A DNA stretch of 64,000 nt from Glutamicibacter uratoxydans. GTDB lineage: Bacteria > Actinomycetota > Actinomycetes > Actinomycetales > Micrococcaceae. The notes beneath the pieces are model-generated. The model ran no database searches, was not told the DNA's origin, and worked only from the letters and a program-made list of their open reading frames with translations. The position numbers were made by a program, and so were the translations under genes. This document shows positions 1 to 64,000 of the stretch, piece after piece. Positions within the stretch are counted from its first letter, which is position 1; each line of letters opens with the position of its first letter. The DNA lies in NCBI RefSeq assembly GCF_006539925.1, contig NZ_BJNY01000005.1:161536-225535 (forward strand), given 5' to 3'.

Positions 1-248
1 TTGCCTCGATGGCCATCAACGCAAAGGTCGCCTTCGAGGCAGACGGCATCTTGGCCGATGAAGCATGGTCTGTCGTGGTTCACGGCACCGCAGAACTCCT
101 TGAGAGCGAGGCAGATATCCAGGAAGCCCGTGAAAGCGGAGTCTCCCCGTGGATCCCCACACAGAAGGACTTCTGGGTCCGCATCCACGTCGACTCCATC
201 TCGGGCCGGCATTTTGAGCTCGGCGAACAGCCGGAAGTCGCCGAGTAG
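1..248 (+). CDS. Pyridoxamine 5'-phosphate oxidase (PNPOx-like) family protein, C-terminal part
   Basis: The reading frame is already open at the left edge, so only about the last 80 residues are present. The pattern of a strand ending WSVVVHGTAELL, then a helix, then DFWVRIHVDSISGRHFE matches the C-terminal half of the split-barrel, flavin-binding PNPOx-like proteins common in actinobacteria. These bind FMN or F420 and many have no assigned substrate. The start and N-terminal half lie outside the window. An internal ATG at position 9 is probably not the true start. Confidence 0.8.
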   Translation, partial: ASMAINAKVAFEADGILADEAWSVVVHGTAELLESEADIQEARESGVSPWIPTQKDFWVRIHVDSISGRHFELGEQPEVAE

Positions 249-323
249 CGGCACTAGCATTTTCAGCGACGACAGGCCTGAACCCCGAGCCCGGGGTGCA
301 GGCCTGTTGTCGCAGCCGCTCTG

Positions 324-1181
324 TCAGTTGTAGGGGTAGAAGCCTTCCCCGCTCTTGCGGCCCAGCTTGCCTTCCTTGACCTTCTCAACGATCAACGGGT
401 GCGGCAGATCCGCGTCGTTCCCGGTTTCTGCATAGTTCGCTTGGGCAATGAAGTCCACGACATCCAAGCCCACCATGTCCATCAGCTCGAAGGGCCCCAT
501 CGGATGTCCCAGCGCCGTACGCGCGGTGGTGTCGATGTCTACGATGCTTGCAATGCCCGCCTGGGCCAGGTTCAGCGCCTCGCGGTTGATGGCCCCCATC
601 ATGCGGTTGGCGATGAACCCGGGAATCTCCTTGTTCACCAACACCGGCTGCTTGTTCAAGCGCTGGGCCACCTCGGTGACAGCTGCAACCGTGGCATCGC
701 TGGTCTGGTCATTGCGCACAATCTCCACGCATTTCATCACGAGCGCTGGATTGAAGAAGTGCATATTGCACACCTGCGCGGGGCGCCCGCTGGCGGCGGC
801 AACCTTGGATGACGGCAGCGTGGAGGAATTGGTGGCAAGGATGGCGTGGGCAGCGGTGATCTTTCCAAGCCGCGCGAAGATCTCCTCCTTGATGTCCAGG
901 CGTTCCACCGCCGCTTCGATCACCAGGTCTGCATCCCGGGCCGCGGCATCCAAATCTGCAGTCTGGCTGAGCAGCCCCAAGGCCTGATCCACAGCGTCCT
1001 GGCTCAGCTTGCCCTTGGCGACCCGAGAGGCCGCCCAGCTTTCCAGTTCGGTCCGGGCCGCCGCCAGCGCCGGCTCGGAGATGTCCTGCAGCACCGTGGC
1101 GTAGCCGCCCAGCGCACAGCTCATGGCGATCTGGCGGCCCATGGTTCCCGCGCCGATCACGAGGATATTTTCAATTGCCAT
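324..1181 (-). CDS. 3-hydroxyacyl-CoA (3-hydroxybutyryl-CoA) dehydrogenase
   Basis: The 285-residue protein has an N-terminal Rossmann fold with VIGAGTMGRQIAMS at residues 6-19 and the HFFNPA segment carrying the catalytic His of the family, then the C-terminal helical domain (FIANRMMGAINREAL). It would oxidise L-3-hydroxybutyryl-CoA to acetoacetyl-CoA with NAD. The frame extends upstream to 1217, but the ATG at 1181 is chosen because AAAGGAG lies just before it. It is the last gene of a minus-strand cluster with an aldehyde dehydrogenase and glutaryl-CoA dehydrogenase, which fits conversion of the crotonyl-CoA product of the latter; a separate crotonase is not seen here. Confidence 0.88.
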   Translation of the reverse strand: MAIENILVIGAGTMGRQIAMSCALGGYATVLQDISEPALAAARTELESWAASRVAKGKLSQDAVDQALGLLSQTADLDAAARDADLVIEAAVERLDIKEEIFARLGKITAAHAILATNSSTLPSSKVAAASGRPAQVCNMHFFNPALVMKCVEIVRNDQTSDATVAAVTEVAQRLNKQPVLVNKEIPGFIANRMMGAINREALNLAQAGIASIVDIDTTARTALGHPMGPFELMDMVGLDVVDFIAQANYAETGNDADLPHPLIVEKVKEGKLGRKSGEGFYPYN

Positions 1182-1213
1182 ACTGTTCTCCTTTGGTCCT
1201 GCGGATCTGGGGT

Positions 1214-2665
1214 TCAACCCTTCAGGTACACCGTGGTGGTGTGGGTGTAGAACTCGCGGGCCGCCGCGCCCTGCTCCTTGGGCCCGAAGCCAGAGGCCTT
1301 AGCGCCGCCAAAGGGAACGTGCGGATCCGCACCTGCTGACTCTGAATTTACATGCAGAATACCCACATCCAGCTGATTCTGAGCTTCCAAAGCCGCTGAC
1401 AAGTCCCGGGTGAAGAGCGCAAGGCTCAGCCCAAACTGGGTATCCTGCGCCGCGGCAAAGGCCGCCTCCCGCCCGTCGACCACCGTGACGCACAGGATCG
1501 GAGCAAAAAATTCCTCGCGCCAGGCAATGTTGTTCCGGCCTGCCTCTGTCGGGGCAAGCAACAGGATGTGCGGTGCCATGAAGCTTTCCTGCGCAGGCCC
1601 CCGGCCCTGGTAGATCAGTTCGGCGCCCTCGGCGAGCGCCTGGGCCAGGGACGCGCGGGCGGCGCCCGCGGCCTTGGCATCCACCAGCGGCCCCATCTGC
1701 ACCGCTGGATCCAACGGGTCGCCGGTGACCCATGCATCCAGCAGCCCGGTGAGCTTGGCAAGGAACGCATCAGCGATCGACGCATCGAGAATCAGCCGGC
1801 TGGTGGCGGTGCACTTTTGCCCGGTGGAGCGGAAGGCGCCGTAGAGCACCTGCTCGCTGGCGAGGTCCAGGTCTGCGTCGGCCAGGACCACCGAGGCGTT
1901 CTTGCCGCCCATCTCCGCCTGCACCGGTATGCCCCGGGCTGCGGCCGCGGCGCACAACTGGCGCCCGACGCCGGTGGATCCGGTGAAGCTCAGGCCCGCC
2001 AGGTGCTCGTCAGCAAGGAAGCAATCGCCCAGTGCCCCCGGGCCGATGACCAGGTTCACAACGCCTGCTGGAAGCCCCGCGGCGTGCAGGGACTCCACCA
2101 GCCTGATGGCAAGCAGCGGCACCAGGCTTGCCGGCTTGAACACCACGGTATTGCCGAAGACCAGGGCCGGGGCAATTTTCCAGGCGGGGATGCCGATGGG
2201 GAAATTGAACGGGGTGATCACCCCAACCACGCCCAGCGGCTTGTGGGTGACCAGGATCTGTTCGCCGGCGCGCGGGGACTGGTAGACGGTTCCTGCGGCC
2301 CGTTCGGACTCGCCGGCGTAGTAGGCGAGGATCTGCGCGGCCCGCAGCACCTCGCCGATTCCCTCGGCCCTGGTCTTGCCTTCTTCCAAGGCCAGCTCTT
2401 CACCGAACTGCTCGGAGTGCTCGCGCAGGTGCTGCGCCGCGGCGAGCAGGTAGCCGCCGCGTTCAGCCATGGGCAGCTTGGCCCATGAAGCCTGCGCGGC
2501 GGCGGCCGAGGCGAAGGCCTGCTGGACCTGTTCGGCGGTGGCGGCCTGTCCCCGGGCAATGACCTGCTGTGCGTCGCTGGCTGCGGCGGTGCTGATGCCG
2601 GCGCCTTGGCCGTTAGTCCATTGCCCGTTGATGTACTGGCGCAGGGTGGTAGTCATCGTGTCCAT
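1214..2665 (-). CDS. NAD(P)-dependent aldehyde dehydrogenase
   Basis: This is a full-length 483-residue ALDH-superfamily protein. The ITPFNFPI cofactor-binding segment, FTGSTGVG nucleotide loop, general base E251 in AEMGGKN and catalytic C285 in STGQKCTATS are all visible. The closest feel is the semialdehyde or aromatic-aldehyde dehydrogenase subgroup (ketoglutarate semialdehyde/benzaldehyde type), but the substrate cannot be read from sequence. GAGGA precedes the ATG at 2665. It sits between the glutaryl-CoA dehydrogenase and hydroxyacyl-CoA dehydrogenase genes, so a role making a dicarboxylate such as glutarate from its semialdehyde is attractive but inferred. Confidence 0.88.
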   Translation of the reverse strand: MDTMTTTLRQYINGQWTNGQGAGISTAAASDAQQVIARGQAATAEQVQQAFASAAAAQASWAKLPMAERGGYLLAAAQHLREHSEQFGEELALEEGKTRAEGIGEVLRAAQILAYYAGESERAAGTVYQSPRAGEQILVTHKPLGVVGVITPFNFPIGIPAWKIAPALVFGNTVVFKPASLVPLLAIRLVESLHAAGLPAGVVNLVIGPGALGDCFLADEHLAGLSFTGSTGVGRQLCAAAAARGIPVQAEMGGKNASVVLADADLDLASEQVLYGAFRSTGQKCTATSRLILDASIADAFLAKLTGLLDAWVTGDPLDPAVQMGPLVDAKAAGAARASLAQALAEGAELIYQGRGPAQESFMAPHILLLAPTEAGRNNIAWREEFFAPILCVTVVDGREAAFAAAQDTQFGLSLALFTRDLSAALEAQNQLDVGILHVNSESAGADPHVPFGGAKASGFGPKEQGAAAREFYTHTTTVYLKG

Positions 2666-2681
2666 TCTCGTCCTCGGCTTC

Positions 2682-3857
2682 TTAGCGGAAGGCCGGAACG
2701 CCAGTGAGCTTGTTGCCCAGGATCAGCGTGTGCACTTCATCGGTGCCCTCGTAGGTGCGCACCGATTCGAGGTTGTTTGCGTGGCGCAGTGGCGAGTAGT
2801 CGAGGGTGATGCCGTTGCCGCCGAGGATGGTGCGCGCTTCGCGGCAAATCTCGATCGCTTCGCGGCAATTGTTCAGTTTGCCCACCGAGATCTGGTGCAG
2901 GTCCAACGTGCCTGCGTCCTTCATCCGGCCGATGTGCAGCGCCAGCAGGAAGCCCTTGTTGATTTCCAGCGCCATGTCCACCAGCTTCTGCTGGGTCAAC
3001 TGGTAGCCGGCCAGCGGCTTGTCGAATTGCAGGCGTTCCTGCGAGTACCGCAGCGCGTCTTCGAAGGCATCGCGGGCGGCGCCCATGGCGCCCCAGATAA
3101 TGCCGTAGCGCGCCTCGTTCAGGCAGGAGAATGGGCCCTTCAGGCCCTTCACGTTCGGGAGCACCGCGGTGCCCGGCAGCCGGACGTCGACGAGCTCGAT
3201 TTCGCACTGGATAGAAGCGCGCATGGACAGCTTCGGCTCGATCGGAGTGGCTTTGAATCCTGCGGTGGAGGTAGGCACGACGAAGCCGCGGATGCCTTCC
3301 TCGGTCTGCGCCCAGATCACTGCCACCTTGGCCACGTTGGCTAGGCCGATCCAACGCTTGGTGCCGTTGAGTACCCAGTCGTCCCCGTCGCGGCGGGCGA
3401 AGGTCTTCATGCTGGAAGGATCAGAGCCGGCGGTTGGTTCGGTCAGGCCGAAGCAGCCGATGGCTTCGCCGGCCGCCATCTGCGGCAGCCATTCGAGCTT
3501 CTGCTCTTCGGAACCGTGCTTGTAGATGGCGCTCATGGCCAGGGATCCCTGCACGGAGACGAAGGTGCGCAGGCCCGAGTCTCCAGCTTCCAGCTCGGCG
3601 CCTGCCAGGCCATATTCCACAGCCGAGCGTCCGGCGCAGCCGTAGCCCTCCAGGTGCATGCCCAGCAGCCCGAGTTTTGCCATTTCCGGAACGATTTCCA
3701 GCGGGAACACTGCATTCTCGTACCAGGAGGCGATGTTCGGCTTGATGTTCTCGGTGACGAAGCTGCGCACCCGGGAGCGCAGCGCCAGTTCTTCTTCGCT
3801 CAGCAGCGCATCGAAGTTGATCAGGTCTGATGGGTCAAGCACGTGTTCTGCGGTCAT
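2682..3857 (-). CDS. gcdH: Glutaryl-CoA dehydrogenase (acyl-CoA dehydrogenase family)
   Basis: This acyl-CoA dehydrogenase has 391 residues from the chosen start. CFGLTEPTAGSDPSSM is the FAD/substrate signature, and RTYEGTDEVH near the C-terminus places the catalytic Glu at residue 370. The overall pattern resembles glutaryl-CoA dehydrogenases, which dehydrogenate and decarboxylate glutaryl-CoA to crotonyl-CoA. An in-frame upstream ATG at 3914 exists, but the ATG at 3857 has GGGAG at proper distance. It is the first gene of the minus-strand catabolic operon and is divergent from the PucR regulator, the usual arrangement for local control. Confidence 0.87.
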   Translation of the reverse strand: MTAEHVLDPSDLINFDALLSEEELALRSRVRSFVTENIKPNIASWYENAVFPLEIVPEMAKLGLLGMHLEGYGCAGRSAVEYGLAGAELEAGDSGLRTFVSVQGSLAMSAIYKHGSEEQKLEWLPQMAAGEAIGCFGLTEPTAGSDPSSMKTFARRDGDDWVLNGTKRWIGLANVAKVAVIWAQTEEGIRGFVVPTSTAGFKATPIEPKLSMRASIQCEIELVDVRLPGTAVLPNVKGLKGPFSCLNEARYGIIWGAMGAARDAFEDALRYSQERLQFDKPLAGYQLTQQKLVDMALEINKGFLLALHIGRMKDAGTLDLHQISVGKLNNCREAIEICREARTILGGNGITLDYSPLRHANNLESVRTYEGTDEVHTLILGNKLTGVPAFR

Positions 3858-3985
3858 GGCAGTCTCCCGTTCTGTGTTCTCTGGTTCTGCGCGGTGTGCG
3901 CCTTGATGCGTCACCTGTTGTCTCTTTGTAAAAAACTACGAGAGATTACCGCCAGACACCTTAGACAATTTGTACAAGAGGCTCA
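3858..3985. promoter_or_regulatory. Divergent promoter region between gcdH and pucR-type gene
   Basis: This 128-bp A/T-rich spacer separates two divergent genes. It contains two similar blocks, CTCTTTGTA near 3922-3930 and TTTGTACAAGAG near 3969-3980. The first can pair imperfectly with the TACAAGAG of the second, and both carry TTTGTA. They could be regulator half-sites, but no binding motif is established for this regulator. AAGAGG at 3975-3980 also serves as ribosome-binding site for the TTG start at 3986. Confidence 0.35.
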
Positions 3986-5554
3986 TTGTTATCGGATACT
4001 TTTTCTATGATCACTCTGCTTCAGCTGGGTACAGCGTTGTCCTCAGATCTTGAACCGGGTCCTACCGGGTCCTATAGCAGCGCCCCGCTGACCGGCGTGC
4101 ACATTTCAGAGCTGGAAGATCCCACGCCGTATCTGCTCGGCGGCGAGCTGCTGCTGACCACCGGAATGATCTTCGCCCGTTCGCTGACCGATCCGAAGCC
4201 CTATGTGAAGCGCCTGAAGGACAAGGGCATTCGGGTTTTAGGCGTAGGCCTGGGCCCGTCGCTGAAATCGGTGCCTGCGGCCCTTGCCGAGGCCTGCCAG
4301 CAGCTGGGCGTCGAACTGGTAGTAGTTCCCGACCAGGTGCCGTTCCAAAATGTCTCGCGCGCTTTTTGGCAGCTGGCCATGCGCAGCAGCAATGCCGGGC
4401 TGATGGATTCACTGGGCACCCAGACGGCCATGGCCCAGGCTGCCATGCGCCCCGATGCGGTGCCCGCCGTGGTCAGGAACCTGGCCCAGTCATTGGGCGG
4501 ATGGGCCGCCTTCGTTCCGCGCTTCAGCGAGGGAGAAACCGTGTGGCCCGCCTCAGCCGAGCAGTTCATGCCCAAGGTGCGCCGGGAGTCCCAGCAGCTG
4601 GCAACTCTGGAAGCGCCGAGCACGGCAACCTTTGAGCTGCTGAACCAGCCCGTCGTGCTGTATCCGGTCCTGGTCAATGCCCAGGTCTACGGGGTGCTCA
4701 GCCTGGGGCCTGGACGCCGCCTGACCCCGGCGGACCGGCAGGTCATCACGACCGTCTGCGTGCTCTTGGCCATGCGCGCCAAGCAGCGCGAGCAGCTCAC
4801 CGAATCGGCGTCGGTCTTGGGAGGCGCGGTGGCCAAGCTTGCGGTGCGCGGACAGCTGGAAGCTGCCAGGATGCTGGCAGAGGATTCGGGGCTGCCCGAT
4901 CTGCCCAGCAGCATCAGGCTCCTGGCACTGCGAGCACAGAGCGCCATACCTCCAGCCTTCGCCGCCGAATCGGTGCGCGGACTGGCCGGCGAGGAGCCCT
5001 ATGACCTGGTCCCCGCGGTGCAGGCCTGCCCCTTCATCTTCGAACAGGATGGCATCCTGATCGCGCTGCTGGATTCGTCCCTGCTCAAGCCGCAGTCCGC
5101 CAAGCCGTTCGATGATCTGGAAGACACCGAGTTCCAGTCCCTGGCCTTTGGGCCGCGGGGAACTGCTGAAATTCCCGAAACAGCTGCCGTGCTGTCCGCC
5201 GCGCTCAACGGTGCCCAGCTTCCCTCGGTGCTCCATGCGCTGCGCGCCTCCGCCGCCCGCGCCCCCTTAGGAACGCTGACCCACCTGGGATCCAGCGACG
5301 AGTCCAAGGCGGCCACCTGGGTCAAGCTGCTGCATGACTACACCCGCGCCGACCTCGTCTCCACCGTGACCAGCTACCTGCGCCACCGCGGCACCTGGGA
5401 AGAGGCGGCCCGGGAGCTGGGCCTGCACCGCAATACGCTGCGCTACCGGATGCAGCTGGTGCGTTCACTGATCGGCGTCGACGTGGACGATCCCGATGTT
5501 TCGGCGCACCTATGGCTGGCCCTGCGCCATGCGCAGGCTGCAGGAATCAGCTAG
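3986..5554 (+). CDS. PucR-family transcriptional regulator
   Basis: The protein has 522 residues. The N-terminal 130 or so residues match the PucR sensory domain (VHISELEDPTPYLLGGELLLTTG), a GAF/linker-like middle follows, and the C-terminus is the HTH_30 domain (TSYLRHRGTWEEAARELGLH, then RNTLRYRM). Such proteins are single-component regulators of purine, amino-acid or dicarboxylate catabolism. A TTG start at 3986 is preferred because AAGAGG sits 5 bases upstream, while the ATG at 4007 has no such site. It is divergent from gcdH and converges, with a 4-bp overlap, on the CoA-transferase gene, so it probably controls this catabolic cluster. Confidence 0.88.
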   Translation: MLSDTFSMITLLQLGTALSSDLEPGPTGSYSSAPLTGVHISELEDPTPYLLGGELLLTTGMIFARSLTDPKPYVKRLKDKGIRVLGVGLGPSLKSVPAALAEACQQLGVELVVVPDQVPFQNVSRAFWQLAMRSSNAGLMDSLGTQTAMAQAAMRPDAVPAVVRNLAQSLGGWAAFVPRFSEGETVWPASAEQFMPKVRRESQQLATLEAPSTATFELLNQPVVLYPVLVNAQVYGVLSLGPGRRLTPADRQVITTVCVLLAMRAKQREQLTESASVLGGAVAKLAVRGQLEAARMLAEDSGLPDLPSSIRLLALRAQSAIPPAFAAESVRGLAGEEPYDLVPAVQACPFIFEQDGILIALLDSSLLKPQSAKPFDDLEDTEFQSLAFGPRGTAEIPETAAVLSAALNGAQLPSVLHALRASAARAPLGTLTHLGSSDESKAATWVKLLHDYTRADLVSTVTSYLRHRGTWEEAARELGLHRNTLRYRMQLVRSLIGVDVDDPDVSAHLWLALRHAQAAGIS

Positions 5555-6732
5555 CTGCGGCCTGCCGCTGCGGCTCCGGCCCGTGAAGCCAGCCACTGGC
5601 GGACCGCCTGGTTGTGCTCTCCCAGCCCCGGCGGGGCCTGCCGCGGCGAGTCAAGCGCAGGGGTCCACGTTGCAGGGTGCCTGATCTGCTCGCCGACTTC
5701 CTGGCCCGCGCCGTCCACCACGGTGATGGTCGGCTCCAGACCGAGGCTCGCGGAATACTCGATTCCTTCGGCAATGTTCGCCACCTTGCCGGCAGGAACT
5801 CCCGCCGCGCTGAGCCGGCGCTGCCAGGAGTCCGCGTCGTCCCCGGCCAAGGCGGCCTCAAGCAGCGGAATCAGTTGCTCGCGGTGCGCCACCCGCGCGG
5901 TGTTCGTGGCAAAGCGCGGATCGCCGGCAAGCTGCGGCATCGACAGCTCAGCGCACAGCTTGGCGAACTGGCCGTCGTTGCCGCAGGCCACCGCCACCGA
6001 TCCCCCGCGGCAGTTCAGCAGCTGGTAGGGCACGATCGAGGGGTGGGCGTTGCCCATGCGCCCGGCAATCTTCCCTGCACCCAGGTAGGCCTGCCCCTGG
6101 TTGGCCAGGGCTCCCTGCAGGCTGGAGAGCAGGTTGACCTCGATGTGCGCGCCGCGGCCGGTGCGCTGGCGGTTCTGCAGCGCGGCGAGGATGGAGATGG
6201 CCGCGTCCTTGGCGGTCAGCACGTCCACCAGCGCAACCCCTGCCTTCATCGGATCGGAGCCCGCGTCGCCGGTGATCGACATTAACCCGCCCAGGGCCTG
6301 GACGATGAAGTCGTAGCCGGGGATTGTCGCCCCTCCCTTGGACCCGTAGCCGGTGACCGAGACGTAGATCAGCGAGGGGTTCAGCACGGAAAGCTCTTCG
6401 TAGCCCAGCCCCAGCTTGTCCATGCCGCCGGTGAGAAAGTTCTCCACCAGCACATCCGCCGCGACGGCCAGTTCGCGGGCCACCGCCCGGTCCTCGTCCT
6501 CGCGCAGGTCCAGCGCAATCGACTGCTTGTTGCGGTTCACCGATTCAAAGTAGGTGGCTCCGGTGGCGGAGAACGGCGGGCCCCAGCTGCGGGTGTCGTC
6601 TCCCGATCCGGGGCGCTCGACCTTGATCACGGTGGCGCCGAGGTCTGCCAAGGTCATGGTGCTTAGCGGGCCTGCCAGCACCCGGGAGAAGTCGGCGACG
6701 ATAATGCCGTCCAGTGGTCTCAGTCCGCTCAT
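5551..6732 (-). CDS. Family III CoA-transferase (CaiB/BaiF type)
   Basis: The 393-residue protein belongs to the CaiB/BaiF family. The N-terminus RPLDGIIVADFSRVLAGP is typical, and D170 in PMKAGVALVD aligns with the catalytic aspartate of formyl-CoA transferase. These enzymes move CoA between acids through an aspartyl-CoA intermediate. Since a glutaryl-CoA dehydrogenase is encoded across the regulator gene, activation of glutarate with succinyl-CoA, as done by mammalian SUGCT, is the best guess. Its 3' end overlaps the pucR-type gene by four bases in convergent orientation. Confidence 0.87.
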   Translation of the reverse strand: MSGLRPLDGIIVADFSRVLAGPLSTMTLADLGATVIKVERPGSGDDTRSWGPPFSATGATYFESVNRNKQSIALDLREDEDRAVARELAVAADVLVENFLTGGMDKLGLGYEELSVLNPSLIYVSVTGYGSKGGATIPGYDFIVQALGGLMSITGDAGSDPMKAGVALVDVLTAKDAAISILAALQNRQRTGRGAHIEVNLLSSLQGALANQGQAYLGAGKIAGRMGNAHPSIVPYQLLNCRGGSVAVACGNDGQFAKLCAELSMPQLAGDPRFATNTARVAHREQLIPLLEAALAGDDADSWQRRLSAAGVPAGKVANIAEGIEYSASLGLEPTITVVDGAGQEVGEQIRHPATWTPALDSPRQAPPGLGEHNQAVRQWLASRAGAAAAGRS

Positions 6733-6792
6733 CTACAACTCTCCTAGCGCTGGTATGTGATTCCAACGTTAGATTCATTTGTTTCACGGGCT

Positions 6793-6981
6793 TTAGGCAG
6801 GAGTGACCAAATACTTGTCAAGAAAGTACAAATCCCCGTTCAGTGCATGGTCAATCAACTCTGAAGTTCCATCCACACCAAGGGCAAAGCACTCGGTCTG
6901 ATCCAGGATTCTCAGTGCCTCAGTGCCAGCTTCACTGGAGTTCAAGCGACAGTTGGCTGCTTCTTCGGCGCTCATACTCAT
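6793..6981 (-). CDS. Small hypothetical protein, possibly a gene remnant
   Basis: This is a 62-residue frame (RILDQTECFALGVDGTSELI in the middle). I recognise no family and no good ribosome-binding site precedes the ATG. It lies in a lower-GC patch (about 6.78-7.85 kb) with little coding potential, between the catabolic cluster and the phosphatase gene. It may be the tail of a decayed gene whose upstream part cannot be followed in any frame through 6982-7275, or a genuine small accessory protein. Confidence 0.3.
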   Translation of the reverse strand: MSMSAEEAANCRLNSSEAGTEALRILDQTECFALGVDGTSELIDHALNGDLYFLDKYLVTPA

Positions 6982-7275
6982 CAGATTCGAGGACGCCGCC
7001 CGACCACGGTGTCGCTCTGCTATGTGATGGTTTCGGCTCGGGCTTCCGGGGCAAGAAGTCCATCTTGGCTCAGGCTGAGACTCAGCACAATTGTCATAAC
7101 AGCTTTGATGAAGCTCAATTTTTCATAGCCCTGAATCACCTTTTGAAGAGGGTTTGGCACGCAGGTTTTCCAGGCAAGAATCACTTTGCCTAGGATCATG
7201 TTCCGCTAGACCTGTTCAAGGCATCAATGGATTTCGCTCAAGTAGAGGGCTATTACCGTCGGCTTCTTGGTTGCT

Positions 7276-7812
7276 TTATGCTTCAGCCTCCGGATAGCCT
7301 CGCTGCAGATCTTCCGGGGTATCGCGCGGCATAAAGACTGCTCCTGAGCCAGGCGAATACGCGTACCAGCCAGTGGTTTCTCCGCGACGGACGGCCCCAA
7401 TACAGCGGGCAACTTCTTCGTCTTCGGCTTGTACTTCAAGGGCCATGGCGTCGAAAGCTACAGCTGCCTCGGCATTCAAAGCCTGTCTTTTGGCTTGGTA
7501 CCTGCCAGCAGCGTTGTCCTCCTGGAGTTCAATGACAAAATTTTCGCCTAGCTCGTCCGCAACACGCTGGGCAAGAATCTTCCCGTCTTCCACAAACCTG
7601 CAGGCCAACGTTTCAGATTTGAATTCGTAGTCACGGTTTAGCCCCTCATAAAATGACTGCTCCCACCGTTTAAGGTCTTCAACCAAGTCAGCAGACAATT
7701 TTGAGTCTTCATAGCGGATGGGGTTTCTGAACCATAAAACGGTATCTGCATAGTCTGGAAACATCCGCACAACGACGGCACGCGGAACCTCTATATTGCT
7801 CATGGTGCCCAT
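7276..7812 (-). CDS. Hypothetical accessory protein, immunity-like
   Basis: The 178-residue acidic soluble protein has no signal peptide or membrane segment. Its core (VVVRMFPDYADTVLWF, then LVEDLKRWEQSFYEGL) resembles uncharacterised actinobacterial proteins that I associate, from memory, with polymorphic-toxin immunity loci; this is weak and no toxin gene is adjacent. ATG codons at 7812 and 7803 are both possible. Lower GC than the neighbours suggests horizontal gain. No function is assigned. Confidence 0.6.
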   Translation of the reverse strand: MGTMSNIEVPRAVVVRMFPDYADTVLWFRNPIRYEDSKLSADLVEDLKRWEQSFYEGLNRDYEFKSETLACRFVEDGKILAQRVADELGENFVIELQEDNAAGRYQAKRQALNAEAAVAFDAMALEVQAEDEEVARCIGAVRRGETTGWYAYSPGSGAVFMPRDTPEDLQRGYPEAEA

Positions 7813-7925
7813 CGTAATGAGCTACGGGTTGAATTCACTGAATCATCCCTCATCGCCGTGGGTTTTTCAGTTCTAGCCTTGCCTACAGTACCTACGCTGG
7901 CGGATAGTCCCGGTAATGTTGAACC

Positions 7926-8783
7926 GTGCATGATCTATCGTCTTCTGCTTTTCCTGCCACTGCTGAAACGCTGCGTCTTGCAGCCCTGGAAGCAGCTCGC
8001 CAAGCTGCTTCTTTGCTCAAAAGCCATTTCAGGAGCGGCGTGCAGGTTGAGGAGAAGACCAACACCCATGACCTGGTCACGCGCATCGACCGGCAGAGCC
8101 AGGAATTGATCACCCGGCGTCTGCGCCAGGCCGTCCCCGATTCGTGGGTGCTGGGCGAAGAGCTGGTTGAGACAGACGCCGGCACCCGGGCCCCCGGCAA
8201 GGTCCAGTGGATCGTGGACCCGATCGACGGCACCAGCAACTTTGTGCACGGCATTGCGTTCTTCTGCGTCTCCATCGCCGCCGCCATCGACGACCAGCTG
8301 GTCGCTGCGGCGATTATCGACCCGGTCTCGGGTGACGAATTCAGCGCCAATCTGGATGCTGCCTACCTCAACGGGACGGTCCTGCAGCCCGGCCCGCGTC
8401 CTGAACAGGCCCGTGCCAACCTGATGACCGACTACCCGGGCGCCGAGTCGATGCTCAAGGACGGGCCGCTGGCCATGGGGCTGCTCGGCGAGTGGATCCA
8501 GGGCTTTGCCACGGTGCGCCGCAAGGTGTCCGCCGCGCTGGCGCTGGCCCATGTCGCCGCCGGCTGGTGCGATGCCACGATCGGCTTCGATACCAAGGTG
8601 TGGGACGTTGCCGCCGGCGCCCACCTGGTGCGCATGGCCGGCGGCAGCTACCGCGGCCTGGGCTACGGAGCGCAGTTCGCCGCGGACCACCTGTGCCCGG
8701 GCTTCATCGCCCAGGGCCCCGGTGCCGACTATCCTGCGCTTAATTCGGCGGCGGAGCGGATCCGCGAACTGCGCACCGTCTAG
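7926..8783 (+). CDS. Inositol-monophosphatase family phosphatase
   Basis: The 285-residue protein has the two family signatures: WIVDPIDGTSNFVHG with the metal-binding DPIDGT, and KVWDVAAGAHLVRMAGG near the C-terminus; GEE at about residues 78-80 supplies another metal ligand. Members hydrolyse inositol-1-phosphate, histidinol phosphate or related sugar phosphates with Mg2+. The start is a GTG at 7926. It is monocistronic as far as can be seen, so the exact substrate (inositol phosphate versus histidinol phosphate) is open. Confidence 0.9.
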   Translation: MHDLSSSAFPATAETLRLAALEAARQAASLLKSHFRSGVQVEEKTNTHDLVTRIDRQSQELITRRLRQAVPDSWVLGEELVETDAGTRAPGKVQWIVDPIDGTSNFVHGIAFFCVSIAAAIDDQLVAAAIIDPVSGDEFSANLDAAYLNGTVLQPGPRPEQARANLMTDYPGAESMLKDGPLAMGLLGEWIQGFATVRRKVSAALALAHVAAGWCDATIGFDTKVWDVAAGAHLVRMAGGSYRGLGYGAQFAADHLCPGFIAQGPGADYPALNSAAERIRELRTV

Positions 8784-8847
8784 CACCTGCGGCAGGAGCC
8801 GGGAATCGAAGATCTTTCGACTACCCCCTCGGCTTTCGAAGAGCAAA

Positions 8848-8862
8848 GTCGTACGATACGAC
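8848..8862. promoter_or_regulatory. Perfect inverted repeat just before a small membrane-protein gene
   Basis: GTCGTA, three bases (CGA), then TACGAC form an exact 6-bp inverted repeat ending one base before the ATG at 8864. The position would let it act as an operator or as a small hairpin masking translation initiation. No ribosome-binding site is visible there. The function is inferred. Confidence 0.3.
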
Positions 8863-8863
8863 T

Positions 8864-9082
8864 ATGGAACGACAAAGCAATCGAACCGTACACTCCGCAG
8901 TACGGCACCACGGTGGCGGAGGCGTGATCATCGGAGGCATCGGAGCAATGCTGCTCTTCGGTGTCTTTGCAGTGATGTTGGCAGCCCAATCACCAACCCA
9001 GGATTGGGTGCCACTGCTCATCGGCGTCAGCATGGGATTCTCGGCAATGCTCTTCGGCATCGTCTACCACTTCACGCACTGA
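8864..9082 (+). CDS. Small two-TM membrane protein
   Basis: The 72-residue protein has a basic, His-rich N-terminus (RHHGGGG) followed by two hydrophobic segments at about 20-40 and 48-68. It is probably an integral membrane protein of unknown function. No Shine-Dalgarno sequence is apparent, so translation may be weak or leaderless. A strong hairpin follows at 9106-9143. I assign no family. Confidence 0.55.
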   Translation: MERQSNRTVHSAVRHHGGGGVIIGGIGAMLLFGVFAVMLAAQSPTQDWVPLLIGVSMGFSAMLFGIVYHFTH

Positions 9083-9105
9083 GCACATTCAAGAATTATC
9101 CGAAA

Positions 9106-9143
9106 AAGCGCCCCGGCAGCCGTTATTGGCTGACGGGGCGCTT
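9106..9143 (-). terminator. Rho-independent terminator
   Basis: AAGCGCCCC at 9106-9114 pairs with GGGGCGCTT at 9135-9143, with an inner CAGCC/GGCTG stem. Read on the minus strand it is followed by a run of five T, so it ends the minus-strand decarboxylase operon. The hairpin can also serve the small plus-strand gene. Confidence 0.8.
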
Positions 9144-9162
9144 GCGGGTTCTGCGCGGCCTC

Positions 9163-10800
9163 CTACAGGTGGGTCGGGGCGAACATCTTCAGCAGGGTCT
9201 GCACCACGATCACGTTCGGGCCTTCGGCCTCGAAGGCCTCGGCCAGCGCGTCCTTGATGCCTTCCGGAGCCACGGCGCGGGCCGGAACGCCGAAGGACTG
9301 GGCCAGCGCCACGAAGTCGGGGCGGGCCAGTTCGGTGGCGGTGGCCTTGCCGAAGGCGCCCTCCATGTATTCACGCAGGATGCCGTAGCCTCCGTCGTCG
9401 ACGATCAGCCAAGTCACCGGCGCGTTGTGCTGCTTGGCGGTGGCGAGCTCGGCAATGGAGTACATCGATGAGCCATCGCCGCTGACCGCAAGCACGCGCT
9501 TGCCGGTGCCGATGGCGCCGCCGATCGCCGAGGGGAAGCCGAAGCCCAGCCCGCCGGCGCCCTGGGCCGAATGGAATTCGCCCGTCCGGGCATCCCAGCA
9601 GCTCCAGCCCCAGTAGGCCGCGATGGTCATGTCCCAGAAGGTCTGCATGTCATCGGGCACCGCCGCGCGGATATCCGCCATGAAGGCCCGCTCCTTGGCC
9701 AAGTCCTGGCCATCCAGCCGGGCCTGCACCTTGGCAAGGGTCTGCACAACCACCTGCTGCGGGGTCGAACCATGCCAGTCGGCCTGTGAGGCGAAGCCGC
9801 TCGCCGCCAGCTGGTCATTGAGGAACTCCAGCGCGGCCTTGGCATCCGCACGGATGCCCAGAGCCGGGGTGTTGGATTCCAGCACGCGCGGTTCCGCGTC
9901 GATCTGGATCATGCGTCCGCACGGGGCCAGGGAGAAGTAGTTGCTTGACACTTCGCCCAGCGAGGAGCCGATGACCACCAGCACGTCGGCGTCTTCCAAC
10001 ACCTCGGAAACATAGCGGTCCTCCACCCAGGACTGCAGCGAGAGCTCGTGGTCCCAGCCGAAGGCGCCGTTGCCGCCAGGGGTGCACAGCACCGGGGCGT
10101 CCAGCGTTTCGGCTGCCTTGAGCAGCGCTGCCTGGGCGCCTGCCCGGCGCACGCCGCCGCCTGCCACGATGGCCGGGCGCTTGGCCTCGGACAGCCAGCG
10201 CACCGCTTCTTCGACCAGTTCCACGCGCGGCGGGTGGTCATAGGCTTCGGCCAGCGCATCGCGCACCGGCGGCACCATGACCGGGGCCAGCAACACATCC
10301 TGCGGCACCTCGACCCAGACCGGGCCCATGGGCACGGTGATGGCCTTGGCCCAGGCGTCCTGGATGGCCGAAGGGATGCCGGAGGCATGATGCACGGTCT
10401 GCTGGAACTTGGTGACATTGGCGGCCGAGGCCTTCTGGTCATCGAGCTGGTGCAGCATGCCCTTGCGGCGCGCACCCAGTCCATCCAGCGGAATCTGGCT
10501 TGCCACCACCACCATCGGCACGCCGGTGGCATAGGCTTCTTGCAGGCCCGCCAGGGAGGTCAAAGCGCCCGGTCCGGTGGAGAGGAACAGCACGCCGACC
10601 TCGCCGGTGGCCCGCGAGTAGCCGTCGGCGGCGAAGGCAGAGTTGTTCTCCACGCGGGAGGAGACGAAGTGCAGGTCCGAACGCGAGAGTGCGTCGAATA
10701 GTCCTAGGGCGTGCTGGCCTGGGATGCCGAAGACCGTCTTAGCCCCGAGGGCTTCGAGGGTCTCGATGACCAGGTCGCCGCCGTTGCGCTGCGCTGTCAT
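9163..10800 (-). CDS. Thiamine-diphosphate enzyme, acetolactate-synthase-like (candidate 2-ketoarginine decarboxylase)
   Basis: The 545-residue ThDP enzyme has the expected three domains. Catalytic Glu E51 lies in RVENNSAFAADGYSRATG, and the cofactor motif starts GDGSSMYSIAELATA and ends with DDGGYG. Its ATG overlaps the stop codon of the ureohydrolase gene by one base (TAATG), implying translational coupling. Pseudomonas AruI, the 2-ketoarginine decarboxylase of the arginine transaminase pathway, belongs to this family and its product ends as 4-guanidinobutyrate, which a ureohydrolase cleaves. That link makes an AruI-like role plausible; a true acetolactate synthase is less likely because no small subunit or ilv genes are near. 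Confidence 0.8.
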   Translation of the reverse strand: MTAQRNGGDLVIETLEALGAKTVFGIPGQHALGLFDALSRSDLHFVSSRVENNSAFAADGYSRATGEVGVLFLSTGPGALTSLAGLQEAYATGVPMVVVASQIPLDGLGARRKGMLHQLDDQKASAANVTKFQQTVHHASGIPSAIQDAWAKAITVPMGPVWVEVPQDVLLAPVMVPPVRDALAEAYDHPPRVELVEEAVRWLSEAKRPAIVAGGGVRRAGAQAALLKAAETLDAPVLCTPGGNGAFGWDHELSLQSWVEDRYVSEVLEDADVLVVIGSSLGEVSSNYFSLAPCGRMIQIDAEPRVLESNTPALGIRADAKAALEFLNDQLAASGFASQADWHGSTPQQVVVQTLAKVQARLDGQDLAKERAFMADIRAAVPDDMQTFWDMTIAAYWGWSCWDARTGEFHSAQGAGGLGFGFPSAIGGAIGTGKRVLAVSGDGSSMYSIAELATAKQHNAPVTWLIVDDGGYGILREYMEGAFGKATATELARPDFVALAQSFGVPARAVAPEGIKDALAEAFEAEGPNVIVVQTLLKMFAPTHL

Positions 10801-11786
10801 TAGCTGTTGCGTCCGTTGTTAGCGCGGAAGTCGCTGATCAGGGAGATCAGGTCGTAGGTGACATGGCTTGCGGCCACACCGGTCAGCTCTGCATGGTCAT
10901 AGGCTGGGGCCACCTCGACGATGTCTGCACCGACGATGTTCAGCCCGCGCAGGCCGCGCAGGATCTCCAGCAGTTCGCGGCTGGTGATGCCGCCGGCTTC
11001 CGGGGTGCCGGTGCCCGGTGCGTGAGCCGGGTCCAGCACGTCGATGTCAACGGAGATGTACAGCGGGCGGTTGCCGATGCGGGCGCGCAGCTTGTCGACG
11101 ATCTCGATGACGCCCTGGTAGTAGACATCCGAGCTGGTCACGATGCCGAAGCCGAAGCGCTTGTCGTCTTCCAGGTCCTTCTTGCCGTACAGCGGGCCGC
11201 GCGTACCGACGTGGCAGATCGCCTCGGTGTCCAGGATGCCTTCTTCCACCGCGCGGCGGAAGGGGGTGCCGTGGGTGTATTCGGCGCCGAAGTAGGTGTC
11301 CCAGGTGTCCAGGTGGGCGTCGAAGTGCAGCATGGCCACCGGGGCGCCGGCGCGCTTGGAAGCGGCGCGCAGCAGCGGCAGGGCAATGGTGTGGTCGCCG
11401 CCGATGGTCACCAGCGAAGCGCCGTCCTCGGTCAGCTCCAGGGCCTCGTGCTCAATGGTTTCGATGGCTTCGTTGATGTTGAACGGGTTCACCGCCATGT
11501 CGCCGGCGTCCACGACCTGGCTCTGCGCGAACGGCGAGGTGCCGGTAGCAGGGTTGTAGGGGCGGATCAGGCGGGAGGATTCGCGCACGTGGGTGGAGCC
11601 GAAGCGGGCGCCCGGGCGGTAGGAGACGCCGGTGTCGAAAGGCACGCCGACGATCTTGATGTCTGCGCTGGACACCTGGTCCAAGCGCGGCAGGCGGGCG
11701 TAGGTGCCAAGGCCTGCATAGCGCGGGATCAGGGCCGCGTTGATCGGGCCCAGATTGCCGTTGTCCTCAATCCTGATTTCCTTCAT
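10800..11786 (-). CDS. Agmatinase/guanidinobutyrase-type ureohydrolase
   Basis: The 328-residue arginase-superfamily protein has all Mn-binding motifs: [15 protein letters not shown] and [19 protein letters not shown]. It would hydrolyse a guanidino compound to urea and an amine or amino acid; agmatine and 4-guanidinobutyrate are the main candidates. It is the first gene of a two-gene operon with the ThDP enzyme, and next to an APC permease and an XRE-cupin regulator. Guanidinobutyrase would suit an AruI-like partner better than agmatinase, but no single residue visible decides it. Confidence 0.9.
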
Positions 11787-11837
11787 GGGAACATCCTTCC
11801 GACGCCGTGGCTGCTCCAGCCACTAGTTGTCTAATAT

Positions 11838-11851
11838 GAAACTTACGTTTC
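11838..11851. promoter_or_regulatory. Inverted repeat upstream of the ureohydrolase operon
   Basis: GAAAC-TTAC-GTTTC is a perfect 5-bp-arm inverted repeat about 50 bases before the ureohydrolase start, in an A/T-rich stretch that should hold the promoter. It is an operator candidate for the nearby XRE-cupin regulator. No matching copy is obvious before the permease, which weakens the idea. Confidence 0.35.
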
Positions 11852-11904
11852 CCATTATGCTATTTTGTGCGTCAGCTAACGTCAAGGCGTCCGGGGGTTA
11901 AAAA

Positions 11905-11940
11905 TCGCCGGCGCCGGAGGCTTATTCCCCGGCGCCGGCT
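11905..11940 (-). terminator. Rho-independent terminator of the permease gene
   Basis: GCCGGCGCCGG at 11907-11917 pairs exactly with CCGGCGCCGGC at 11929-11939. On the minus strand it is followed by GATTTTTAA. It lies just past the permease stop codon. Confidence 0.8.
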
Positions 11941-11954
11941 GCGTCGCCTGGCGC

Positions 11955-13469
11955 TCAGCGCCGCTTGCCGGCTGCGCTCTTGATGCTCTTCGACCGGGCG
12001 CCAGCCGCGTCGACCCCGATCGCGCCCAGTCTGGCCTGCTGCCTGATGCTGATCATCGCCAGCAGCTGCTCTTCAGCATCCTCGCCCGGAGACACCCCGC
12101 GCGGCACCCGCAGCAGGAAGAAGGTGCCCAGCAGCCACCAGCCGCCGAAGAGTAGCCACGGCTGCCAGCCGATGGCAGCGGGCATCCCCGGCAGGTAGAG
12201 GCTGATCAGCCCGGCGCAGAACAGCACCGAGAGCACACCGATCACCTGGCCGAAGTTTCCTCTGCCGCCAATGCGCAGCGGACGCTCCATGCCCGGCTCC
12301 CGGCGGCGCAGGATCAGAAAGGCCACGCCGACCAGCAGGTAGGCGATCACGATCGACGGAGACCCGGAGTCGACCAGCCACCCGAGCATCGCGGTGCCGA
12401 AGAATGGAGCAAGCAGGGACAAGGCTCCGATGAACAGCAGTGCATGGCTCGGGGTGCGGTAGACCGGATGCAGGTAGGCGAACCAGCGCGGCAGCATGCC
12501 CGACTGCGCCATGGCATACATGAGCCGCGAGGCGCCCATCAGCAGCGAGTTCCAAGAGGTGAGGATGCCTGCAATGCCGCCGGCGATCAGGATCTTCGCC
12601 ATCACCTCGGAAGTGAACAGCGCCCCCATGGCGTCGGCGGTGGCAAGATCGGATCCGGCGAGTGCCCGCTGGCCCAGGCCGGAAGAGGTGGCCAGCACGA
12701 CCATGACATACCAAGCGGTCGCGATCATCACGGAGACCACCACATACTTGCCGATTTTCTTCGGCGGAATGTCGCATTCCTCCGCGGACTGGGGGATGAC
12801 GTCGAAGCCGACGAACATGAATGGCACCACGATCATCACACCGAAGAATCCCGCCGTCCCATTGACGAAGAACGGTTCCATGTTCTTTGGATCCCCACCG
12901 GCGAAGGCACCGGTGAGCAGCATGGCGCCAATAATGAAGAGGAAGATGACAACAAAGGTCTGGACGATGCCGGCGGTCTTGATCCCCCGAATATTAATCG
13001 CGGTAATGGCCACCGCACCCACAACGCCCACCAGCGCCCAAGTCAGATAGACCTCGGAGCCGGCGATGTCCCATAGCTTGATTTGGGACAGGTTCGGGAA
13101 GATGTACTGCACGGATTTTGGAAGCGCCACCGCTTCAAAGGCGACGATGGTGATATACCCGCCGACGATGGCCCAGGACCCGGCAAAAGACCAGCGGGCG
13201 CCCATGGCGCGCAGCAGATAGTTGTGTTCGCCGCCGGCTTTCGGGATGGCGGAAACCAATTCCGCATAAGTCAATCCCACCACCGCCATGATCCCACCGC
13301 CGACGAGCATGGCCAACGATGCGCCGATCGGGCCGGCGCTGACGATCCAATCTCCGGTGAGCACCACCCAGCCGAAGCCGATCATGGCGCCCACTCCAAT
13401 AGCCAAGGCATCCCATTTGCCCAGAACCTTCTTCAATCCAACTTCGGCACCGCCGCCTGCACCCTGCAT
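11955..13469 (-). CDS. APC-family amino acid permease
   Basis: From the chosen start the protein has 504 residues with about twelve hydrophobic segments. IGVGAMIGFGWVVLTGDWI is the APC first-helix glycine-rich segment. It should import an amino acid or amine by proton or ion coupling. The frame reaches 13664, but the ATG at 13469 has AAGGAG six bases before it, and upstream residues are basic and unlike a permease. Its neighbours (ureohydrolase, ThDP enzyme, XRE-cupin regulator) suggest arginine, agmatine or a guanidino amino acid as cargo; this is inference. Confidence 0.88.
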   Translation of the reverse strand: MQGAGGGAEVGLKKVLGKWDALAIGVGAMIGFGWVVLTGDWIVSAGPIGASLAMLVGGGIMAVVGLTYAELVSAIPKAGGEHNYLLRAMGARWSFAGSWAIVGGYITIVAFEAVALPKSVQYIFPNLSQIKLWDIAGSEVYLTWALVGVVGAVAITAINIRGIKTAGIVQTFVVIFLFIIGAMLLTGAFAGGDPKNMEPFFVNGTAGFFGVMIVVPFMFVGFDVIPQSAEECDIPPKKIGKYVVVSVMIATAWYVMVVLATSSGLGQRALAGSDLATADAMGALFTSEVMAKILIAGGIAGILTSWNSLLMGASRLMYAMAQSGMLPRWFAYLHPVYRTPSHALLFIGALSLLAPFFGTAMLGWLVDSGSPSIVIAYLLVGVAFLILRRREPGMERPLRIGGRGNFGQVIGVLSVLFCAGLISLYLPGMPAAIGWQPWLLFGGWWLLGTFFLLRVPRGVSPGEDAEEQLLAMISIRQQARLGAIGVDAAGARSKSIKSAAGKRR

Positions 13470-13507
13470 CCGCATCTCCTTGTCACTGATGATGCAGATC
13501 ACACTAT

Positions 13508-13544
13508 GCACTAGGCGTAGTGCTGTTTTGTGCAGAGCGCACAA
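13508..13544. promoter_or_regulatory. Two adjacent perfect inverted repeats upstream of the permease
   Basis: GCACTA-GGCG-TAGTGC (13508-13523) and TTGTGC-AGAGC-GCACAA (13528-13544) lie side by side 40-75 bases before the permease start. Both have perfect 6-bp arms. This is a good operator candidate for the XRE-cupin regulator or another factor. The half-sites share TGC/GCA at their inner edges. Confidence 0.5.
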
Positions 13545-13590
13545 GAGATAGGGCGGAAGCTCCAAAAAGCTCCGGCGGGAGCTTCGGACG

Positions 13591-14028
13591 CTATTCGGTC
13601 GTGGAAACCGGTGAGTTGGCCTTCGTGGCCTTAACCAAGGCGCGGTCCACTTCGTGAATTCCAAAGATGAAACCGGCGGAGAGGATCAATGATTTGATGA
13701 TCAGCCCGGTCAGGTCGGTGGCAACATAGACCAGCTGCACCGGACCGGCGAAGATCAGCAGGACAATAGTCCAAAAGCCATAGGCCAGATTCGTTTTCGC
13801 ATGAGCCAGTTCGGGGTGCTTGGCCCTGCGCCTGATCGTGTAGATGCCGATGGCGATAATGACTACCGCCAAAATAGCGGCGCCGGCGAAGAAGAAATAC
13901 CGTTGGGTGCGAATCCACGTCAGCGTGGGCCCGATCAACAGGCCCAAAGCCACTGACGCCCACCAGCTGATCGCCCGCAATTCGCTCTGCGGAGCTTTTG
14001 ATTCGTCAGTTGGTTTGCCAGTCGCCAC
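13591..14028 (-). CDS. Conserved integral membrane protein of unknown function
   Basis: The 145-residue protein has a hydrophilic N-terminus and four likely membrane helices (about 23-40, 46-63, 84-104, 106-124), ending in a polar tail. I recognise no characterised family. It lies between the permease and the XRE-cupin regulator genes and faces the same way, but a spacer of about 120 bases on each side argues for separate transcription. Confidence 0.65.
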   Translation of the reverse strand: MATGKPTDESKAPQSELRAISWWASVALGLLIGPTLTWIRTQRYFFFAGAAILAVVIIAIGIYTIRRRAKHPELAHAKTNLAYGFWTIVLLIFAGPVQLVYVATDLTGLIIKSLILSAGFIFGIHEVDRALVKATKANSPVSTTE

Positions 14029-14173
14029 GGTACTCCTTTCTTCTCATTGCATGCTGCTTCCTCTAACAAGACACTGTTTCAAGAATACGCGGTGCGAACT
14101 GGCACTCTTGCCCTTGAACCACGCCGGTGCGCAGAATGTTGCGTGATTCGCAGTAAAACCGATCAAAAAATCA

Positions 14174-14737
14174 TCAGAGAATCAACGTCCACAAAACCAG
14201 CGCAGGCTCATCGGAGAGGTTCTCCCAGCTGTGCGGTTCACGCCCGGGGAAGGTGATCGTGTCCCCTGCCGCCAGCTCCCAGCGCTGGTCCGGGAGCACC
14301 AGCGCGAACTGCCCCGAGACCACATGCAAGACCTCCAGTTCGCAGTCCACCGAGTACAGCTCGGCTTCTCCAGCGCCCTGCGGAGCAACCTCTGCACGGA
14401 TGACCTGCACTCGTTTTTCACCGCGCGGAGTGACCAGCTGCTCGGTAATGCCTTCGCCGCCCAGCGATACGCGCGGCGCATCGGCCAAGCGGACCAGCTG
14501 GGTTTCGGGAACTTCAAACAGCGTCCCGACCTCGATGCCCAGCACCTCGCAGAGCTTGATCAGGGTGGACACCGAGGGGCTGGTCAGGTCTCGCTCAACA
14601 CGCGAGAGGAATCCTTTGGTCAGCCCAGAGAGCTCGGCGACCTGGTCGATGGTCATCCGCTGCTGCTGGCGTACACCGCGCAGCCGGGCGCCGATGTTGA
14701 TCGTCGAGCCGGAAGATTCTACGGGCAACGTTTTCAT
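14174..14737 (-). CDS. XRE-family regulator with C-terminal cupin domain
   Basis: The 187-residue protein has an N-terminal helix-turn-helix (RLRGVRQQQRMTIDQVAELS, then GLTKGFLSRVERDLTSPS) and a C-terminal cupin sensor (ELEVLHVVSGQFALVLPDQ, then DTITFPGREPHSWEN). This layout is typical of PuuR-like and SutR-like local repressors that sense small amines or amino acids. Its position near a ureohydrolase and permease makes it the probable regulator of that cluster. Confidence 0.88.
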   Translation of the reverse strand: MKTLPVESSGSTINIGARLRGVRQQQRMTIDQVAELSGLTKGFLSRVERDLTSPSVSTLIKLCEVLGIEVGTLFEVPETQLVRLADAPRVSLGGEGITEQLVTPRGEKRVQVIRAEVAPQGAGEAELYSVDCELEVLHVVSGQFALVLPDQRWELAAGDTITFPGREPHSWENLSDEPALVLWTLIL

Positions 14738-14885
14738 CTAAGCGCACCAAGACCTGTTCTCTTGTAATTTCAAAGACCACGTTATTCTCGCTAACGCCGG
14801 CCAGCCACTGCCTGCAGTTTACCAATACGCAACTTCGTGCCGGAGAAGGGTTCCCCCTGCCGCTGCGATTCCCTATGCTCGCCCT

Positions 14886-15485
14886 ATGGACACCACTGCG
14901 AATTCCACCGCCGCCACGCTGCGCGAATACCTGAACGACGCACGCGAAGCAGTCATCTTCAAGGCTGAAGGGCTCAGCGAAGAGCTAGCCCGGCGCCCGC
15001 TCACGCCAACGGGAACCCATATCCTCGGAGTCGTCCACCACTTGGCGGTCACCGAGTACGGGTACTTCGGGCTTTGCCTGAACCGCGCAGTGGACAGCGA
15101 CTACGTGGCGGGCCTGCTGGAACTCGATGACCCGCAGAGCGATTTCCTTCCGCCTGCTCAGCTGAGCGGGGCACAGATCATTGGCCTCTACCGGCAGGCA
15201 GTGAGCTTTGCCGAGGCAGGCTTCGATGAACTGGAACTCGATTCGCCCGCCGAAGTTCCCTGGTGGATCCGCCACCGGCACACGAATCTGGAGCGGCTGC
15301 TGGTCCACATAATTGCCGAGACCTCGCGCCATGCAGGACACCTGGACATCGTCCGCGAACTGCTGGATGGCAAGGCAGGTCTGCGCGCGGAAGCGATGAA
15401 CCTGCCGGACTACTCCCCCGACCAGTGGCTGGAGCAGCGCCGCGTCATAGAAGCAATTTCTCAGGGAAAAATGACGCAAGGCTAA
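14886..15485 (+). CDS. DinB-family (DinB/YfiT-like) putative metalloenzyme
   Basis: The 199-residue four-helix protein keeps the histidines typical of the DinB/YfiT fold: GVVHHLAVTEYGYF near residues 50-62 and HIIAETSRHAGHLDIVRELL near 140-160. In actinobacteria this fold includes mycothiol-dependent transferases and many proteins without known substrate. It stands alone, divergent from the XRE-cupin gene. Confidence 0.85.
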   Translation: MDTTANSTAATLREYLNDAREAVIFKAEGLSEELARRPLTPTGTHILGVVHHLAVTEYGYFGLCLNRAVDSDYVAGLLELDDPQSDFLPPAQLSGAQIIGLYRQAVSFAEAGFDELELDSPAEVPWWIRHRHTNLERLLVHIIAETSRHAGHLDIVRELLDGKAGLRAEAMNLPDYSPDQWLEQRRVIEAISQGKMTQG

Positions 15486-15705
15486 AGGCCCGACGCCTGC
15501 AGAAGCATGAAAGCGGGTCATATTACGGAACAGAACTTCACGCCGTCATATCCGGCCGGTAGCATCAAAATTGTTGCTTCACGAGACGCGGCGCCAAGCT
15601 CCGACTGGCCGCGCACCAACCCCAGGTTCATGGGTGGTTCGGATGAAGAAGCGGTCCGGGCATCGACCGATGCGCGGGCAAGAGCTCAGCGAGAGTTGTC
15701 GTGTC

Positions 15706-15972
15706 ATGGCATATTCTGTCCTCCCCATCATCGACCTGCAAACCGGCCAGGTACAGTTCAAGGTCCAGGGCCGCTGGTACACCCGCTACGTTTCCCATCC
15801 TGAACAGCTCGAACGCCTGGTCACCAGGGCCGCCCGGCGCCCGGTCTTCGACCCTGCCCATTCGGAGCTCATTGTCTTTGTCGCCGCCGCGGGCTTGCCA
15901 CAGGGAAGGCAGCGGGCTTTTAGCCTTGCCAAATTCCCCCGGCACCACAGCCTGACTAAGCTGGGTGGCTGA
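15706..15972 (+). CDS. Small hypothetical protein
   Basis: The frame is open from 15571, but the most sensible start is the ATG at 15706, giving 88 residues (starts MAYSVLPIIDLQTGQVQFKV). The N-terminal half looks like a small beta-rich domain and the C-terminus is basic. GAGAG lies upstream but too far to be convincing. No family is recognised and no function is assigned. Confidence 0.4.
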   Translation: MAYSVLPIIDLQTGQVQFKVQGRWYTRYVSHPEQLERLVTRAARRPVFDPAHSELIVFVAAAGLPQGRQRAFSLAKFPRHHSLTKLGG

Positions 15973-16026
15973 ACAAAATTTTGGGTTTCACAGGAAATCC
16001 CCGGCCGTAGGAGGGTCATCCTCGCG

Positions 16027-17130
16027 ATGTCACACAACCCCGCGACACAGCCAACCCCAGCCCAGATCCGCAGATGGCGCCAATATGTTGCCGACGAAGC
16101 AGCAGAAGGCGCCATCTACCGCGCACTGGCAGAAAAGAAAACCGGCCAAGAGCGGCAGATCCTGCTCGGCCTGGCAGAAGCAGAAGCCCGGCACGAAGAA
16201 TACTGGCGCGCCAAGCTGGGCGAACACGACCGTCCGGTCCGCCCCTCGCTACGCCGCAGCTTCCTCAGGCTTCTGGCCGCCCGCTTCGGCTCGGTCTTCG
16301 TCCTGGCCCTGGCCCAGCGCGCCGAAAGCAGCACCCCCTACGCCAAGGACGAGGATGCCACGCCGCAGATGGCTGCGGACGAGCAGGTCCACGAGGAAGT
16401 AGTCCGGGCCTTGGCCACCGCAGGCCGCGCTCAGCTCTCCGGCAACTTCCGCGCCGCAGTGTTCGGCGCCAACGACGGCCTGGTCTCCAACCTGGCACTA
16501 GTCATGGGCATCGGAGCCACCGGCGTCTCCGCCGGCATGGTGCTGTTCTCCGGCATCGCCGGCCTGCTGGCCGGCGCGCTGTCCATGGCCGCCGGCGAGT
16601 ATGTTTCGGTGCGCTCCCAGCGCGAGCTGCTCACCGCTTCGCGCCCCACCCAGGTCACCCTGACCGCGGCCCAGCACCTTGACCTCGACGCCAACGAGCT
16701 GGTGCTGATCTACAAGGCACGCGGCATGAGCGACGAAGATGCAGAGCACCGCGCCGCCGAGCGCATGGGCCTGTTCACCTGCGACTGCAACCCATCCTTC
16801 TCGCTGAACCCGGAGGAACGCTCCGAGGAACTGGCGAACGAGCACGAGGAACTAGGCTCCGCCACCGGCGCCGCCACCTCCTCATTCCTGATGTTCGCCT
16901 CGGGTGCGGTGATCCCGATCCTGCCGTACATCTTCGGCATGACCGGGATCGCAGCCATCATCACCTCCGTGGTGCTGGTCGGCGTCGCCCTGATGGTCAC
17001 CGGCGGCATCGTCGGCCTGCTCTCCGGCGCCTCGCCGCTCAAGCGCGGCCTGCGCCAGCTGGCCATCGGCTGGGGCGCCGCAGCGGTGACCTACTGCCTG
17101 GGCCTGCTCTTCGGCACCAACGTCGCCTAG
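16027..17130 (+). CDS. Ferritin-like/VIT1 iron (manganese) exporter, MbfA type
   Basis: The 367-residue protein fuses an N-terminal ferritin-like domain (residues 15-135; E51/E53/H56 in LAEAEARHEEYW) to a VIT1/CCC1 membrane domain with NFRAAVFGANDGLVSNLALV and several C-terminal helices. This is the erythrin-VIT architecture of MbfA, an exporter of excess iron from the cytoplasm under peroxide or iron stress. GGAGG lies upstream of the ATG. Its stop overlaps the convergent acid phosphatase stop by four bases. Iron control by the IdeR encoded further along is possible, but I see no clear iron box. Confidence 0.9.
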   Translation: MSHNPATQPTPAQIRRWRQYVADEAAEGAIYRALAEKKTGQERQILLGLAEAEARHEEYWRAKLGEHDRPVRPSLRRSFLRLLAARFGSVFVLALAQRAESSTPYAKDEDATPQMAADEQVHEEVVRALATAGRAQLSGNFRAAVFGANDGLVSNLALVMGIGATGVSAGMVLFSGIAGLLAGALSMAAGEYVSVRSQRELLTASRPTQVTLTAAQHLDLDANELVLIYKARGMSDEDAEHRAAERMGLFTCDCNPSFSLNPEERSEELANEHEELGSATGAATSSFLMFASGAVIPILPYIFGMTGIAAIITSVVLVGVALMVTGGIVGLLSGASPLKRGLRQLAIGWGAAAVTYCLGLLFGTNVA

Positions 17131-17948
17131 TCGCCGACGGTTAGTTCCGCATCCCATACATCCAGCGCAGCCTTGGACCACGAACCGTAGGTAGGATTCG
17201 GCAGGACGATCCACTCGTCCCCGAACTTTTCAACGTTCTGCTCCACCAGGCTGCGCTGCTGCGTTAATGGGCTGCCGGCAAAACGCTGGTCGAAGTCGTG
17301 CAGCGTATCTCCCAGCTGCATCAAAACCCTGTGATCGCTTTGCACCTTGGCCCGCCGCTCCTGCTTCGGAGGCCCCAGCAGCAGGACCTGGTCTTCATCC
17401 ACCTGCGGCAGGCCCAGCTCTTCAAGGCTGGCCAGGGTCGCATCGAGATTCTCTACGCTGCGGTCCGAAATGTAGTAGATGTCCACTCCCAGCTGGTCAG
17501 CGCGGTCCAAGAAGTCCTTGGCTCCGTTGATCAGCGCAGGATGCCCATCCTGCTCCCAGGCTCCCCACGTATCCCAGGTGGTGTAGTCGTGGCATTGCTG
17601 CATGTCCCGTGCCAGCAGCGCGGTGTTGTCGATGACCGTCTCGTCAAGATCCGTGATGATTGCCAGCTTCTGATGCTTTGGCGCGGAGTTGCCCTTGCCA
17701 TTGTTGCTCTTGGTGCGGGCTTCCTTGACCTTCTGCTCAAGCTTCGCCGTCGCCATTGCGTAGGTCTGCGCCTGCAGTGCCTGCGCTTCGGCGGACTGCT
17801 GCTGCCAGCGCAGAGCCATTGCATACTGGCTCACGGTGCATGCGCTCGACGTCTCGGTTGCAGCGGCGGGAGCCTGTCCCGCAGCCGCCACATATCCCCC
17901 TGCAGAACCGACAGCCAGCGCCACGGCAATCGCAGTAATTTTCCTCAT
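17127..17948 (-). CDS. Secreted acid phosphatase, 5'-nucleotidase lipoprotein e(P4)-like (HAD IIIB)
   Basis: The 273-residue protein starts with a signal peptide (residues 1-25, ending in AAAGQAPAAA) and then a HAD domain: motif I IITDLDETVIDN, motif II YYISDRS. The fold and spacing match class B/e(P4) acid phosphatases, which dephosphorylate nucleotides at the cell surface. The lipobox Cys of e(P4) is not evident, so it is probably secreted rather than lipid-anchored. Confidence 0.85.
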   Translation of the reverse strand: MRKITAIAVALAVGSAGGYVAAAGQAPAAATETSSACTVSQYAMALRWQQQSAEAQALQAQTYAMATAKLEQKVKEARTKSNNGKGNSAPKHQKLAIITDLDETVIDNTALLARDMQQCHDYTTWDTWGAWEQDGHPALINGAKDFLDRADQLGVDIYYISDRSVENLDATLASLEELGLPQVDEDQVLLLGPPKQERRAKVQSDHRVLMQLGDTLHDFDQRFAGSPLTQQRSLVEQNVEKFGDEWIVLPNPTYGSWSKAALDVWDAELTVGD

Positions 17949-18096
17949 TCTCGCCCCTTTGCGACCGATGAAAGGGCGGCTGCACTCGTTGGGCAGCCGC
18001 CATGAGATTCAGGCTAACAACGAGCGTGACCCAAGTCACTACTGATATATCAATATTTCATATGTTGAACATCAGCGAAGCGGGCGGATGGGCAAG

Positions 18097-19284
18097 CTAC
18101 TGTCCGGGAATCCTGGTGCGCCTGCGCAGCGGCTGCACGGTCCCAAGGAATGCCACTGCCTCTTCGACGCTGTCCACCAGTGCGATCTTGTCTTCCATCA
18201 CCCGCTGCGCCGCAAGCGCCTTCAGCAGCTGCCACGCCGGCAGGGTCTTGGTCCAGTGTTCCTCCCCCACCAGCACCAGGGGCACAACGCGGGCTCCGGT
18301 GGCGTAGTAGTTTTCGCAGGCATCCTGGAAGATCTCCTGCACCGTCCCCGCAGCGCCGGGCAGTACGATGATCCCGCCGTTCGACTGCTCCAGCAGCGTC
18401 GCTTCCCTGATCGAGTTGGTAAAGAACTTCGCGATGTGCGTTGCGAAGAGATTGGGCGGCTCATGACCGTAGAACCAGGTCGGCACGCCCAACGACTTGT
18501 GGCTCGAAGGGAAGCGGTCCTTCACGGCGAGCGCCAGCCGGGCCCAGCCGGTGCGGTGGTGGATCGCATCGGGTTCGGCAGCCAGCATGCTCAACGCCGT
18601 TGCGACATCCTTCTGGTCATAGTCAGCCAGCCAGGCGCCTGCATTGGCCGCCTCCATCGCCCCTGGCCCGCCACCGGTAGCCACGGCATATCCAGATCGG
18701 GTCAGCATCGCTCCGAGCCGCAGGGCCTGCGCGTACTGCTCGGTCCCCCGGTCCATGGCATGCCCTCCCATGACTCCGATAATCGGGGTGTCCTTGAACG
18801 CACCGTCGTAGATTTCAGCAATCAGCGCTTGGCCGATGTGGTGGTCGTGCAGCGTGGTGGCCATGGCATCCGCATCGTCCAGCGACCTGCCCGGATTTCT
18901 ATGTTGGGAGTACGCGTAGATCTGGGCGTCGAGGACCTTGTCATAGGTTTCGGCGCGGATCCCGTCATAGAGTTCCTGCGGGGTATAAAGTCCCCTGTCA
19001 CTGGTCCGGAAAGGCAGGTGGTGCCCGGAGTCCATGCACAGCCCGCCAGTGCGTTCAATCAATTCCCTGCCCTTCGGAGAAAACTGGCAGTCGATAAATA
19101 GCGCTTCAGATAAATCCAGGGCTGGAAGCACTGCATCCCGCTCGCGCAGATCCACGCGGTGAACGCGCCAGCCGCGCCCGCGGGCGCTGGATGTATTCAG
19201 CGCTTCGGCGGCAAGCCTGTCGAATTCCGCCAATGAGGTGATGTTGACGGCACGCGCCGGGAGGTAGGGCCAGACATGAGACAT
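18097..19284 (-). CDS. LOG-family (Rossmann) nucleotide-binding protein
   Basis: The 395-residue protein has a central LOG-like domain: IGVMGGHAMDRG, GYAVATGGGPGAMEAANAG, and LPGAAGTVQEIFQDA in place of the usual PGGxGTxxE. LOG proteins release free cytokinins by nucleoside phosphoribohydrolysis, but this longer form with a 140-residue N-terminal extension is uncharacterised, and the PGG to PGA change may alter activity. It is divergent from the SNF2 helicase gene. Confidence 0.82.
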   Translation of the reverse strand: MSHVWPYLPARAVNITSLAEFDRLAAEALNTSSARGRGWRVHRVDLRERDAVLPALDLSEALFIDCQFSPKGRELIERTGGLCMDSGHHLPFRTSDRGLYTPQELYDGIRAETYDKVLDAQIYAYSQHRNPGRSLDDADAMATTLHDHHIGQALIAEIYDGAFKDTPIIGVMGGHAMDRGTEQYAQALRLGAMLTRSGYAVATGGGPGAMEAANAGAWLADYDQKDVATALSMLAAEPDAIHHRTGWARLALAVKDRFPSSHKSLGVPTWFYGHEPPNLFATHIAKFFTNSIREATLLEQSNGGIIVLPGAAGTVQEIFQDACENYYATGARVVPLVLVGEEHWTKTLPAWQLLKALAAQRVMEDKIALVDSVEEAVAFLGTVQPLRRRTRIPGQ

Positions 19285-19370
19285 GGCTCAACGCTACGCG
19301 ATGATTAGGGATTATTCACAGTGGCCCCTTTCAACTTTCACCATTGAGAAGAACGTGAAACGATTAGCGG

Positions 19371-22300
19371 ATGACGAATTCTGTTCCACCCACCATTGAT
19401 GCCAGAAACTTGCTGGCTTTCTTGGGTAATGTTCCTTATTTCTTCGGAAAGAAACTCTCCGACGAAGCTAATGCAGTTACCGGTGTGGAATTTAATGAGT
19501 CGACGCTGCAGGTTGAGGGCCATGTCACCGATGCCGACACCGAGTACTCGGCGATGGTCCAGCTGCGCCGCGGGGCGACCGGCTGGGAAATCGATTCCGG
19601 TTCCTGCAACTGCGACAATACGGAAATCTGTTCGCATATCGCGGCGCTGATGCTGACCTCAAACAAGCAGGCCGCGCTGGCCAAGACCGCTGTGTACCGC
19701 GAAGAAAAGCCGGTTACCGAATGGTCGCAGCAAATCGATGCCTGGTACCAGCCTCGCGAACCGCGCCCCACCGACGGATTGCTGGGATCACCCAATGACC
19801 CGGTAGTGCCGATGGCACTCCAATTTCTGCTCTTCGACGCCAAAGATGCTTCGCAGCAGCAGCAGTGGATGCCGGCAGGAGTTGCGGCACAGGCCAACAC
19901 CGCCACCCGCAGGAAGCGCTTCCGCCTGGGCGTGCGCCCGGTAGTACGCAATGCCGAAGGCCGCTGGGTCCGCGGGCAGCTGCGCTGGACCACCATCGGA
20001 TTCAAGACCTTCGGCTGGAACCTGCTCAGGGCCCAGCACCACTGGTTTGCGCGCTTTGCCGCGATGGCGCGCAGCAACGGGCAGCTGCAGTTCAAGATCG
20101 ATGAAGACTGGCTGTTCCTGGACGAATACTATTCCTACCTGCTGTGGCCGATGCTCGAAGAAGCCAAGGAACTGGGCATCGAATTGATCAGCTCGCGCAG
20201 CGAATCGACGGTTTCGGTGCTCTCCGCGTCGTGGATGGACCTTGCAGTCTCCGAAGACGACGAAAAGAACATGAGCATCGACGGCGTCCTGCATATGGGC
20301 GGGCAAGAACTCGTGCTGAACACCGACACCCCTTCCGGAGCAGTCGGCGACCACGGCTACTACATCCAGCTGAACGATCCCGAGCAGATTTGGCTGGCTC
20401 CGAGCCGCGAGAAGCACACGGACGTCAACCTCACCTGGCTGGACAACCATGCGCCGGTCCACGTCCCGGCCAAGGACACCACCGACTACTACAACAGCGA
20501 ATACCAGCGCATGGGGTATTTCTTCGACGTGCGCAGCGCTTCGGAAGAACTCTCCCTGCCCAATCTGAAGCCGCCGTTCGTCAAGGCATCCATCTCCTAC
20601 AAGATTGAAGACACTGATCACGGCACCCGCGAATCGGCCAACCTCGGGTTCAGCATCAGCTACCCCGGCATTTCCGACGAGCACAAGCCGCACGATGCCG
20701 AGGCGGAGCAGCGCCTCGCCGCCATCGTCAACGAACTATTTGAGAAGTCAACTGGTTCGGGCAACCCTGACCTGTCCCCGAAATTCTATTCGGGCACCGA
20801 CATGATCGACTTCGTCTCCGAGCTCGTCCCAGCGCTGGCGGGGCATCCGGAAATCAAGCTTGAAGAGACTGGGCAGCGTCCGGTCTACCGCCAGCTGCGC
20901 GAGCTGCCGCAGCTGCAGATCAACGCAGTCGAGCACGAACGTAACGACTGGCTGGATCTCGGCCTGCTGATCAAGGTCGGCAACCACGAAGTCACCTTCG
21001 CTGTAGTCATCGAGGCGATTTCCAACGGCGCCATGAAGGTCAAGCTTCCGGACAACACCTGGTTCTCGCTGGACAACCCCATGTTCGCCAAGCTCAAAGA
21101 GCTGGTGGACGAGGCCCAAGCCCTCAACGACAAGCCCAAGGACGGGGACCTGAAGCTCTCGGTCTTCCAGATCTCGCTTTTCGAGGAGCTCGACGAGCTG
21201 GCCGAAGGCATCAACGGAGCGGACCTGTTCATCGCCCGCATGCGCGGCCTGCTGCGCGTGGCCGAAGGCGAGGAAGCAGAGGTCCCTGCCGGGCTCCAGG
21301 CCACCCTGCGCCCCTACCAGGTGGAAGGCTTCCGCTGGCTTGCCCGCCTATACCGCGGCGGATTCGGCGGCATCCTGGCCGATGACATGGGCCTGGGCAA
21401 GACCCTACAGACCATCGCCCTGGTGCTCCACGCCCACGAGCAGTGGGACGATCCGCAGGCCTGCGCCCAGCTGCCAGCCGCCCAGCAGGAGCGCGCGCCA
21501 TTCCTCGTCGTCGCGCCGAGCTCGGTGGTTTCCAACTGGGAGATGGAAGTGCGCCGCTTTGCACCGAGCCTGAAGGTCGTCAGCATCGACTCGACACTGC
21601 GCGACGCCCGCCAGCTCAAGGAGCTCTCGGAAGGCAATGACGTGGTCCTGACGACCTATACGCTGCTGCGCCTGAATGACGAGATCTACGAGTCCCAGCG
21701 CTTCGCCGGCCTGATCCTGGATGAGGCCCAGTTCGTGAAGAACCGTTCCACCAAGGCCCACAAGGCCGCGGTGAACCTGCAGACGAACTTCAAGCTGGCG
21801 GTCACCGGCACCCCGATGGAAAACAACCTCTCGGAGCTCGGTGCGCTACTGCTGCTCACCGCGCCGTCGCTGTTCATGAACATCACCCGATTCAACCGGC
21901 AGTTCGCCCGCCCGATCGAGGTGTTGGGCGACAAGGAAACCCTTGAGCTGCTCCAGCGCAGGGTCAAGCCGTTCATGCTGCGCCGCACCAAGGAATCGGT
22001 GGTGCTTGATCTGCCTGCCAAGCAGGAGCAGAAGGTGCTGGTCCGCCTCTCCGAAGAGCACCAGCACGTCTACGACACCCACCTGAACCGCGAACGCCAG
22101 AAGATCCTGCACCTGGTGGAGGACCTGGACAAGAACCGCTTCACCATCTTCCAGTCGCTGACCCATCTGCGCATGCTGGCCCTGGAGCCTTCGCTGGTCG
22201 ACCCCGAGCTCAGCGAGGTGCCGGGCTCCAAGCTGGAGGCGTTGTTCGACCAGCTGGACGACGTGCTCAACGAAGGCCACCGCGCCCTGGTCTTCAGCCA

Positions 22301-22727
22301 GTTCACCTCATACCTGAAGGTCCTGGCTGACAAGCTGACCGAGCGCGGAGTGAAATTCGTGTACCTCGACGGCAGCACCCGCAACCGCGCCTCGGTGATC
22401 GAGCAGTTCAAGGAAGGCGAGGCGCCGCTGTTCCTGATCTCGCTCAAGGCCGGCGGCTTCGGTTTGAACCTGACCGAGGCGGACTACTGCTTCCTGCTTG
22501 ACCCGTGGTGGAACCCCGCCGTGGAGGCCCAGGCAATCGACCGCACGCACCGCATCGGGCAGACCCGCCAGGTCATGGTGTACCGCATGATCGCGCAGGG
22601 CACCATCGAAGAAAAGGTGGTGGCGCTGCAGGACACCAAGAGGCAGCTGATCAACACCGTCATGGACGAAGCCGACGGCTTCGCCAAAGCCCTGACAGCA
22701 CAGGATATCCGCGGACTTCTTGAATAA
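19371..22727 (+). CDS. SWIM zinc-finger SNF2-family DNA helicase/ATPase
   Basis: The 1118-residue protein has an N-terminal SWIM zinc finger (C79, C81, C87, H89) and a long middle region. The C-terminal SNF2 motor has Walker A GGILADDMGLGKT near 665-677, motif II LDEAQ near 785, motif III TGTPMENNLSELG, and motif VI DRTHRIGQTRQV. Bacterial SNF2 proteins of this type move along double-stranded DNA or act on RNA polymerase (HepA/RapA group); the SWIM form is common in actinobacteria without a defined role. No partner gene suggests a defence island here. Confidence 0.92.
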   Translation: MTNSVPPTIDARNLLAFLGNVPYFFGKKLSDEANAVTGVEFNESTLQVEGHVTDADTEYSAMVQLRRGATGWEIDSGSCNCDNTEICSHIAALMLTSNKQAALAKTAVYREEKPVTEWSQQIDAWYQPREPRPTDGLLGSPNDPVVPMALQFLLFDAKDASQQQQWMPAGVAAQANTATRRKRFRLGVRPVVRNAEGRWVRGQLRWTTIGFKTFGWNLLRAQHHWFARFAAMARSNGQLQFKIDEDWLFLDEYYSYLLWPMLEEAKELGIELISSRSESTVSVLSASWMDLAVSEDDEKNMSIDGVLHMGGQELVLNTDTPSGAVGDHGYYIQLNDPEQIWLAPSREKHTDVNLTWLDNHAPVHVPAKDTTDYYNSEYQRMGYFFDVRSASEELSLPNLKPPFVKASISYKIEDTDHGTRESANLGFSISYPGISDEHKPHDAEAEQRLAAIVNELFEKSTGSGNPDLSPKFYSGTDMIDFVSELVPALAGHPEIKLEETGQRPVYRQLRELPQLQINAVEHERNDWLDLGLLIKVGNHEVTFAVVIEAISNGAMKVKLPDNTWFSLDNPMFAKLKELVDEAQALNDKPKDGDLKLSVFQISLFEELDELAEGINGADLFIARMRGLLRVAEGEEAEVPAGLQATLRPYQVEGFRWLARLYRGGFGGILADDMGLGKTLQTIALVLHAHEQWDDPQACAQLPAAQQERAPFLVVAPSSVVSNWEMEVRRFAPSLKVVSIDSTLRDARQLKELSEGNDVVLTTYTLLRLNDEIYESQRFAGLILDEAQFVKNRSTKAHKAAVNLQTNFKLAVTGTPMENNLSELGALLLLTAPSLFMNITRFNRQFARPIEVLGDKETLELLQRRVKPFMLRRTKESVVLDLPAKQEQKVLVRLSEEHQHVYDTHLNRERQKILHLVEDLDKNRFTIFQSLTHLRMLALEPSLVDPELSEVPGSKLEALFDQLDDVLNEGHRALVFSQFTSYLKVLADKLTERGVKFVYLDGSTRNRASVIEQFKEGEAPLFLISLKAGGFGLNLTEADYCFLLDPWWNPAVEAQAIDRTHRIGQTRQVMVYRMIAQGTIEEKVVALQDTKRQLINTVMDEADGFAKALTAQDIRGLLE

Positions 22728-22739
22728 CAGATTGATTAA

Positions 22740-22873
22740 GTCTTCGTGGTTCGGGCGGTAAACCGTCCCGAAACAGGCTATATTCGATATGCCCCCTCGT
22801 GTGCGCTACACCACACCAACCGCAGGCTGAGGGGCATCCGTTCCGGGAGGTCTTCTCCTGGGACTAACGCAAG
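22740..22873 (+). other. Structured intergenic stretch with three hairpins
   Basis: TTCGGGCGG and CCGTCCCGAA (about 22749-22772) can end the helicase transcript. ATGCCCC and GGGGCAT then close a larger arm (about 22790-22838), and GTTCCGGGAG/CTCCTGGGAC forms a third stem just before the next ATG. It may be a structured leader for the small downstream gene. No known RNA family is recognised; the C-run is too short for 6C RNA. Confidence 0.4.
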
Positions 22874-23176
22874 ATGAAGGCGGTCATAACCGTGTCCCTG
22901 ATCAAATCGGAGACTCTGAGTACACCGGATGACGACTGGATGGACGCATCGGTGAGCACAGAAGCAGATCGTGTGGTGATTGAAACCGAGCGGGAGTCCC
23001 TATCGTTGCACAACGACCGGCTCTTGGAGAAGATCCAGAGGGTTCTCGCGTCCCCACTGGAAGAAATTTTCTACAACCCAAAGCACCGGATGCTGCTGAT
23101 CCCAGGGGCATTCGCTGTCATTGGCTCTTCATTTTTGAGAGTTGATACGGAGGCTGCCGCTGGCCTAAGAGGCTAG
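22874..23176 (+). CDS. Small hypothetical protein
   Basis: The 100-residue frame begins at ATG 22874; a GTG at 22892 is an alternative start. The middle is acidic and helical, and the end has a short hydrophobic stretch (LIPGAFAVIGSSFL). A good terminator follows at 23196-23241 and a structured leader precedes it, which supports a real gene. I recognise no family. Confidence 0.5.
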   Translation: MKAVITVSLIKSETLSTPDDDWMDASVSTEADRVVIETERESLSLHNDRLLEKIQRVLASPLEEIFYNPKHRMLLIPGAFAVIGSSFLRVDTEAAAGLRG

Positions 23177-23195
23177 CGCAGCGCCAGTTTCCATC

Positions 23196-23241
23196 ACGCC
23201 CCAGGCGAGCCGCAAACCGGCCGCCGTGGGGCGTTTGTTTT
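23196..23241 (+). terminator. Rho-independent terminator
   Basis: ACGCCCCA at 23196-23203 pairs with TGGGGCGT at 23227-23234, followed by TTGTTTT. It ends the small gene before it. Confidence 0.75.
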
Positions 23242-23337
23242 GCCATTTCATGGGCACGAGCCCTGTTCCCTGACTGATATCTTTGAGTACATCGATCTTT
23301 TTGAAGATGAAAAGACTAGCAGCAGGAGCAAAGTCCC

Positions 23338-23895
23338 GTGAACCGCGCCATCCCAAGAGCAGCACTTTCAGTTGCGGCAGTTTTGCTGCTCGGGGGCTGC
23401 GCAAGCTCCGGCCCCCGGCAAGACGGGCCTTTGCAATTCGGTTTAGATGATGCACAGCCAGGAGCATCAATCTGCAGTCCGGTCAATCCGACTGACCCGC
23501 GGGTGGGAGTTTCAGGGATAGCCGAGAACCGATCTGCCATGCCTGTCTGGATTACCGCCGTTGATGTGCTGGAAGCACAGAACTGGACAACCAGCCAAAG
23601 CCTCGTCAGCGATGTGTCCGACTCAGCGCCTGCAGTGTATTCCTGGAATTCAGACAGCCTCAATGACCCATCGCAGGCCCAGCTAATTGCCAGCATGGGC
23701 GCCCTGCAGCAGCCGGTACAGGTGAATCCAGGCCAATCAATACAGGTTGGAGTCTCCGGCTTGCTGCAGGCTCCGGACCAGGAGGCCAAAGTTTCACAGC
23801 TCAAGATCTCCTATACCCCGAATAACCAATCAACCATGGTCAGCACAGTCGTGGGAGGTCCTGAGGTGCGGTGGAACCCCAGCGGCTGCAACTGA
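23338..23895 (+). CDS. Putative lipoprotein of unknown function
   Basis: The 185-residue protein starts at GTG 23338 with AGGAG upstream. Its signal peptide ends in a lipobox (VLLLGGC, Cys about residue 21), so it should be lipid-anchored outside the membrane. The rest is a beta-rich, Ser/Asn/Gln-rich domain (GVSGIAENRSAMPVWITAVD) with two later cysteines that could form a disulfide. No family is recognised. Confidence 0.75.
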   Translation: MNRAIPRAALSVAAVLLLGGCASSGPRQDGPLQFGLDDAQPGASICSPVNPTDPRVGVSGIAENRSAMPVWITAVDVLEAQNWTTSQSLVSDVSDSAPAVYSWNSDSLNDPSQAQLIASMGALQQPVQVNPGQSIQVGVSGLLQAPDQEAKVSQLKISYTPNNQSTMVSTVVGGPEVRWNPSGCN

Positions 23896-23914
23896 CCGTT
23901 CCTGGATGCAGCGA

Positions 23915-23952
23915 GGGCCGCCCAGTCCACTAAAAAGTGGATTGGGCGGCCC
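23915..23952. terminator. Bidirectional terminator hairpin
   Basis: GGGCCGCCCAGTCCAC at 23915-23930 pairs with GTGGATTGGGCGGCCC at 23937-23952 with one G-T pair. It lies between the convergent lipoprotein and sucD genes and can serve both. Confidence 0.75.
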
Positions 23953-23998
23953 TTGGCTAGCTTCAAGCGCTAGAGCCCCCGAGTGGGGAATCTAAGGC

Positions 23999-24901
23999 TT
24001 AGAGAGCTGCGAAAACCTCGCGCAGCAGGCGTGCGGTCTCCGAAGGAGTCTTGCCAACCTTGACGCCGGCAGCTTCCAGTGCTTCCTTCTTGGCCTGGGC
24101 GGTGCCAGCCGAGCCGGAAACGATGGCGCCTGCGTGGCCCATGGTCTTGCCTTCTGGGGCGGTGAAGCCTGCAACGTAGCCAACAACTGGCTTGGTTACG
24201 TTGGCCTTGATGTAGTCAGCTGCGCGCTCTTCAGCGTCGCCGCCGATCTCACCGATCATCACGATGGCCTTGGTCTCTGGGTCAGCTTCGAAAGCAGCCA
24301 GGGCATCGATGTGGGTGGTGCCGATGACTGGGTCGCCGCCGATGCCGATGGCGGTGGAGAAGCCCAGGTCGCGCAGTTCGTACATCATCTGGTAGGTCAG
24401 GGTGCCGGACTTGGAAACCAAGCCGATTGGGCCCTTGCCGGTGATGTTGTTCGGGGTAATGCCGACCAGTGCCTCACCTGGGGTGATGATGCCTGGGCAG
24501 TTAGGGCCGATGATGCGGGTGATCTGGTTGCCGTCTGCGTCGACCTTGGACTGTGCCAGTGCCCAGAACTCAGCCGAGTCCTGTACTGGAACGCCTTCGG
24601 TGATGACGACGACCAGGCCGACCTCGGCCTCGATGGCCTCGATGACTGCGTCCTTGGTGAACTTAGGCGGCACGAAGACGATGGAAACGTCAGCGCCGGT
24701 CTCGGCCTTGGCCTCAGCCACGGTGCCGAAGACCTTGATTTCCTTGTCACCGTGGGTCACGGTGGTGCCGGCCTTGCGTGCGTTCACGCCGCCGACGATG
24801 TTGGTGCCGGCCTTGAGCATCAGGGCGGTGTGCTTGGTGCCTTCGCCGCCGGTGATGCCCTGGACGATGACCTTGGAGTCCTTGTTCAGGTAAATGCTCA
24901 T
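23999..24901 (-). CDS. sucD: Succinyl-CoA ligase (ADP/GDP-forming) subunit alpha
   Basis: The 300-residue alpha subunit has the N-terminal CoA-binding Rossmann domain ([17 protein letters not shown]), the [10 protein letters not shown] signature and the phosphohistidine loop [15 protein letters not shown]. With SucC it converts succinyl-CoA to succinate in the TCA cycle with substrate-level phosphorylation. It follows sucC by a 16-base gap in one operon. Confidence 0.97.
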
Positions 24902-24917
24902 TGTTCGCTATTCCCTC

Positions 24918-26090
24918 TTACTTCGCTGCGTTGGCGAGCTCGGCGGCCTTGTCGGCGCCCTCGTCCATGGTTGCTGCCAGGGTCACCAGTGGGTGGTTGG
25001 CTTCTGCCAGGATGGCGCGGCCTTCCTCCACCTTGTTGCCGTCCAGGCGGACAACCAGCGGCTTGTTGGCCGAATCGCCAAGGGTGTTCAGTGCGCCCAC
25101 GATGCCGTTGGCCACTGCGTCACAGGCGGTGATGCCGCCGAAGACGTTGACGAACACGGACTTGACCTGTGGGTCGTTCAGGATGACGTCCAGGCCGTTG
25201 GCCATGACCTCAGCCGAAGCGCCGCCGCCGATGTCCAGGAAGTTTGCTGGCTTCACGTCGCCGTGGTTCTCGCCTGCATAGGCGACAACGTCGAGGGTGG
25301 ACATAACCAGGCCTGCACCGTTGCCGATGATGCCGATTTGGCCGTCCAGCTTGACGTAGTTCAGGCCCATGGCCTTGGCCTTGGCTTCCAGCGGGTCTGC
25401 AACAGCCTTGTCCTCGAGCTCTTCGTGAGCTGGGTGGCGGACCTCGGAGGCGTTGTCATCCAGGGAGACCTTGCCGTCCAGTGCGACGATGTCGCCGGCG
25501 CCGGTCTTCACCAGTGGGTTGACCTCAACGAGGGTGGCATCTTCTTCCTTGAAGACGGTCCACAGCTTCTGCAGGGTTTCTGCAACCTTGCCGCGCAGCT
25601 CTTCTGGGAAGCCTGCTTCAGCAACGATCTCGGCTGCCTTGGCAGCGTCGATGCCAACCAGCGGATCAACTGCAACGCGGGCCAGAGCTTCTGGGCGCTC
25701 CTCAGCCAGCTGCTCGATCTCCATGCCGCCTTCTACCGAGCACATGGCCAGGTAGTTGCGGTTTGCACGGTCCAGCAGCACCGAGAAGTAGAATTCCTCG
25801 GCGATGTCTGCGCCCTGGGCGATCATGACCTTGTTCACGGTGTGGCCCTTGATGTCCATACCGAGAATGTTGGTTGCGTGCTCGAAGGCTTCGTCTGCGG
25901 TCTTTGCAACCTTGACGCCGCCAGCCTTGCCACGGCCGCCAACCTTGACCTGTGCCTTAACTACTACAACGCCGCCGATCTTCTCAGCTGCGGCCTTGGC
26001 TTCTTCCGGGGTGTAAGCGACGATACCGGCAAGCACGGGAACGCCGTGTGCCTCGAATAGATCGCGCGCCTGGTACTCATACAGGTCCAC
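24918..26090 (-). CDS. sucC: Succinyl-CoA ligase subunit beta
   Basis: The 390-residue protein has the ATP-grasp N-terminus ([19 protein letters not shown]) and the C-terminal ligase domain with [16 protein letters not shown]. It carries the nucleotide-binding and phosphoryl-transfer site of the enzyme. The start is GTG at 26090 with AAGGA upstream. It is the first gene of the sucCD operon; a spacer of about 245 bases before it should hold the promoter. Confidence 0.97.
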
Positions 26091-26334
26091 GGGTTTGTGT
26101 CCTTCGTTCGAAGTTCATGCTGACTCGCGGCATAGCTCTGGACCGAAATCCAAAACCACACCTAAGTAAGCGCACCGCAAGCAAGCGAACGTCGAAACGG
26201 CGCCGTAGGCCGTGCGCATCTCTCAGACTAGCCCTACTTTCGCAACTTTCCCACTTTTACCGCCTGTAGAGATTCCGAGGTCGTTGGACATTTTCAGTTA
26301 AATGTGATTAACGGAACACGGTTTCTTCCGTCTC

Positions 26335-28716
26335 CTAGTCCACGATTTCTAGCGGAGCGTAGCGCAGCAGAAGTCTTTTCTCGGAATCCGGAAATTGCAC
26401 CTTGGCCACAGTTTTGTCCCCTGAGCCCTCCAGAGCGATGACAGTGCCCAAACCAAAAGAGGAATGCTTGACATGCTGCCCCACCTTGGGCACGACAATT
26501 TCCTTGTTCTGCACCACGCGCTGCTTTGAAACCGGGGCCGCGTTATGTCCACGGACCGGAAGCGCTGGTGCGGAGGATCCTGCACCCCAGTGGCTGCCCC
26601 GGTCGTACCTGCTTGTTGCGAAATTAACACTGCCGGAGCCGAAGGACAGTCCGCCGCCGAAGGAAGAGCCTTCGCGCTTCCAGTCGATCAGCGATGCCGG
26701 GACTTCTTCGAGGAACTGGCTGGCAGGGTTGTACTGGGCCTGCCCCCACAGGCTGCGCTGTTCTGCACGCGTCAGGTACAGGCGTTCACGCGCACGGGTC
26801 AGCCCCACATAGGCCAAGCGGCGCTCTTCGGCCAGCTCCTTCTCATCGGTCATCGACCTCTGGTGCGGGAATACGCCGTGCTCCATGCCGGTGAGGAAGA
26901 CCACTGGGAATTCAAGGCCCTTGGCAGTGTGCAGGGTCATCAGCGTGACCATGCCTTCACGAGCGGCCATGGCCGCTCCCTCGTCGTCGCTGGGAGCCTC
27001 TGGGATCTGGTCTGCGTCGGCTACCAGTGCCACCCGCTCCAGGAATCCTGCTAGGCCGCCTTCTGGCTCGTCGTTTACGTAGTCCCGCACCACAGCCACA
27101 AGTTCTGCCAGGTTCTCCACACGGGATTCGTCCTGGGGGTCGCTGGAGGTGCGCAGAGTCTCTAGGTATCCGGTCTGCTCAAGCACGGCTTCCAGAGCCT
27201 CGGCAGGGCCCGACCCCTCTGCCACTGTCTGCAGGTCGTCCATGAGCGCCACGAAGGCCTGGGTCATCTTGATGCCGCGGGTGCCCAAGCCCGGAGCTTC
27301 ATCGGAACGGCGCAGCGCTTCCATAAAGGAAATGCGGTCGCGTTCTGCCAACGCCGCCACAGCTCCTTCCGCGCGGTCGCCAATCCCGCGCTTGGGTTCA
27401 TTCAGGATCCGGCGGACGTTGATGTCGTCGGCGGGATTCACCAAGGCCCTAAGGTAGGCCAGCGCATCCTTGATTTCCTTGCGGTCGTAGAACCTGGTGC
27501 CGCCGACAACACGGTATTTCAGGTCCACGCGCATCAGTTGCTCTTCCAGTGCACGGGATTGAGCATTGGTGCGATAGAAGATCGCTACATCTCCAGGGCG
27601 CACGTCTTCCTCGTCGTTCAGGCGCAAGATCTCTTCTGCGATCCACCTCGCCTCGTCGGATTCCGACTCCCCCACGTAGCCGACGATCTGTTCCCCGTCG
27701 CCGCTCGCGGTCCACAGCTTCTTGTCATTGCGGTCAGGGTTGCGCTTGATGACTTCGTTGGCCGCCGACAGGATGTTCTGCGTAGAACGGTAGTTCTGCT
27801 CCAGCTTGATGGTCGCCGCGTTCGGGTAGTCCTTTTCGAACTCGATGATGTTGCGGATGTCGGCGCCGCGGAAGGCATAGATGGACTGGTCGGAGTCGCC
27901 GACCACGGTCAGTTCGCCCGGTGGGGTCTGCCCGTCGGGGCCGGTCAGTTCGCGCACCAGGGAGTACTGCGCGTGGTTTGTATCCTGATATTCGTCGATC
28001 AGCACGTGGCGGAACCGGCGCCGGTAGTTGTCCGCGACGCGTGGGAAGGCGCGGAACATGAAGACGACCTGCCCGATGAGGTCGTCAAAGTCCAGCGCAT
28101 TGGCGGCCCGCATGCGCTGGGTGTAGCCGCGGTAGACCTCGGAGACCGCCCGGGCAAAGGGGTCGTTGGTGTTGATCGTTGCCGCGTAGTCTTCATCGTC
28201 GATCAGCTCGTTCTTCAGCGATGAGATTTTGTGGGCGATGGCCTTGGGCGTGAAGCGCTTCGGGTCGATCTCAAGGCCCTTGGCCACCAGCGTGATCAAG
28301 CGCAGCGAATCGGCAGAGTCATAGATGGAGAAATTGGATTTCAGGCCAATGGTGGCTGCCTCGCGACGCAGAATTCGCACGCAGGACGAGTGGAAGGTCG
28401 AGATCCACATCTTCTTTGCCTGGTCTTCGCCGATCAGTTCGGCGGCGCGTTCACGCATCTCGGCTGCGGCCTTATTGGTAAAGGTAATCGCGAGAATTTC
28501 GTGCGGGCGGGACCTCCCTGTGGCCAGCAGGTAGGCGATCCGATGCGTCAGCACCCTGGTCTTGCCAGATCCTGCGCCCGCGATGATCAGCAGCGGCCCG
28601 CTGGCGTAGCGTACTGCCTGTTCCTGCTGGGGATTCATGCCGACAAGCAGTTCGTCGGCAGTGGGCAGTGCCTGTGCTGCGGCTTCTGGAGCGAAATCAT
28701 CAAAAAGGAAATCCAT
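26335..28716 (-). CDS. pcrA: ATP-dependent DNA helicase PcrA (UvrD/Rep superfamily 1)
   Basis: The 793-residue protein has the SF1 helicase motifs: LNPQQEQAV-like Q motif, Walker A AGAGSGKTRV, motif II LIDEYQDTN, motif III GDSDQSIYAFRGA, and motif V/VI TLHTAKGLEFPVVFLTG with AYVGLTRARERLYLT. The short C-terminal domain (VGQHVKHSSFGLGTVIALEG) is the PcrA Tudor-like RNA-polymerase-binding fold. It acts in nucleotide excision repair and in removing RecA from DNA. Confidence 0.95.
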   Translation of the reverse strand: MDFLFDDFAPEAAAQALPTADELLVGMNPQQEQAVRYASGPLLIIAGAGSGKTRVLTHRIAYLLATGRSRPHEILAITFTNKAAAEMRERAAELIGEDQAKKMWISTFHSSCVRILRREAATIGLKSNFSIYDSADSLRLITLVAKGLEIDPKRFTPKAIAHKISSLKNELIDDEDYAATINTNDPFARAVSEVYRGYTQRMRAANALDFDDLIGQVVFMFRAFPRVADNYRRRFRHVLIDEYQDTNHAQYSLVRELTGPDGQTPPGELTVVGDSDQSIYAFRGADIRNIIEFEKDYPNAATIKLEQNYRSTQNILSAANEVIKRNPDRNDKKLWTASGDGEQIVGYVGESESDEARWIAEEILRLNDEEDVRPGDVAIFYRTNAQSRALEEQLMRVDLKYRVVGGTRFYDRKEIKDALAYLRALVNPADDINVRRILNEPKRGIGDRAEGAVAALAERDRISFMEALRRSDEAPGLGTRGIKMTQAFVALMDDLQTVAEGSGPAEALEAVLEQTGYLETLRTSSDPQDESRVENLAELVAVVRDYVNDEPEGGLAGFLERVALVADADQIPEAPSDDEGAAMAAREGMVTLMTLHTAKGLEFPVVFLTGMEHGVFPHQRSMTDEKELAEERRLAYVGLTRARERLYLTRAEQRSLWGQAQYNPASQFLEEVPASLIDWKREGSSFGGGLSFGSGSVNFATSRYDRGSHWGAGSSAPALPVRGHNAAPVSKQRVVQNKEIVVPKVGQHVKHSSFGLGTVIALEGSGDKTVAKVQFPDSEKRLLLRYAPLEIVD

Positions 28717-28788
28717 GATAATGCCAGTCTACGCAGTCGACAGGACAGTACCGTCTTGCATGAATGTTGGGCAGCGATCGCAGGCATA

Positions 28789-29466
28789 ATGGGATATATG
28801 GCAAAGAAGGTCAAAAAGTCCAAGGAATACCGCAAACCCTCCCAATTCGTGGAGCAGCAAGGTGAGATTCTGGATCGGCGCCTGCGCGCATACAACGGAG
28901 TGGAAAGCACTTCGCATGAGAACAAGTCCAATCCCATGCTGCTCATCTCAGCCGGACTGGTGATCTGCGTCTTCCTCTTCTTCTATCTGCATGTGATGAC
29001 GCTGAACCAGATGAAGGACCTCAGCGATGGGTTGACCATGCCTGATCAGAGGATCTTCGGCTACACCCTGGATGACATCCAGGCCCTGCGCTCGGTCATG
29101 GACGACGATGCCCGCGGGCAGCTGAACTACGTCCACAAAACCGCCGGCCTGCTCTTCCCGCTGTTCACCGGGGGCATCAGCATGCTGCTGTTCATCCGCT
29201 GGATCCCCAACCGCTCGACGCGCTGGCTCGCATGGTGCGCCCCACTGGGCTTCGCAGTGGTGGACATCATTGAGAATTTCGCCATTGACGCACTGTTCTC
29301 GGCCGGCGAAGTTACTGCAGGCGCTGTGATGTTCGCTTCGATCCTCACAACGATTCGATGGGCATTGCTCATCATCACTGCTGGACTCATCGTGGGCTTG
29401 GGAATCACCCGAGGCAACCGTGCTTTAAAGCTAAAGATGGAAAAATTGCGAGGCGAGACCCCATAA
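28789..29466 (+). CDS. Conserved membrane protein of unknown function
   Basis: The protein has 225 residues from ATG 28789 (222 from ATG 28798). A basic N-terminus (MAKKVKKSKEYRKPSQF) is followed by four hydrophobic segments: near 55-72, 125-142, 148-165 and 178-203. No characterised family is recognised. It is divergent from pcrA and followed directly by tRNA-Arg. Confidence 0.75.
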   Translation: MGYMAKKVKKSKEYRKPSQFVEQQGEILDRRLRAYNGVESTSHENKSNPMLLISAGLVICVFLFFYLHVMTLNQMKDLSDGLTMPDQRIFGYTLDDIQALRSVMDDDARGQLNYVHKTAGLLFPLFTGGISMLLFIRWIPNRSTRWLAWCAPLGFAVVDIIENFAIDALFSAGEVTAGAVMFASILTTIRWALLIITAGLIVGLGITRGNRALKLKMEKLRGETP

Positions 29467-29531
29467 GTCCATGGGTGGAATTACTGATTCAAGCGCCTCA
29501 TAAGATAGGCTAGATGGTGATTTCACACCCA

Positions 29532-29605
29532 GCCTCTGTAGCTCAGTAGGATAGAGCGACCCTCTCCTAAAGGGTAGGCCGTCGGTTCGATTCCGGCCAG
29601 GGGCA
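29532..29605 (+). tRNA. tRNA-Arg (anticodon CCT)
   Basis: The 74-nt cloverleaf has acceptor GCCTCTG paired with CAGGGGC, D arm GCTC/GAGC, anticodon stem ACCCT/AGGGT with loop CTCCTAA giving anticodon CCT, and T arm GTCGG-TTCGATT-CCGGC. The discriminator is A and no CCA is encoded. It reads the AGG codon. Confidence 0.95.
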
Positions 29606-29615
29606 CACAAAAATC

Positions 29616-29660
29616 AAAGCCTTGCTTCCCAATTTTTATCAGGGAAGCAGGGCTTTATTT
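29616..29660 (+). terminator. Rho-independent terminator after tRNA-Arg
   Basis: AAAGCCTTGCTTCCC pairs with GGGAAGCAGGGCTTT (one G-T pair) and is followed by ATTTCATT. It starts 10 bases after the tRNA. Confidence 0.85.
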
Positions 29661-29704
29661 CATTTCTGGCGGCCACACACGTTGCCAGCGTCTTATCTGC
29701 CTAA

Positions 29705-29746
29705 ATAAAAGCGAAGGGCGCGTTCCCCCATGGAACGCGCCCTTCG
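29705..29746 (-). terminator. Terminator of the ROK-regulator gene
   Basis: CGAAGGGCGCGTTCC at 29712-29726 pairs exactly with GGAACGCGCCCTTCG at 29732-29746. On the minus strand it is followed by CTTTTATTT. Confidence 0.8.
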
Positions 29747-29781
29747 ATATTGCTCAGTATGCTGCTGGTGCAGTCCGCTGA

Positions 29782-31011
29782 TTAGCGCAGAAGCAGCGCA
29801 GTCGCCTTTGGCGACAGCGAAGCATCCATGACTACACACGCACCACCGACGGCGCCAACGTTGCCGCCGAGCTTCGAGGTGCGGGATTCGATCTCATGGA
29901 CAGCACGCAACGCAAAGCGGCGCTGGATGGCGGCATCGACATCATCGGCCACCAGCTCGTTGACCTTGACCCACTGCGGGCCGCCGAAGACAACTTCGCG
30001 GATATCCAGCGAGTTTGCCAGCTGGCCGGCGACTTCGCCAACCATCACCATGGTTTCGGTGACGATTTCCTTGGCAACCGCATTGCCTTCAAGCGCCAAC
30101 TCGGTCAGTCGGTTGATGCCTTCTGCGCGCTGCTCTGGGCCTAGGATTTCATAGGTCGGCAGGTCAAGACCGCGCTCCTGAGCCTTCTGCGAGATGAACT
30201 CGTAGGAGGTGCCAGCAGCCAAGCAGTCGTCCGCGCCGCACTCTTCGCACTTGATCGACTTGTAGCCGGTGGAGTAGTGGCCGATCTCGCCGGCATTGTT
30301 GCTGGCGCCGTGGTGGACTTCGCCATTGATGACGATGCCTGCGCCAAAGCCATGGCCGCAGTAGACGAACACGAAGTCGTCGGCTTTTTCTTCCTTCGAC
30401 TGCCACAGCTCGCCTACTGCCGAGGCAATGGTGTCCTTTTCAATGATCACCTGCAGGCGGAGCAGCTTGCGCAGCGGGTTGACCAATTCAACATCAGCCC
30501 AGCCATCAAGCAGCGGCGGGTTCAGCACTACGCCTTCTTCGACGTTGACCGGACCAGGAACAGCAATGCCGACGCCTACGATGTGCTTCTTCGGGACGCG
30601 GATTTCAGCGATGAGCTCCTTGACCGTGTTGGCCATCAGCTGCACGGTTTCTGAAGCAACTTCGAGGTTGGGAACTTCGATGCTGCGCTCGCGCAATACT
30701 TCCCCGCGCAGGTTCATCGCTACGAAGCTCAGGACGCTTGGGTCGAGGTGGATGCCGATGGAAACTAGGCGATTGCCTTCAAGTTCCAAAACAGTGCGTG
30801 GTTTTCCGGGGCCGGAAACGATCGTGCGGTCTTCGCGTACGATTCCGTCGTCGAGAAGTCGACGTACAACGTTCGAAATGGTCTGCGGTGAAAGTCCTGT
30901 CGAACCTGCAAGTTCGACACGGCTGATGCCATCCGGTGCCCGGCGGATGGACTCAAGAATTACTGCTTGGTTGAAGTCTCCCAAGCGGCCTAGGTTTGTA
31001 CCCCGTCGCAT
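29782..31011 (-). CDS. ROK-family transcriptional regulator (NagC/XylR-like)
   Basis: The 409-residue protein (from the preferred start) has an N-terminal winged helix (ILESIRRAPDGISRVELAGS, then TGLSPQTISNVVRRLL) and a ROK sugar-kinase-like domain with the zinc-binding segment IKCEECGADDCLAAGTS and NNAGEIGHYSTG. These proteins repress sugar or amino-sugar uptake genes. GGAG lies before the ATG at 31011; the frame extends to 31125. No transport operon is adjacent, so the target is unknown. Confidence 0.9.
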   Translation of the reverse strand: MRRGTNLGRLGDFNQAVILESIRRAPDGISRVELAGSTGLSPQTISNVVRRLLDDGIVREDRTIVSGPGKPRTVLELEGNRLVSIGIHLDPSVLSFVAMNLRGEVLRERSIEVPNLEVASETVQLMANTVKELIAEIRVPKKHIVGVGIAVPGPVNVEEGVVLNPPLLDGWADVELVNPLRKLLRLQVIIEKDTIASAVGELWQSKEEKADDFVFVYCGHGFGAGIVINGEVHHGASNNAGEIGHYSTGYKSIKCEECGADDCLAAGTSYEFISQKAQERGLDLPTYEILGPEQRAEGINRLTELALEGNAVAKEIVTETMVMVGEVAGQLANSLDIREVVFGGPQWVKVNELVADDVDAAIQRRFALRAVHEIESRTSKLGGNVGAVGGACVVMDASLSPKATALLLR

Positions 31012-31645
31012 TAATGCTCCATTGATCTGTAAAGTTGATGGATCGATCTTCCTATTCCAACGTTTCGCCTTGCTCACTAGGAAACGGTCAAAAACTGCGA
31101 GTAATACAACCGTTCGTCGTTGCAACTAAAAACGTTGGAGATCCAATTAAGCACGTTACCATCATTAAGGACTTCGCACACGCGATATTGCGAATTCGCG
31201 CCCATAAATCTTGGCGAGACAGGGCTTTGTTTAATCAACAACCAAGGACAAATCTCTCCATGTTGATTATTCGGCCCCCTTGTTGGAGGACTCGAAGCGT
31301 CGCGTCGGCGCACCTTTAGTAAATGCCGGTAGAGAAATTAAGAGAGATTCTTCGACTGCCGCTCCGGTGTTGCATCGATGCCAAGCGCTCCTTCCGGCAC
31401 AGCACAGATGCCAAGCGGGGCTTCGCCGCAGGGTCGACGATTCTTGCAGGGCGCAGCCGATGGCATGCAGTATGCGATCACCGGAATGCTCCCCGCCGGC
31501 GATCACAAGCCTGCAAGGAGTATCTAACCGCGTACTGGACATGCCCCCTCGAATAAGGGCATGCCACAGCATTCTACTGAAGTAGGAACACTGCTAGGCC
31601 CATTCCGAACACCCTGCAACCGGTCTATGCCGGTTGTGTAGGACG
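31012..31645. other. Noncoding gap upstream of the ROK regulator
   Basis: About 630 bases hold no convincing gene. The part near 31012-31140 is A/T-rich and should contain the ROK-gene promoter. The 11-mer GATGCCAAGCG occurs twice, at 31378-31388 and 31408-31418, 30 bases apart. Short frames here lack ribosome-binding sites and look random. Confidence 0.4.
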
Positions 31646-32140
31646 TCAGCTGGCTTGCAGGTAGGTATCCCAGGCATCGTCGATATGATTGAGCCCCGAA
31701 ACCAAGTGTCCCCCAATGCGAGGGCGATGCGGGGTGACTCGTAGCTGCCAGCCAAGCTGGGCGAGCATCTTGTCTGCCTTTCGGCTATTGCAGGAGAGGC
31801 AAGCCGCCACCAGGTTCTCCCAGGTGTTCTTTCCACCCCTGCTGCGTGGCACCACATGATCGATGGTGTTTGCCGCTTTGCCGCAGTATGCGCAGATAAA
31901 CCTGTCGCGACGAAGAACGCCCCTACGGGTGACATGATTCATGTCCCTGTAGGGGCGTCGGACGTAGCGCTTTAAGACGATGACCGTTGGCCGCGGTAGT
32001 TCGCCGTGAGAGCTGCGCACAGGCTTGGAGTCATCCTGGAGCACTATCGTGGCTTTCTCCGCCATCACTAATAACAAGGCGCGTCGAAAGGTCACTACGG
32101 CTAAGGGCTCGTAGCCGGCGTTTAAAACAAGCGTTCGCAT
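31646..32140 (-). CDS. HNH endonuclease
   Basis: The 164-residue protein begins MRTLVLNAGYEPLAVVTFRR, as in a widespread actinobacterial HNH family, and has the zinc-bound HNH core ICAYCGKAANTIDHVVPRS followed by RGGKNTWENLVAACLSCN. GAAGGAAG lies 10 bases before the ATG at 32140, so the upstream in-frame ATG at 32176 is rejected. Members probably act as nucleases in DNA processing; this chromosomal copy has no prophage or restriction neighbours. Confidence 0.88.
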   Translation of the reverse strand: MRTLVLNAGYEPLAVVTFRRALLLVMAEKATIVLQDDSKPVRSSHGELPRPTVIVLKRYVRRPYRDMNHVTRRGVLRRDRFICAYCGKAANTIDHVVPRSRGGKNTWENLVAACLSCNSRKADKMLAQLGWQLRVTPHRPRIGGHLVSGLNHIDDAWDTYLQAS

Positions 32141-32316
32141 GATGCAGTACTTCCTTCTTGAACCGATGGCCGCCATCTGGCATGGTGGGGCTCGCGTTCT
32201 CTGTGGAGAGGTCTAACGCTAGCCTAAAGGATCAGTACGCTCATATGTGCCCGAAGGGCAAAAGATCTTCTGGAGTTCATCTACCCCAAAGCTTCCATTT
32301 ACCCGTTAAATGACGA

Positions 32317-32351
32317 CAGGCCGTTGAACGTCTTCCTCGTTCAACGACCTG
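32317..32351 (-). terminator. Terminator hairpin of the NlpC/P60 gene
   Basis: CAGGCCGTTGAACG at 32317-32330 pairs with CGTTCAACGACCTG at 32338-32351 (one G-T pair). It is placed just past the peptidase stop and is followed on the minus strand by a short A/T stretch rather than a strong T-run. Confidence 0.6.
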
Positions 32352-32369
32352 CGGTCAGAAGCTAAATGC

Positions 32370-33227
32370 TTAGCGAGCCAGGGTGTAGTAACCGTACAGC
32401 GGGTTACGGCTCACCGAGTGGATCATGGTGTCCACGGTTGGGTTCTGTGCACCGATCATCTGACCGTTGCCCAGGTAGATGCCTACGTGGCTTCCGCCGC
32501 GCTGGAATACAAGATCGCCTGGCTTAGGGTTGCTGGTGCGCTTGAACTGGCCGGAACCCAGAATAGCCGAGGTGCCGCGTGCAATGTTGATGCCGTGCTT
32601 GGCATATACGTACTTGACGAAGCCCGAGCAGTCCCAACCGGAAGGAGTGTTACCGCCCCAGACATATGGAACGCCGACGTACTTTGCAGCGGTGGCTGCA
32701 ATGCCGGACAGGTTGCCGGTGTTGACCGAAGACTCAGCCTTGACAGACTTGGTCTGGGTAGTGGTGGTCGACTTGGTCGAAGTCGACTGCTGGCCACGGT
32801 TCGAACGGGTCACAGGAGCGAATGCATCGTCCGAGGAGTTGCTCGACGAGGTGGTTTCGTTCGAGGAAGCCTGGGTGGCGGTCACGTCGTTGGCAACGGC
32901 GATGACTACTGGCTCTGGCTTAGGCTCTGCAGTGAAGCTTGCACGCTGAATGTCAACCGAAGCATCCTTGTCCGCAGCAACGGTAACTGCCTTGACAGCT
33001 ACGCGCTCTGGGTTGATGGTGTCGACTGGCGCAGCGGATACGTCGCGCGATGCGGTGGCCTGTCCTGGGACACCCAGGGTGATGATCAAGCCGGAAGCAG
33101 CAGCAACGACTGCTGCCTGGCGTCCCACAGAGCCGGCATTGTTTGCCACGGCCTGCGAAATTGCTTCTAGCGAGTTAGTACGTGGCACGTCGGCGCGGCG
33201 ACGTCCATGAGCTTGACGCTTGGTCAC
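32370..33227 (-). CDS. Secreted NlpC/P60 (C40) peptidoglycan endopeptidase
   Basis: The 285-residue protein has a basic start and a signal/anchor segment (QAAVVAAASGLIITLGVPGQ), a Ser/Thr-rich linker, and a C-terminal NlpC/P60 domain from about residue 174. Catalytic C200 is in WDCSGFVKYVY and H247 in GGSHVGIYLG. It should cut stem peptides in peptidoglycan like RipA. The start is GTG at 33227, with AAGGAG at the 3' edge of the c-di-AMP riboswitch in front of it. Confidence 0.93.
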   Translation of the reverse strand: MTKRQAHGRRRADVPRTNSLEAISQAVANNAGSVGRQAAVVAAASGLIITLGVPGQATASRDVSAAPVDTINPERVAVKAVTVAADKDASVDIQRASFTAEPKPEPVVIAVANDVTATQASSNETTSSSNSSDDAFAPVTRSNRGQQSTSTKSTTTTQTKSVKAESSVNTGNLSGIAATAAKYVGVPYVWGGNTPSGWDCSGFVKYVYAKHGINIARGTSAILGSGQFKRTSNPKPGDLVFQRGGSHVGIYLGNGQMIGAQNPTVDTMIHSVSRNPLYGYYTLAR

Positions 33228-33243
33228 TATAAGAGCCTCTCCT

Positions 33244-33385
33244 TGATACCTACGAGGTAAGCTGTCGGGTTCGAAGTGGAGTTACCTCGGTGGATTTGAA
33301 GTTTCCTTCTCTTCCACTTCACCCCTAGGGTTGTTAGTTCAAACTAACTACCCGATGTTGGTTCCCCCGCCACTGCCGTACGAGT
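33244..33385 (-). promoter_or_regulatory. c-di-AMP (ydaO-yuaA) riboswitch in front of the NlpC/P60 gene
   Basis: Read on the minus strand, the leader contains the conserved blocks GGCGGGGGAACC, GGGGTGAAG and, near its 3' end, CCCGACAGCTTACCTCGTAG. These are hallmarks of the ydaO motif, which senses cyclic di-AMP and usually turns off downstream genes. In actinobacteria it commonly controls cell-wall hydrolases. AAGGAG of the gene overlaps the 3' end of the motif, so control of translation as well as transcription is possible. Confidence 0.88.
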
Positions 33386-33523
33386 TGTGTATAACTGCAC
33401 ATTGCGTGTTGGCAGTGCTCGGTTCTCACGCAATGTTGCTCAGGGATCCCCTGGCACGCATCTAAGCCTATAGGATGATTTTCGAAATGTCACGTTTTGA
33501 TCACGGAATGGTGACGAAGATCG

Positions 33524-34555
33524 TTATAACCAGCCGGCTGGGTCCTTAAACTGGCCGTCAACGATGACATCGAAGTGCACGTGGCACCCGGTCGAGTTGC
33601 CGGTGGTGCCGCTCAACGCGATCAAATCTCCGCGCTTGACCTTGTCGCCAACCTTGACCAAAACCTTGGTGTTGTGGCTGTAGCCGGTCTCCAGGCCATC
33701 GCCGTGATCAATCATGACGCGGTTGCCAGAGTGGCCGGCCCAGCCGGCGACCGTAACGGTGCCTGAAGCCGCTGCATAAACGTTGGTTCCGCACTGAACA
33801 CCGTAGTCAGTACCGCCATGGATCATGGTGCCCGCACCGGTTGGGTTGTTGCGGTGGCCGAAAGGAGAAGTGATGCGGTTGGACTTCACCGGTCGATCGA
33901 GCAGGCCGGAAGTCGACTTGATCGCGGTGACGCTGCCGCCGGAAGCAGCCATGACTTCTGCAAGCTTTTCTTCGTTGGCAACCTTTGGATTGACATCCGA
34001 GGTCAATGCCGCGCGTTCCACTTCCAAGGAGCCAGCTTCTGGAGCCGTGACATCTACCACAGAAGCGGTTGCGGTGCGTTCTGCAGCGACAGCTACGGAG
34101 CCGTCTTCGGTCGAAGTGCCTGAAAGCTGAGGGGCAAATGCAGCCAATGCCAGACCTGAAACGGCGGCCACTGCTGCGATCTTGTGGCTGAATCCGAGCC
34201 GGGAAGATCCCTGCTTTGTCTTGCGGAGGTTCGAGATGAACTCGACGTTGCCGGAGATCTCTGCCGATTCGGCGGCAACCTTGACGGCTCCAGGAAGTGC
34301 AATGACGTTGCTGTCATTCTCTCCCAGCGCCAGCATCTGGCGGGTAGGAGCGATGCCGTAGCGCTGGCGGGCCTCAAAGCGGCGGCCAACAAAGTTGCTG
34401 TGAACTGGCGCAGCGGCCTCGATGGTTGCCACCGATTCGCTCACGCGCGATGCCCGGCGTCCACCGGAGCGCTCCACGGCGGAAGCGGCAATCTCGCTAA
34501 TCGCGTCTAGTTCAACAACAGCGGCACGTCGGCCGGTCGTCTTGGTTTCGGCCAA
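33524..34555 (-). CDS. Secreted M23-family (LytM) metallopeptidase
   Basis: The 343-residue protein has a membrane/signal segment near residues 125-145 (IAAVAAVSGLALAAFAPQLS) and a C-terminal M23 domain with Zn ligands H246 and D250 (HGGTDYGV) and H327 in CHVHFDV, plus active-site H325. It should cut peptidoglycan cross-links. The start is TTG at 34555 with GAGAGG before it; the ATG three bases further up is out of frame. It lies behind its own c-di-AMP riboswitch. Confidence 0.92.
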   Translation of the reverse strand: MAETKTTGRRAAVVELDAISEIAASAVERSGGRRASRVSESVATIEAAAPVHSNFVGRRFEARQRYGIAPTRQMLALGENDSNVIALPGAVKVAAESAEISGNVEFISNLRKTKQGSSRLGFSHKIAAVAAVSGLALAAFAPQLSGTSTEDGSVAVAAERTATASVVDVTAPEAGSLEVERAALTSDVNPKVANEEKLAEVMAASGGSVTAIKSTSGLLDRPVKSNRITSPFGHRNNPTGAGTMIHGGTDYGVQCGTNVYAAASGTVTVAGWAGHSGNRVMIDHGDGLETGYSHNTKVLVKVGDKVKRGDLIALSGTTGNSTGCHVHFDVIVDGQFKDPAGWL

Positions 34556-34569
34556 AACATTCCTCTCAA

Positions 34570-34690
34570 GTTGCGCCTACGAAGTTAGCTGTCGGATTCG
34601 GCTCCTGAGATTGAGCCGGCCTGCTTCTACGCAAGACTTCACCCCAAGACGTTGCACGTCGTTAAGTGGGTCCCCCGCTATTGCCCTAAA
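34570..34690 (-). promoter_or_regulatory. c-di-AMP (ydaO-yuaA) riboswitch in front of the M23 gene
   Basis: On the minus strand the leader shows AGCGGGGGACCCA, TTGGGGTGAAGTC and CCGACAGCTAACTTCGTAGG, again the ydaO core. It is shorter than the copy in front of the NlpC gene because a peripheral arm is smaller. It ends 10-15 bases before the TTG start. It senses cyclic di-AMP. Confidence 0.88.
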
Positions 34691-34814
34691 AATACTTTTT
34701 CTCATCTTGGCGCAGGGCAATACTAGGCGTATGCGCATAAGGTGAGCCGGAGCTAGATAAACTACTAGCTCCGGTCGTTAACGTTACACGTCACCCCGGA
34801 AAGTTACAATTTCG

Positions 34815-35513
34815 TTATCTTTCCCGAGCTTGGACAAAAACGTGTCCGCTGACCTCCACAGGCAGCTCCAACGCACCCTCAATCCCCTGAACCCGGACGA
34901 CGACATAGTCATCGGCGCGCTCCAAAGTGACAATCGCGCCGGGGCGGATTCCACCTTCATTCAGTTGTCCGAGCAGGATTGGGTCGGTTTGGATCGGCTC
35001 AGCCAAGCGTGCAATCGCCACCGGGCCTTCGACTCCATCAAGCAGCGCCTGGTCGAGGTTCACCACGTCAGATGAGATATCGCTCACTTTCGGCCCGCCG
35101 AGGACTTCGAGGCCCGGAATCGGGTTGCCGTACGGCGAAACAGTGGGCTTGCCCAGCAGATCATAAAGGCGGCGTTCTACGCGCTCACTCATCACATGTT
35201 CCCAGCGGCAGGCTTCTTCGTGGACGTACTCCCAGTCCAATCCGATCATGTCTGCCAGAAGGCGCTCGGCAAGGCGGTGCTTGCGCATCACGCTCGTAGC
35301 CAGTTCGTGGCCCTTTTCGGTCAGGGCAAGATGGCGGTCGGAAGAAACCACCACCAGTCCGTCGCGTTCCATGCGGGCTACGGTCTGGGAAACGGTCGGC
35401 CCGGAGTGGCCAAGACGCTCTGCGATGCGTGCACGCAAGGCCACGATCTCTTCTTCTTGTAGTTCAAGAATGGTACGCAGGTACATCTCGGTTGTATCGA
35501 TAAGGTCTGACAC
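34815..35513 (-). CDS. ideR: Iron-dependent repressor, DtxR/IdeR family
   Basis: The 232-residue protein aligns with DtxR without gaps over the metal sites: M10, C102, E105, H106 (site 2) and H79, E83, H98 (site 1) sit at the same residue numbers. An N-terminal winged helix and a C-terminal SH3-like domain are both present. It represses iron uptake and activates storage when Fe2+ is plentiful. It is a single gene upstream of the hydrolase genes and separated from them by the M23 leader. Confidence 0.9.
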   Translation of the reverse strand: MSDLIDTTEMYLRTILELQEEEIVALRARIAERLGHSGPTVSQTVARMERDGLVVVSSDRHLALTEKGHELATSVMRKHRLAERLLADMIGLDWEYVHEEACRWEHVMSERVERRLYDLLGKPTVSPYGNPIPGLEVLGGPKVSDISSDVVNLDQALLDGVEGPVAIARLAEPIQTDPILLGQLNEGGIRPGAIVTLERADDYVVVRVQGIEGALELPVEVSGHVFVQARER

Positions 35514-35768
35514 GGCAGCCGCTCCTGGAAGTCACAACAATTGAGGTTCGTTTGAAAAATGAGACGTCGGTACTCCACTCTACTTGGTGTGGGCGACAGA
35601 AACGTTACGAGGCCCACCAGTGCGTATGTCGTAACCGACCGTCCAGTTTTTCTCCCGAACCCTCGCAATTTGCGAAGATATCAAGTGAAACGCCTGAAGC
35701 CTGCGCAGTTATTCCATCTGGGCAGTTGACGCCTTCAGCACTTCACACAATCGCTATCGAGGAGCACG

Positions 35769-36890
35769 ATGAGCACAGAAATCACCATTCCGGTAAACCT
35801 CCTGCCAGCCGACGGCCGCTTTGGCGCCGGCCCTTCCAAGGTTCGCGCAGAGCAAGTTCAGGCAATCGCGGATGCAGGATCCAAGCTCTTGGGCACCTCC
35901 CACCGACAGGCTCCGGTGAAGAACCTGGTGGCCTCGGTCCAAGACGGACTGAAGGAAATGTTCAACGCGCCGGAAGGCTACGAGGTGTTGCTGGGTGTGG
36001 GCGGTTCTACCGCATTCTGGGACGCCGCAGCATTCGGCCTGGTCCGCAACAAGGCCCAGCACCTTTCCTTTGGTGAATTCGGTTCCAAGTTTGCCAAGGC
36101 CACGGACAAGGCCCCGTTCTTGGCTGCCTCATCCATCATTGTCGGAGAGCCTGGCACCGTGCCGGTGCCGGTCGCCGAGGCTGACGTGGATCTCTATGCA
36201 TGGCCTCACAACGAAACCTCGACCGGTGCCGCGGCTCCGGTCAAGCGCGTCGAGGGCGCCAACGAAGACGCCTTGGTAGTCATTGATGCCACCAGCGCAG
36301 CCGGCGGGCTGGATGTGGATCTTGCCGAAACCGATGTCTACTACTTCGCACCACAGAAGAACTTTGCCTCCGACGGAGGCCTGTGGCTGGCATTCGTGTC
36401 CCCCGCCGCTATCGCACGCATCGAAGAAATCGCAGCCAGCGATCGTTGGATCCCTGACTTCTTGAATCTGAAGACTGCCCTTGATAACTCACTGAAGAAT
36501 CAGACCTACAACACCCCGTCACTGACCACCTTGGTATCTCTGGACAACCAGATCAAGTGGATCAATGCCAACGGTGGACTGAAGTGGGCAGCTTCGCGCA
36601 CCGCTGAATCTGCCGGCAAGATCCGCGCATGGGCCGAGGCCTCATCGGTGGCCTCTTGCTATGTTGCCAATCCAGAGCACCGCTCAAATGTCATTTCCAC
36701 CGTTGACTTCGACGATTCAGTCGATGCCGCGGCCATTGCCAAGGCCCTGCGTGCCAATGGCGTGGTGGATGTGGAGCCGTACCGCAAACTGGGCCGCAAC
36801 CAGCTGCGCATCGCGACCTTCGTCGCCATCGATCCGCAGGACGTCCAGTCCCTGCTGGACTGCATCGATTTCGTGATCGAACAGCTCTAA
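35769..36890 (+). CDS. serC: Phosphoserine aminotransferase
   Basis: The 373-residue protein is of the actinobacterial SerC type, starting EITIPVNLLPADGRFGAGPS after a short leader. The PLP lysine lies in YFAPQKNFASDGGLWL. It makes 3-phosphoserine from 3-phosphohydroxypyruvate and glutamate in serine synthesis. GAGGAGCACG lies before the ATG. It stands divergent from ideR and ends at a very strong terminator. Confidence 0.95.
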   Translation: MSTEITIPVNLLPADGRFGAGPSKVRAEQVQAIADAGSKLLGTSHRQAPVKNLVASVQDGLKEMFNAPEGYEVLLGVGGSTAFWDAAAFGLVRNKAQHLSFGEFGSKFAKATDKAPFLAASSIIVGEPGTVPVPVAEADVDLYAWPHNETSTGAAAPVKRVEGANEDALVVIDATSAAGGLDVDLAETDVYYFAPQKNFASDGGLWLAFVSPAAIARIEEIAASDRWIPDFLNLKTALDNSLKNQTYNTPSLTTLVSLDNQIKWINANGGLKWAASRTAESAGKIRAWAEASSVASCYVANPEHRSNVISTVDFDDSVDAAAIAKALRANGVVDVEPYRKLGRNQLRIATFVAIDPQDVQSLLDCIDFVIEQL

Positions 36891-36907
36891 GCCGACGGCC
36901 GCAGAAA

Positions 36908-36956
36908 TTAAACAGTCAGGGCCTCCGGATTCTTTCCGGAGGCCCTGACTGTTTAA
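36908..36956. terminator. Strong bidirectional terminator
   Basis: Arms of 21 bases at 36908-36928 and 36936-36956 are perfectly complementary (core CAGGGCCTCCGG) with a 7-base loop, ending in TTTAA on either strand. It lies between convergent serC and the DUF3027 gene. Confidence 0.9.
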
Positions 36957-36972
36957 TACTGTGCCGCAATGT

Positions 36973-37602
36973 TTAGCTGTCTTTGCGAGCCCTGTTGCGC
37001 TGCGCTGCCCTGCGTCGCGCAGCGGTGCGCTGCGCGGTACGCCGGCGGCGCACCTGGCGGCGAGCCGGCGACTTGGGAGCCTGGACTTGTTCCTCTTCCT
37101 GGGCATCGGCCAGCTCTGGCTCGTTTCCAGCCTCGGCTTCTTCCTCATCCGACACCGCCTCGGCTTCTGCAGCCTGTTCATTGGCTGAAGTGTCCGATGG
37201 CTGCTCGGCTGGTGCTTCGCCGCCTTCTGCCTGCGGTTGCGCACCTTCTTCTTGGGCAGCCTCAGCGGCCGCGGCGGCCTCGATCTCTTCCTTGGCAAGG
37301 CGTTCAGCCCATGGCACCCAGGCTGGAGCCAAAAGCGAGCCTTCCCCGGCAACGATTCCGACTTCACAAACCGTTAAATCTTTAGTCTTGGCCCGTGGAA
37401 CCCGTGCGAGAGTCGAGAACCAGGTCCAACCCTGGTACCCCTTCTTATGGGAGACAAATCTATGGGTGACAAGTCGCTCACCTTCGGCCGTCGCTCCGAG
37501 GTACTCGCCGATCTCAGCCTCGGTAGCAATCTGCGTCAAGGACTGCCGCGCAGCATCAACTGCATCAGCGAGGATGGTGTCCAACTTAGGTTTACGGGCC
37601 AT
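36973..37602 (-). CDS. DUF3027-domain protein
   Basis: The 209-residue protein has the DUF3027 core in its first 110 residues (FVSHKKGYQGWTWFSTLARV, then APAWVPWAERL), an acidic Glu/Ala-rich middle and a strongly basic Arg-rich tail. The family is confined to actinobacteria and has no known function. It lies three bases past the cold-shock protein gene, so the two are co-transcribed. The basic tail could bind nucleic acid. Confidence 0.85.
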   Translation of the reverse strand: MARKPKLDTILADAVDAARQSLTQIATEAEIGEYLGATAEGERLVTHRFVSHKKGYQGWTWFSTLARVPRAKTKDLTVCEVGIVAGEGSLLAPAWVPWAERLAKEEIEAAAAAEAAQEEGAQPQAEGGEAPAEQPSDTSANEQAAEAEAVSDEEEAEAGNEPELADAQEEEQVQAPKSPARRQVRRRRTAQRTAARRRAAQRNRARKDS

Positions 37603-37605
37603 TAT

Positions 37606-37989
37606 TTATGCGTCCAGATCGTCGGCTACCGCGCGCAGCACGGTAGCAACTTTTTTGCCGTATGCCTGTTCAGGATATCGCCCGTTGCGCAAGGTATTGG
37701 AAACGCTGTCCAGCAATTTGATCAGGTCTTCAATTACAACTGCTTCTGCTTCAGGCTTCTTGCGCTTGGCGCGCGCTACCGACGGAGCGGATTCCAGCAG
37801 GCGCAGGCTCAGTGCCTGGGGGCCGCGGCGTCCTTCAGCGACGCCGAATTCCAGCCGCGTGCCTGGGCGCAGATCGTGGACTCCATCAGGCAGCGCTGCT
37901 GCGTTGACGTAAATCTCTTTGCCGTCTTCTGCGGTGATGAAGCCAAATCCCTTGGACTTCTCGTACCACTTAACCTTGCCGGTAGGCAT
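37606..37989 (-). CDS. Cold-shock-domain protein with C-terminal extension
   Basis: The 127-residue protein has a CSD at residues 1-65 with the RNP1-like KSKGFGFIT. Unlike 67-residue Csp proteins it carries a 60-residue helical tail (DLIKLLDSVSNTLRNGRYPE). This extended form next to DUF3027 is a recurrent actinobacterial pair. It should bind single-stranded RNA or DNA. Confidence 0.9.
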   Translation of the reverse strand: MPTGKVKWYEKSKGFGFITAEDGKEIYVNAAALPDGVHDLRPGTRLEFGVAEGRRGPQALSLRLLESAPSVARAKRKKPEAEAVVIEDLIKLLDSVSNTLRNGRYPEQAYGKKVATVLRAVADDLDA

Positions 37990-38207
37990 GTCCTTATACC
38001 TCGTTCATTCTCGTACTTAGCAACATGGCCGAGGCCTGCTCAGCGCCATGCATTCTCGTGTGTTCGCTTCCGCGGAGCCGTCGGCCGGTTTTCGCATGCT
38101 TTGCCCGGGTGCTCAACGTATGGAGACGAATCAAGTCGTTTACCTTTGATTATGTCATTCATTAGGACCCAAAATCACCTTTAGCCTTCACAGGCCCCTG
38201 CACGCTC

Positions 38208-38459
38208 GTGTCACAGCAGCGGCCGGTAAAGTTGGTATCCGTGAGCGCTTCATCTTTAACTCTGAGCATTGTTTCCCGCGTTGCGATCGTGATTGCGGTC
38301 CTTTCGGCACTGTCCCTGGTAGCCACGCTGGTGCTCTACTTCCAGCAGATCGCCATTCCTCGCGCCGTCATGGCACTTGGCGTCTGGGGACTTCCTGTGG
38401 CCTTCCTTCTGGCCGCAGTGGTTGTTATCGGCAATATCATCAAGCGCCGCAACACCTAA
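38208..38459 (+). CDS. Small membrane protein
   Basis: The 83-residue protein has two membrane helices (about 24-45 and 55-77) and a basic end (KRRNT). The GTG at 38208 is listed, but a GTG at 38241 (MSASSLTLSIVSRV) is equally likely; neither has a strong ribosome-binding site. It lies just before the two-component regulator gene. No function is assigned. Confidence 0.6.
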   Translation: MSQQRPVKLVSVSASSLTLSIVSRVAIVIAVLSALSLVATLVLYFQQIAIPRAVMALGVWGLPVAFLLAAVVVIGNIIKRRNT

Positions 38460-38517
38460 GCTAGCGCCCCAGCATACGTACAGGCGACTCCCAGACTTCT
38501 TGTGCACACTAGGGTTC

Positions 38518-39225
38518 ATGAGTGCTAAAACCCCAGAAGCAAAACTTCTAGTCGTCGACGACGAGCCGAATATCCGCGAGCTGCTTTCCACATCGCTGCG
38601 CTTTGCAGGATTCGAAGTAGTCTCCGCCGCCAACGGCCGTGATGCATTGGCTGCGGTTGAAGCAGAAGAGCCCGACCTGGCAGTCCTAGACGTCATGCTT
38701 CCAGACATGGACGGCTTCACCATCACCCGCAAGCTGCGTGCCGCCGGACGCCACTTCCCAGTGCTCTTCTTGACCGCCCGAGACGACACCACAGACAAGG
38801 TCACCGGGCTGACCGTGGGCGGCGACGAATACGTCACCAAGCCGTTCAGCCTCGACGAGGTAGTAGCCCGCATCCGTGCGGTGCTGCGCCGCACCTCCTC
38901 GGGTGAAGAGGAAAACGCGACCATCGTCGTTGCAGACCTGGAGCTGGATGACGACGCCCACGAGGTCCGCCGCGCCGGAGAAATCATCGACCTCTCCCCC
39001 ACCGAGTTCAAGCTCCTGCGCTACCTGATGATGAACCCGAACCGGGTGCTGTCCAAGTCGCAGATCCTCGACCACGTGTGGGAGTACGACTTCAACGGCG
39101 ATGCGTCCATCGTCGAGTCCTACATTTCCTACCTGCGCCGCAAGGTCGACCGTCCCGAATGGCCTGCACTGATCCAGACCAAGCGCGGCGTGGGCTACCT
39201 GATGCGCACCCCTGACCGCCGCTAA
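38518..39225 (+). CDS. OmpR/PhoB-family response regulator
   Basis: The 235-residue protein has a receiver domain with phosphoacceptor D58 in LAVLDVMLPDMDG and the switch Lys in YVTKPFSLDE, then a winged-helix output domain (LLRYLMMNPNRVLSKSQILD, then VESYISYLRRKVD). Its kinase partner follows 39 bases later. It resembles TcrA/MprA/TrcR-like actinobacterial regulators, but the signal and targets are unknown. Confidence 0.93.
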   Translation: MSAKTPEAKLLVVDDEPNIRELLSTSLRFAGFEVVSAANGRDALAAVEAEEPDLAVLDVMLPDMDGFTITRKLRAAGRHFPVLFLTARDDTTDKVTGLTVGGDEYVTKPFSLDEVVARIRAVLRRTSSGEEENATIVVADLELDDDAHEVRRAGEIIDLSPTEFKLLRYLMMNPNRVLSKSQILDHVWEYDFNGDASIVESYISYLRRKVDRPEWPALIQTKRGVGYLMRTPDRR

Positions 39226-39264
39226 CCACCTTCGAACTCTGCATAGGGGCTCTAAAGTCGTTTC

Positions 39265-40824
39265 ATGAAGTCGATTCGTTCTCTTTGGCGACGCACTACG
39301 CTGCGCACAAAATTGGTGGCAGTGATGTTTGTGTTGATGATTGTGGCAATCATCGCCACCGCAGCCGGCTCAGCCCACACGCTGCGCATCTCCATGACCA
39401 ATCAAATCGATGCGCAGCTGAAGAGCGCCGGCCCCACCATGGGGCTGGGCCTGTCCAAGGCCTATCTCTACTCGCTGGACAACGACGACGACTCCAACGG
39501 GCTCCAGGACTTCGACCCGACGCTTCTTGGGCTGAACAGCTCCTATGCAGACATTCGCGACCAGGACGGCAAGATCGTCTACATCATGCCGCGCTCCCGT
39601 GTTTCGCTGGGCTCCGCCTCGGACTCCCCGCTGCTGAACATTGAAAACATCAACCTACTGCTGGAAACGCCCAAGCAGCCGGTGACGCTTCCCGGGCTCA
39701 CCTCCAATTCCGCCGGGTGGCGGACCATGGTCATGCCGTTGAAGAGCAGCAATCTCAACCTGTTCCTGGCCATCCCCTTGAACACGGTGAACAACACAGC
39801 ACAGCAGGCCGCCGTACTGGTTCTCTCCACAGGCCTGCTCGCAGCGCTTGTCATGTCCATGATCGCCTATGCCCTGACCACCCGGTCGCTCAAGCCCCTG
39901 CTCAAGGTTGAGCGTACTGCCTCAATGATCGCCGCCGGCGACCTGTCCCAACGCGTAAGCGACTACCCGGAAGAGACAGAAGTCGGCCGATTGTCGCGCT
40001 CTCTGAATTCGATGCTGGCGCAGATCGAGAAAGCCTTCATCGACCGCGAAGTCTCCGAACAGAAGATGCGGCGCTTCATCCAAGATGCATCGCACGAGCT
40101 GCGCACCCCGCTGGTGACGATCCAGGGATACTCCGAGTTCTACCGCCACGGCGGCCTGGCCAATCCGGAAGCGCTGGACTCCGCCATGGGGCGCATCGAA
40201 TCTGAATCAAAGCGCATGGCGCAGCTGGTCGAAGACCTGTTGATGCTCGCACGCCTCGACGAGCAGCGCCCGCTGGAGAAGCAGACCGTTGATCTGCTGG
40301 TTCTGGGTCAGGATGCGGTGGAGGACACCAAGGTCAGGGCTCCGGACCGCGAGGTCAAGCTCGTCGGCCTCTTCTCCAGCCAGCCAAGTCCTGCCAGCAC
40401 CGTAGGCGATGATGCGCGCATCCGCCAGGTCATCGCGAACCTGCTGACCAACGCGCTGCGATATACCCCTGAGGGAACCCCCATTGAAATTGCGGTGGGC
40501 GTCCGTTCACTCGTTGCCGGGGCCATTGACGCCGTGCTGGAGGTCAGGGACCATGGGCACGGAATCCCCCAGGACGAGGCCAAGCGCATCTTCGAGCGCT
40601 TCTACCGCGCCGACAGCTCGCGCCAGCGGGAAACCGGTGGCTCCGGTCTGGGCCTTGCCATTGTCGCAGCCATTGTCCAGCAGCATGGCGGATCGGTTGC
40701 GCTGTCGCAGACCGAAGGTGGAGGCGCGACCATGTCGATTTCCCTGCCCTACGTCCCGGTGCCCGAGCCCCGCGATGCCGATGACGACGATTTCGATTCC
40801 GAACCGCCGCAGCTGAACTCCTGA
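39265..40824 (+). CDS. HAMP-domain sensor histidine kinase
   Basis: The 519-residue kinase has a membrane helix near 17-37, an extracellular sensor, a second helix near 185-210, a HAMP domain, DHp with H277 in DASHELRTPLVTIQGY, and a HATPase domain with NLLTNALRYTPEGTP and GSGLGLAIV. It is the partner of the upstream response regulator. The acidic C-terminal tail is unremarkable. Confidence 0.94.
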   Translation: MKSIRSLWRRTTLRTKLVAVMFVLMIVAIIATAAGSAHTLRISMTNQIDAQLKSAGPTMGLGLSKAYLYSLDNDDDSNGLQDFDPTLLGLNSSYADIRDQDGKIVYIMPRSRVSLGSASDSPLLNIENINLLLETPKQPVTLPGLTSNSAGWRTMVMPLKSSNLNLFLAIPLNTVNNTAQQAAVLVLSTGLLAALVMSMIAYALTTRSLKPLLKVERTASMIAAGDLSQRVSDYPEETEVGRLSRSLNSMLAQIEKAFIDREVSEQKMRRFIQDASHELRTPLVTIQGYSEFYRHGGLANPEALDSAMGRIESESKRMAQLVEDLLMLARLDEQRPLEKQTVDLLVLGQDAVEDTKVRAPDREVKLVGLFSSQPSPASTVGDDARIRQVIANLLTNALRYTPEGTPIEIAVGVRSLVAGAIDAVLEVRDHGHGIPQDEAKRIFERFYRADSSRQRETGGSGLGLAIVAAIVQQHGGSVALSQTEGGGATMSISLPYVPVPEPRDADDDDFDSEPPQLNS

Positions 40825-40919
40825 ACAAGTTCTCCACAAACGGCGGCGGCGCCAGACACATCAGCGGCATCCATTCTTACCTTTAGAACATCAACCCCGA
40901 TGAAAGGTCAGAAGAAGCC

Positions 40920-41210
40920 ATGAGCACCTTCTCAACAAACACCGCCGAAATGCAGGCAAAGTCCCAAGCTGTCATGAACACCATCGACCGGCTGCGTTCA
41001 GAAGTTTCCACCATGCAGACCAACCTCGATCAGCTGCAGAGCACTTGGCAGGGCTCCGCCGCCGCCTCGTTCCAGTCGATCGTGGCCGAATGGCGCTCAA
41101 CCCACCTGCGTATTGAAGAAGCCCTGGGAAACATCGCCACAGCCTTGCACCATGCTTCGGCTCAATACGAGGAAGTCGAACAGGTCAACACGTCGCTGTT
41201 CCGATACTAG
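40920..41210 (+). CDS. WXG100-family protein (EsxA-like)
   Basis: The 96-residue helical-hairpin protein has the W43-x-G45 turn in STWQGSAAAS, the expected length and two amphipathic helices. Such proteins leave the cell through a type VII secretion system. No Ecc/Ess component is encoded in this window, so it is an orphan here, as often in Micrococcaceae. GAAAGGTCAGAAG lies upstream. It follows the two-component genes after about 95 bases. Confidence 0.88.
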   Translation: MSTFSTNTAEMQAKSQAVMNTIDRLRSEVSTMQTNLDQLQSTWQGSAAASFQSIVAEWRSTHLRIEEALGNIATALHHASAQYEEVEQVNTSLFRY

Positions 41211-41246
41211 CCGCCAGCTTCTGGTGCAGTGCCGCGGACAAAGCAA

Positions 41247-41290
41247 ATGGCCGCCGCATCTCCGAAATTCTTCAGGGATGCAGCGGCCAT
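41247..41290. terminator. Bidirectional terminator hairpin
   Basis: ATGGCCGCCGCAT at 41247-41259 pairs with ATGCAGCGGCCAT at 41278-41290 (one mismatch). It lies between the convergent WXG100 and surface-protein genes. Confidence 0.6.
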
Positions 41291-41301
41291 TGGCCTAAGA
41301 A

Positions 41302-42345
41302 CTACTTGGTGGCGTTCTTGCGGCGCTGTGCCACGACAAATGCGCCGGAGAGCGCCAGCAGAGCTCCGAGGCCGCCCACTGCCAGCGAATCGAAGCCGGT
41401 GTCGGCCAGCTCATCCTCGTTGGAGGCCTGGGGCTTGGCTTCGTCCTTCTTCTCTGCCACTGGCTTCTTGTCCACGTTGCCTGCAGGTTGGATCTCAGCT
41501 TCCTTTTCTTTCACAGGCTTCTTGGTTTCTACCGGCTTCTCAGACTCGGTAGGCTTCTGCTCGGTGCCATCAGTGCCGGTCTCTTCATCGGTGTCTTCAC
41601 CGAAGTAGAACCTGGCGAAGGCATCCAGCCATTCATCGTCGAAGTTCTCTTCCAGCAGCCCCAGCAGCTCTTCATACTCGGCGTCGCTAACGTTGTCCAG
41701 CAGGAACGCGATGTACTCGAACTGCACCTGACGGCCTTCATCGGTGGCGAAGAATTCTTCCCACTGGGTGTCGTCCCACTGTTCGCTGCCTTCTGGCAGG
41801 CGGTCGGCGATGTCTTCCCAGAAGGCAGTTTCGTCAAGATCCTGCTCGCTGACTTCTTCATCCTCAAGGGCGTCGATCGGTGAATCGGTGGCAGGCTTGG
41901 GCTCCGCCGGAGTCTCTTCCTGCACATCAGTCGCGTCATCGACTACTGCCGGTTCATCAGCAAGTTCAGTTTCATCGGCTGCGTCAACGGCGTCGCTGGC
42001 GGCAGCGTCCTGTCCGGCCTCATCCTCAGCAGCCGGAGCTTCTTCGGTGGCCACCTCGTCCTGAGCCGGTTCAACGCCAGGCTCTTCCGTGGCATCCTGC
42101 TCGGCAGGAGCGGCTGGCTCTGCAACGGTTTCACCGGCGGCTGGAGCAGTATCTACGGGTGCTGCATCGAGCACTGGTTGAGCAGCGTTTTCAACGACAG
42201 CGGTACCGGCAGAAGTTTCTGCAACGCCGCTGGTCACTGACTGGTCGACAGTTTCAGTTTCTGCGGCTTGTGCGGGAGCTGCGGCGAGCAGCATTCCCGA
42301 GATCACTGCTGCCGAGAGCAGAGAAGTGCTGGCCTTAGGCGACAT
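41302..42345 (-). CDS. Acidic cell-wall-anchored surface protein (LAXTG type)
   Basis: The 347-residue protein has a signal peptide (LLSAAVISGMLLAAAPAQA), a long Ala/Glu/Asp/Val-rich low-complexity region (about residues 30-170), a folded-looking acidic part near 175-250, a Lys/Glu-rich linker and a sorting signal: LADTG, hydrophobic stretch, then RRKNATK. LAXTG is the recognition motif of class E sortases. The ATG at 42345 has AAAGGA before it. The adhesive or structural role is unknown. Confidence 0.85.
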   Translation of the reverse strand: MSPKASTSLLSAAVISGMLLAAAPAQAAETETVDQSVTSGVAETSAGTAVVENAAQPVLDAAPVDTAPAAGETVAEPAAPAEQDATEEPGVEPAQDEVATEEAPAAEDEAGQDAAASDAVDAADETELADEPAVVDDATDVQEETPAEPKPATDSPIDALEDEEVSEQDLDETAFWEDIADRLPEGSEQWDDTQWEEFFATDEGRQVQFEYIAFLLDNVSDAEYEELLGLLEENFDDEWLDAFARFYFGEDTDEETGTDGTEQKPTESEKPVETKKPVKEKEAEIQPAGNVDKKPVAEKKDEAKPQASNEDELADTGFDSLAVGGLGALLALSGAFVVAQRRKNATK

Positions 42346-42589
42346 AGTTTTCCTTTTCCCCAAAAAGAAGGTGCACAACCTCGTAGTTTTTCCGAGTTCA
42401 ATAAACTCAGATTCCTCGTTTGCCATGCGAAAAGCGATAAATGATTAACGATCAATCTATCCGAAGAAAATCATTCCGCAAAGTTTTATTTTTGCCCTAA
42501 GCACTGTTACATCAAGTTCCACTATTGTCTCCAAATGTTTGCCGAAATATGAGGTTGTGGACTGCCTAGAAACACGTACGCTTGTCCTT

Positions 42590-43480
42590 ATGGGAATTTT
42601 GATTGATCCGCCGTTGTGGCCCGCGCACGGCACTTTTTTCTCCCACTTGGTTTCCGATACCTCGTTGGCAGAGCTGCATGACTTTGCTGCGGTGCAGGGC
42701 CTTCCCCAGCGGGCCTTCGACCGGGACCACTACGATGTGCCTCGAGAACGCTATGCCCAGCTGGTGGCCGATGGTGCGCTGGAAGTGACCGCCAATGAGC
42801 TGGTCAAGGCCCTGATCTCTTCGGGATTGCGAGTTCCTGCAAAATATCGACCGGAAAAACTCAACGTCATCCTGGCGCGCCGATGGGCGAGGACCATGCC
42901 GCCCGAGCCGGCCCTGGGACGGCAGCTGCTATCCCTGTGGTCTCAAGAGCACCGGCATTACCACGACCGGGTACATCTGCTTTCAACTCTCGAAGCCATT
43001 GATTGGCTTTCCAAGGGGCTGGTGAACGGCCAAGAACTGATGCTACTGCAGCTAGCAGCCTGGTTCCACGATGCAGTTTATGAGGCGACCGCCGAGGATG
43101 AGGCGAAGTCTGCGATCCTTGCGCGGGAGCGGTTAAACGGGATTCTCTCCGAAGAAGCTGTTGCCAAGGTCAGCCAGCTGATCCTGCTCACAGCCGGGCA
43201 CAACCCTCAGGAATCAGACAAGCTGGGCCGCATCTTCTGCGATGCAGATCTTGAGGTCCTGGCCCGTCCGGCGCCTGCCTACCAGCGCTATGCCGATGCT
43301 ATCTACTGCGAGTACGCGCACTACGCAAAAACCGATTTGGCCAAGGGAAGAATCCGCATCCTCGGCTCGCTGCTGGATAAGCCGGCGATCTACAGCACGG
43401 AGCGCGGCGCCGAGCGCTGGGAGGCTGCCGCCCGAGCCAATCTCAGTGCCGAAATTGACCTGCTGAAAACCTGGCTCTAA
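42590..43480 (+). CDS. DUF4031 plus HD-domain phosphohydrolase fusion
   Basis: The protein has 296 residues from ATG 42590. Residues 1-90 are DUF4031 (GILIDPPLWPAHGTFFSHLV; DRDHYDVPRERY). The rest is an HD-type domain with HRHYHDRVHLLSTL and AAWFHDAVYEATAEDEAKSA. The HD half resembles predicted metal-dependent phosphohydrolases. An upstream TTG at 42539 is less likely. Separate DUF4031 proteins are small, so the fusion hints that the two act on one substrate. Confidence 0.85.
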   Translation: MGILIDPPLWPAHGTFFSHLVSDTSLAELHDFAAVQGLPQRAFDRDHYDVPRERYAQLVADGALEVTANELVKALISSGLRVPAKYRPEKLNVILARRWARTMPPEPALGRQLLSLWSQEHRHYHDRVHLLSTLEAIDWLSKGLVNGQELMLLQLAAWFHDAVYEATAEDEAKSAILARERLNGILSEEAVAKVSQLILLTAGHNPQESDKLGRIFCDADLEVLARPAPAYQRYADAIYCEYAHYAKTDLAKGRIRILGSLLDKPAIYSTERGAERWEAAARANLSAEIDLLKTWL

Positions 43481-43501
43481 ACGTCTCTCGGCATTAAACG
43501 C

Positions 43502-43534
43502 CCGAAGGCCCGTTCCATGGGAACGGGCCTTCGG
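43502..43534. terminator. Bidirectional terminator between the HD gene and groEL
   Basis: CCGAAGGCCCGTTCC pairs exactly with GGAACGGGCCTTCGG around a 3-base loop (ATG). On the minus strand it is followed by GCGTTTAAT. Confidence 0.8.
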
Positions 43535-43571
43535 TGTAGCTGATCGACATGGTGCCGAGCGAGCGGGAAGC

Positions 43572-45212
<1,641 letters not shown>

Positions 45213-45405
45213 TTAAGGTCCTTTCGGGGACGATTTTGCGAAAATGCAACCGACAGACAGCGCCCGCGACGGACGAGTGCCCCGGTGCGGCATCGGGCCG
45301 ACCACCGTTTCAGCTCTCGCTATCTGAGGTATTCTTCACGCTCCGTACGCTGCGGGTGCCAGCGGTCCGGAATCTGCCCAGAAGATGAGCAAAAGCCGAC
45401 CGGCG

Positions 45406-45432
45406 TTAGCAGTCGCAGCGCATGAGTGCTAA
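45406..45432 (-). promoter_or_regulatory. CIRCE operator, upstream copy
   Basis: On the minus strand TTAGCACTC, nine bases, then GACTGCTAA. It differs from the consensus TTAGCACTC-N9-GAGTGCTAA by one base in the right arm. It is the HrcA heat-shock repressor site for groEL. Confidence 0.9.
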
Positions 45433-45440
45433 TACAAATA

Positions 45441-45467
45441 TTGGCACTCTCGCCCTGCGAGTGCAAG
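45441..45467 (-). promoter_or_regulatory. CIRCE operator, second copy
   Basis: On the minus strand CTTGCACTC, nine bases, then GAGTGCCAA. The inner GCACTC/GAGTGC arms are perfect; the outer bases deviate. It lies 8 bases from the other copy. Confidence 0.82.
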
Positions 45468-45505
45468 CCGGTCGGCTCACAGCGAAGAGTTCTCCCAGAC
45501 TGGGG

Positions 45506-46174
45506 CTACTGCCCGCTCAACACATTGTCCGAGCCCATCACCACGGTGACGCGGTTCGGAATGTTCGAGGTCTGGTACACCTTGTCCACGCCCAGGGTCA
45601 GCGCGATCTTCTCTGCGGTGGCCCGGTAGGCCTCGGTGGTGTAGTAGATGTCAGTGGTCTGCGAGGACTTGGTCCAGTCTCCCGTGACGATGTTCGTGAA
45701 GCCCGCTTCTGCCAGCGCCGCCTGTCCCTGGGATGCTGCGCCCAAAGTGGTCGAGCCGTTGTAGACGCCGACCAGCTGGCCAAAGAGGACATCCGCGTCA
45801 TCTACGCTCATGCTCGGCGAAGGGCTCTCGGTCTCACTTGGGCTTTCGGATTCGGTAGGATCGGCGCTTTGGGTTTCTCCGGCGGCATCGGTCTGCTGCG
45901 CATCCTGAGTTTGCTGCGACTCCTGAGTCTGCTGTGCACTTTGGGTAGAGCTTGGAGTGCTTCCGGAAACCAGCGGTGCTCCGCCTGCCGGGCCGAAGAA
46001 ATAGGCAAGGGCACCTACGATGATGACGGCGACGGCCGCCACCACTACCCAACGCAGTTTGCCGCCCGGGGCCTTGGAGGCAGCAGACTGCGCCCAACCG
46101 TGGGCATGGTGCGAGCCCACACGGGTATTAAACTCCGGTACGCGATCGAATTCGTCACGTGGGTAGTTGGTCAT
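45506..46174 (-). CDS. LytR C-terminal-domain membrane protein
   Basis: The 222-residue protein has a cytoplasmic N-terminus, a membrane helix at about 42-62 (WVVVAAVAVIIVGALAYFFG), a long Ser/Thr/Gln/Glu low-complexity linker, and a C-terminal LytR_C domain (GVYNGSTTLGAASQGQAALA, then PNRVTVVMGSDNVL). AAGGA precedes the ATG at 46174. This family is envelope-associated in actinobacteria. It is followed downstream by groEL and preceded by the DUF3263 gene. Confidence 0.87.
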   Translation of the reverse strand: MTNYPRDEFDRVPEFNTRVGSHHAHGWAQSAASKAPGGKLRWVVVAAVAVIIVGALAYFFGPAGGAPLVSGSTPSSTQSAQQTQESQQTQDAQQTDAAGETQSADPTESESPSETESPSPSMSVDDADVLFGQLVGVYNGSTTLGAASQGQAALAEAGFTNIVTGDWTKSSQTTDIYYTTEAYRATAEKIALTLGVDKVYQTSNIPNRVTVVMGSDNVLSGQ

Positions 46175-46221
46175 TCTTGTCCTTGCTCGAGGTCTGACTG
46201 GCCGCGGCTGGCTTCCGGGAT

Positions 46222-46512
46222 TTATCGCCCGGCAGCCGTTGTTCCGCTGACACGACGTTTGGTAGAGCGGTTTCTCCGCAGTCGCTTGACCAGCATCGGG
46301 TCGTAGGCCAGCGCCGCGTCGGTTTCTATCAGCTGGTTGAGCAGCTGGTAGTAGTTGGTCGGCGACATGGAGAACTGCTTGGTAATCGCTTGTTCTTTGG
46401 CCCCGGCGTACTTCCACCACAACTTTTCCATGTTTAGGATCTGCTGGGAACGCTCATCGAGCTCCGAATCGGGATTCATCACGAAATCCACCAGCACTTC
46501 GTCCTCGGCCAT
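46222..46512 (-). CDS. DUF3263-domain protein
   Basis: The 96-residue protein is small and helical (DERSQQILNMEKLWWKYAGA, then KQFSMSPTNYYQLLNQLIET), as in the actinobacterial DUF3263 family, with a basic C-terminus (KRLRRNRSTKRR). The helix-turn-helix-like middle suggests a DNA-binding role, but none is proven. GAGGTG lies before the ATG at 46512. It is upstream of the LytR_C gene in the same operon. Confidence 0.87.
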   Translation of the reverse strand: MAEDEVLVDFVMNPDSELDERSQQILNMEKLWWKYAGAKEQAITKQFSMSPTNYYQLLNQLIETDAALAYDPMLVKRLRRNRSTKRRVSGTTAAGR

Positions 46513-46661
46513 GCGTTCACACCTCGTTCCATAATCCATGTTCCAGCCGGGTTTCGGCCTTGCGGTACGGTCCGCCCTGGGCAGACATACCACCGACATT
46601 CTAACCAACACACCTGCACCATGCCGAAGCCGCCACCGAAAGCAGTCAAGAAAACGGCAGA

Positions 46662-47444
46662 ATGGGTCACATGGACAACTCCCAGTCAACACTTTTCGAT
46701 CTCAGCGATCCAGCCGGCACCCCGGTATACAAAGCCTCGGACTTCCCCTTCTATTTCGGCGCCCAATCAATGGCAGATCAGCGATTTATCGCCGAGGACT
46801 GGGTTCCGGTGTTGGAGCCGCTGGACCAGCTGCTGGCCGGCATTGCCGAGGAGCTTGCGCGGCGCAGCGCCGCCGGCGAGCATCTGCTGCCGGCCCCCGA
46901 GGTGATGTTCCGCGCACTGCAGCTGCCGCTGGCCGAGGTGCGGGTCGTCGCCATCGGGCAGGACCCGTACCCGACGGTGGGCCATGCCATCGGCTTGGCC
47001 TTTGCCGCGGATGCAGCGGTGCGCCCGCTGCCGCGCTCGCTGGCGAATATCTACAAGGAGCTGGAGGCGGATCTTGGCATCGCCAAGGCGGCCCACGCAG
47101 ATTTGAGCAGCTGGCACCGCCAGGGCGTGCTGCTGCTGAACCAGGCATTGTCAGTGGCCGCCGGAAACGCCGGCGCGCATCTGAAGATCGGCTGGACGCA
47201 GGTGATCGAGGCAGTGGTGGCCGCCTTGAATGAACGCCCGAACCCGCCCGTGGCGCTGCTTTGGGGAAAACATGCGCAGAAGATGGCGGGGCTGATGGAC
47301 CGGATGCCGCAGCTGGCCAGCGCACATCCTTCTCCGCTCTCCGCTTCGCGCGGCTTCTTCGGCTCCAAGCCCTTCTCAAAGATCAATCGGCTGCTCGCCG
47401 AGGCAGGCGAGCAGCCGATTGACTGGAAGATCCCTCAGGCCTAG
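46662..47444 (+). CDS. ung: Uracil-DNA glycosylase
   Basis: The 260-residue protein has the family-1 motifs GQDPYPTVGHA (catalytic D101) and HPSPLSASRGFFGSKPFS (catalytic His and DNA-intercalation loop). It removes uracil from DNA. ATG codons at 46662 and 46671 are both possible. Its end overlaps the convergent thrE-like gene by four bases. Confidence 0.95.
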   Translation: MGHMDNSQSTLFDLSDPAGTPVYKASDFPFYFGAQSMADQRFIAEDWVPVLEPLDQLLAGIAEELARRSAAGEHLLPAPEVMFRALQLPLAEVRVVAIGQDPYPTVGHAIGLAFAADAAVRPLPRSLANIYKELEADLGIAKAAHADLSSWHRQGVLLLNQALSVAAGNAGAHLKIGWTQVIEAVVAALNERPNPPVALLWGKHAQKMAGLMDRMPQLASAHPSPLSASRGFFGSKPFSKINRLLAEAGEQPIDWKIPQA

Positions 47445-49111
47445 CGGCGGCGGATCGACTTGCGTTCGCGCCGCGCCCGCGAGGTCAGCGGACGGCACAG
47501 GGTGTCGCCGAAGACCACGCCGCCGGCGATGGAGAGCATGATGGCGAAGGCGTTGAACATCTCGACCAGGCCCCGCGACATGTCCTCGACCTCGAAGACG
47601 ATCCCGTACATGGCGCGGAAGATCATCAAGCCTGGAAGCAGGAACATGACCGCCGGAGCCGCCATGACCAGCTGCGGCGAGCGCAGCTTGTCCGCCGCAA
47701 ACCGGGCGGCGAAGCCGATCACCGTTGCGACCACCGCGGGGATGGCGCGCGGGCCCAGGCCGATGGAATCGCAGAGCAGCTGCACCAAATAGCCGAGCAC
47801 CGCGATGGCGGCGGTGGGCAGCAGCAGCTTGACCGAGGTCTGCTCTGTCACCGAGCCGGCGATGATCGCCACCGCCACCAGGATGATCAGCAGCCATGCG
47901 GGATATTCGACCTTGTCGATCTGGTGGACGTCGACCACTTCCCCGCCGAGCACCGAGGAGATCACCAGGGCCGCGGAAATGCCTGCCACGATGGCCGTAT
48001 AGATCAGGCCTGCGGAGAACAGGCGGCCCACCGCAGTGACCGGGAAGCCGTTGATCGCGTCCTGCAATGCAGAGACGAATCTGCTGGAGGGAAGCAGCAG
48101 CAGGATGCCGCCGGAAACCACCAGCGCCGGATCGATGGGCGCCTTCAACTGGTAGCTGACCAGCGCGATGCCGGTGACCACGAAGCTGGAGGCCGCGATG
48201 GTGAAGAATTCGGGCACCCTCCACCTAGCTCCATAGCGCCCCACCTGGGAGACGATCGAGGCTGATGCCATGGCGACCAGGGCGCCCAACCAAGATCCGC
48301 CGATAAACAGCACGAACGCCGCCGCGAAGACCGCGTTGCCGCAGGAGACGACCCAGCGCGGGAATGGCTTTGGCTGGCGGGTGATCTTCTTCAGCCGCTT
48401 GGCCGACTCGGAGCGCGAGACGCCGCCGGCGATGATGTCAGACACCAGCCGGTGCACCAGCACCAGGCCCGCATAGTTGGAGGTCGAGGAGCGCACCACG
48501 CGCAGGATCGAGTAGCTTTCGGCATCCGGCGGACTGTAGTTCAGGTGCAGGGACTGGTTGGTGATGTCCACGTCCAGGTGGCTGAGCCCCAGGGCGGCGG
48601 TGACGGCAATGACGCTGGTCTCCACTTCCAGCGCGCCGGCGCCGTAGCGGATCAGCGTCTCGCCCAGGTCCAGGGCGAATTCCATGGTGCGGCGGGCCGA
48701 GGCATCCTGCTCGGTGTTGACCTTGGGGTTGGCATAGGGAGTGCCCTGCAGACGGTCAACGATGTTCAGCGCCTGGGTCGGCGGCGTGGTGGAGACCCAC
48801 ATCTTTGCCAGCAGGCTGCGCGCCACCGGGTTGGCCCTGGTGGGCACCAGGGTCACGCCGTCTTCATTGGTGTGGACCTGGCCGGTGCGCGACTCGATGT
48901 CGGTGATGTCAGCCGCCGCGACGTTCGCGCTCATGGCAGTATTCAGCGGCAGTTCGAATGACATCGGCGCCTCTTGGACAACCGGCTGGTCGACCTGCCC
49001 GAGCTTGATTTCCTTGGTGGTAATTCGTGGCAGTGCACCAACTGCTGGTGCCGGATCTTCTCCCGTGCGCGGCTTGCCAGCCGGCCGCTGTTGCTTGTTT
49101 TCCTGCGCCAC
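47441..49111 (-). CDS. ThrE-family threonine/serine exporter
   Basis: The 556-residue protein has a hydrophilic N-terminal half (DUF1212/ThrE domain, TGQVHTNEDGVTLVPTRANP, then helices near 275-300) and a ten-helix C-terminal half ending in a basic tail. ThrE of Corynebacterium glutamicum exports threonine and serine. The long N-terminal arm (about 70 residues) has the low-complexity look common to actinobacterial members. Confidence 0.87.
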   Translation of the reverse strand: MAQENKQQRPAGKPRTGEDPAPAVGALPRITTKEIKLGQVDQPVVQEAPMSFELPLNTAMSANVAAADITDIESRTGQVHTNEDGVTLVPTRANPVARSLLAKMWVSTTPPTQALNIVDRLQGTPYANPKVNTEQDASARRTMEFALDLGETLIRYGAGALEVETSVIAVTAALGLSHLDVDITNQSLHLNYSPPDAESYSILRVVRSSTSNYAGLVLVHRLVSDIIAGGVSRSESAKRLKKITRQPKPFPRWVVSCGNAVFAAAFVLFIGGSWLGALVAMASASIVSQVGRYGARWRVPEFFTIAASSFVVTGIALVSYQLKAPIDPALVVSGGILLLLPSSRFVSALQDAINGFPVTAVGRLFSAGLIYTAIVAGISAALVISSVLGGEVVDVHQIDKVEYPAWLLIILVAVAIIAGSVTEQTSVKLLLPTAAIAVLGYLVQLLCDSIGLGPRAIPAVVATVIGFAARFAADKLRSPQLVMAAPAVMFLLPGLMIFRAMYGIVFEVEDMSRGLVEMFNAFAIMLSIAGGVVFGDTLCRPLTSRARRERKSIRRR

Positions 49112-49317
49112 AGATCACTCTCCACGAGGCGTTTGTTGTCCCATGTAAAAACGATACAACTGGACTTCAGGAAGTTGCTGGGGGAACCTGTCAAATCCCT
49201 GCGTATCCCCGAACACATTTAGCCCCGATTGCGCCTCGGGAATAGTTTCGATGACGTCTTGGTTGTCACAGGCAGAACATATAGATGCATATGCATGTAA
49301 AACGAGAGGTTGACGCA

Positions 49318-50370
49318 ATGGGCACCAGCACAAAGCTGCCGCAGATTGGCGCAGAGACATTCGGAGACATCACCGAGGACCTGAACGGCACGCCATTGAG
49401 CCACGCACAGGTCATCCGCAATGTGGTGGCCGAAGGCCAAAAGGCCGAAGAATCAGGCCTGGACTTCTTCGGCATCGGCGAGCACCACCGCGACGACTAC
49501 GCAATCTCTTCCCCCGAAACGGTTTTGGCGGCGCTGGCCTCCACCACCGAAAACATCAAATTGGGCACCGCCGTCACTGTGCTCTCCAGCGACGACCCGG
49601 TGCGCGTCTACGAGCGCTTCGCCACACTGGACGCGCTGTCCAACGGCCGCACCGAGATCATCGCAGGCCGCGGCTCATTCATCGAGTCCTTCCCGCTGTT
49701 CGGATTGAACCTCGAGGACTACGAGGAGCTGTTCGAAGAGAAGCTCGACCTGCTCGCCCAGCTGCGCCACGGCAAGCCAGTCACTTGGCAGGGCGAGCAC
49801 CGCGCCGCCCTGGATGCCCAGCAGGTCTACCCGCTTTTGGAAGACAAGCCGCTGACGACGTGGGTGGGCGTCGGAGGAAGCCCGCAGTCGGTCATCCGCG
49901 CCGCGCGCCACGGCCTGCCGCTGTTCCTGGCCATCATCGGCGGGCAGCCTTCAAGCTTCGAACCCCTGGTCGACCTCTACCACCGTGCACTCAAGCAGTT
50001 CGGCCAGCCCGAACAGCCGGTTGGCGCGCACTTCCACGGCCTGGTCGCCGAGAGCGATGAAGAGGCGCTGGAAAAGCTGTGGCCGCACTACCAGCGGACC
50101 ATGAACCGCTTGGGTTCGGAACGCGGATGGCCTCCGGTCAGCCGGATGCGCCTGCAGGCAGCCATGGGTCCCGATGGGGCAATGATGGCCGGCAGCCCGC
50201 AAACCGTGGCAAAGAAAATGGCGAAGGCCGCCAAGCAGCTTGGCTTGTCCCGCGTCGACATCAAATACTCGGCAGGATCGCTGCCCCACGAAGACCTGAT
50301 GAAGAGCATTGAACTGCTGGGCACCGAGGTCAAGCCGCTCGTCCACCAGATCCTGGCAGAGGACAGCTAA
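49318..50370 (+). CDS. Luciferase-like (LLM) flavin-dependent monooxygenase
   Basis: The 350-residue TIM-barrel protein has the LLM features AEESGLDFFGIGEHHRDDY, KLGTAVTVLSSDDPVRVYER and IIAGRGSFIESFPLFG. It should use FMNH2 or F420H2 to oxidise an unknown substrate. The ATG at 49318 is chosen because GAGAGG lies before it; the frame opens at 49285. It is divergent from the exporter gene. Confidence 0.87.
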   Translation: MGTSTKLPQIGAETFGDITEDLNGTPLSHAQVIRNVVAEGQKAEESGLDFFGIGEHHRDDYAISSPETVLAALASTTENIKLGTAVTVLSSDDPVRVYERFATLDALSNGRTEIIAGRGSFIESFPLFGLNLEDYEELFEEKLDLLAQLRHGKPVTWQGEHRAALDAQQVYPLLEDKPLTTWVGVGGSPQSVIRAARHGLPLFLAIIGGQPSSFEPLVDLYHRALKQFGQPEQPVGAHFHGLVAESDEEALEKLWPHYQRTMNRLGSERGWPPVSRMRLQAAMGPDGAMMAGSPQTVAKKMAKAAKQLGLSRVDIKYSAGSLPHEDLMKSIELLGTEVKPLVHQILAEDS

Positions 50371-50383
50371 GCACGCCCCTTCA

Positions 50384-50431
50384 CACTCAAGGCCAAGACC
50401 CCGCAATACTGCGAGGTCTTGGCCTTGAGTG
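50384..50431 (+). terminator. Terminator hairpin after the LLM gene
   Basis: CACTCAAGGCCAAGACC at 50384-50400 pairs perfectly with GGTCTTGGCCTTGAGTG at 50415-50431. There is no T-run on the plus strand, so termination may be Rho-assisted. Confidence 0.6.
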
Positions 50432-50525
50432 CATTGCCGCGCAATCGCCGACAGCAGCCGGCAGCAGCCGGGTAAAAGAAAAGGCACCGAGCAAATGCTC
50501 GATGCCTCAAAATCTCTATTCTTCT

Positions 50526-50602
50526 TGGTGGATCTTACTGGACTCGAACCAGCGACCTTTCGCGTGTGAGGCGAACGCTCTAACCAACTGAGCTAAAGAT
50601 CC
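50526..50602 (-). tRNA. tRNA-Val (anticodon CAC)
   Basis: On the minus strand the acceptor GGATCTT pairs with AAGATCC, D arm GCTC/GAGC, anticodon stem TTCGC/GCGAA with loop CTCACAC giving anticodon CAC, and T arm GCTGG-TTCGAGT-CCAGT. Discriminator A and an encoded CCA end are present. It reads GUG. Confidence 0.95.
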
Positions 50603-51016
50603 ATCTTGCATTCAACCGTTTCCGGCTCAACACCTAGATAATCTTAGCGGTAATCACGGTCCGCAACCAAATCAAGGTCCAAGGCAGGCTGAAAACCAGC
50701 TTGGAGGGGCCGAGGAACCGTGATTTTTACGAAGTATAGAAAACGCTTAAAACTGGCCGGTGACAAGCACCGAAAAACAGTACCATTTCGTTTATTTGGT
50801 GTTCACTTCGCGGCGTCGGTTTCGACTTGTCAAAGTGCACTTTGAGACCTCATAATTTTTCTAGCTCGTCTCTTCGAGCTCAAACTGGGCCCTACAAGGA
50901 AGCTGCCGGAAGCCGCCGGCAACGGTCCCCTGAAGGCCAACGAAACCGCCGAACGGCTACCGCCGGGAAGCAAAGCCTCTTTTTCGTTCGTTCTTAGCTT
51001 TATAGGACCGTACCCA
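50603..51016. other. Noncoding gap between tRNA-Val and the GNAT gene
   Basis: About 410 bases with no credible gene. The left part is A/T-rich, likely the tRNA promoter; the middle holds AGCTCGTCTC and a matching GAGCT, and GCCGG/CCGGC near 50902-50920. A TTTATA-like box near 50998-51003 could drive the GNAT gene. I see nothing else. Confidence 0.4.
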
Positions 51017-51739
51017 GTGTTTGAAAACCTGACTTTTACCTTGTCACCGCTGTCTCCAAATGGGGCTGAGCGTGAGGAATTAGCGACCCTCTACCCACTG
51101 GTCGATGACCGCTGGCACCAGAAGATGGACCGCGCCCGCGCCGTCGTCACGGTGCGCGACGGCCAGCTGCTGGTGGCGGCCGGGCTGGTGCATGATTCGA
51201 TCCTTGCTCCGACCAGTGCCATGGACGCCCTTGAACTCGGTTCCATGGCTGTGCGCCCGGACTACCGGCGCATGGGAATTCGCCAGCATGTCACCGCACT
51301 GCGCCTTGAATTCGCGCTCAACGCCGGCGGCACGCCCATCACCATCATCAATTCCGCCAACCCTGCGTCCTGGGCCTACTACGAGCGCTCCGAACTGTGG
51401 GAGCGGGAGCGCAGCTTCGAGCAGGATGACCAAACCAAGTTCATCTACCGCGCCACCGCGCTGGCCAGCGATTGGGCCGCCAACCTGCCGCAGGCCTCCG
51501 AAGACGCCATTGAAGCAGTCATTCCAGTACCGTCTGATGACCTTGCGCCGTCCATGGAACTGGAAACCGCGCTGGAACAGGTCCTAGACCTGCCCGCAGA
51601 GCTGGGAGCCATGGCCGCGATGGTTCCCTCGATCCAGATCGGCCCCGAGGCCGAGGCAGGCGAGCTGGGGCTGAGCCTGCGATCCAGCGATGCCGAGAAC
51701 GACTGGTTCGGCACCGCCGCCGCAGACCCGGCCTTCTAG
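51017..51739 (+). CDS. GNAT-family N-acetyltransferase
   Basis: The 240-residue protein has the acetyl-CoA site GSMAVRPDYRRMGIRQHVT (RRMGIRQ as the R/QxxGxG/A loop) within an N-terminal domain of about 150 residues and a nonconserved acidic C-terminal part. The start is GTG at 51017. The substrate is unknown. It converges on the restriction endonuclease gene. Confidence 0.85.
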   Translation: MFENLTFTLSPLSPNGAEREELATLYPLVDDRWHQKMDRARAVVTVRDGQLLVAAGLVHDSILAPTSAMDALELGSMAVRPDYRRMGIRQHVTALRLEFALNAGGTPITIINSANPASWAYYERSELWERERSFEQDDQTKFIYRATALASDWAANLPQASEDAIEAVIPVPSDDLAPSMELETALEQVLDLPAELGAMAAMVPSIQIGPEAEAGELGLSLRSSDAENDWFGTAAADPAF

Positions 51740-51749
51740 TCCCGGCCTT

Positions 51750-52676
51750 CTAGAACAGCGCCTCCTGCTGCTCGTCCACCGCTTCGTGGCTGGGCAGCGG
51801 GGCGACCTCTCCTGCCCGGCGAGCGCGGGCGGCCTCGTGCAGGTCGATGGGCGTCACCTTGAGCACCTCGTCGACCATCGCGTTCAGGAACTGCGGAGCG
51901 GCGATGTCCTGCGGCACCGGACCGTGCACGCAGCGCACCGCCGGATCTTCCACGTCCTCATCCCAGTCCACCAGCAGCAGCCCTGTGGCGGTGTAGCCGA
52001 ACCCGTCGCCGAAGTCGCGCAGCTTGCGGATCATGTCCACTGTGCGCCTGAAGGCCGCCGGTTCGCTGTCCAAAATGGTGGCTCGCTGGACGAAGAAGAA
52101 GCCGACTGCAGCCAGCGGGTAGCGGGCGCGCAGGTTGGCGGCATCTCCATAGGCTTCCTCGTAGCGGTTGGACAGGTTCTTGCCGAAGGAGGACGTCATG
52201 GCCTTGGTGCTCAGCAGCAGCTCGGGACCGGTGGACCAGTGCGTCATCACCACGTCGGTCTGCTTCATATAGGCTCGGCCGAGGATCCGGGCGTCAGTGC
52301 TGCCGGCCTTGCCTGCCACAATCGCGTCGTGGACTTCCTCTGAGAGCCGTTCGGGCAGCTTGCGCAGCAGTTCCAAGATGTCCTTGGACAGCACGCGGGG
52401 CGCTTCGGTGCGCGGCCACACCAAGTCAGCGTCGAAGCCGGCGCGGCGCAGCTCGTGGGCCAGCCAGGTGTCGACGCCCTGGGCGAAGCGGCCGGAGCGG
52501 GTGGCCGCTTTGGAGCGCACAGGAATGCTCAACAGCCGCTCAAGCACCTGGTAGGAGGGATTGAACTCGTCGGTCACCGCCCCGTTGAGAATCCAGGGCG
52601 AGTCCTTGGGTGCAGACATCAAGGTGGTGTCGAACTCTGCAAAAGCGAGCGTCTTTTCAACGCCTGGGGTTGCCAC
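51750..52676 (-). CDS. Putative type II restriction endonuclease
   Basis: The 308-residue soluble protein begins directly (2-base gap) after the methyltransferase gene on the same strand. The segment QTDVVMTHWSTGPELLLSTK, followed by AMTSSFGKNLSNRYEEAYGD, fits a PD-(D/E)xK nuclease core with D141 and K158; the middle acidic residue is replaced by Ser (STK), as in some type II enzymes. The SSFGKN-NR stretch recurs in uncharacterised restriction enzymes. The recognition sequence is unknown. Function is deduced from motif plus partner gene. Confidence 0.72.
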   Translation of the reverse strand: MATPGVEKTLAFAEFDTTLMSAPKDSPWILNGAVTDEFNPSYQVLERLLSIPVRSKAATRSGRFAQGVDTWLAHELRRAGFDADLVWPRTEAPRVLSKDILELLRKLPERLSEEVHDAIVAGKAGSTDARILGRAYMKQTDVVMTHWSTGPELLLSTKAMTSSFGKNLSNRYEEAYGDAANLRARYPLAAVGFFFVQRATILDSEPAAFRRTVDMIRKLRDFGDGFGYTATGLLLVDWDEDVEDPAVRCVHGPVPQDIAAPQFLNAMVDEVLKVTPIDLHEAARARRAGEVAPLPSHEAVDEQQEALF

Positions 52677-52678
52677 GT

Positions 52679-54331
52679 TTAGCTTTTCACCGTCTTACTT
52701 CGCGCCTTGCGGCGTACCAACATATCCGTGCGTGCCTGGTGCACAGTTTTCAGGGCCTGGGCATCCAGGCCGAGAATCTGCTCGAGCACAATCTCGTCGA
52801 CCAGCGCGGTGGCCTCTGCCTTGCGCCCATGGGCCAGATGCTCGCGGACCTGGTCTTTGACAGCCCGCAGCTGCGGGGCATGCTTGGCCACCACATGCGC
52901 TGCGGGCACCGGAAGCTTGTCCGCCTCGCGCGGCTCCACCTTGAGGATTCCGCCGCCATAGGAGCGGCCCACCAGTTCGGCGCCGAGCATGCTCAAGGTG
53001 TTCAGCGAGGCCAGGGGCAGCAGCTCGCGTCCCAGCTCGCGTACATCGGCTCCGAGGTACACGCCGTGGATCGAGTTGATGTGGTGCACGCCTGCCTCAT
53101 TGGTGGTCAGCCGCGGCGTATCCGCATTCATGTAGGTCATGAACAGGTCCGGGACCGAGAGCAGCGGCACCCTCCACCACGGGGTGCGCACCCGGCACTT
53201 GTAGGCCTGGTCTACGCCTTCCAGCTCTCCCTGCTCGCTGTGCCGCAGGGCCGCCGCCGTGGGCTGGGCCAGGGGCCTGAACATATAGGTCGCTGCTCCG
53301 TGTTCTTCCAGCCGGGCCCAGTCCCCGGAGCCCAGCTCCAGGCCGCGCAGGTGGCGGGAGCCCGGTGGCGAAATGCGCACGTAGTCTTCATCGCCCAGCC
53401 CCAGGGCGCGGACCTGCTCTGCGGTGAGCGTGAACCACTTGTTGTTGCCGGTGACTGCGCCCAGCGATGTCTCGCCCCAGCTCTGCAGCGGCGCAAAATT
53501 CGCCGCGGCCAGCGCCTGGGCAAGGATGCCCTGGGCTTCCAGTCCGACCAGCGATCCAGTCCAGCGCTCTTCCAGCGCCGCCGGGGTATGCTCGATCCCC
53601 GCGTCGAGCAGGTCGAGGGCCGCGGCATTGCGGAACTGGTGCAGGCGCAGGCTCCTGCTGCTGCCGCTGCGGTAGCCCCGGGCCAGCAGCAGCACTACTT
53701 CCTCCTGCGCGTCAGCGAAGATCCGCTCCTCGAACACCACGAGGTTCACCTCTGCAAAGCGCTCAAGCAGCATCCGGCGGATCGGGGCGGCATAGTTCAC
53801 GAACATCAGCTCGGCGGGCAGCACCAGCGCCATGCTGGCTCCGGGGGCCAGGAAGCTGGTGGCATGGGCGACGAAGGCGGCCCAGATGCTGGAGAGCTCG
53901 TTCAGCTCTACCCCTGCGGCGCGGGCGGCCTGCCGCGAGAGCCGGCGCTCCTCACCGCGGTGCAGCTGGTAGCGCACATAGGGCGGATTCCCGATCACCG
54001 CGTCCATGTCTGCGGTGCCCGGCTGCTGGAAGAAGTTCGCGTGGGTGATGGCGGCGGCGGCGCCGTGGCGGGCTAGGCGTTCGCGCGCCGCATCAACCGA
54101 GGGCTGGTGCAGTTCAACGCCGAAAAGCTTCAGATCCAGCCCACCAGCCTGGGCCAGATCATGGGCGGCTGTAAGAAACTGCGCCTCGCCGCAGGAGGGT
54201 TCCAGGATTCGCTGCGCCGAGTCCTTCAAGGCCCACTGGGTCATGAAGCGCGCGACCGGCTCAGGGGTGAAGTAGGCGCCGCGCGCATGGCGGGAGGCCT
54301 CATCCTGGGTGGTGGTTTCTTTGTTCAACAC
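52679..54331 (-). CDS. N6-adenine DNA methyltransferase (type II, Eco57I/TaqI-like)
   Basis: The 550-residue gamma-class enzyme has motif X GAYFTPEPVARFM, motif I ILEPSCGEAQFL (usual CGDG changed to CGEA), motif IV GNPPYVRYQL at 114-123 and a C-terminal target-recognition region. It should methylate adenine in the site cut by the partner nuclease. ATG at 54331. Gene order is methyltransferase then nuclease, which protects DNA first. No controller protein gene is visible. Confidence 0.9.
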   Translation of the reverse strand: MLNKETTTQDEASRHARGAYFTPEPVARFMTQWALKDSAQRILEPSCGEAQFLTAAHDLAQAGGLDLKLFGVELHQPSVDAARERLARHGAAAAITHANFFQQPGTADMDAVIGNPPYVRYQLHRGEERRLSRQAARAAGVELNELSSIWAAFVAHATSFLAPGASMALVLPAELMFVNYAAPIRRMLLERFAEVNLVVFEERIFADAQEEVVLLLARGYRSGSSRSLRLHQFRNAAALDLLDAGIEHTPAALEERWTGSLVGLEAQGILAQALAAANFAPLQSWGETSLGAVTGNNKWFTLTAEQVRALGLGDEDYVRISPPGSRHLRGLELGSGDWARLEEHGAATYMFRPLAQPTAAALRHSEQGELEGVDQAYKCRVRTPWWRVPLLSVPDLFMTYMNADTPRLTTNEAGVHHINSIHGVYLGADVRELGRELLPLASLNTLSMLGAELVGRSYGGGILKVEPREADKLPVPAAHVVAKHAPQLRAVKDQVREHLAHGRKAEATALVDEIVLEQILGLDAQALKTVHQARTDMLVRRKARSKTVKS

Positions 54332-54442
54332 TCATCGATCTTTCCACGGGCATCAGACACTTTGGCCTGGCCCGGGAATATTGCCGGGAACTGGATAGTC
54401 AACTAATTCTACGCGCACGAACCATGCCCACAGGCGGCTGCA

Positions 54443-55393
54443 CTAGTGTGCGGTTTCGCCTTTGGCCTTGTGGATCACCTTTTTGGCGCTGAGCATGATG
54501 ACGGTGATCACGGCACCGATGATGAACCCGCCAACGCAGGACAGCGCAGTGTTGGTCAGCCACCCCAGCACCGGACCGGCGGCGCCGGTGGCGTCATGCA
54601 CCATCAGCTCCAAATGGTGCACGAAGCCGTACAGGGTGTGCAGGCCCAGGTCGTCCAGGCCCTTTAGCAGCAGGTGGCCACCGACCCAGAGCATGGCAAC
54701 CACGCCGACCTTGCCAAGGATGGACATGACAATCGGCATGGCCTTGACCAGCCCGCGCCCCAGCTTCTGCGAGAACTGCCGCGGCTTCTGCGCCAGCAGC
54801 AGGCCGATGTCGTCCATCTTGACAATCAATGCCACTGCGCCATAGACCACGACTGTCATCAACAGCGCCACGGCAATCAGGATCGCCGTGCGCATGATGA
54901 ACGTCTGCTCGGCAACTTCGTTGAGCGAGATCACCATGATTTCGGCAGACAGCACCAGGTCGGTGCGTACCGCCGAATTGATAATGACTTTTTCATCTCG
55001 GGCTTTGCCTTCCTCGTCCGAGCCGTGGTGCTTGATCCAGCCCACCGCTTCGAGGATCTTCTCTGCGCCTTCGAAGACCAGGTACGCTCCGCCGACCATC
55101 AAGATCGGGGTCAGCGCAACAGGAAGGAAGGTGGAAAGCAGCAGCGCGAGAGGGAGGATGAACAGCAGCTTGTTGCGGATCGATCCCACGGCGATCTTCC
55201 AGATGATCGGCAGCTCGCGCTTGGGGGAAATCCCCGCCACGTACTGCGGCGTCACTGCAGCGTCGTCAACCACCACGCCCAGCGCCTTGGTACTGGCTTT
55301 AGCTGCGCCGGCGGCGATGTCATCCAGCGAAGCTGCGGTGACTTTAACCAGAGCGGCAACGTCATCGAGCAGGGCTACTAGGCCACCGGCCAT
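54443..55393 (-). CDS. DUF808 (YedI-like) membrane protein
   Basis: The 316-residue protein starts GGLVALLDDVAALVKVTAAS, typical of DUF808, and has about six to seven membrane helices with the YVAGISPKRELPIIWKIAVG segment. The role is unknown. AAGGAG precedes the ATG at 55393; the frame extends to 55504. It is monocistronic. Confidence 0.88.
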   Translation of the reverse strand: MAGGLVALLDDVAALVKVTAASLDDIAAGAAKASTKALGVVVDDAAVTPQYVAGISPKRELPIIWKIAVGSIRNKLLFILPLALLLSTFLPVALTPILMVGGAYLVFEGAEKILEAVGWIKHHGSDEEGKARDEKVIINSAVRTDLVLSAEIMVISLNEVAEQTFIMRTAILIAVALLMTVVVYGAVALIVKMDDIGLLLAQKPRQFSQKLGRGLVKAMPIVMSILGKVGVVAMLWVGGHLLLKGLDDLGLHTLYGFVHHLELMVHDATGAAGPVLGWLTNTALSCVGGFIIGAVITVIMLSAKKVIHKAKGETAH

Positions 55394-55724
55394 AACTGTT
55401 CTCCTTGAATTCTTGAGCTTGGTCGCCGGATTCTGGCGGCCAAGAATAACTAGAGGCAATTTTACCGGCGCTGCCCGCCGATACAGCGTTCTTGGCAGCG
55501 GCATGGTGAGTCAATTCGCGGCAGGCCGTGATGTCCGGCCTCGCTGGCCAAGAGGCATGCCGAGCACCGCGGCTGTGGGCGAGCCAAGGCAGACGCCGCG
55601 CTTCTGTTCATCAGCGGCCGCGGGACTAGCTTTGCCTGCAGGGTTGCGAGGCGAAATAACCCTCGCCTGGAGCAACAAAAAATCCCCGGATCCATGCGTT
55701 GAAAACATGCTTCCGAGGATTTGC
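55394..55724. other. Noncoding gap between the DUF808 gene and tRNA-Thr
   Basis: About 330 bases with no credible gene. The short frames here lack ribosome-binding sites. A GC-rich stretch (55500-55650) shows no clear repeat. The DUF808 promoter should lie at its left edge. Confidence 0.4.
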
Positions 55725-55801
55725 TGGAGCCCCCTACCGGATTCGAACCGGTGACCTTCAGTTTACAAGACAGACGCTCTGGCCAGCTGAGCTAAGGGGG
55801 C
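55725..55801 (-). tRNA. tRNA-Thr (anticodon TGT)
   Basis: On the minus strand acceptor GCCCCCT pairs with AGGGGGC, D arm GCTC/GAGC, anticodon stem TCTGT/ACTGA (one T-T mismatch) with loop CTTGTAA giving anticodon TGT, T arm ACCGG-TTCGAAT-CCGGT. Discriminator T and an encoded CCA end follow. Confidence 0.95.
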
Positions 55802-55876
55802 ATACCGGTTAAGAATATCGGATGACCGGCCAAGTCTGCGAATTAAGCCCAGCGGGTGCGTTGAGGACTTTAAATG

Positions 55877-55917
55877 CCTGTGGGGCGGAAACCGAAAGCC
55901 GGTTTCCGCCCCACAGG
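55877..55917. terminator. Bidirectional terminator hairpin
   Basis: CCTGTGGGGCGGAAACC at 55877-55893 pairs perfectly with GGTTTCCGCCCCACAGG at 55901-55917. On the minus strand ATTTAAA follows, so it ends the DsbA-like transcript. Confidence 0.75.
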
Positions 55918-55981
55918 TCTGGGTGCGTGATCGTTATGGGAGTCTACCCGATCTCCCCGATCTGTCCAGAGCTTGCCTGCC

Positions 55982-56851
55982 CTACTTCTTGTTGGCCTTG
56001 ATGGCTGCCTCAACGGTGGTTGGGAAGTCCTGGCTGGCCAGGTCGACGACCTTGCCCTGAACAACAATGGTCGGGGTGCCTGCGACGCCGTCGTACTTGG
56101 CCACCTGGGTGGTGTACTGGACGAAGGAGCGGAACTCGCCCTTGTCGATGCACGAAGTGACATCCTTGCTGGCGCCGTTGACAATAGCCATTTCTGCCAG
56201 CTGGGCGTTCTTCATTTCGCCCTGCTGGTAGTGGCCCCACAGCGCAGTCACGAACGGCATGTAGGCCTTAGGGGTGTCATTGGCTACGCAGGCCAGCGCA
56301 TTGGCGGCGCGCGAAGAGAAGTTCGTTGCCGAACCACCGTCAAGGTAGCCCACGTTGCGGTACTCGACGGTGACGTCGCCGGCGGCCAGCCAGTCGTTGA
56401 TCTGCTTGCCGTAGGTTGCTTCAAAGTCGGCGCAGTGAACGCAGTTGGCATCGACGACCATCGTGATGTTGACTGGCTCGCCCTTCTTGCCAACGGTGAG
56501 GTCGCGCATCTCAGGCTTAGCAGGAACTTCTGACGGCGTCTGCAGCTTGGTGATGTCTACGTTCTCGACGGTCTTGTCTGCGACAGTGGTCGGCGACGTG
56601 ACCAGAATGCCTCCGGCCGCGTTGCCGCCGGCTGGAACTGCGCCTGCATCGGCGACCTTGGTGTCATTGTTCTGGACAATCAGGGTGACGACCAGCGCGA
56701 TTACCAGAATGACGGCGCCAAGAACACCGAGCTTGACGAATAGCGACTTGCGTTTTGCCGCGGCTTCCTGGGCGGCACGCATCTGCGCGGCCTTTTCGCG
56801 GGCGCTTGCGGTGCGCTCGGCCTTTGACGGGCGCGAATTATTTGTAGCCAT
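55982..56851 (-). CDS. Membrane-anchored DsbA/thioredoxin-like oxidoreductase
   Basis: The 289-residue protein has a basic N-terminus, one membrane helix at about 40-60 and an extracytoplasmic thioredoxin fold with C137-V-H-C140 and a cis-proline in GVAGTPTIVV. This matches the actinobacterial DsbA family that forms disulfides in exported proteins. Two further Cys (CVAND, CIDKG) may form a structural bond. No VKOR/DsbB partner gene lies beside it. Confidence 0.9.
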   Translation of the reverse strand: MATNNSRPSKAERTASAREKAAQMRAAQEAAAKRKSLFVKLGVLGAVILVIALVVTLIVQNNDTKVADAGAVPAGGNAAGGILVTSPTTVADKTVENVDITKLQTPSEVPAKPEMRDLTVGKKGEPVNITMVVDANCVHCADFEATYGKQINDWLAAGDVTVEYRNVGYLDGGSATNFSSRAANALACVANDTPKAYMPFVTALWGHYQQGEMKNAQLAEMAIVNGASKDVTSCIDKGEFRSFVQYTTQVAKYDGVAGTPTIVVQGKVVDLASQDFPTTVEAAIKANKK

Positions 56852-57252
56852 AGATCAATGGGTCCTTGGGTCAGCGGAATACTGTCATCTGCATCAAGCT
56901 TAGCCAATAGCATCGATGATTTTTCGCGAATTCCGCGATTCTTCGACCTTCACAGGTGGCACATAAGCTGCACCAATTGCCGGCTAAGCAGCCCGGCGGC
57001 ACAAACTTGATCATTCAACCAAGTCACTTGGAAGAAAAACCGTCATCCTCGGCTGCGTCCCCGTCGAGTCCCCCACCGAAGTTGTTTACGTCACGTTGAA
57101 GGCAAAACGCCGGCATAATTCCTTTGCCTCCGATATTTCACTAGGCTCTGCTTAAGAGAACAATTAACTTGCAGGGTAGAGGACTACGCTCAAGACCCAG
57201 GTTCCGTTAGACCACCGGTGCGCAGGTTGGAAATTAAGCCAGGAGGTTTATT
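56852..57252. other. Intergenic region upstream of otsA
   Basis: About 400 bases between divergent genes. CCAAGTCACTTGG at about 57019-57031 is a 13-base palindrome. AGGAGG at 57241-57246 is the otsA ribosome-binding site, six bases before the GTG. Promoters for both genes must lie here; I see no known riboswitch. Confidence 0.45.
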
Positions 57253-58725
<1,473 letters not shown>

Positions 58726-58731
58726 GTTTCG

Positions 58732-59535
58732 ATGAGCAATAGATTGGATGGCTCCGTGGCAGCGCTGACGCCGCAGTTACTTCACGCATTGCAGGCATTT
58801 GCGGCACACCCGCGCATCCTGGTGGCGCTCGACTTCGACGGCACGCTCTCCCCCTTGGTCGACCATCCGCAGGATGCCAGGCCGCTGCCTGAATCCGCGC
58901 AGCTCGTCGCCCAGCTCGGCGCATTGCCCGGGGTCTACACGGCAGTTGTTTCCGGGCGAAACCTCCAATCCCTGGCCGAGGTCTACCCCGCGCCCCTGCC
59001 CTCCATTCAGATCGGGTCCCACGGAGCAGAGCGCACGCTGCCTGATCAGCTGCACACCGGCTGGCAGTCAGCGGCGCTGAGCGATGAGCAGTCTGCACTG
59101 CTGGCCGCACTGACCCAGGGGCTCGCACGCGTCGCCGAGAAATTCGACGGCGTCTCACTGGAGTACAAGCCCAGCGCCACCGTGCTGCATGTGCGCCGGG
59201 CCGCCCCCGAAGACCAGGAGACCGCGCTGGCGCAGGCCCAGCAGGAGCTGCAGGACCTGGACGGTGTCAAGCTCATGCTCGGCAAAGCGGTGCTGGAAGC
59301 TTCGGTGCTGCACACCGACAAGGGCAAGGCGCTGATGTGGCTGAGGGAAGCGCTCGACGTGCAGGCAGTGCTTTTCGCCGGGGACGACGTCACCGACGAA
59401 AACGGCTTCCGGGTACTGCAGGCCGAAGACATTTCGGTGAAGGTAGGCCCCGGAGCAACTGCCGCCGTTCACCGCATTGATTCGCCGTTTGACGTACCGC
59501 AGCTTTTGCAAAGCCTTGTTTCCATGCGAAACTAA
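58732..59535 (+). CDS. otsB: Trehalose-6-phosphate phosphatase
   Basis: The 267-residue HAD phosphatase has motif I VALDFDGTLSP (D34, D36), AVVSGRNLQSLAEVY and GDDVTDENGF. It dephosphorylates trehalose-6-phosphate made by OtsA. It lies in one operon with otsA, and the ABC ATPase gene follows after 65 bases. Confidence 0.95.
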   Translation: MSNRLDGSVAALTPQLLHALQAFAAHPRILVALDFDGTLSPLVDHPQDARPLPESAQLVAQLGALPGVYTAVVSGRNLQSLAEVYPAPLPSIQIGSHGAERTLPDQLHTGWQSAALSDEQSALLAALTQGLARVAEKFDGVSLEYKPSATVLHVRRAAPEDQETALAQAQQELQDLDGVKLMLGKAVLEASVLHTDKGKALMWLREALDVQAVLFAGDDVTDENGFRVLQAEDISVKVGPGATAAVHRIDSPFDVPQLLQSLVSMRN

Positions 59536-59600
59536 AGTGTCCCAATTCACTTTCACTATGGATCGTCGGGCACGTACCTGCCCGTGAAAGGATTGTCATT

Positions 59601-60668
59601 ATGGCAACTGTGACCTTTGACAAGGCCACCCGTGTATACCCAGGCGCTTTGGTGCCTTCCGTCGACGGAATCGACTTGGAAATCGCTGATGGCGAATTCC
59701 TCGTTTTGGTCGGCCCTTCGGGTTGCGGCAAATCAACCACCCTGCGCATGCTGGCTGGCTTGGAAGAAGTCAATTCCGGACGCATCCTCATTGGCGACAA
59801 GGACGTGACCAACGTTCCGCCGAAGGACCGCGACATCGCCATGGTCTTCCAGAACTACGCACTGTACCCGCATATGACCGTGGGCGAGAACATGGGCTTC
59901 GCACTAAAGATCGCCGGCGTCGACAAGGCCGAGCGCACCCGTCGAGTCAAGGAAGCCGCCGAGCTTCTGGACCTGGTCCAGTACCTCGACCGCAAGCCAA
60001 AGGCGCTCTCTGGCGGCCAGCGCCAGCGTGTTGCCATGGGACGTGCAATCGTCCGCTCCCCTCAGGTCTTCCTGATGGATGAGCCGCTGTCCAACCTGGA
60101 TGCCAAGCTGCGCGTGCAGACCCGCACCCAGATCTCTTCGCTGACCCGCCGTCTGGGTGTCACTACCGTGTATGTGACGCACGACCAGGTTGAAGCCTTA
60201 ACCATGGGCGACCGTGTGGCAGTCCTCAAGGACGGCCAGCTACAGCAGGTAGGCACCCCTCGCGAGCTCTACGACCGCCCGCGCAATGTCTTTGTTGCAG
60301 GCTTCATCGGCTCGCCAGCCATGAACCTGCTGGAGCTGGATGCCGCCAACGGCCAAGTGTCCTTCGGAAGCGCTGCTATTAGCGCACCGGGTGCAGCTGG
60401 AGCGACTACCTTGGGTATTCGTCCAGAAGACATCCAGTTCGTCGGCGAAGGCGAAGGACTGGAGATCACTGTAGATGTCGTTGAGGAACTGGGCGCAGAT
60501 GCCTATGTATATGCATCTGCAGACCTTGGAGGCAAGACTCAGACCATCGTCGTACGCGTAGATGGCAGAACTCCTCCAGCACGCGGACAGCGTTTGAACA
60601 TCGCGCCTAAGCTGCAGCATGTCCACCTGTTCGATACCAACAGCGGACTTCGCCTCGAAGAGGCCTAA
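59601..60668 (+). CDS. ABC-transporter ATPase, MsmK/UgpC (sugar) type
   Basis: The 355-residue protein has Walker A GPSGCGKST at 39-47, signature LSGGQRQRVAMGRAI, Walker B VFLMDEP and a C-terminal MalK-like regulatory (TOBE) domain. Its family is the shared ATPase for several carbohydrate importers. No permease or binding-protein gene is beside it, so it probably serves importers encoded elsewhere, which is common for MsmK/MsiK in Gram-positives. It may share regulation with otsAB. Confidence 0.93.
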   Translation: MATVTFDKATRVYPGALVPSVDGIDLEIADGEFLVLVGPSGCGKSTTLRMLAGLEEVNSGRILIGDKDVTNVPPKDRDIAMVFQNYALYPHMTVGENMGFALKIAGVDKAERTRRVKEAAELLDLVQYLDRKPKALSGGQRQRVAMGRAIVRSPQVFLMDEPLSNLDAKLRVQTRTQISSLTRRLGVTTVYVTHDQVEALTMGDRVAVLKDGQLQQVGTPRELYDRPRNVFVAGFIGSPAMNLLELDAANGQVSFGSAAISAPGAAGATTLGIRPEDIQFVGEGEGLEITVDVVEELGADAYVYASADLGGKTQTIVVRVDGRTPPARGQRLNIAPKLQHVHLFDTNSGLRLEEA

Positions 60669-60681
60669 ATCAAGTAGGAAA

Positions 60682-60710
60682 TAGCAGCTGGCCCCGAATC
60701 TACGGATTCT
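60682..60710 (+). terminator. Left half of a terminator hairpin split by the insertion sequence
   Basis: GCAGCTGGCCC (from about 60684) has its exact complement GGGCCAGCTGC only after the insertion, at 62075-62085. Removing the element and one copy of CGGATTCT rejoins both arms as a long hairpin right after the ABC ATPase stop. The intact hairpin was probably its terminator. Confidence 0.7.
60703..60710 (+). repeat. Target-site duplication, left copy
   Basis: CGGATTCT directly precedes the element; the same eight bases follow it at 62067-62074. An 8-bp duplication fits the IS256 family. Confidence 0.85.
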
Positions 60711-60741
60711 GGGCCTATAGGTCATAAATGGTGTCTGCAAA

Positions 60742-60777
60742 CTTGATCCTGCCCCAGAAACCCGGGACAGGATCAAG
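60742..60777 (+). promoter_or_regulatory. Hairpin in the leader of the transposase gene
   Basis: CTTGATCCTG at 60742-60751 pairs with CAGGATCAAG at 60768-60777; adding CCC/GGG gives 13 pairs out of 14. The only Shine-Dalgarno-like bases before the ATG (AGGATCAAG) are inside its 3' arm. Such a structure would mask the start on transcripts reading in from outside, as known for other insertion sequences. Confidence 0.5.
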
Positions 60778-60783
60778 TCGCAT

Positions 60784-61998
60784 ATGGATGTTGTTCCCAT
60801 AGGCGTGACCCTTAACAGTAAAAACACCCACCTATGTAGTATCTGCGATAACCCGCTCAAGAAAAACGGGAAACGCAACGGCAAGCAACGCTGGCGCTGC
60901 ACCCACTGCAACGCCAGCACCACCAACCAACGACGACCAGACACCAAAGCCCGCAACGAACTGACCTCCCTGGTCTCCTGGATCACCAGCAAAAACAACC
61001 AAACTGAACACTCCAACCGCAGCGCCCGCACCTTCCGCCGAAACACCGCCTGGTGCTGGAACGTCACCCCGCACCTGAACCCCACCGGTGAGATCTTTAC
61101 CGAGATCCAAGTCGATGGAATTTACTTAGGATCCGGCTGGTGCTGCCTCATCGCCATCGCCCACGGCAAAGTCATCGGATGGCAATGGTGCGACCACGAA
61201 AAAGCCATCGCCTGGCAAACACTGCTCTCCCCGTTGCCGCCGCCACGCATCGTGGTCACCGACGGTGGCAGTGGACTACAAAAATGCTTGGACACCCTCT
61301 GGCCAGAAGTCCGTATTCAACGCTGCCTCGTGCACGTGCAGCGCGCCGTCCGCCAGTACCTGACCCTGCGTCCTAAAACACCGGCAGGCAAAGCGTTACG
61401 GGTGTTGAGCTTGAAGCTGACGCGGATTACCAGCCGGGAACAAGCCACCGAATGGATCCAACTGTTCACCGCCTGGCATACCCAATACCAACACCTACTC
61501 AAGGAACGGACCTACGCTCGGGACCACACTGGTCTCAGGCCACGAGGCATCACCAGCAGCAGGGTCTGGTGGTACACGCACGAGCGGTTACGCAAGGCCT
61601 ACAACGCAATGAACCGTCCCTTACTCAAAGGGCACCTGTTCGCGTTTCTGGAGTCCGAGTTCGAAGGCCTGAAGATCAACTCCACGACGAATATGATCGA
61701 AGGCGGAATTAACTCTGGTATCCGGGACATGCTTCGGCTACATCGTGGGATGCCGGTAGAGCACCGGCGCAGGGCGGTGGAATGGTTCTGCTGGACCCGG
61801 GCTGACCCAGCCAGCCGGCCGGGGCTCGAACAGTTCATCACCCCGGAGCTTTACGCACCAGCAAAGCACGCGGAAGACCTCGTGGATGAGGCAGAGGATC
61901 TTGGTGGTCCTCAGCTTTATGGAACGGAAGCTACTGCTGAAGAAGGACTCTGGGCGAGAGCTGGTCGGGCTGGGCATACAGGGCTGATCCACTGCTAA
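60784..61998 (+). CDS. IS256-family (IS1249-like) transposase
   Basis: The 404-residue protein has an N-terminal zinc-ribbon (CSICDNPLKKNG, then RCTHC) and a DDE catalytic domain (EIQVDGIYLG, VVTDGGSGLQ, and late SEFEGLKINSTTNMIEGGIN). The C-terminus is acidic. The frame is complete with no stops or frameshifts, so it is probably functional. The ATG at 60784 lies right after the leader hairpin. Confidence 0.92.
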   Translation: MDVVPIGVTLNSKNTHLCSICDNPLKKNGKRNGKQRWRCTHCNASTTNQRRPDTKARNELTSLVSWITSKNNQTEHSNRSARTFRRNTAWCWNVTPHLNPTGEIFTEIQVDGIYLGSGWCCLIAIAHGKVIGWQWCDHEKAIAWQTLLSPLPPPRIVVTDGGSGLQKCLDTLWPEVRIQRCLVHVQRAVRQYLTLRPKTPAGKALRVLSLKLTRITSREQATEWIQLFTAWHTQYQHLLKERTYARDHTGLRPRGITSSRVWWYTHERLRKAYNAMNRPLLKGHLFAFLESEFEGLKINSTTNMIEGGINSGIRDMLRLHRGMPVEHRRRAVEWFCWTRADPASRPGLEQFITPELYAPAKHAEDLVDEAEDLGGPQLYGTEATAEEGLWARAGRAGHTGLIHC

Positions 61999-62066
61999 AA
62001 CCCGCTAGAAATGGTGGTTTGGGCCGGGGACACTCCCGGCCCAGACACCATTTTTGGCCTATAGCC

Positions 62067-62074
62067 CGGATTCT
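62067..62074 (+). repeat. Target-site duplication, right copy
   Basis: CGGATTCT, identical to 60703-60710. It directly follows the right end of the element. Confidence 0.85.
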
Positions 62075-62107
62075 GGGCCAGCTGCGTAAAAAGTACAGGT
62101 TAAACAT

Positions 62108-62137
62108 CGAAGGCCCCGAGATAATTCGGGGCCTTCG
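62108..62137 (-). terminator. Terminator hairpin after 5S rRNA
   Basis: CGAAGGCCCCGA at 62108-62119 pairs exactly with TCGGGGCCTTCG at 62126-62137. It starts 9 bases past the 5S 3' end on the minus strand and is followed by ATGTTTAA. Confidence 0.75.
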
Positions 62138-62146
62138 GCACATTAT

Positions 62147-62265
62147 GCCCGGCGATGACCTACTCTCCCACACCCTCCCGAGTGCAGTACCATCGGCGCA
62201 GTGGGTCTTAGCTTCCGGGTTCGGTATGGGACCGGGCGTTTCCCCCACGCTATGATCGCCGTAAC
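62147..62265 (-). rRNA. rrf: 5S ribosomal RNA
   Basis: Read on the minus strand it starts GTTACGGCGATCATAGCG, contains CCCGGTCCCATACCGAACCC and GGGAGAGTAGGTCATCGCC, and has complementary ends (GGCGAT/ATCGCC). The length (about 119 nt) and internal loops are complete. No 23S sequence lies upstream on this strand within the window: the next gene is a lipoprotein. Confidence 0.93.
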
Positions 62266-62580
62266 TCTAACCCTCATGGTTGAACCATGGGAAAACTACG
62301 GTGTCCTTCGCATTGCGACAACTCCATAACTATATCAGCAGAATGCCTGAAGAAGCCAATCGAGAAGCCGCTCTTCAACAGTGCCCTTCGCCACACTGGT
62401 TTCGACATGAACGGCTAAGCACCAACCGGTAGCTGGCGGCCGCCTGGACTTCCACTGTGCCATTCAGTTTCCACTGCAAAGGTCCATTCATCCCCCGTAC
62501 AGACAACTGGCGTTCGGCCCTCTCTGGCACGCTGGCACGAGCAGATGATCGACGAGGTGTCAGCGGTACCCCGTTGGAGA
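62266..62580. other. Region upstream of the 5S gene
   Basis: This stretch should hold the 23S-5S spacer and 23S 3' end if the operon were normal. The 60 bases nearest 5S contain ACCATGAGGG and CCCATGGTTCAACC (hairpin CATGGTT/AACCATG), which looks like an rRNA-processing spacer. Further out, no 23S or tRNA sequence is recognisable. Confidence 0.5.
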
Positions 62581-63816
62581 CTACTTCGCCAGCGAAAAGA
62601 ATTCCGCCGGAATGGCATGAAGATCGACAAATTGTTCTCCGGGCAGTTCCATTGGAGTACTTCTCAGCGTTGCGAGGCTGGAAGGATCTATGCGGAGAAT
62701 ATCGCCAACATAGCTCCTGTGCTCGCTTCGGGCCGCGAACGAGAAATCACGGACATACAGGTCGAGCTCTCCATTCGGCGCTGCAGCAAGGCGCTCGACC
62801 TTTGCATCTTCGCCGCTGCCAAAATGCTGTTCGCTCGCGACCTTGGTACCGTCCGGGGACAGCATGACCACACGATGTTCCAGAAGTGCGTAGACCTTGC
62901 CGTTGAGGTTCACTACGCGCACTCCCACATCCTTGAACTCTCTAATCAGTGTCTTCTTCCAGGTGCGTGGATCGATCTTGACCAACTTGTTCCAAGAAAA
63001 CTCCGGATACTCAATGCCGATAAAAGAATCTGATTCAAGACAGTAGAGCAGACCTTCCGCCGCTGCACAAGACTGGATGCCTCCTGTTCCAGCCCAGTCA
63101 TGCTGATCGAGCACCTTCATCTCCACTGGATCAGCCACGATGACTCGTGATCCGCTCTCTTTAGGATTAGAAGATGAGATCTCGCCGGCGAGATAGAGCT
63201 TCCCGTTGTCCATGATGGCACTTTGCATATATCCGTAGAGTTGAAGGCTACGAATTGTCTTGCCCATCCGATCATGGATGACTAGCGGATTCGAGTATCC
63301 TGCCTCTTTCTGCCCTACGTTGACAAGCGAGGCTACTTCATCGCTGCGTAGCCACGTTGATGCGGTGACGCCAGTGCCTTCAGGATAGTCCAGAAAACCT
63401 GTATCCACTGATCCGTCAGTGTTTACGAAGACCAAGTCAGCGGACCTAGCACCAAGAAGTCCGACTGTTGAAGGCGCATCGATTCGAGTGGAGAGATTCG
63501 TTGCCTTCAGTTTTCCGGTAGCTACGGTTGATCCGTCGTCGTTGACGGTAGTCGCGTTTCCATGGTTCGTGTCCATATCCGTGTAGTACACGGAATAGGC
63601 ACCTGCTCCTGGCTTGATATCGCCATTCAAGGCACCCTTGCTGCATCCAGCTAAAGAGCAGGCCGACACTGCAAGTATGAGGAACGAAATCCATGACAAT
63701 GATTTCCGCGCAGATGCATGCCGTCTTTTCTGTTGAGCCGACATGAGATTGTCGGACGAACGAGTATCAAGTTCAAATGGGTAGCCTGCTTGATCTCGGT
63801 TCTTTCTAAAGGCCAT
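62581..63816 (-). CDS. Lipoprotein with predicted beta-propeller, unknown function
   Basis: The 411-residue protein (387 from ATG 63744) has a signal peptide ending in a lipobox (VSACSLAGC, then SKGALNG). The rest is a repetitive beta pattern (DNGKLYLAGEISS, EGLLYCLESDSFIG, NGKVYALLEHRVVMLSPDG), as in multi-bladed propellers. It should be lipid-anchored outside the cell. No family is recognised. Lower GC and the position next to a lone 5S gene suggest local rearrangement. Confidence 0.8.
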   Translation of the reverse strand: MAFRKNRDQAGYPFELDTRSSDNLMSAQQKRRHASARKSLSWISFLILAVSACSLAGCSKGALNGDIKPGAGAYSVYYTDMDTNHGNATTVNDDGSTVATGKLKATNLSTRIDAPSTVGLLGARSADLVFVNTDGSVDTGFLDYPEGTGVTASTWLRSDEVASLVNVGQKEAGYSNPLVIHDRMGKTIRSLQLYGYMQSAIMDNGKLYLAGEISSSNPKESGSRVIVADPVEMKVLDQHDWAGTGGIQSCAAAEGLLYCLESDSFIGIEYPEFSWNKLVKIDPRTWKKTLIREFKDVGVRVVNLNGKVYALLEHRVVMLSPDGTKVASEQHFGSGEDAKVERLAAAPNGELDLYVRDFSFAARSEHRSYVGDILRIDPSSLATLRSTPMELPGEQFVDLHAIPAEFFSLAK

Positions 63817-64000
63817 GGCCTCAGACTAACGAGAATATGACGGCCGCCCTAAACGACACCGTCACATGTCCGATGGCCGGTTAAACGAAAAAAAGGGGCC
63901 CCTCCAGGACCCCACCAACCCAACACCAGGCCAGCAACACCAACCATCCGGCCGGGCACCCACCAGCCGGCAGCAACCCACTCAAACCTGCTGGTTAAAC
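63817..64000. other. Intergenic right edge, C/A-rich
   Basis: The first 70 bases should hold the lipoprotein promoter. After the terminator at 63888-63913, the last 87 bases are very poor in T on the plus strand (CCAACCCAACACCAGGCC and similar). No gene can be supported there. Confidence 0.4.
63888..63913 (-). terminator. Rho-independent terminator for a gene beyond the right edge
   Basis: On the minus strand GGGGTCC and GGGCCCC form a 7-bp stem with a 5-base loop, followed by seven T. It would end a leftward transcript coming from outside the window. Confidence 0.65.

What the first reader, a model, noticed from the sequence alone, without database searches (positions are those of the whole stretch)
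33244..34690. Two separate c-di-AMP riboswitches, 1.2 kb apart, each controlling a different class of cell-wall hydrolase
Seen: both leaders carry the ydaO core blocks (GGGGGA(A)CC, GGGGTGAAG, CCGACAGCT(A/T)AC) directly before an NlpC/P60 gene and an M23 gene. Known: ydaO senses c-di-AMP, and actinobacterial cell-wall hydrolases are typical targets. Inferred: a cysteine endopeptidase and a zinc endopeptidase are throttled together by one second messenger but with separate switches, and the two leaders differ in arm length, so they may have different thresholds. The NlpC ribosome-binding site overlaps the 3' edge of its switch, which allows translational control.
Basis: partly seen in the sequence, partly recalled or inferred. 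Interest (0 to 1): 0.7.

Follow-up and report, generated by a model that had tools for sequence, protein, structure and literature searches.

The report
Twin c-di-AMP riboswitches with hidden pseudoknot
Two RNA switches of the c-di-AMP family sit directly before two different cell-wall-cutting enzyme genes and are likely to close each gene's ribosome site when c-di-AMP is high; comparison with relatives shows an extra conserved helix that the public Rfam model lacks and that is predicted to form a pseudoknot.

Summary
Rfam RF00379 matches both leaders (68.1 and 62.8 bits, cut-off 38), before an M23 and an NlpC/P60 gene. They are the only two matches in the genome, which has one diadenylate-cyclase match. 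Such switches before actinobacterial wall hydrolases are known; C. glutamicum nlpC is a tested, apparently translational case (PMC9960051). The pair is conserved, and M23 and NlpC aptamers cluster apart.

What looks new lies partly outside the given coordinates. A helix X, absent from the Rfam model, pairs bases 5' of P1 with the P2 loop, crossing P1 and P2. In 40 aligned leaders all 10 X pairs show compensatory changes (0 of 500 shuffles as high); a second genus repeats it more weakly. In the window alone X is clear before nlpC, weak before M23. X, P1 and P2 use different bases; the Shine-Dalgarno lies 4-6 nt past P1. I propose a translational OFF switch in which X braces P1. The two switch classes also differ at one core base (A versus C/U). 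Ligand binding, thresholds and 3D form are untested.

The parts
33232..33401 (-). RF00379 match of the nlpC leader (62.8 bits)
33437..33459 (-). hairpin at the predicted 5' end of the nlpC leader (seen by eye, not tested)
   Evidence: coordinates; relatives show a hairpin-like stretch there
33427..33436 (-). X helix, 5' arm, nlpC leader (ACATTGCGTG)
   Evidence: covariation
33421..33423 (-). P1 5' strand, nlpC leader (ACC)
33411..33417 (-). P2 5' strand, nlpC leader (CACTGCC)
   Evidence: P2 100% paired
33399..33408 (-). X helix, 3' arm, in the P2 loop, nlpC leader (CACGCAATGT)
33371..33377 (-). P2 3' strand, nlpC leader (GGCAGTG)
33248..33250 (-). P1 3' strand, nlpC leader (GGT)
33236..33243 (-). 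Shine-Dalgarno of nlpC (AGGAGAGG), 4 nt after P1
   Evidence: sequence
32370..33227 (-). NlpC/P60 gene, 285 aa, GTG start
   Evidence: Pfam PF00877, E 1.9e-24
34558..34722 (-). RF00379 match of the M23 leader (68.1 bits)
34747..34774 (-). hairpin at the predicted 5' end of the M23 leader (seen by eye, not tested)
   Evidence: coordinates
34733..34741 (-). X helix, 5' arm, M23 leader (CTTATGCGC); weak in this sequence taken alone
   Evidence: genus relatives
34724..34729 (-). P1 5' strand, M23 leader (CGCCTA)
34714..34722 (-). P2 5' strand, M23 leader (TATTGCCCT)
34701..34713 (-). X helix, 3' arm, M23 leader (GCGC, 4-nt bulge, ATGAG)
34679..34687 (-). P2 3' strand, M23 leader (AGGGCAATA)
34574..34579 (-). 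P1 3' strand, M23 leader (TAGGCG)
34562..34567 (-). Shine-Dalgarno of the M23 gene (GAGAGG), 6 nt after P1
   Evidence: sequence
33524..34555 (-). M23 peptidase gene, 343 aa, TTG start
   Evidence: Pfam PF01551, E 1.8e-28

Best explanation
These are two old, paralogous riboswitches of the c-di-AMP family, each in its own leader directly before an M23 or an NlpC/P60 hydrolase gene, and each is likely to stop translation of its gene when c-di-AMP rises, helped by an extra helix X that is predicted to form a pseudoknot with P1 and P2. Proposed working: X would fold first as the RNA is made; its 3' arm lies in the P2 loop and its 5' arm ends just before the P1 5' strand. When P2 closes, X and P2 would form an H-type pseudoknot that holds the P1 5' strand in a linker of most often 9 nt. 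Ligand would then lock P1, whose 3' strand ends 4-6 nt before the Shine-Dalgarno, so that the P1/X end of the aptamer blocks the 30S subunit. Shown here: Rfam membership, target genes, conservation of the pair in the genus sample, separate clustering of the two aptamers, covariation of X, P2 and P1 among relatives, disjoint bases of the three helices in the window, place of the ribosome site, lack of a terminator-like site. Inferred: ligand binding, OFF and translational mode (from C. glutamicum nlpC, PMC9960051), X in the window's M23 leader (from relatives), coexistence of X with P1, different thresholds.
For: RF00379 scores and target genes. All 6 genomes sampled in the genus, own included, have exactly two matches, M23 then NlpC in the 5 fetched plus the window. 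X: own arms -17.7 versus -12.1 kcal/mol for exchanged arms, n=50, z -13.9, 0 of 5000; 10 of 10 X pairs with both-side changes, 83.5% of X cells paired, all five measures 0 of 500 shuffles; second genus z -7.9, 8 of 10 pairs with both-side changes; named relatives z -8.0, n=21. P2 and P1 also covary. Linkers: X to P2 9 nt in 38 of 75, P2 to X 0-3 nt in 67 of 75. A Shine-Dalgarno-like word at one offset in 47 of 81 leaders and at offsets 11-19 in 80 of 81. No terminator-like site between aptamer and start. C. glutamicum nlpC: reporter protein, not transcript, responds to c-di-AMP.
Against: No binding or expression data. In the window alone X is not striking by duplex energy (401 and 1106 of 4000 random placements as strong, nlpC and M23); by ungapped helix score nlpC X is reached by 25 of 5000 random placements but M23 X by 1559 of 5000. 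Own arm is the single best partner in only 7 of 50. 12 of 87 long-P2 sites have no ungapped X of 7 pairs. X is tied to long P2: 80 of 81 family sites but 7 of 69 class-level sites. In the second genus only 69.2% of X cells pair and one of five measures is reached by 47 of 500 shuffles. Streptomyces rpfA is reported as transcriptional. The promoter scan found no sigma-70-like site on this strand, so separate transcripts are not shown. P1 of nlpC is only 3 pairs.
Confidence: 0.68

Rival explanations
1. X is an alternative fold and not part of the ligand-bound aptamer: in the free state it holds the P1 and P2 5' strands in its loop and keeps the gene on; ligand shifts the RNA to P1/P2 and off. 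X is then the switching helix.
For: X is complete before the P2 and P1 3' strands are made, and alone it is a stable hairpin (-12.0 kcal/mol for nlpC, -8.1 for M23).
Against: X, P1 and P2 use disjoint bases in the window, and the linkers are short and steady, which an exclusive alternative does not need.
Confidence: 0.2
2. The switches act on transcription, as reported for Streptomyces rpfA, by non-canonical termination in or after the aptamer.
For: Reported for S. coelicolor rpfA (PMC10117811 passages); in C. glutamicum the switch sequence lowers transcript whatever the c-di-AMP level.
Against: No terminator-like site between aptamer and start codon; ribosome site at a steady offset from the core; c-di-AMP did not change transcript for C. 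glutamicum nlpC.
Confidence: 0.15
3. The two switches are redundant copies with the same response, and their differences are drift.
For: Both keep the core blocks and score well; nothing measured shows a difference.
Against: Early separation of the two classes and a class-bound core base.
Confidence: 0.35
4. The X repeat is a DNA operator for a regulator protein and not an RNA helix.
For: It is an inverted repeat shortly after the likely promoter.
Against: The letters change from genus to genus while pairing, including G-U pairs, is kept and the place relative to P1 and P2 is fixed; an operator would keep letters.
Confidence: 0.04

Closest known systems
c-di-AMP riboswitch, ydaO/yuaA leader (Rfam RF00379)
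   Same: Both leaders score far above the cut-off, with the core blocks, P1, P2 and P3.
   Different: Long P2 whose loop pairs back 5' of P1 (X); no X in the Rfam consensus line and, by eye, short P2 hairpins in the Bacillota leaders that I could read.
C. glutamicum cg2402/nlpC riboswitch (PMC9960051; discussion section and passages seen)
   Same: c-di-AMP class switch before an NlpC/P60 gene, no canonical terminator, most likely translational.
   Different: There one nlpC operon and an rpf1 gene elsewhere; here M23 and NlpC genes side by side, each with a switch. Whether the C. glutamicum leader has X was not examined.
Streptomyces rpfA ydaO-type riboswitch (PMC10117811; passages seen)
   Same: c-di-AMP class switch before a wall hydrolase.
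   Different: Reported to end transcription. Most class-level leaders have a short P2; two of the S. bauhiniae leaders read look like the long-P2 type by eye.
Tandem Na+ / c-di-AMP riboswitch of Dehalobacter (PMC9337991; passages seen)
   Same: Two riboswitches close together.
   Different: There two aptamers of different classes in one leader form a logic gate; here each gene has its own leader, with the M23 gene between them.

Membership tests
c-di-AMP riboswitch RF00379 | Covariance-model score over the gathering cut-off | tested here: met
   68.1 and 62.8 bits against 38
c-di-AMP riboswitch RF00379 | P1 joins the 5' and 3' ends of the aptamer | tested here: met
   Fixed-register P1 pairs own 3.73 of 4 versus 3.34 permuted, n=59, z 7.8; the 5' strand lies further upstream than the Rfam alignment puts it
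c-di-AMP riboswitch RF00379 | Binds c-di-AMP | not testable with these tools
   Needs in-line probing; the genome has one diadenylate-cyclase-domain protein
c-di-AMP riboswitch RF00379 | In Actinobacteria precedes cell-wall genes | tested here: met
   M23 and NlpC/P60; rule from PMC9960051 passages
Translational OFF switch like C. glutamicum nlpC | Ribosome site at the aptamer's 3' edge and no terminator | tested here: met
Translational OFF switch like C. glutamicum nlpC | Protein, not transcript, falls with c-di-AMP | not testable with these tools
   Needs reporters
H-type pseudoknot (X with P2) | Two crossing helices, both with compensatory changes | tested here: met
   X 10 of 10 pairs, P2 3 of 7 pairs with both-side changes in 40 leaders
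H-type pseudoknot (X with P2) | Both helices present at the same time | not testable with these tools
   Only indirect: short, steady linkers and disjoint bases
Tandem riboswitch (two aptamers in one leader) | Both aptamers before the same gene in one leader | tested here: not met
   The M23 gene lies between them

The most novel reading that the evidence does not exclude
Actinobacteria carry a distinct architectural subclass of the c-di-AMP riboswitch in which the P2 loop reaches back to pair 5' of P1, making a pseudoknotted brace that sits at the ribosome site and takes the place of a separate expression platform; in this family it exists as two paralogous settings, marked by one core base, that give an M23 and an NlpC/P60 hydrolase different c-di-AMP thresholds.
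Probability: 0.33. Interest if true: 0.72.

Novelty: new variant of a known kind. Interest (0 to 1): 0.5.

Why it matters
How actinobacterial c-di-AMP switches work is unsettled: translational in C. glutamicum nlpC, transcriptional in Streptomyces rpfA, with no canonical terminator seen in either. A covarying helix beside P1 and near the ribosome site, missing from the reference model, gives a concrete part to test. Constructs cut at the Rfam boundary would lose one arm of X and the true P1 5' strand in both leaders. The paired, class-specific switches offer a natural experiment on how one messenger is tuned for two wall hydrolases.

Tried and rejected
Rejected: recent duplication of the two switches; arm length as the basis of different thresholds; another Rfam family over the leaders (none up to E=1); an intrinsic terminator between aptamer and gene (the only terminator-like site on this strand in 32200-35000 lies beyond the nlpC stop); the Rfam placement of the P1 5' strand. 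My first idea, that the repeat TATTGCCCT/AGGGCAATA of the M23 leader was an anti-P1 helix, was wrong: it is P2. The DHHA1 domain (PF02272) gave one match in a 907-aa frame, which I do not take for a c-di-AMP phosphodiesterase, so the degrading enzyme was not identified. The window's species was not identified (the named-genome scan may leave it out).

Limits of the counts: relatives' switches were found by fixed core words, which miss some that Rfam finds (for example L038 2090-2302 and L040 3313-3522). One search gave 82 sites, the window's two included; 81 had a readable core (L090_446 dropped). With 69 class-level sites that makes 150; 96 had a long P2 by rule and 87 were kept as long-P2 type. 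Of 64 leaders listed after removal of near-copies, 40 went into A1, 20 M23-type into A2 (aligned, pairs not counted) and 4 into neither. In A1 the window's own X is out of register by one column and so counts against X. Of 30 loci of genus g46, 29 were readable and 26 distinct; 25 were aligned. The fetched class-level sites came from the best-scoring matches listed. Named relatives: 51 long-P2 sites, 42 with X of 7 or more pairs, 6 sites of other type; some are the same genomes as unnamed ones, so this is not independent. The 20 loci were chosen because they showed pairs. M23/NlpC labels rest on short motifs and a few hand assignments. The short P2 of Bacillota and the long P2 in S. bauhiniae were judged by eye on the output.

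Literature: Nelson 2013 and Block 2010 and three crystal-structure papers are not held. That X is not in print rests only on searches of the open library and on passages of PMC7657543.

Full report
The given observation is right. Both leaders match the Rfam c-di-AMP riboswitch (E 1.1e-13 and 3.6e-12 over the window), no other RNA family matches them up to E=1, and they are the only two matches in the 3.79-Mb genome. The genes that follow are an M23 peptidase and an NlpC/P60 protein. The genome has one diadenylate-cyclase-domain protein. In the genus sample all 6 genomes, own included, have exactly two matches, and in the 5 fetched ones and the window the order is M23, then NlpC. In the family sample 97 of 120 genomes have the class. 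Of 40 fetched family loci, 20 of them chosen for showing a pair, 33 hold two or three switches.

This much is a new member of a known kind. [quoted passage not shown] glutamicum nlpC switch has been tested: c-di-AMP lowers reporter protein and not transcript (PMC9960051 discussion). In Streptomyces rpfA the switch is reported to end transcription (PMC10117811 passages). Here there is no terminator-like site between aptamer and gene, and the Shine-Dalgarno starts 4 nt (nlpC) or 6 nt (M23) after the P1 3' strand. Across 81 family leaders a Shine-Dalgarno-like word starts at one and the same offset in 47, and at offsets 11-19 in 80. A switch that closes the ribosome site is the likely mode.

Reading the bases upstream of the Rfam match led to helix X. 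In the nlpC leader ACATTGCGTG (33436-33427) pairs with CACGCAATGT (33408-33399). Between them lie the P1 5' strand and the P2 5' strand; the second arm lies in the P2 loop. X thus crosses both P1 and P2. The layout recurs in relatives with quite different letters, for example CTTCGGGCG/CGCCCGAAG in L038 and CTGATCTGG/CCAGATCAG in the M23 leader of L060. Own arms pair better than exchanged arms: -17.7 versus -12.1 kcal/mol, n=50, z -13.9, none of 5000 permutations as good. On an alignment of 40 leaders all 10 X pairs have changes on both sides and 83.5% of X cells are paired; sliding the partners by 1-3 columns cuts the paired cells of X and P2 together from 90% to 35-52%. In a genus of another family (g46, whose switch precedes a gene with a transglycosylase-like domain) the permutation test gives z -7.9, n=26, and 8 of 10 X pairs show both-side changes with 69.2% of X cells paired. 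P2 and P1 covary too. The Rfam consensus line has no X, and a published covariation reanalysis of the Rfam alignment describes, in the passages I saw, only further pairs in known helices (PMC7657543).

Results against: seen alone, the window's M23 leader has only a bulged X (GCGC/GCGC plus CTTAT/ATGAG); its ungapped helix score is reached by 1559 of 5000 random placements, that of nlpC by 25 of 5000. By duplex energy neither stands out (nlpC 401, M23 1106 of 4000). The own arm is the single best partner in only 7 of 50. Of 87 long-P2 sites 12 had no ungapped X of 7 pairs. X is tied to a long P2: 80 of 81 family sites but 7 of 69 class-level sites, and the Bacillota leaders that I could read have short P2 hairpins by eye. 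In g46 one of five covariation measures was reached by 47 of 500 shuffles. The case for X in this window thus rests on the relatives.

Does X coexist with P1 and P2? In the window the three helices use disjoint bases. In the 75 long-P2 sites with X of at least 7 pairs, the linker from X to P2 is 9 nt in 38, and that from P2 to X is 0-3 nt in 67. Short, steady linkers are what a packed H-type pseudoknot needs and an exclusive alternative fold does not. I therefore favour a brace: X at the outer end of P1, near the ribosome site. This is inference; an alternating fold is the main rival on this point.

Do the two switches differ? They separated early: 21 M23-type aptamers form one starred set, and the M23 label needs 2 changes on the tree against 20.8 in shuffles; the tree has few columns and many open forks. 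The arm-length argument is weak, as lengths vary within each class. One core base is class-bound: in CAGCU-N-AC M23-type switches have A (23 of 24) and NlpC-type C or U (51 of 52); Bacillota leaders examined have A (18 of 18) and g46 leaders G (30 of 30). The window has A for M23 and U for nlpC. Some middle switches of three-switch arrays break the rule (L199, L215). P1 is also longer in M23 (6 pairs by eye and in the fold) than in nlpC (3 pairs). Whether any of this shifts affinity is untested.

Verdict: observation confirmed, interpretation partly supported; the pair itself is an ordinary though well-kept member of a known class, and helix X makes it a new variant of that class as far as the open literature that I could search shows.

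Noticed in passing
L038, L050, L058: Some family loci hold three c-di-AMP riboswitches in a row, in L038 before an M23 and then NlpC-type genes.
   Followed up: partly
NlpC-type leaders of L038-L092: Most NlpC-type leaders outside the window's genus share a near-fixed stretch TCCGTTCGCA in the P2 loop after the X 3' arm; its role is unknown and the window's genus lacks it.
   Followed up: no
window 32370-33227 and 33524-34555; L038, L052, L163: The proteins behind these switches share an N-terminal GR(H/R)R(A/K) motif before a distant hydrophobic stretch, also in the transglycosylase-like protein of g46.
   Followed up: no
window 34558-34560: An out-of-frame ATG sits between the Shine-Dalgarno and the TTG start of the M23 gene, and is kept in genus relatives.
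   Followed up: no
window 34815-35513 (-): A DtxR-type regulator gene (Fe_dep_repress domains) lies upstream of the M23 leader; similar 231-252 aa frames precede it in L038 and L052.
   Followed up: no
G449:C12:370864-371180 (L283, L290) and G453:C11:41269-41766 (L293, L300): Two c-di-AMP aptamers directly in tandem, 36 and 151 nt apart, in genomes of Rossellomorea vietnamensis and Paenibacillus sp. UNC451MF.
   Followed up: no
window 15577-15690 (+) and 59542-59598 (+): A SAM-IV riboswitch (75.8 bits) and an msiK RNA (55.4 bits).
   Followed up: no
L163-L192: All 30 leaders read in genus g46 have G at the core base that is A in Bacillota.
   Followed up: no
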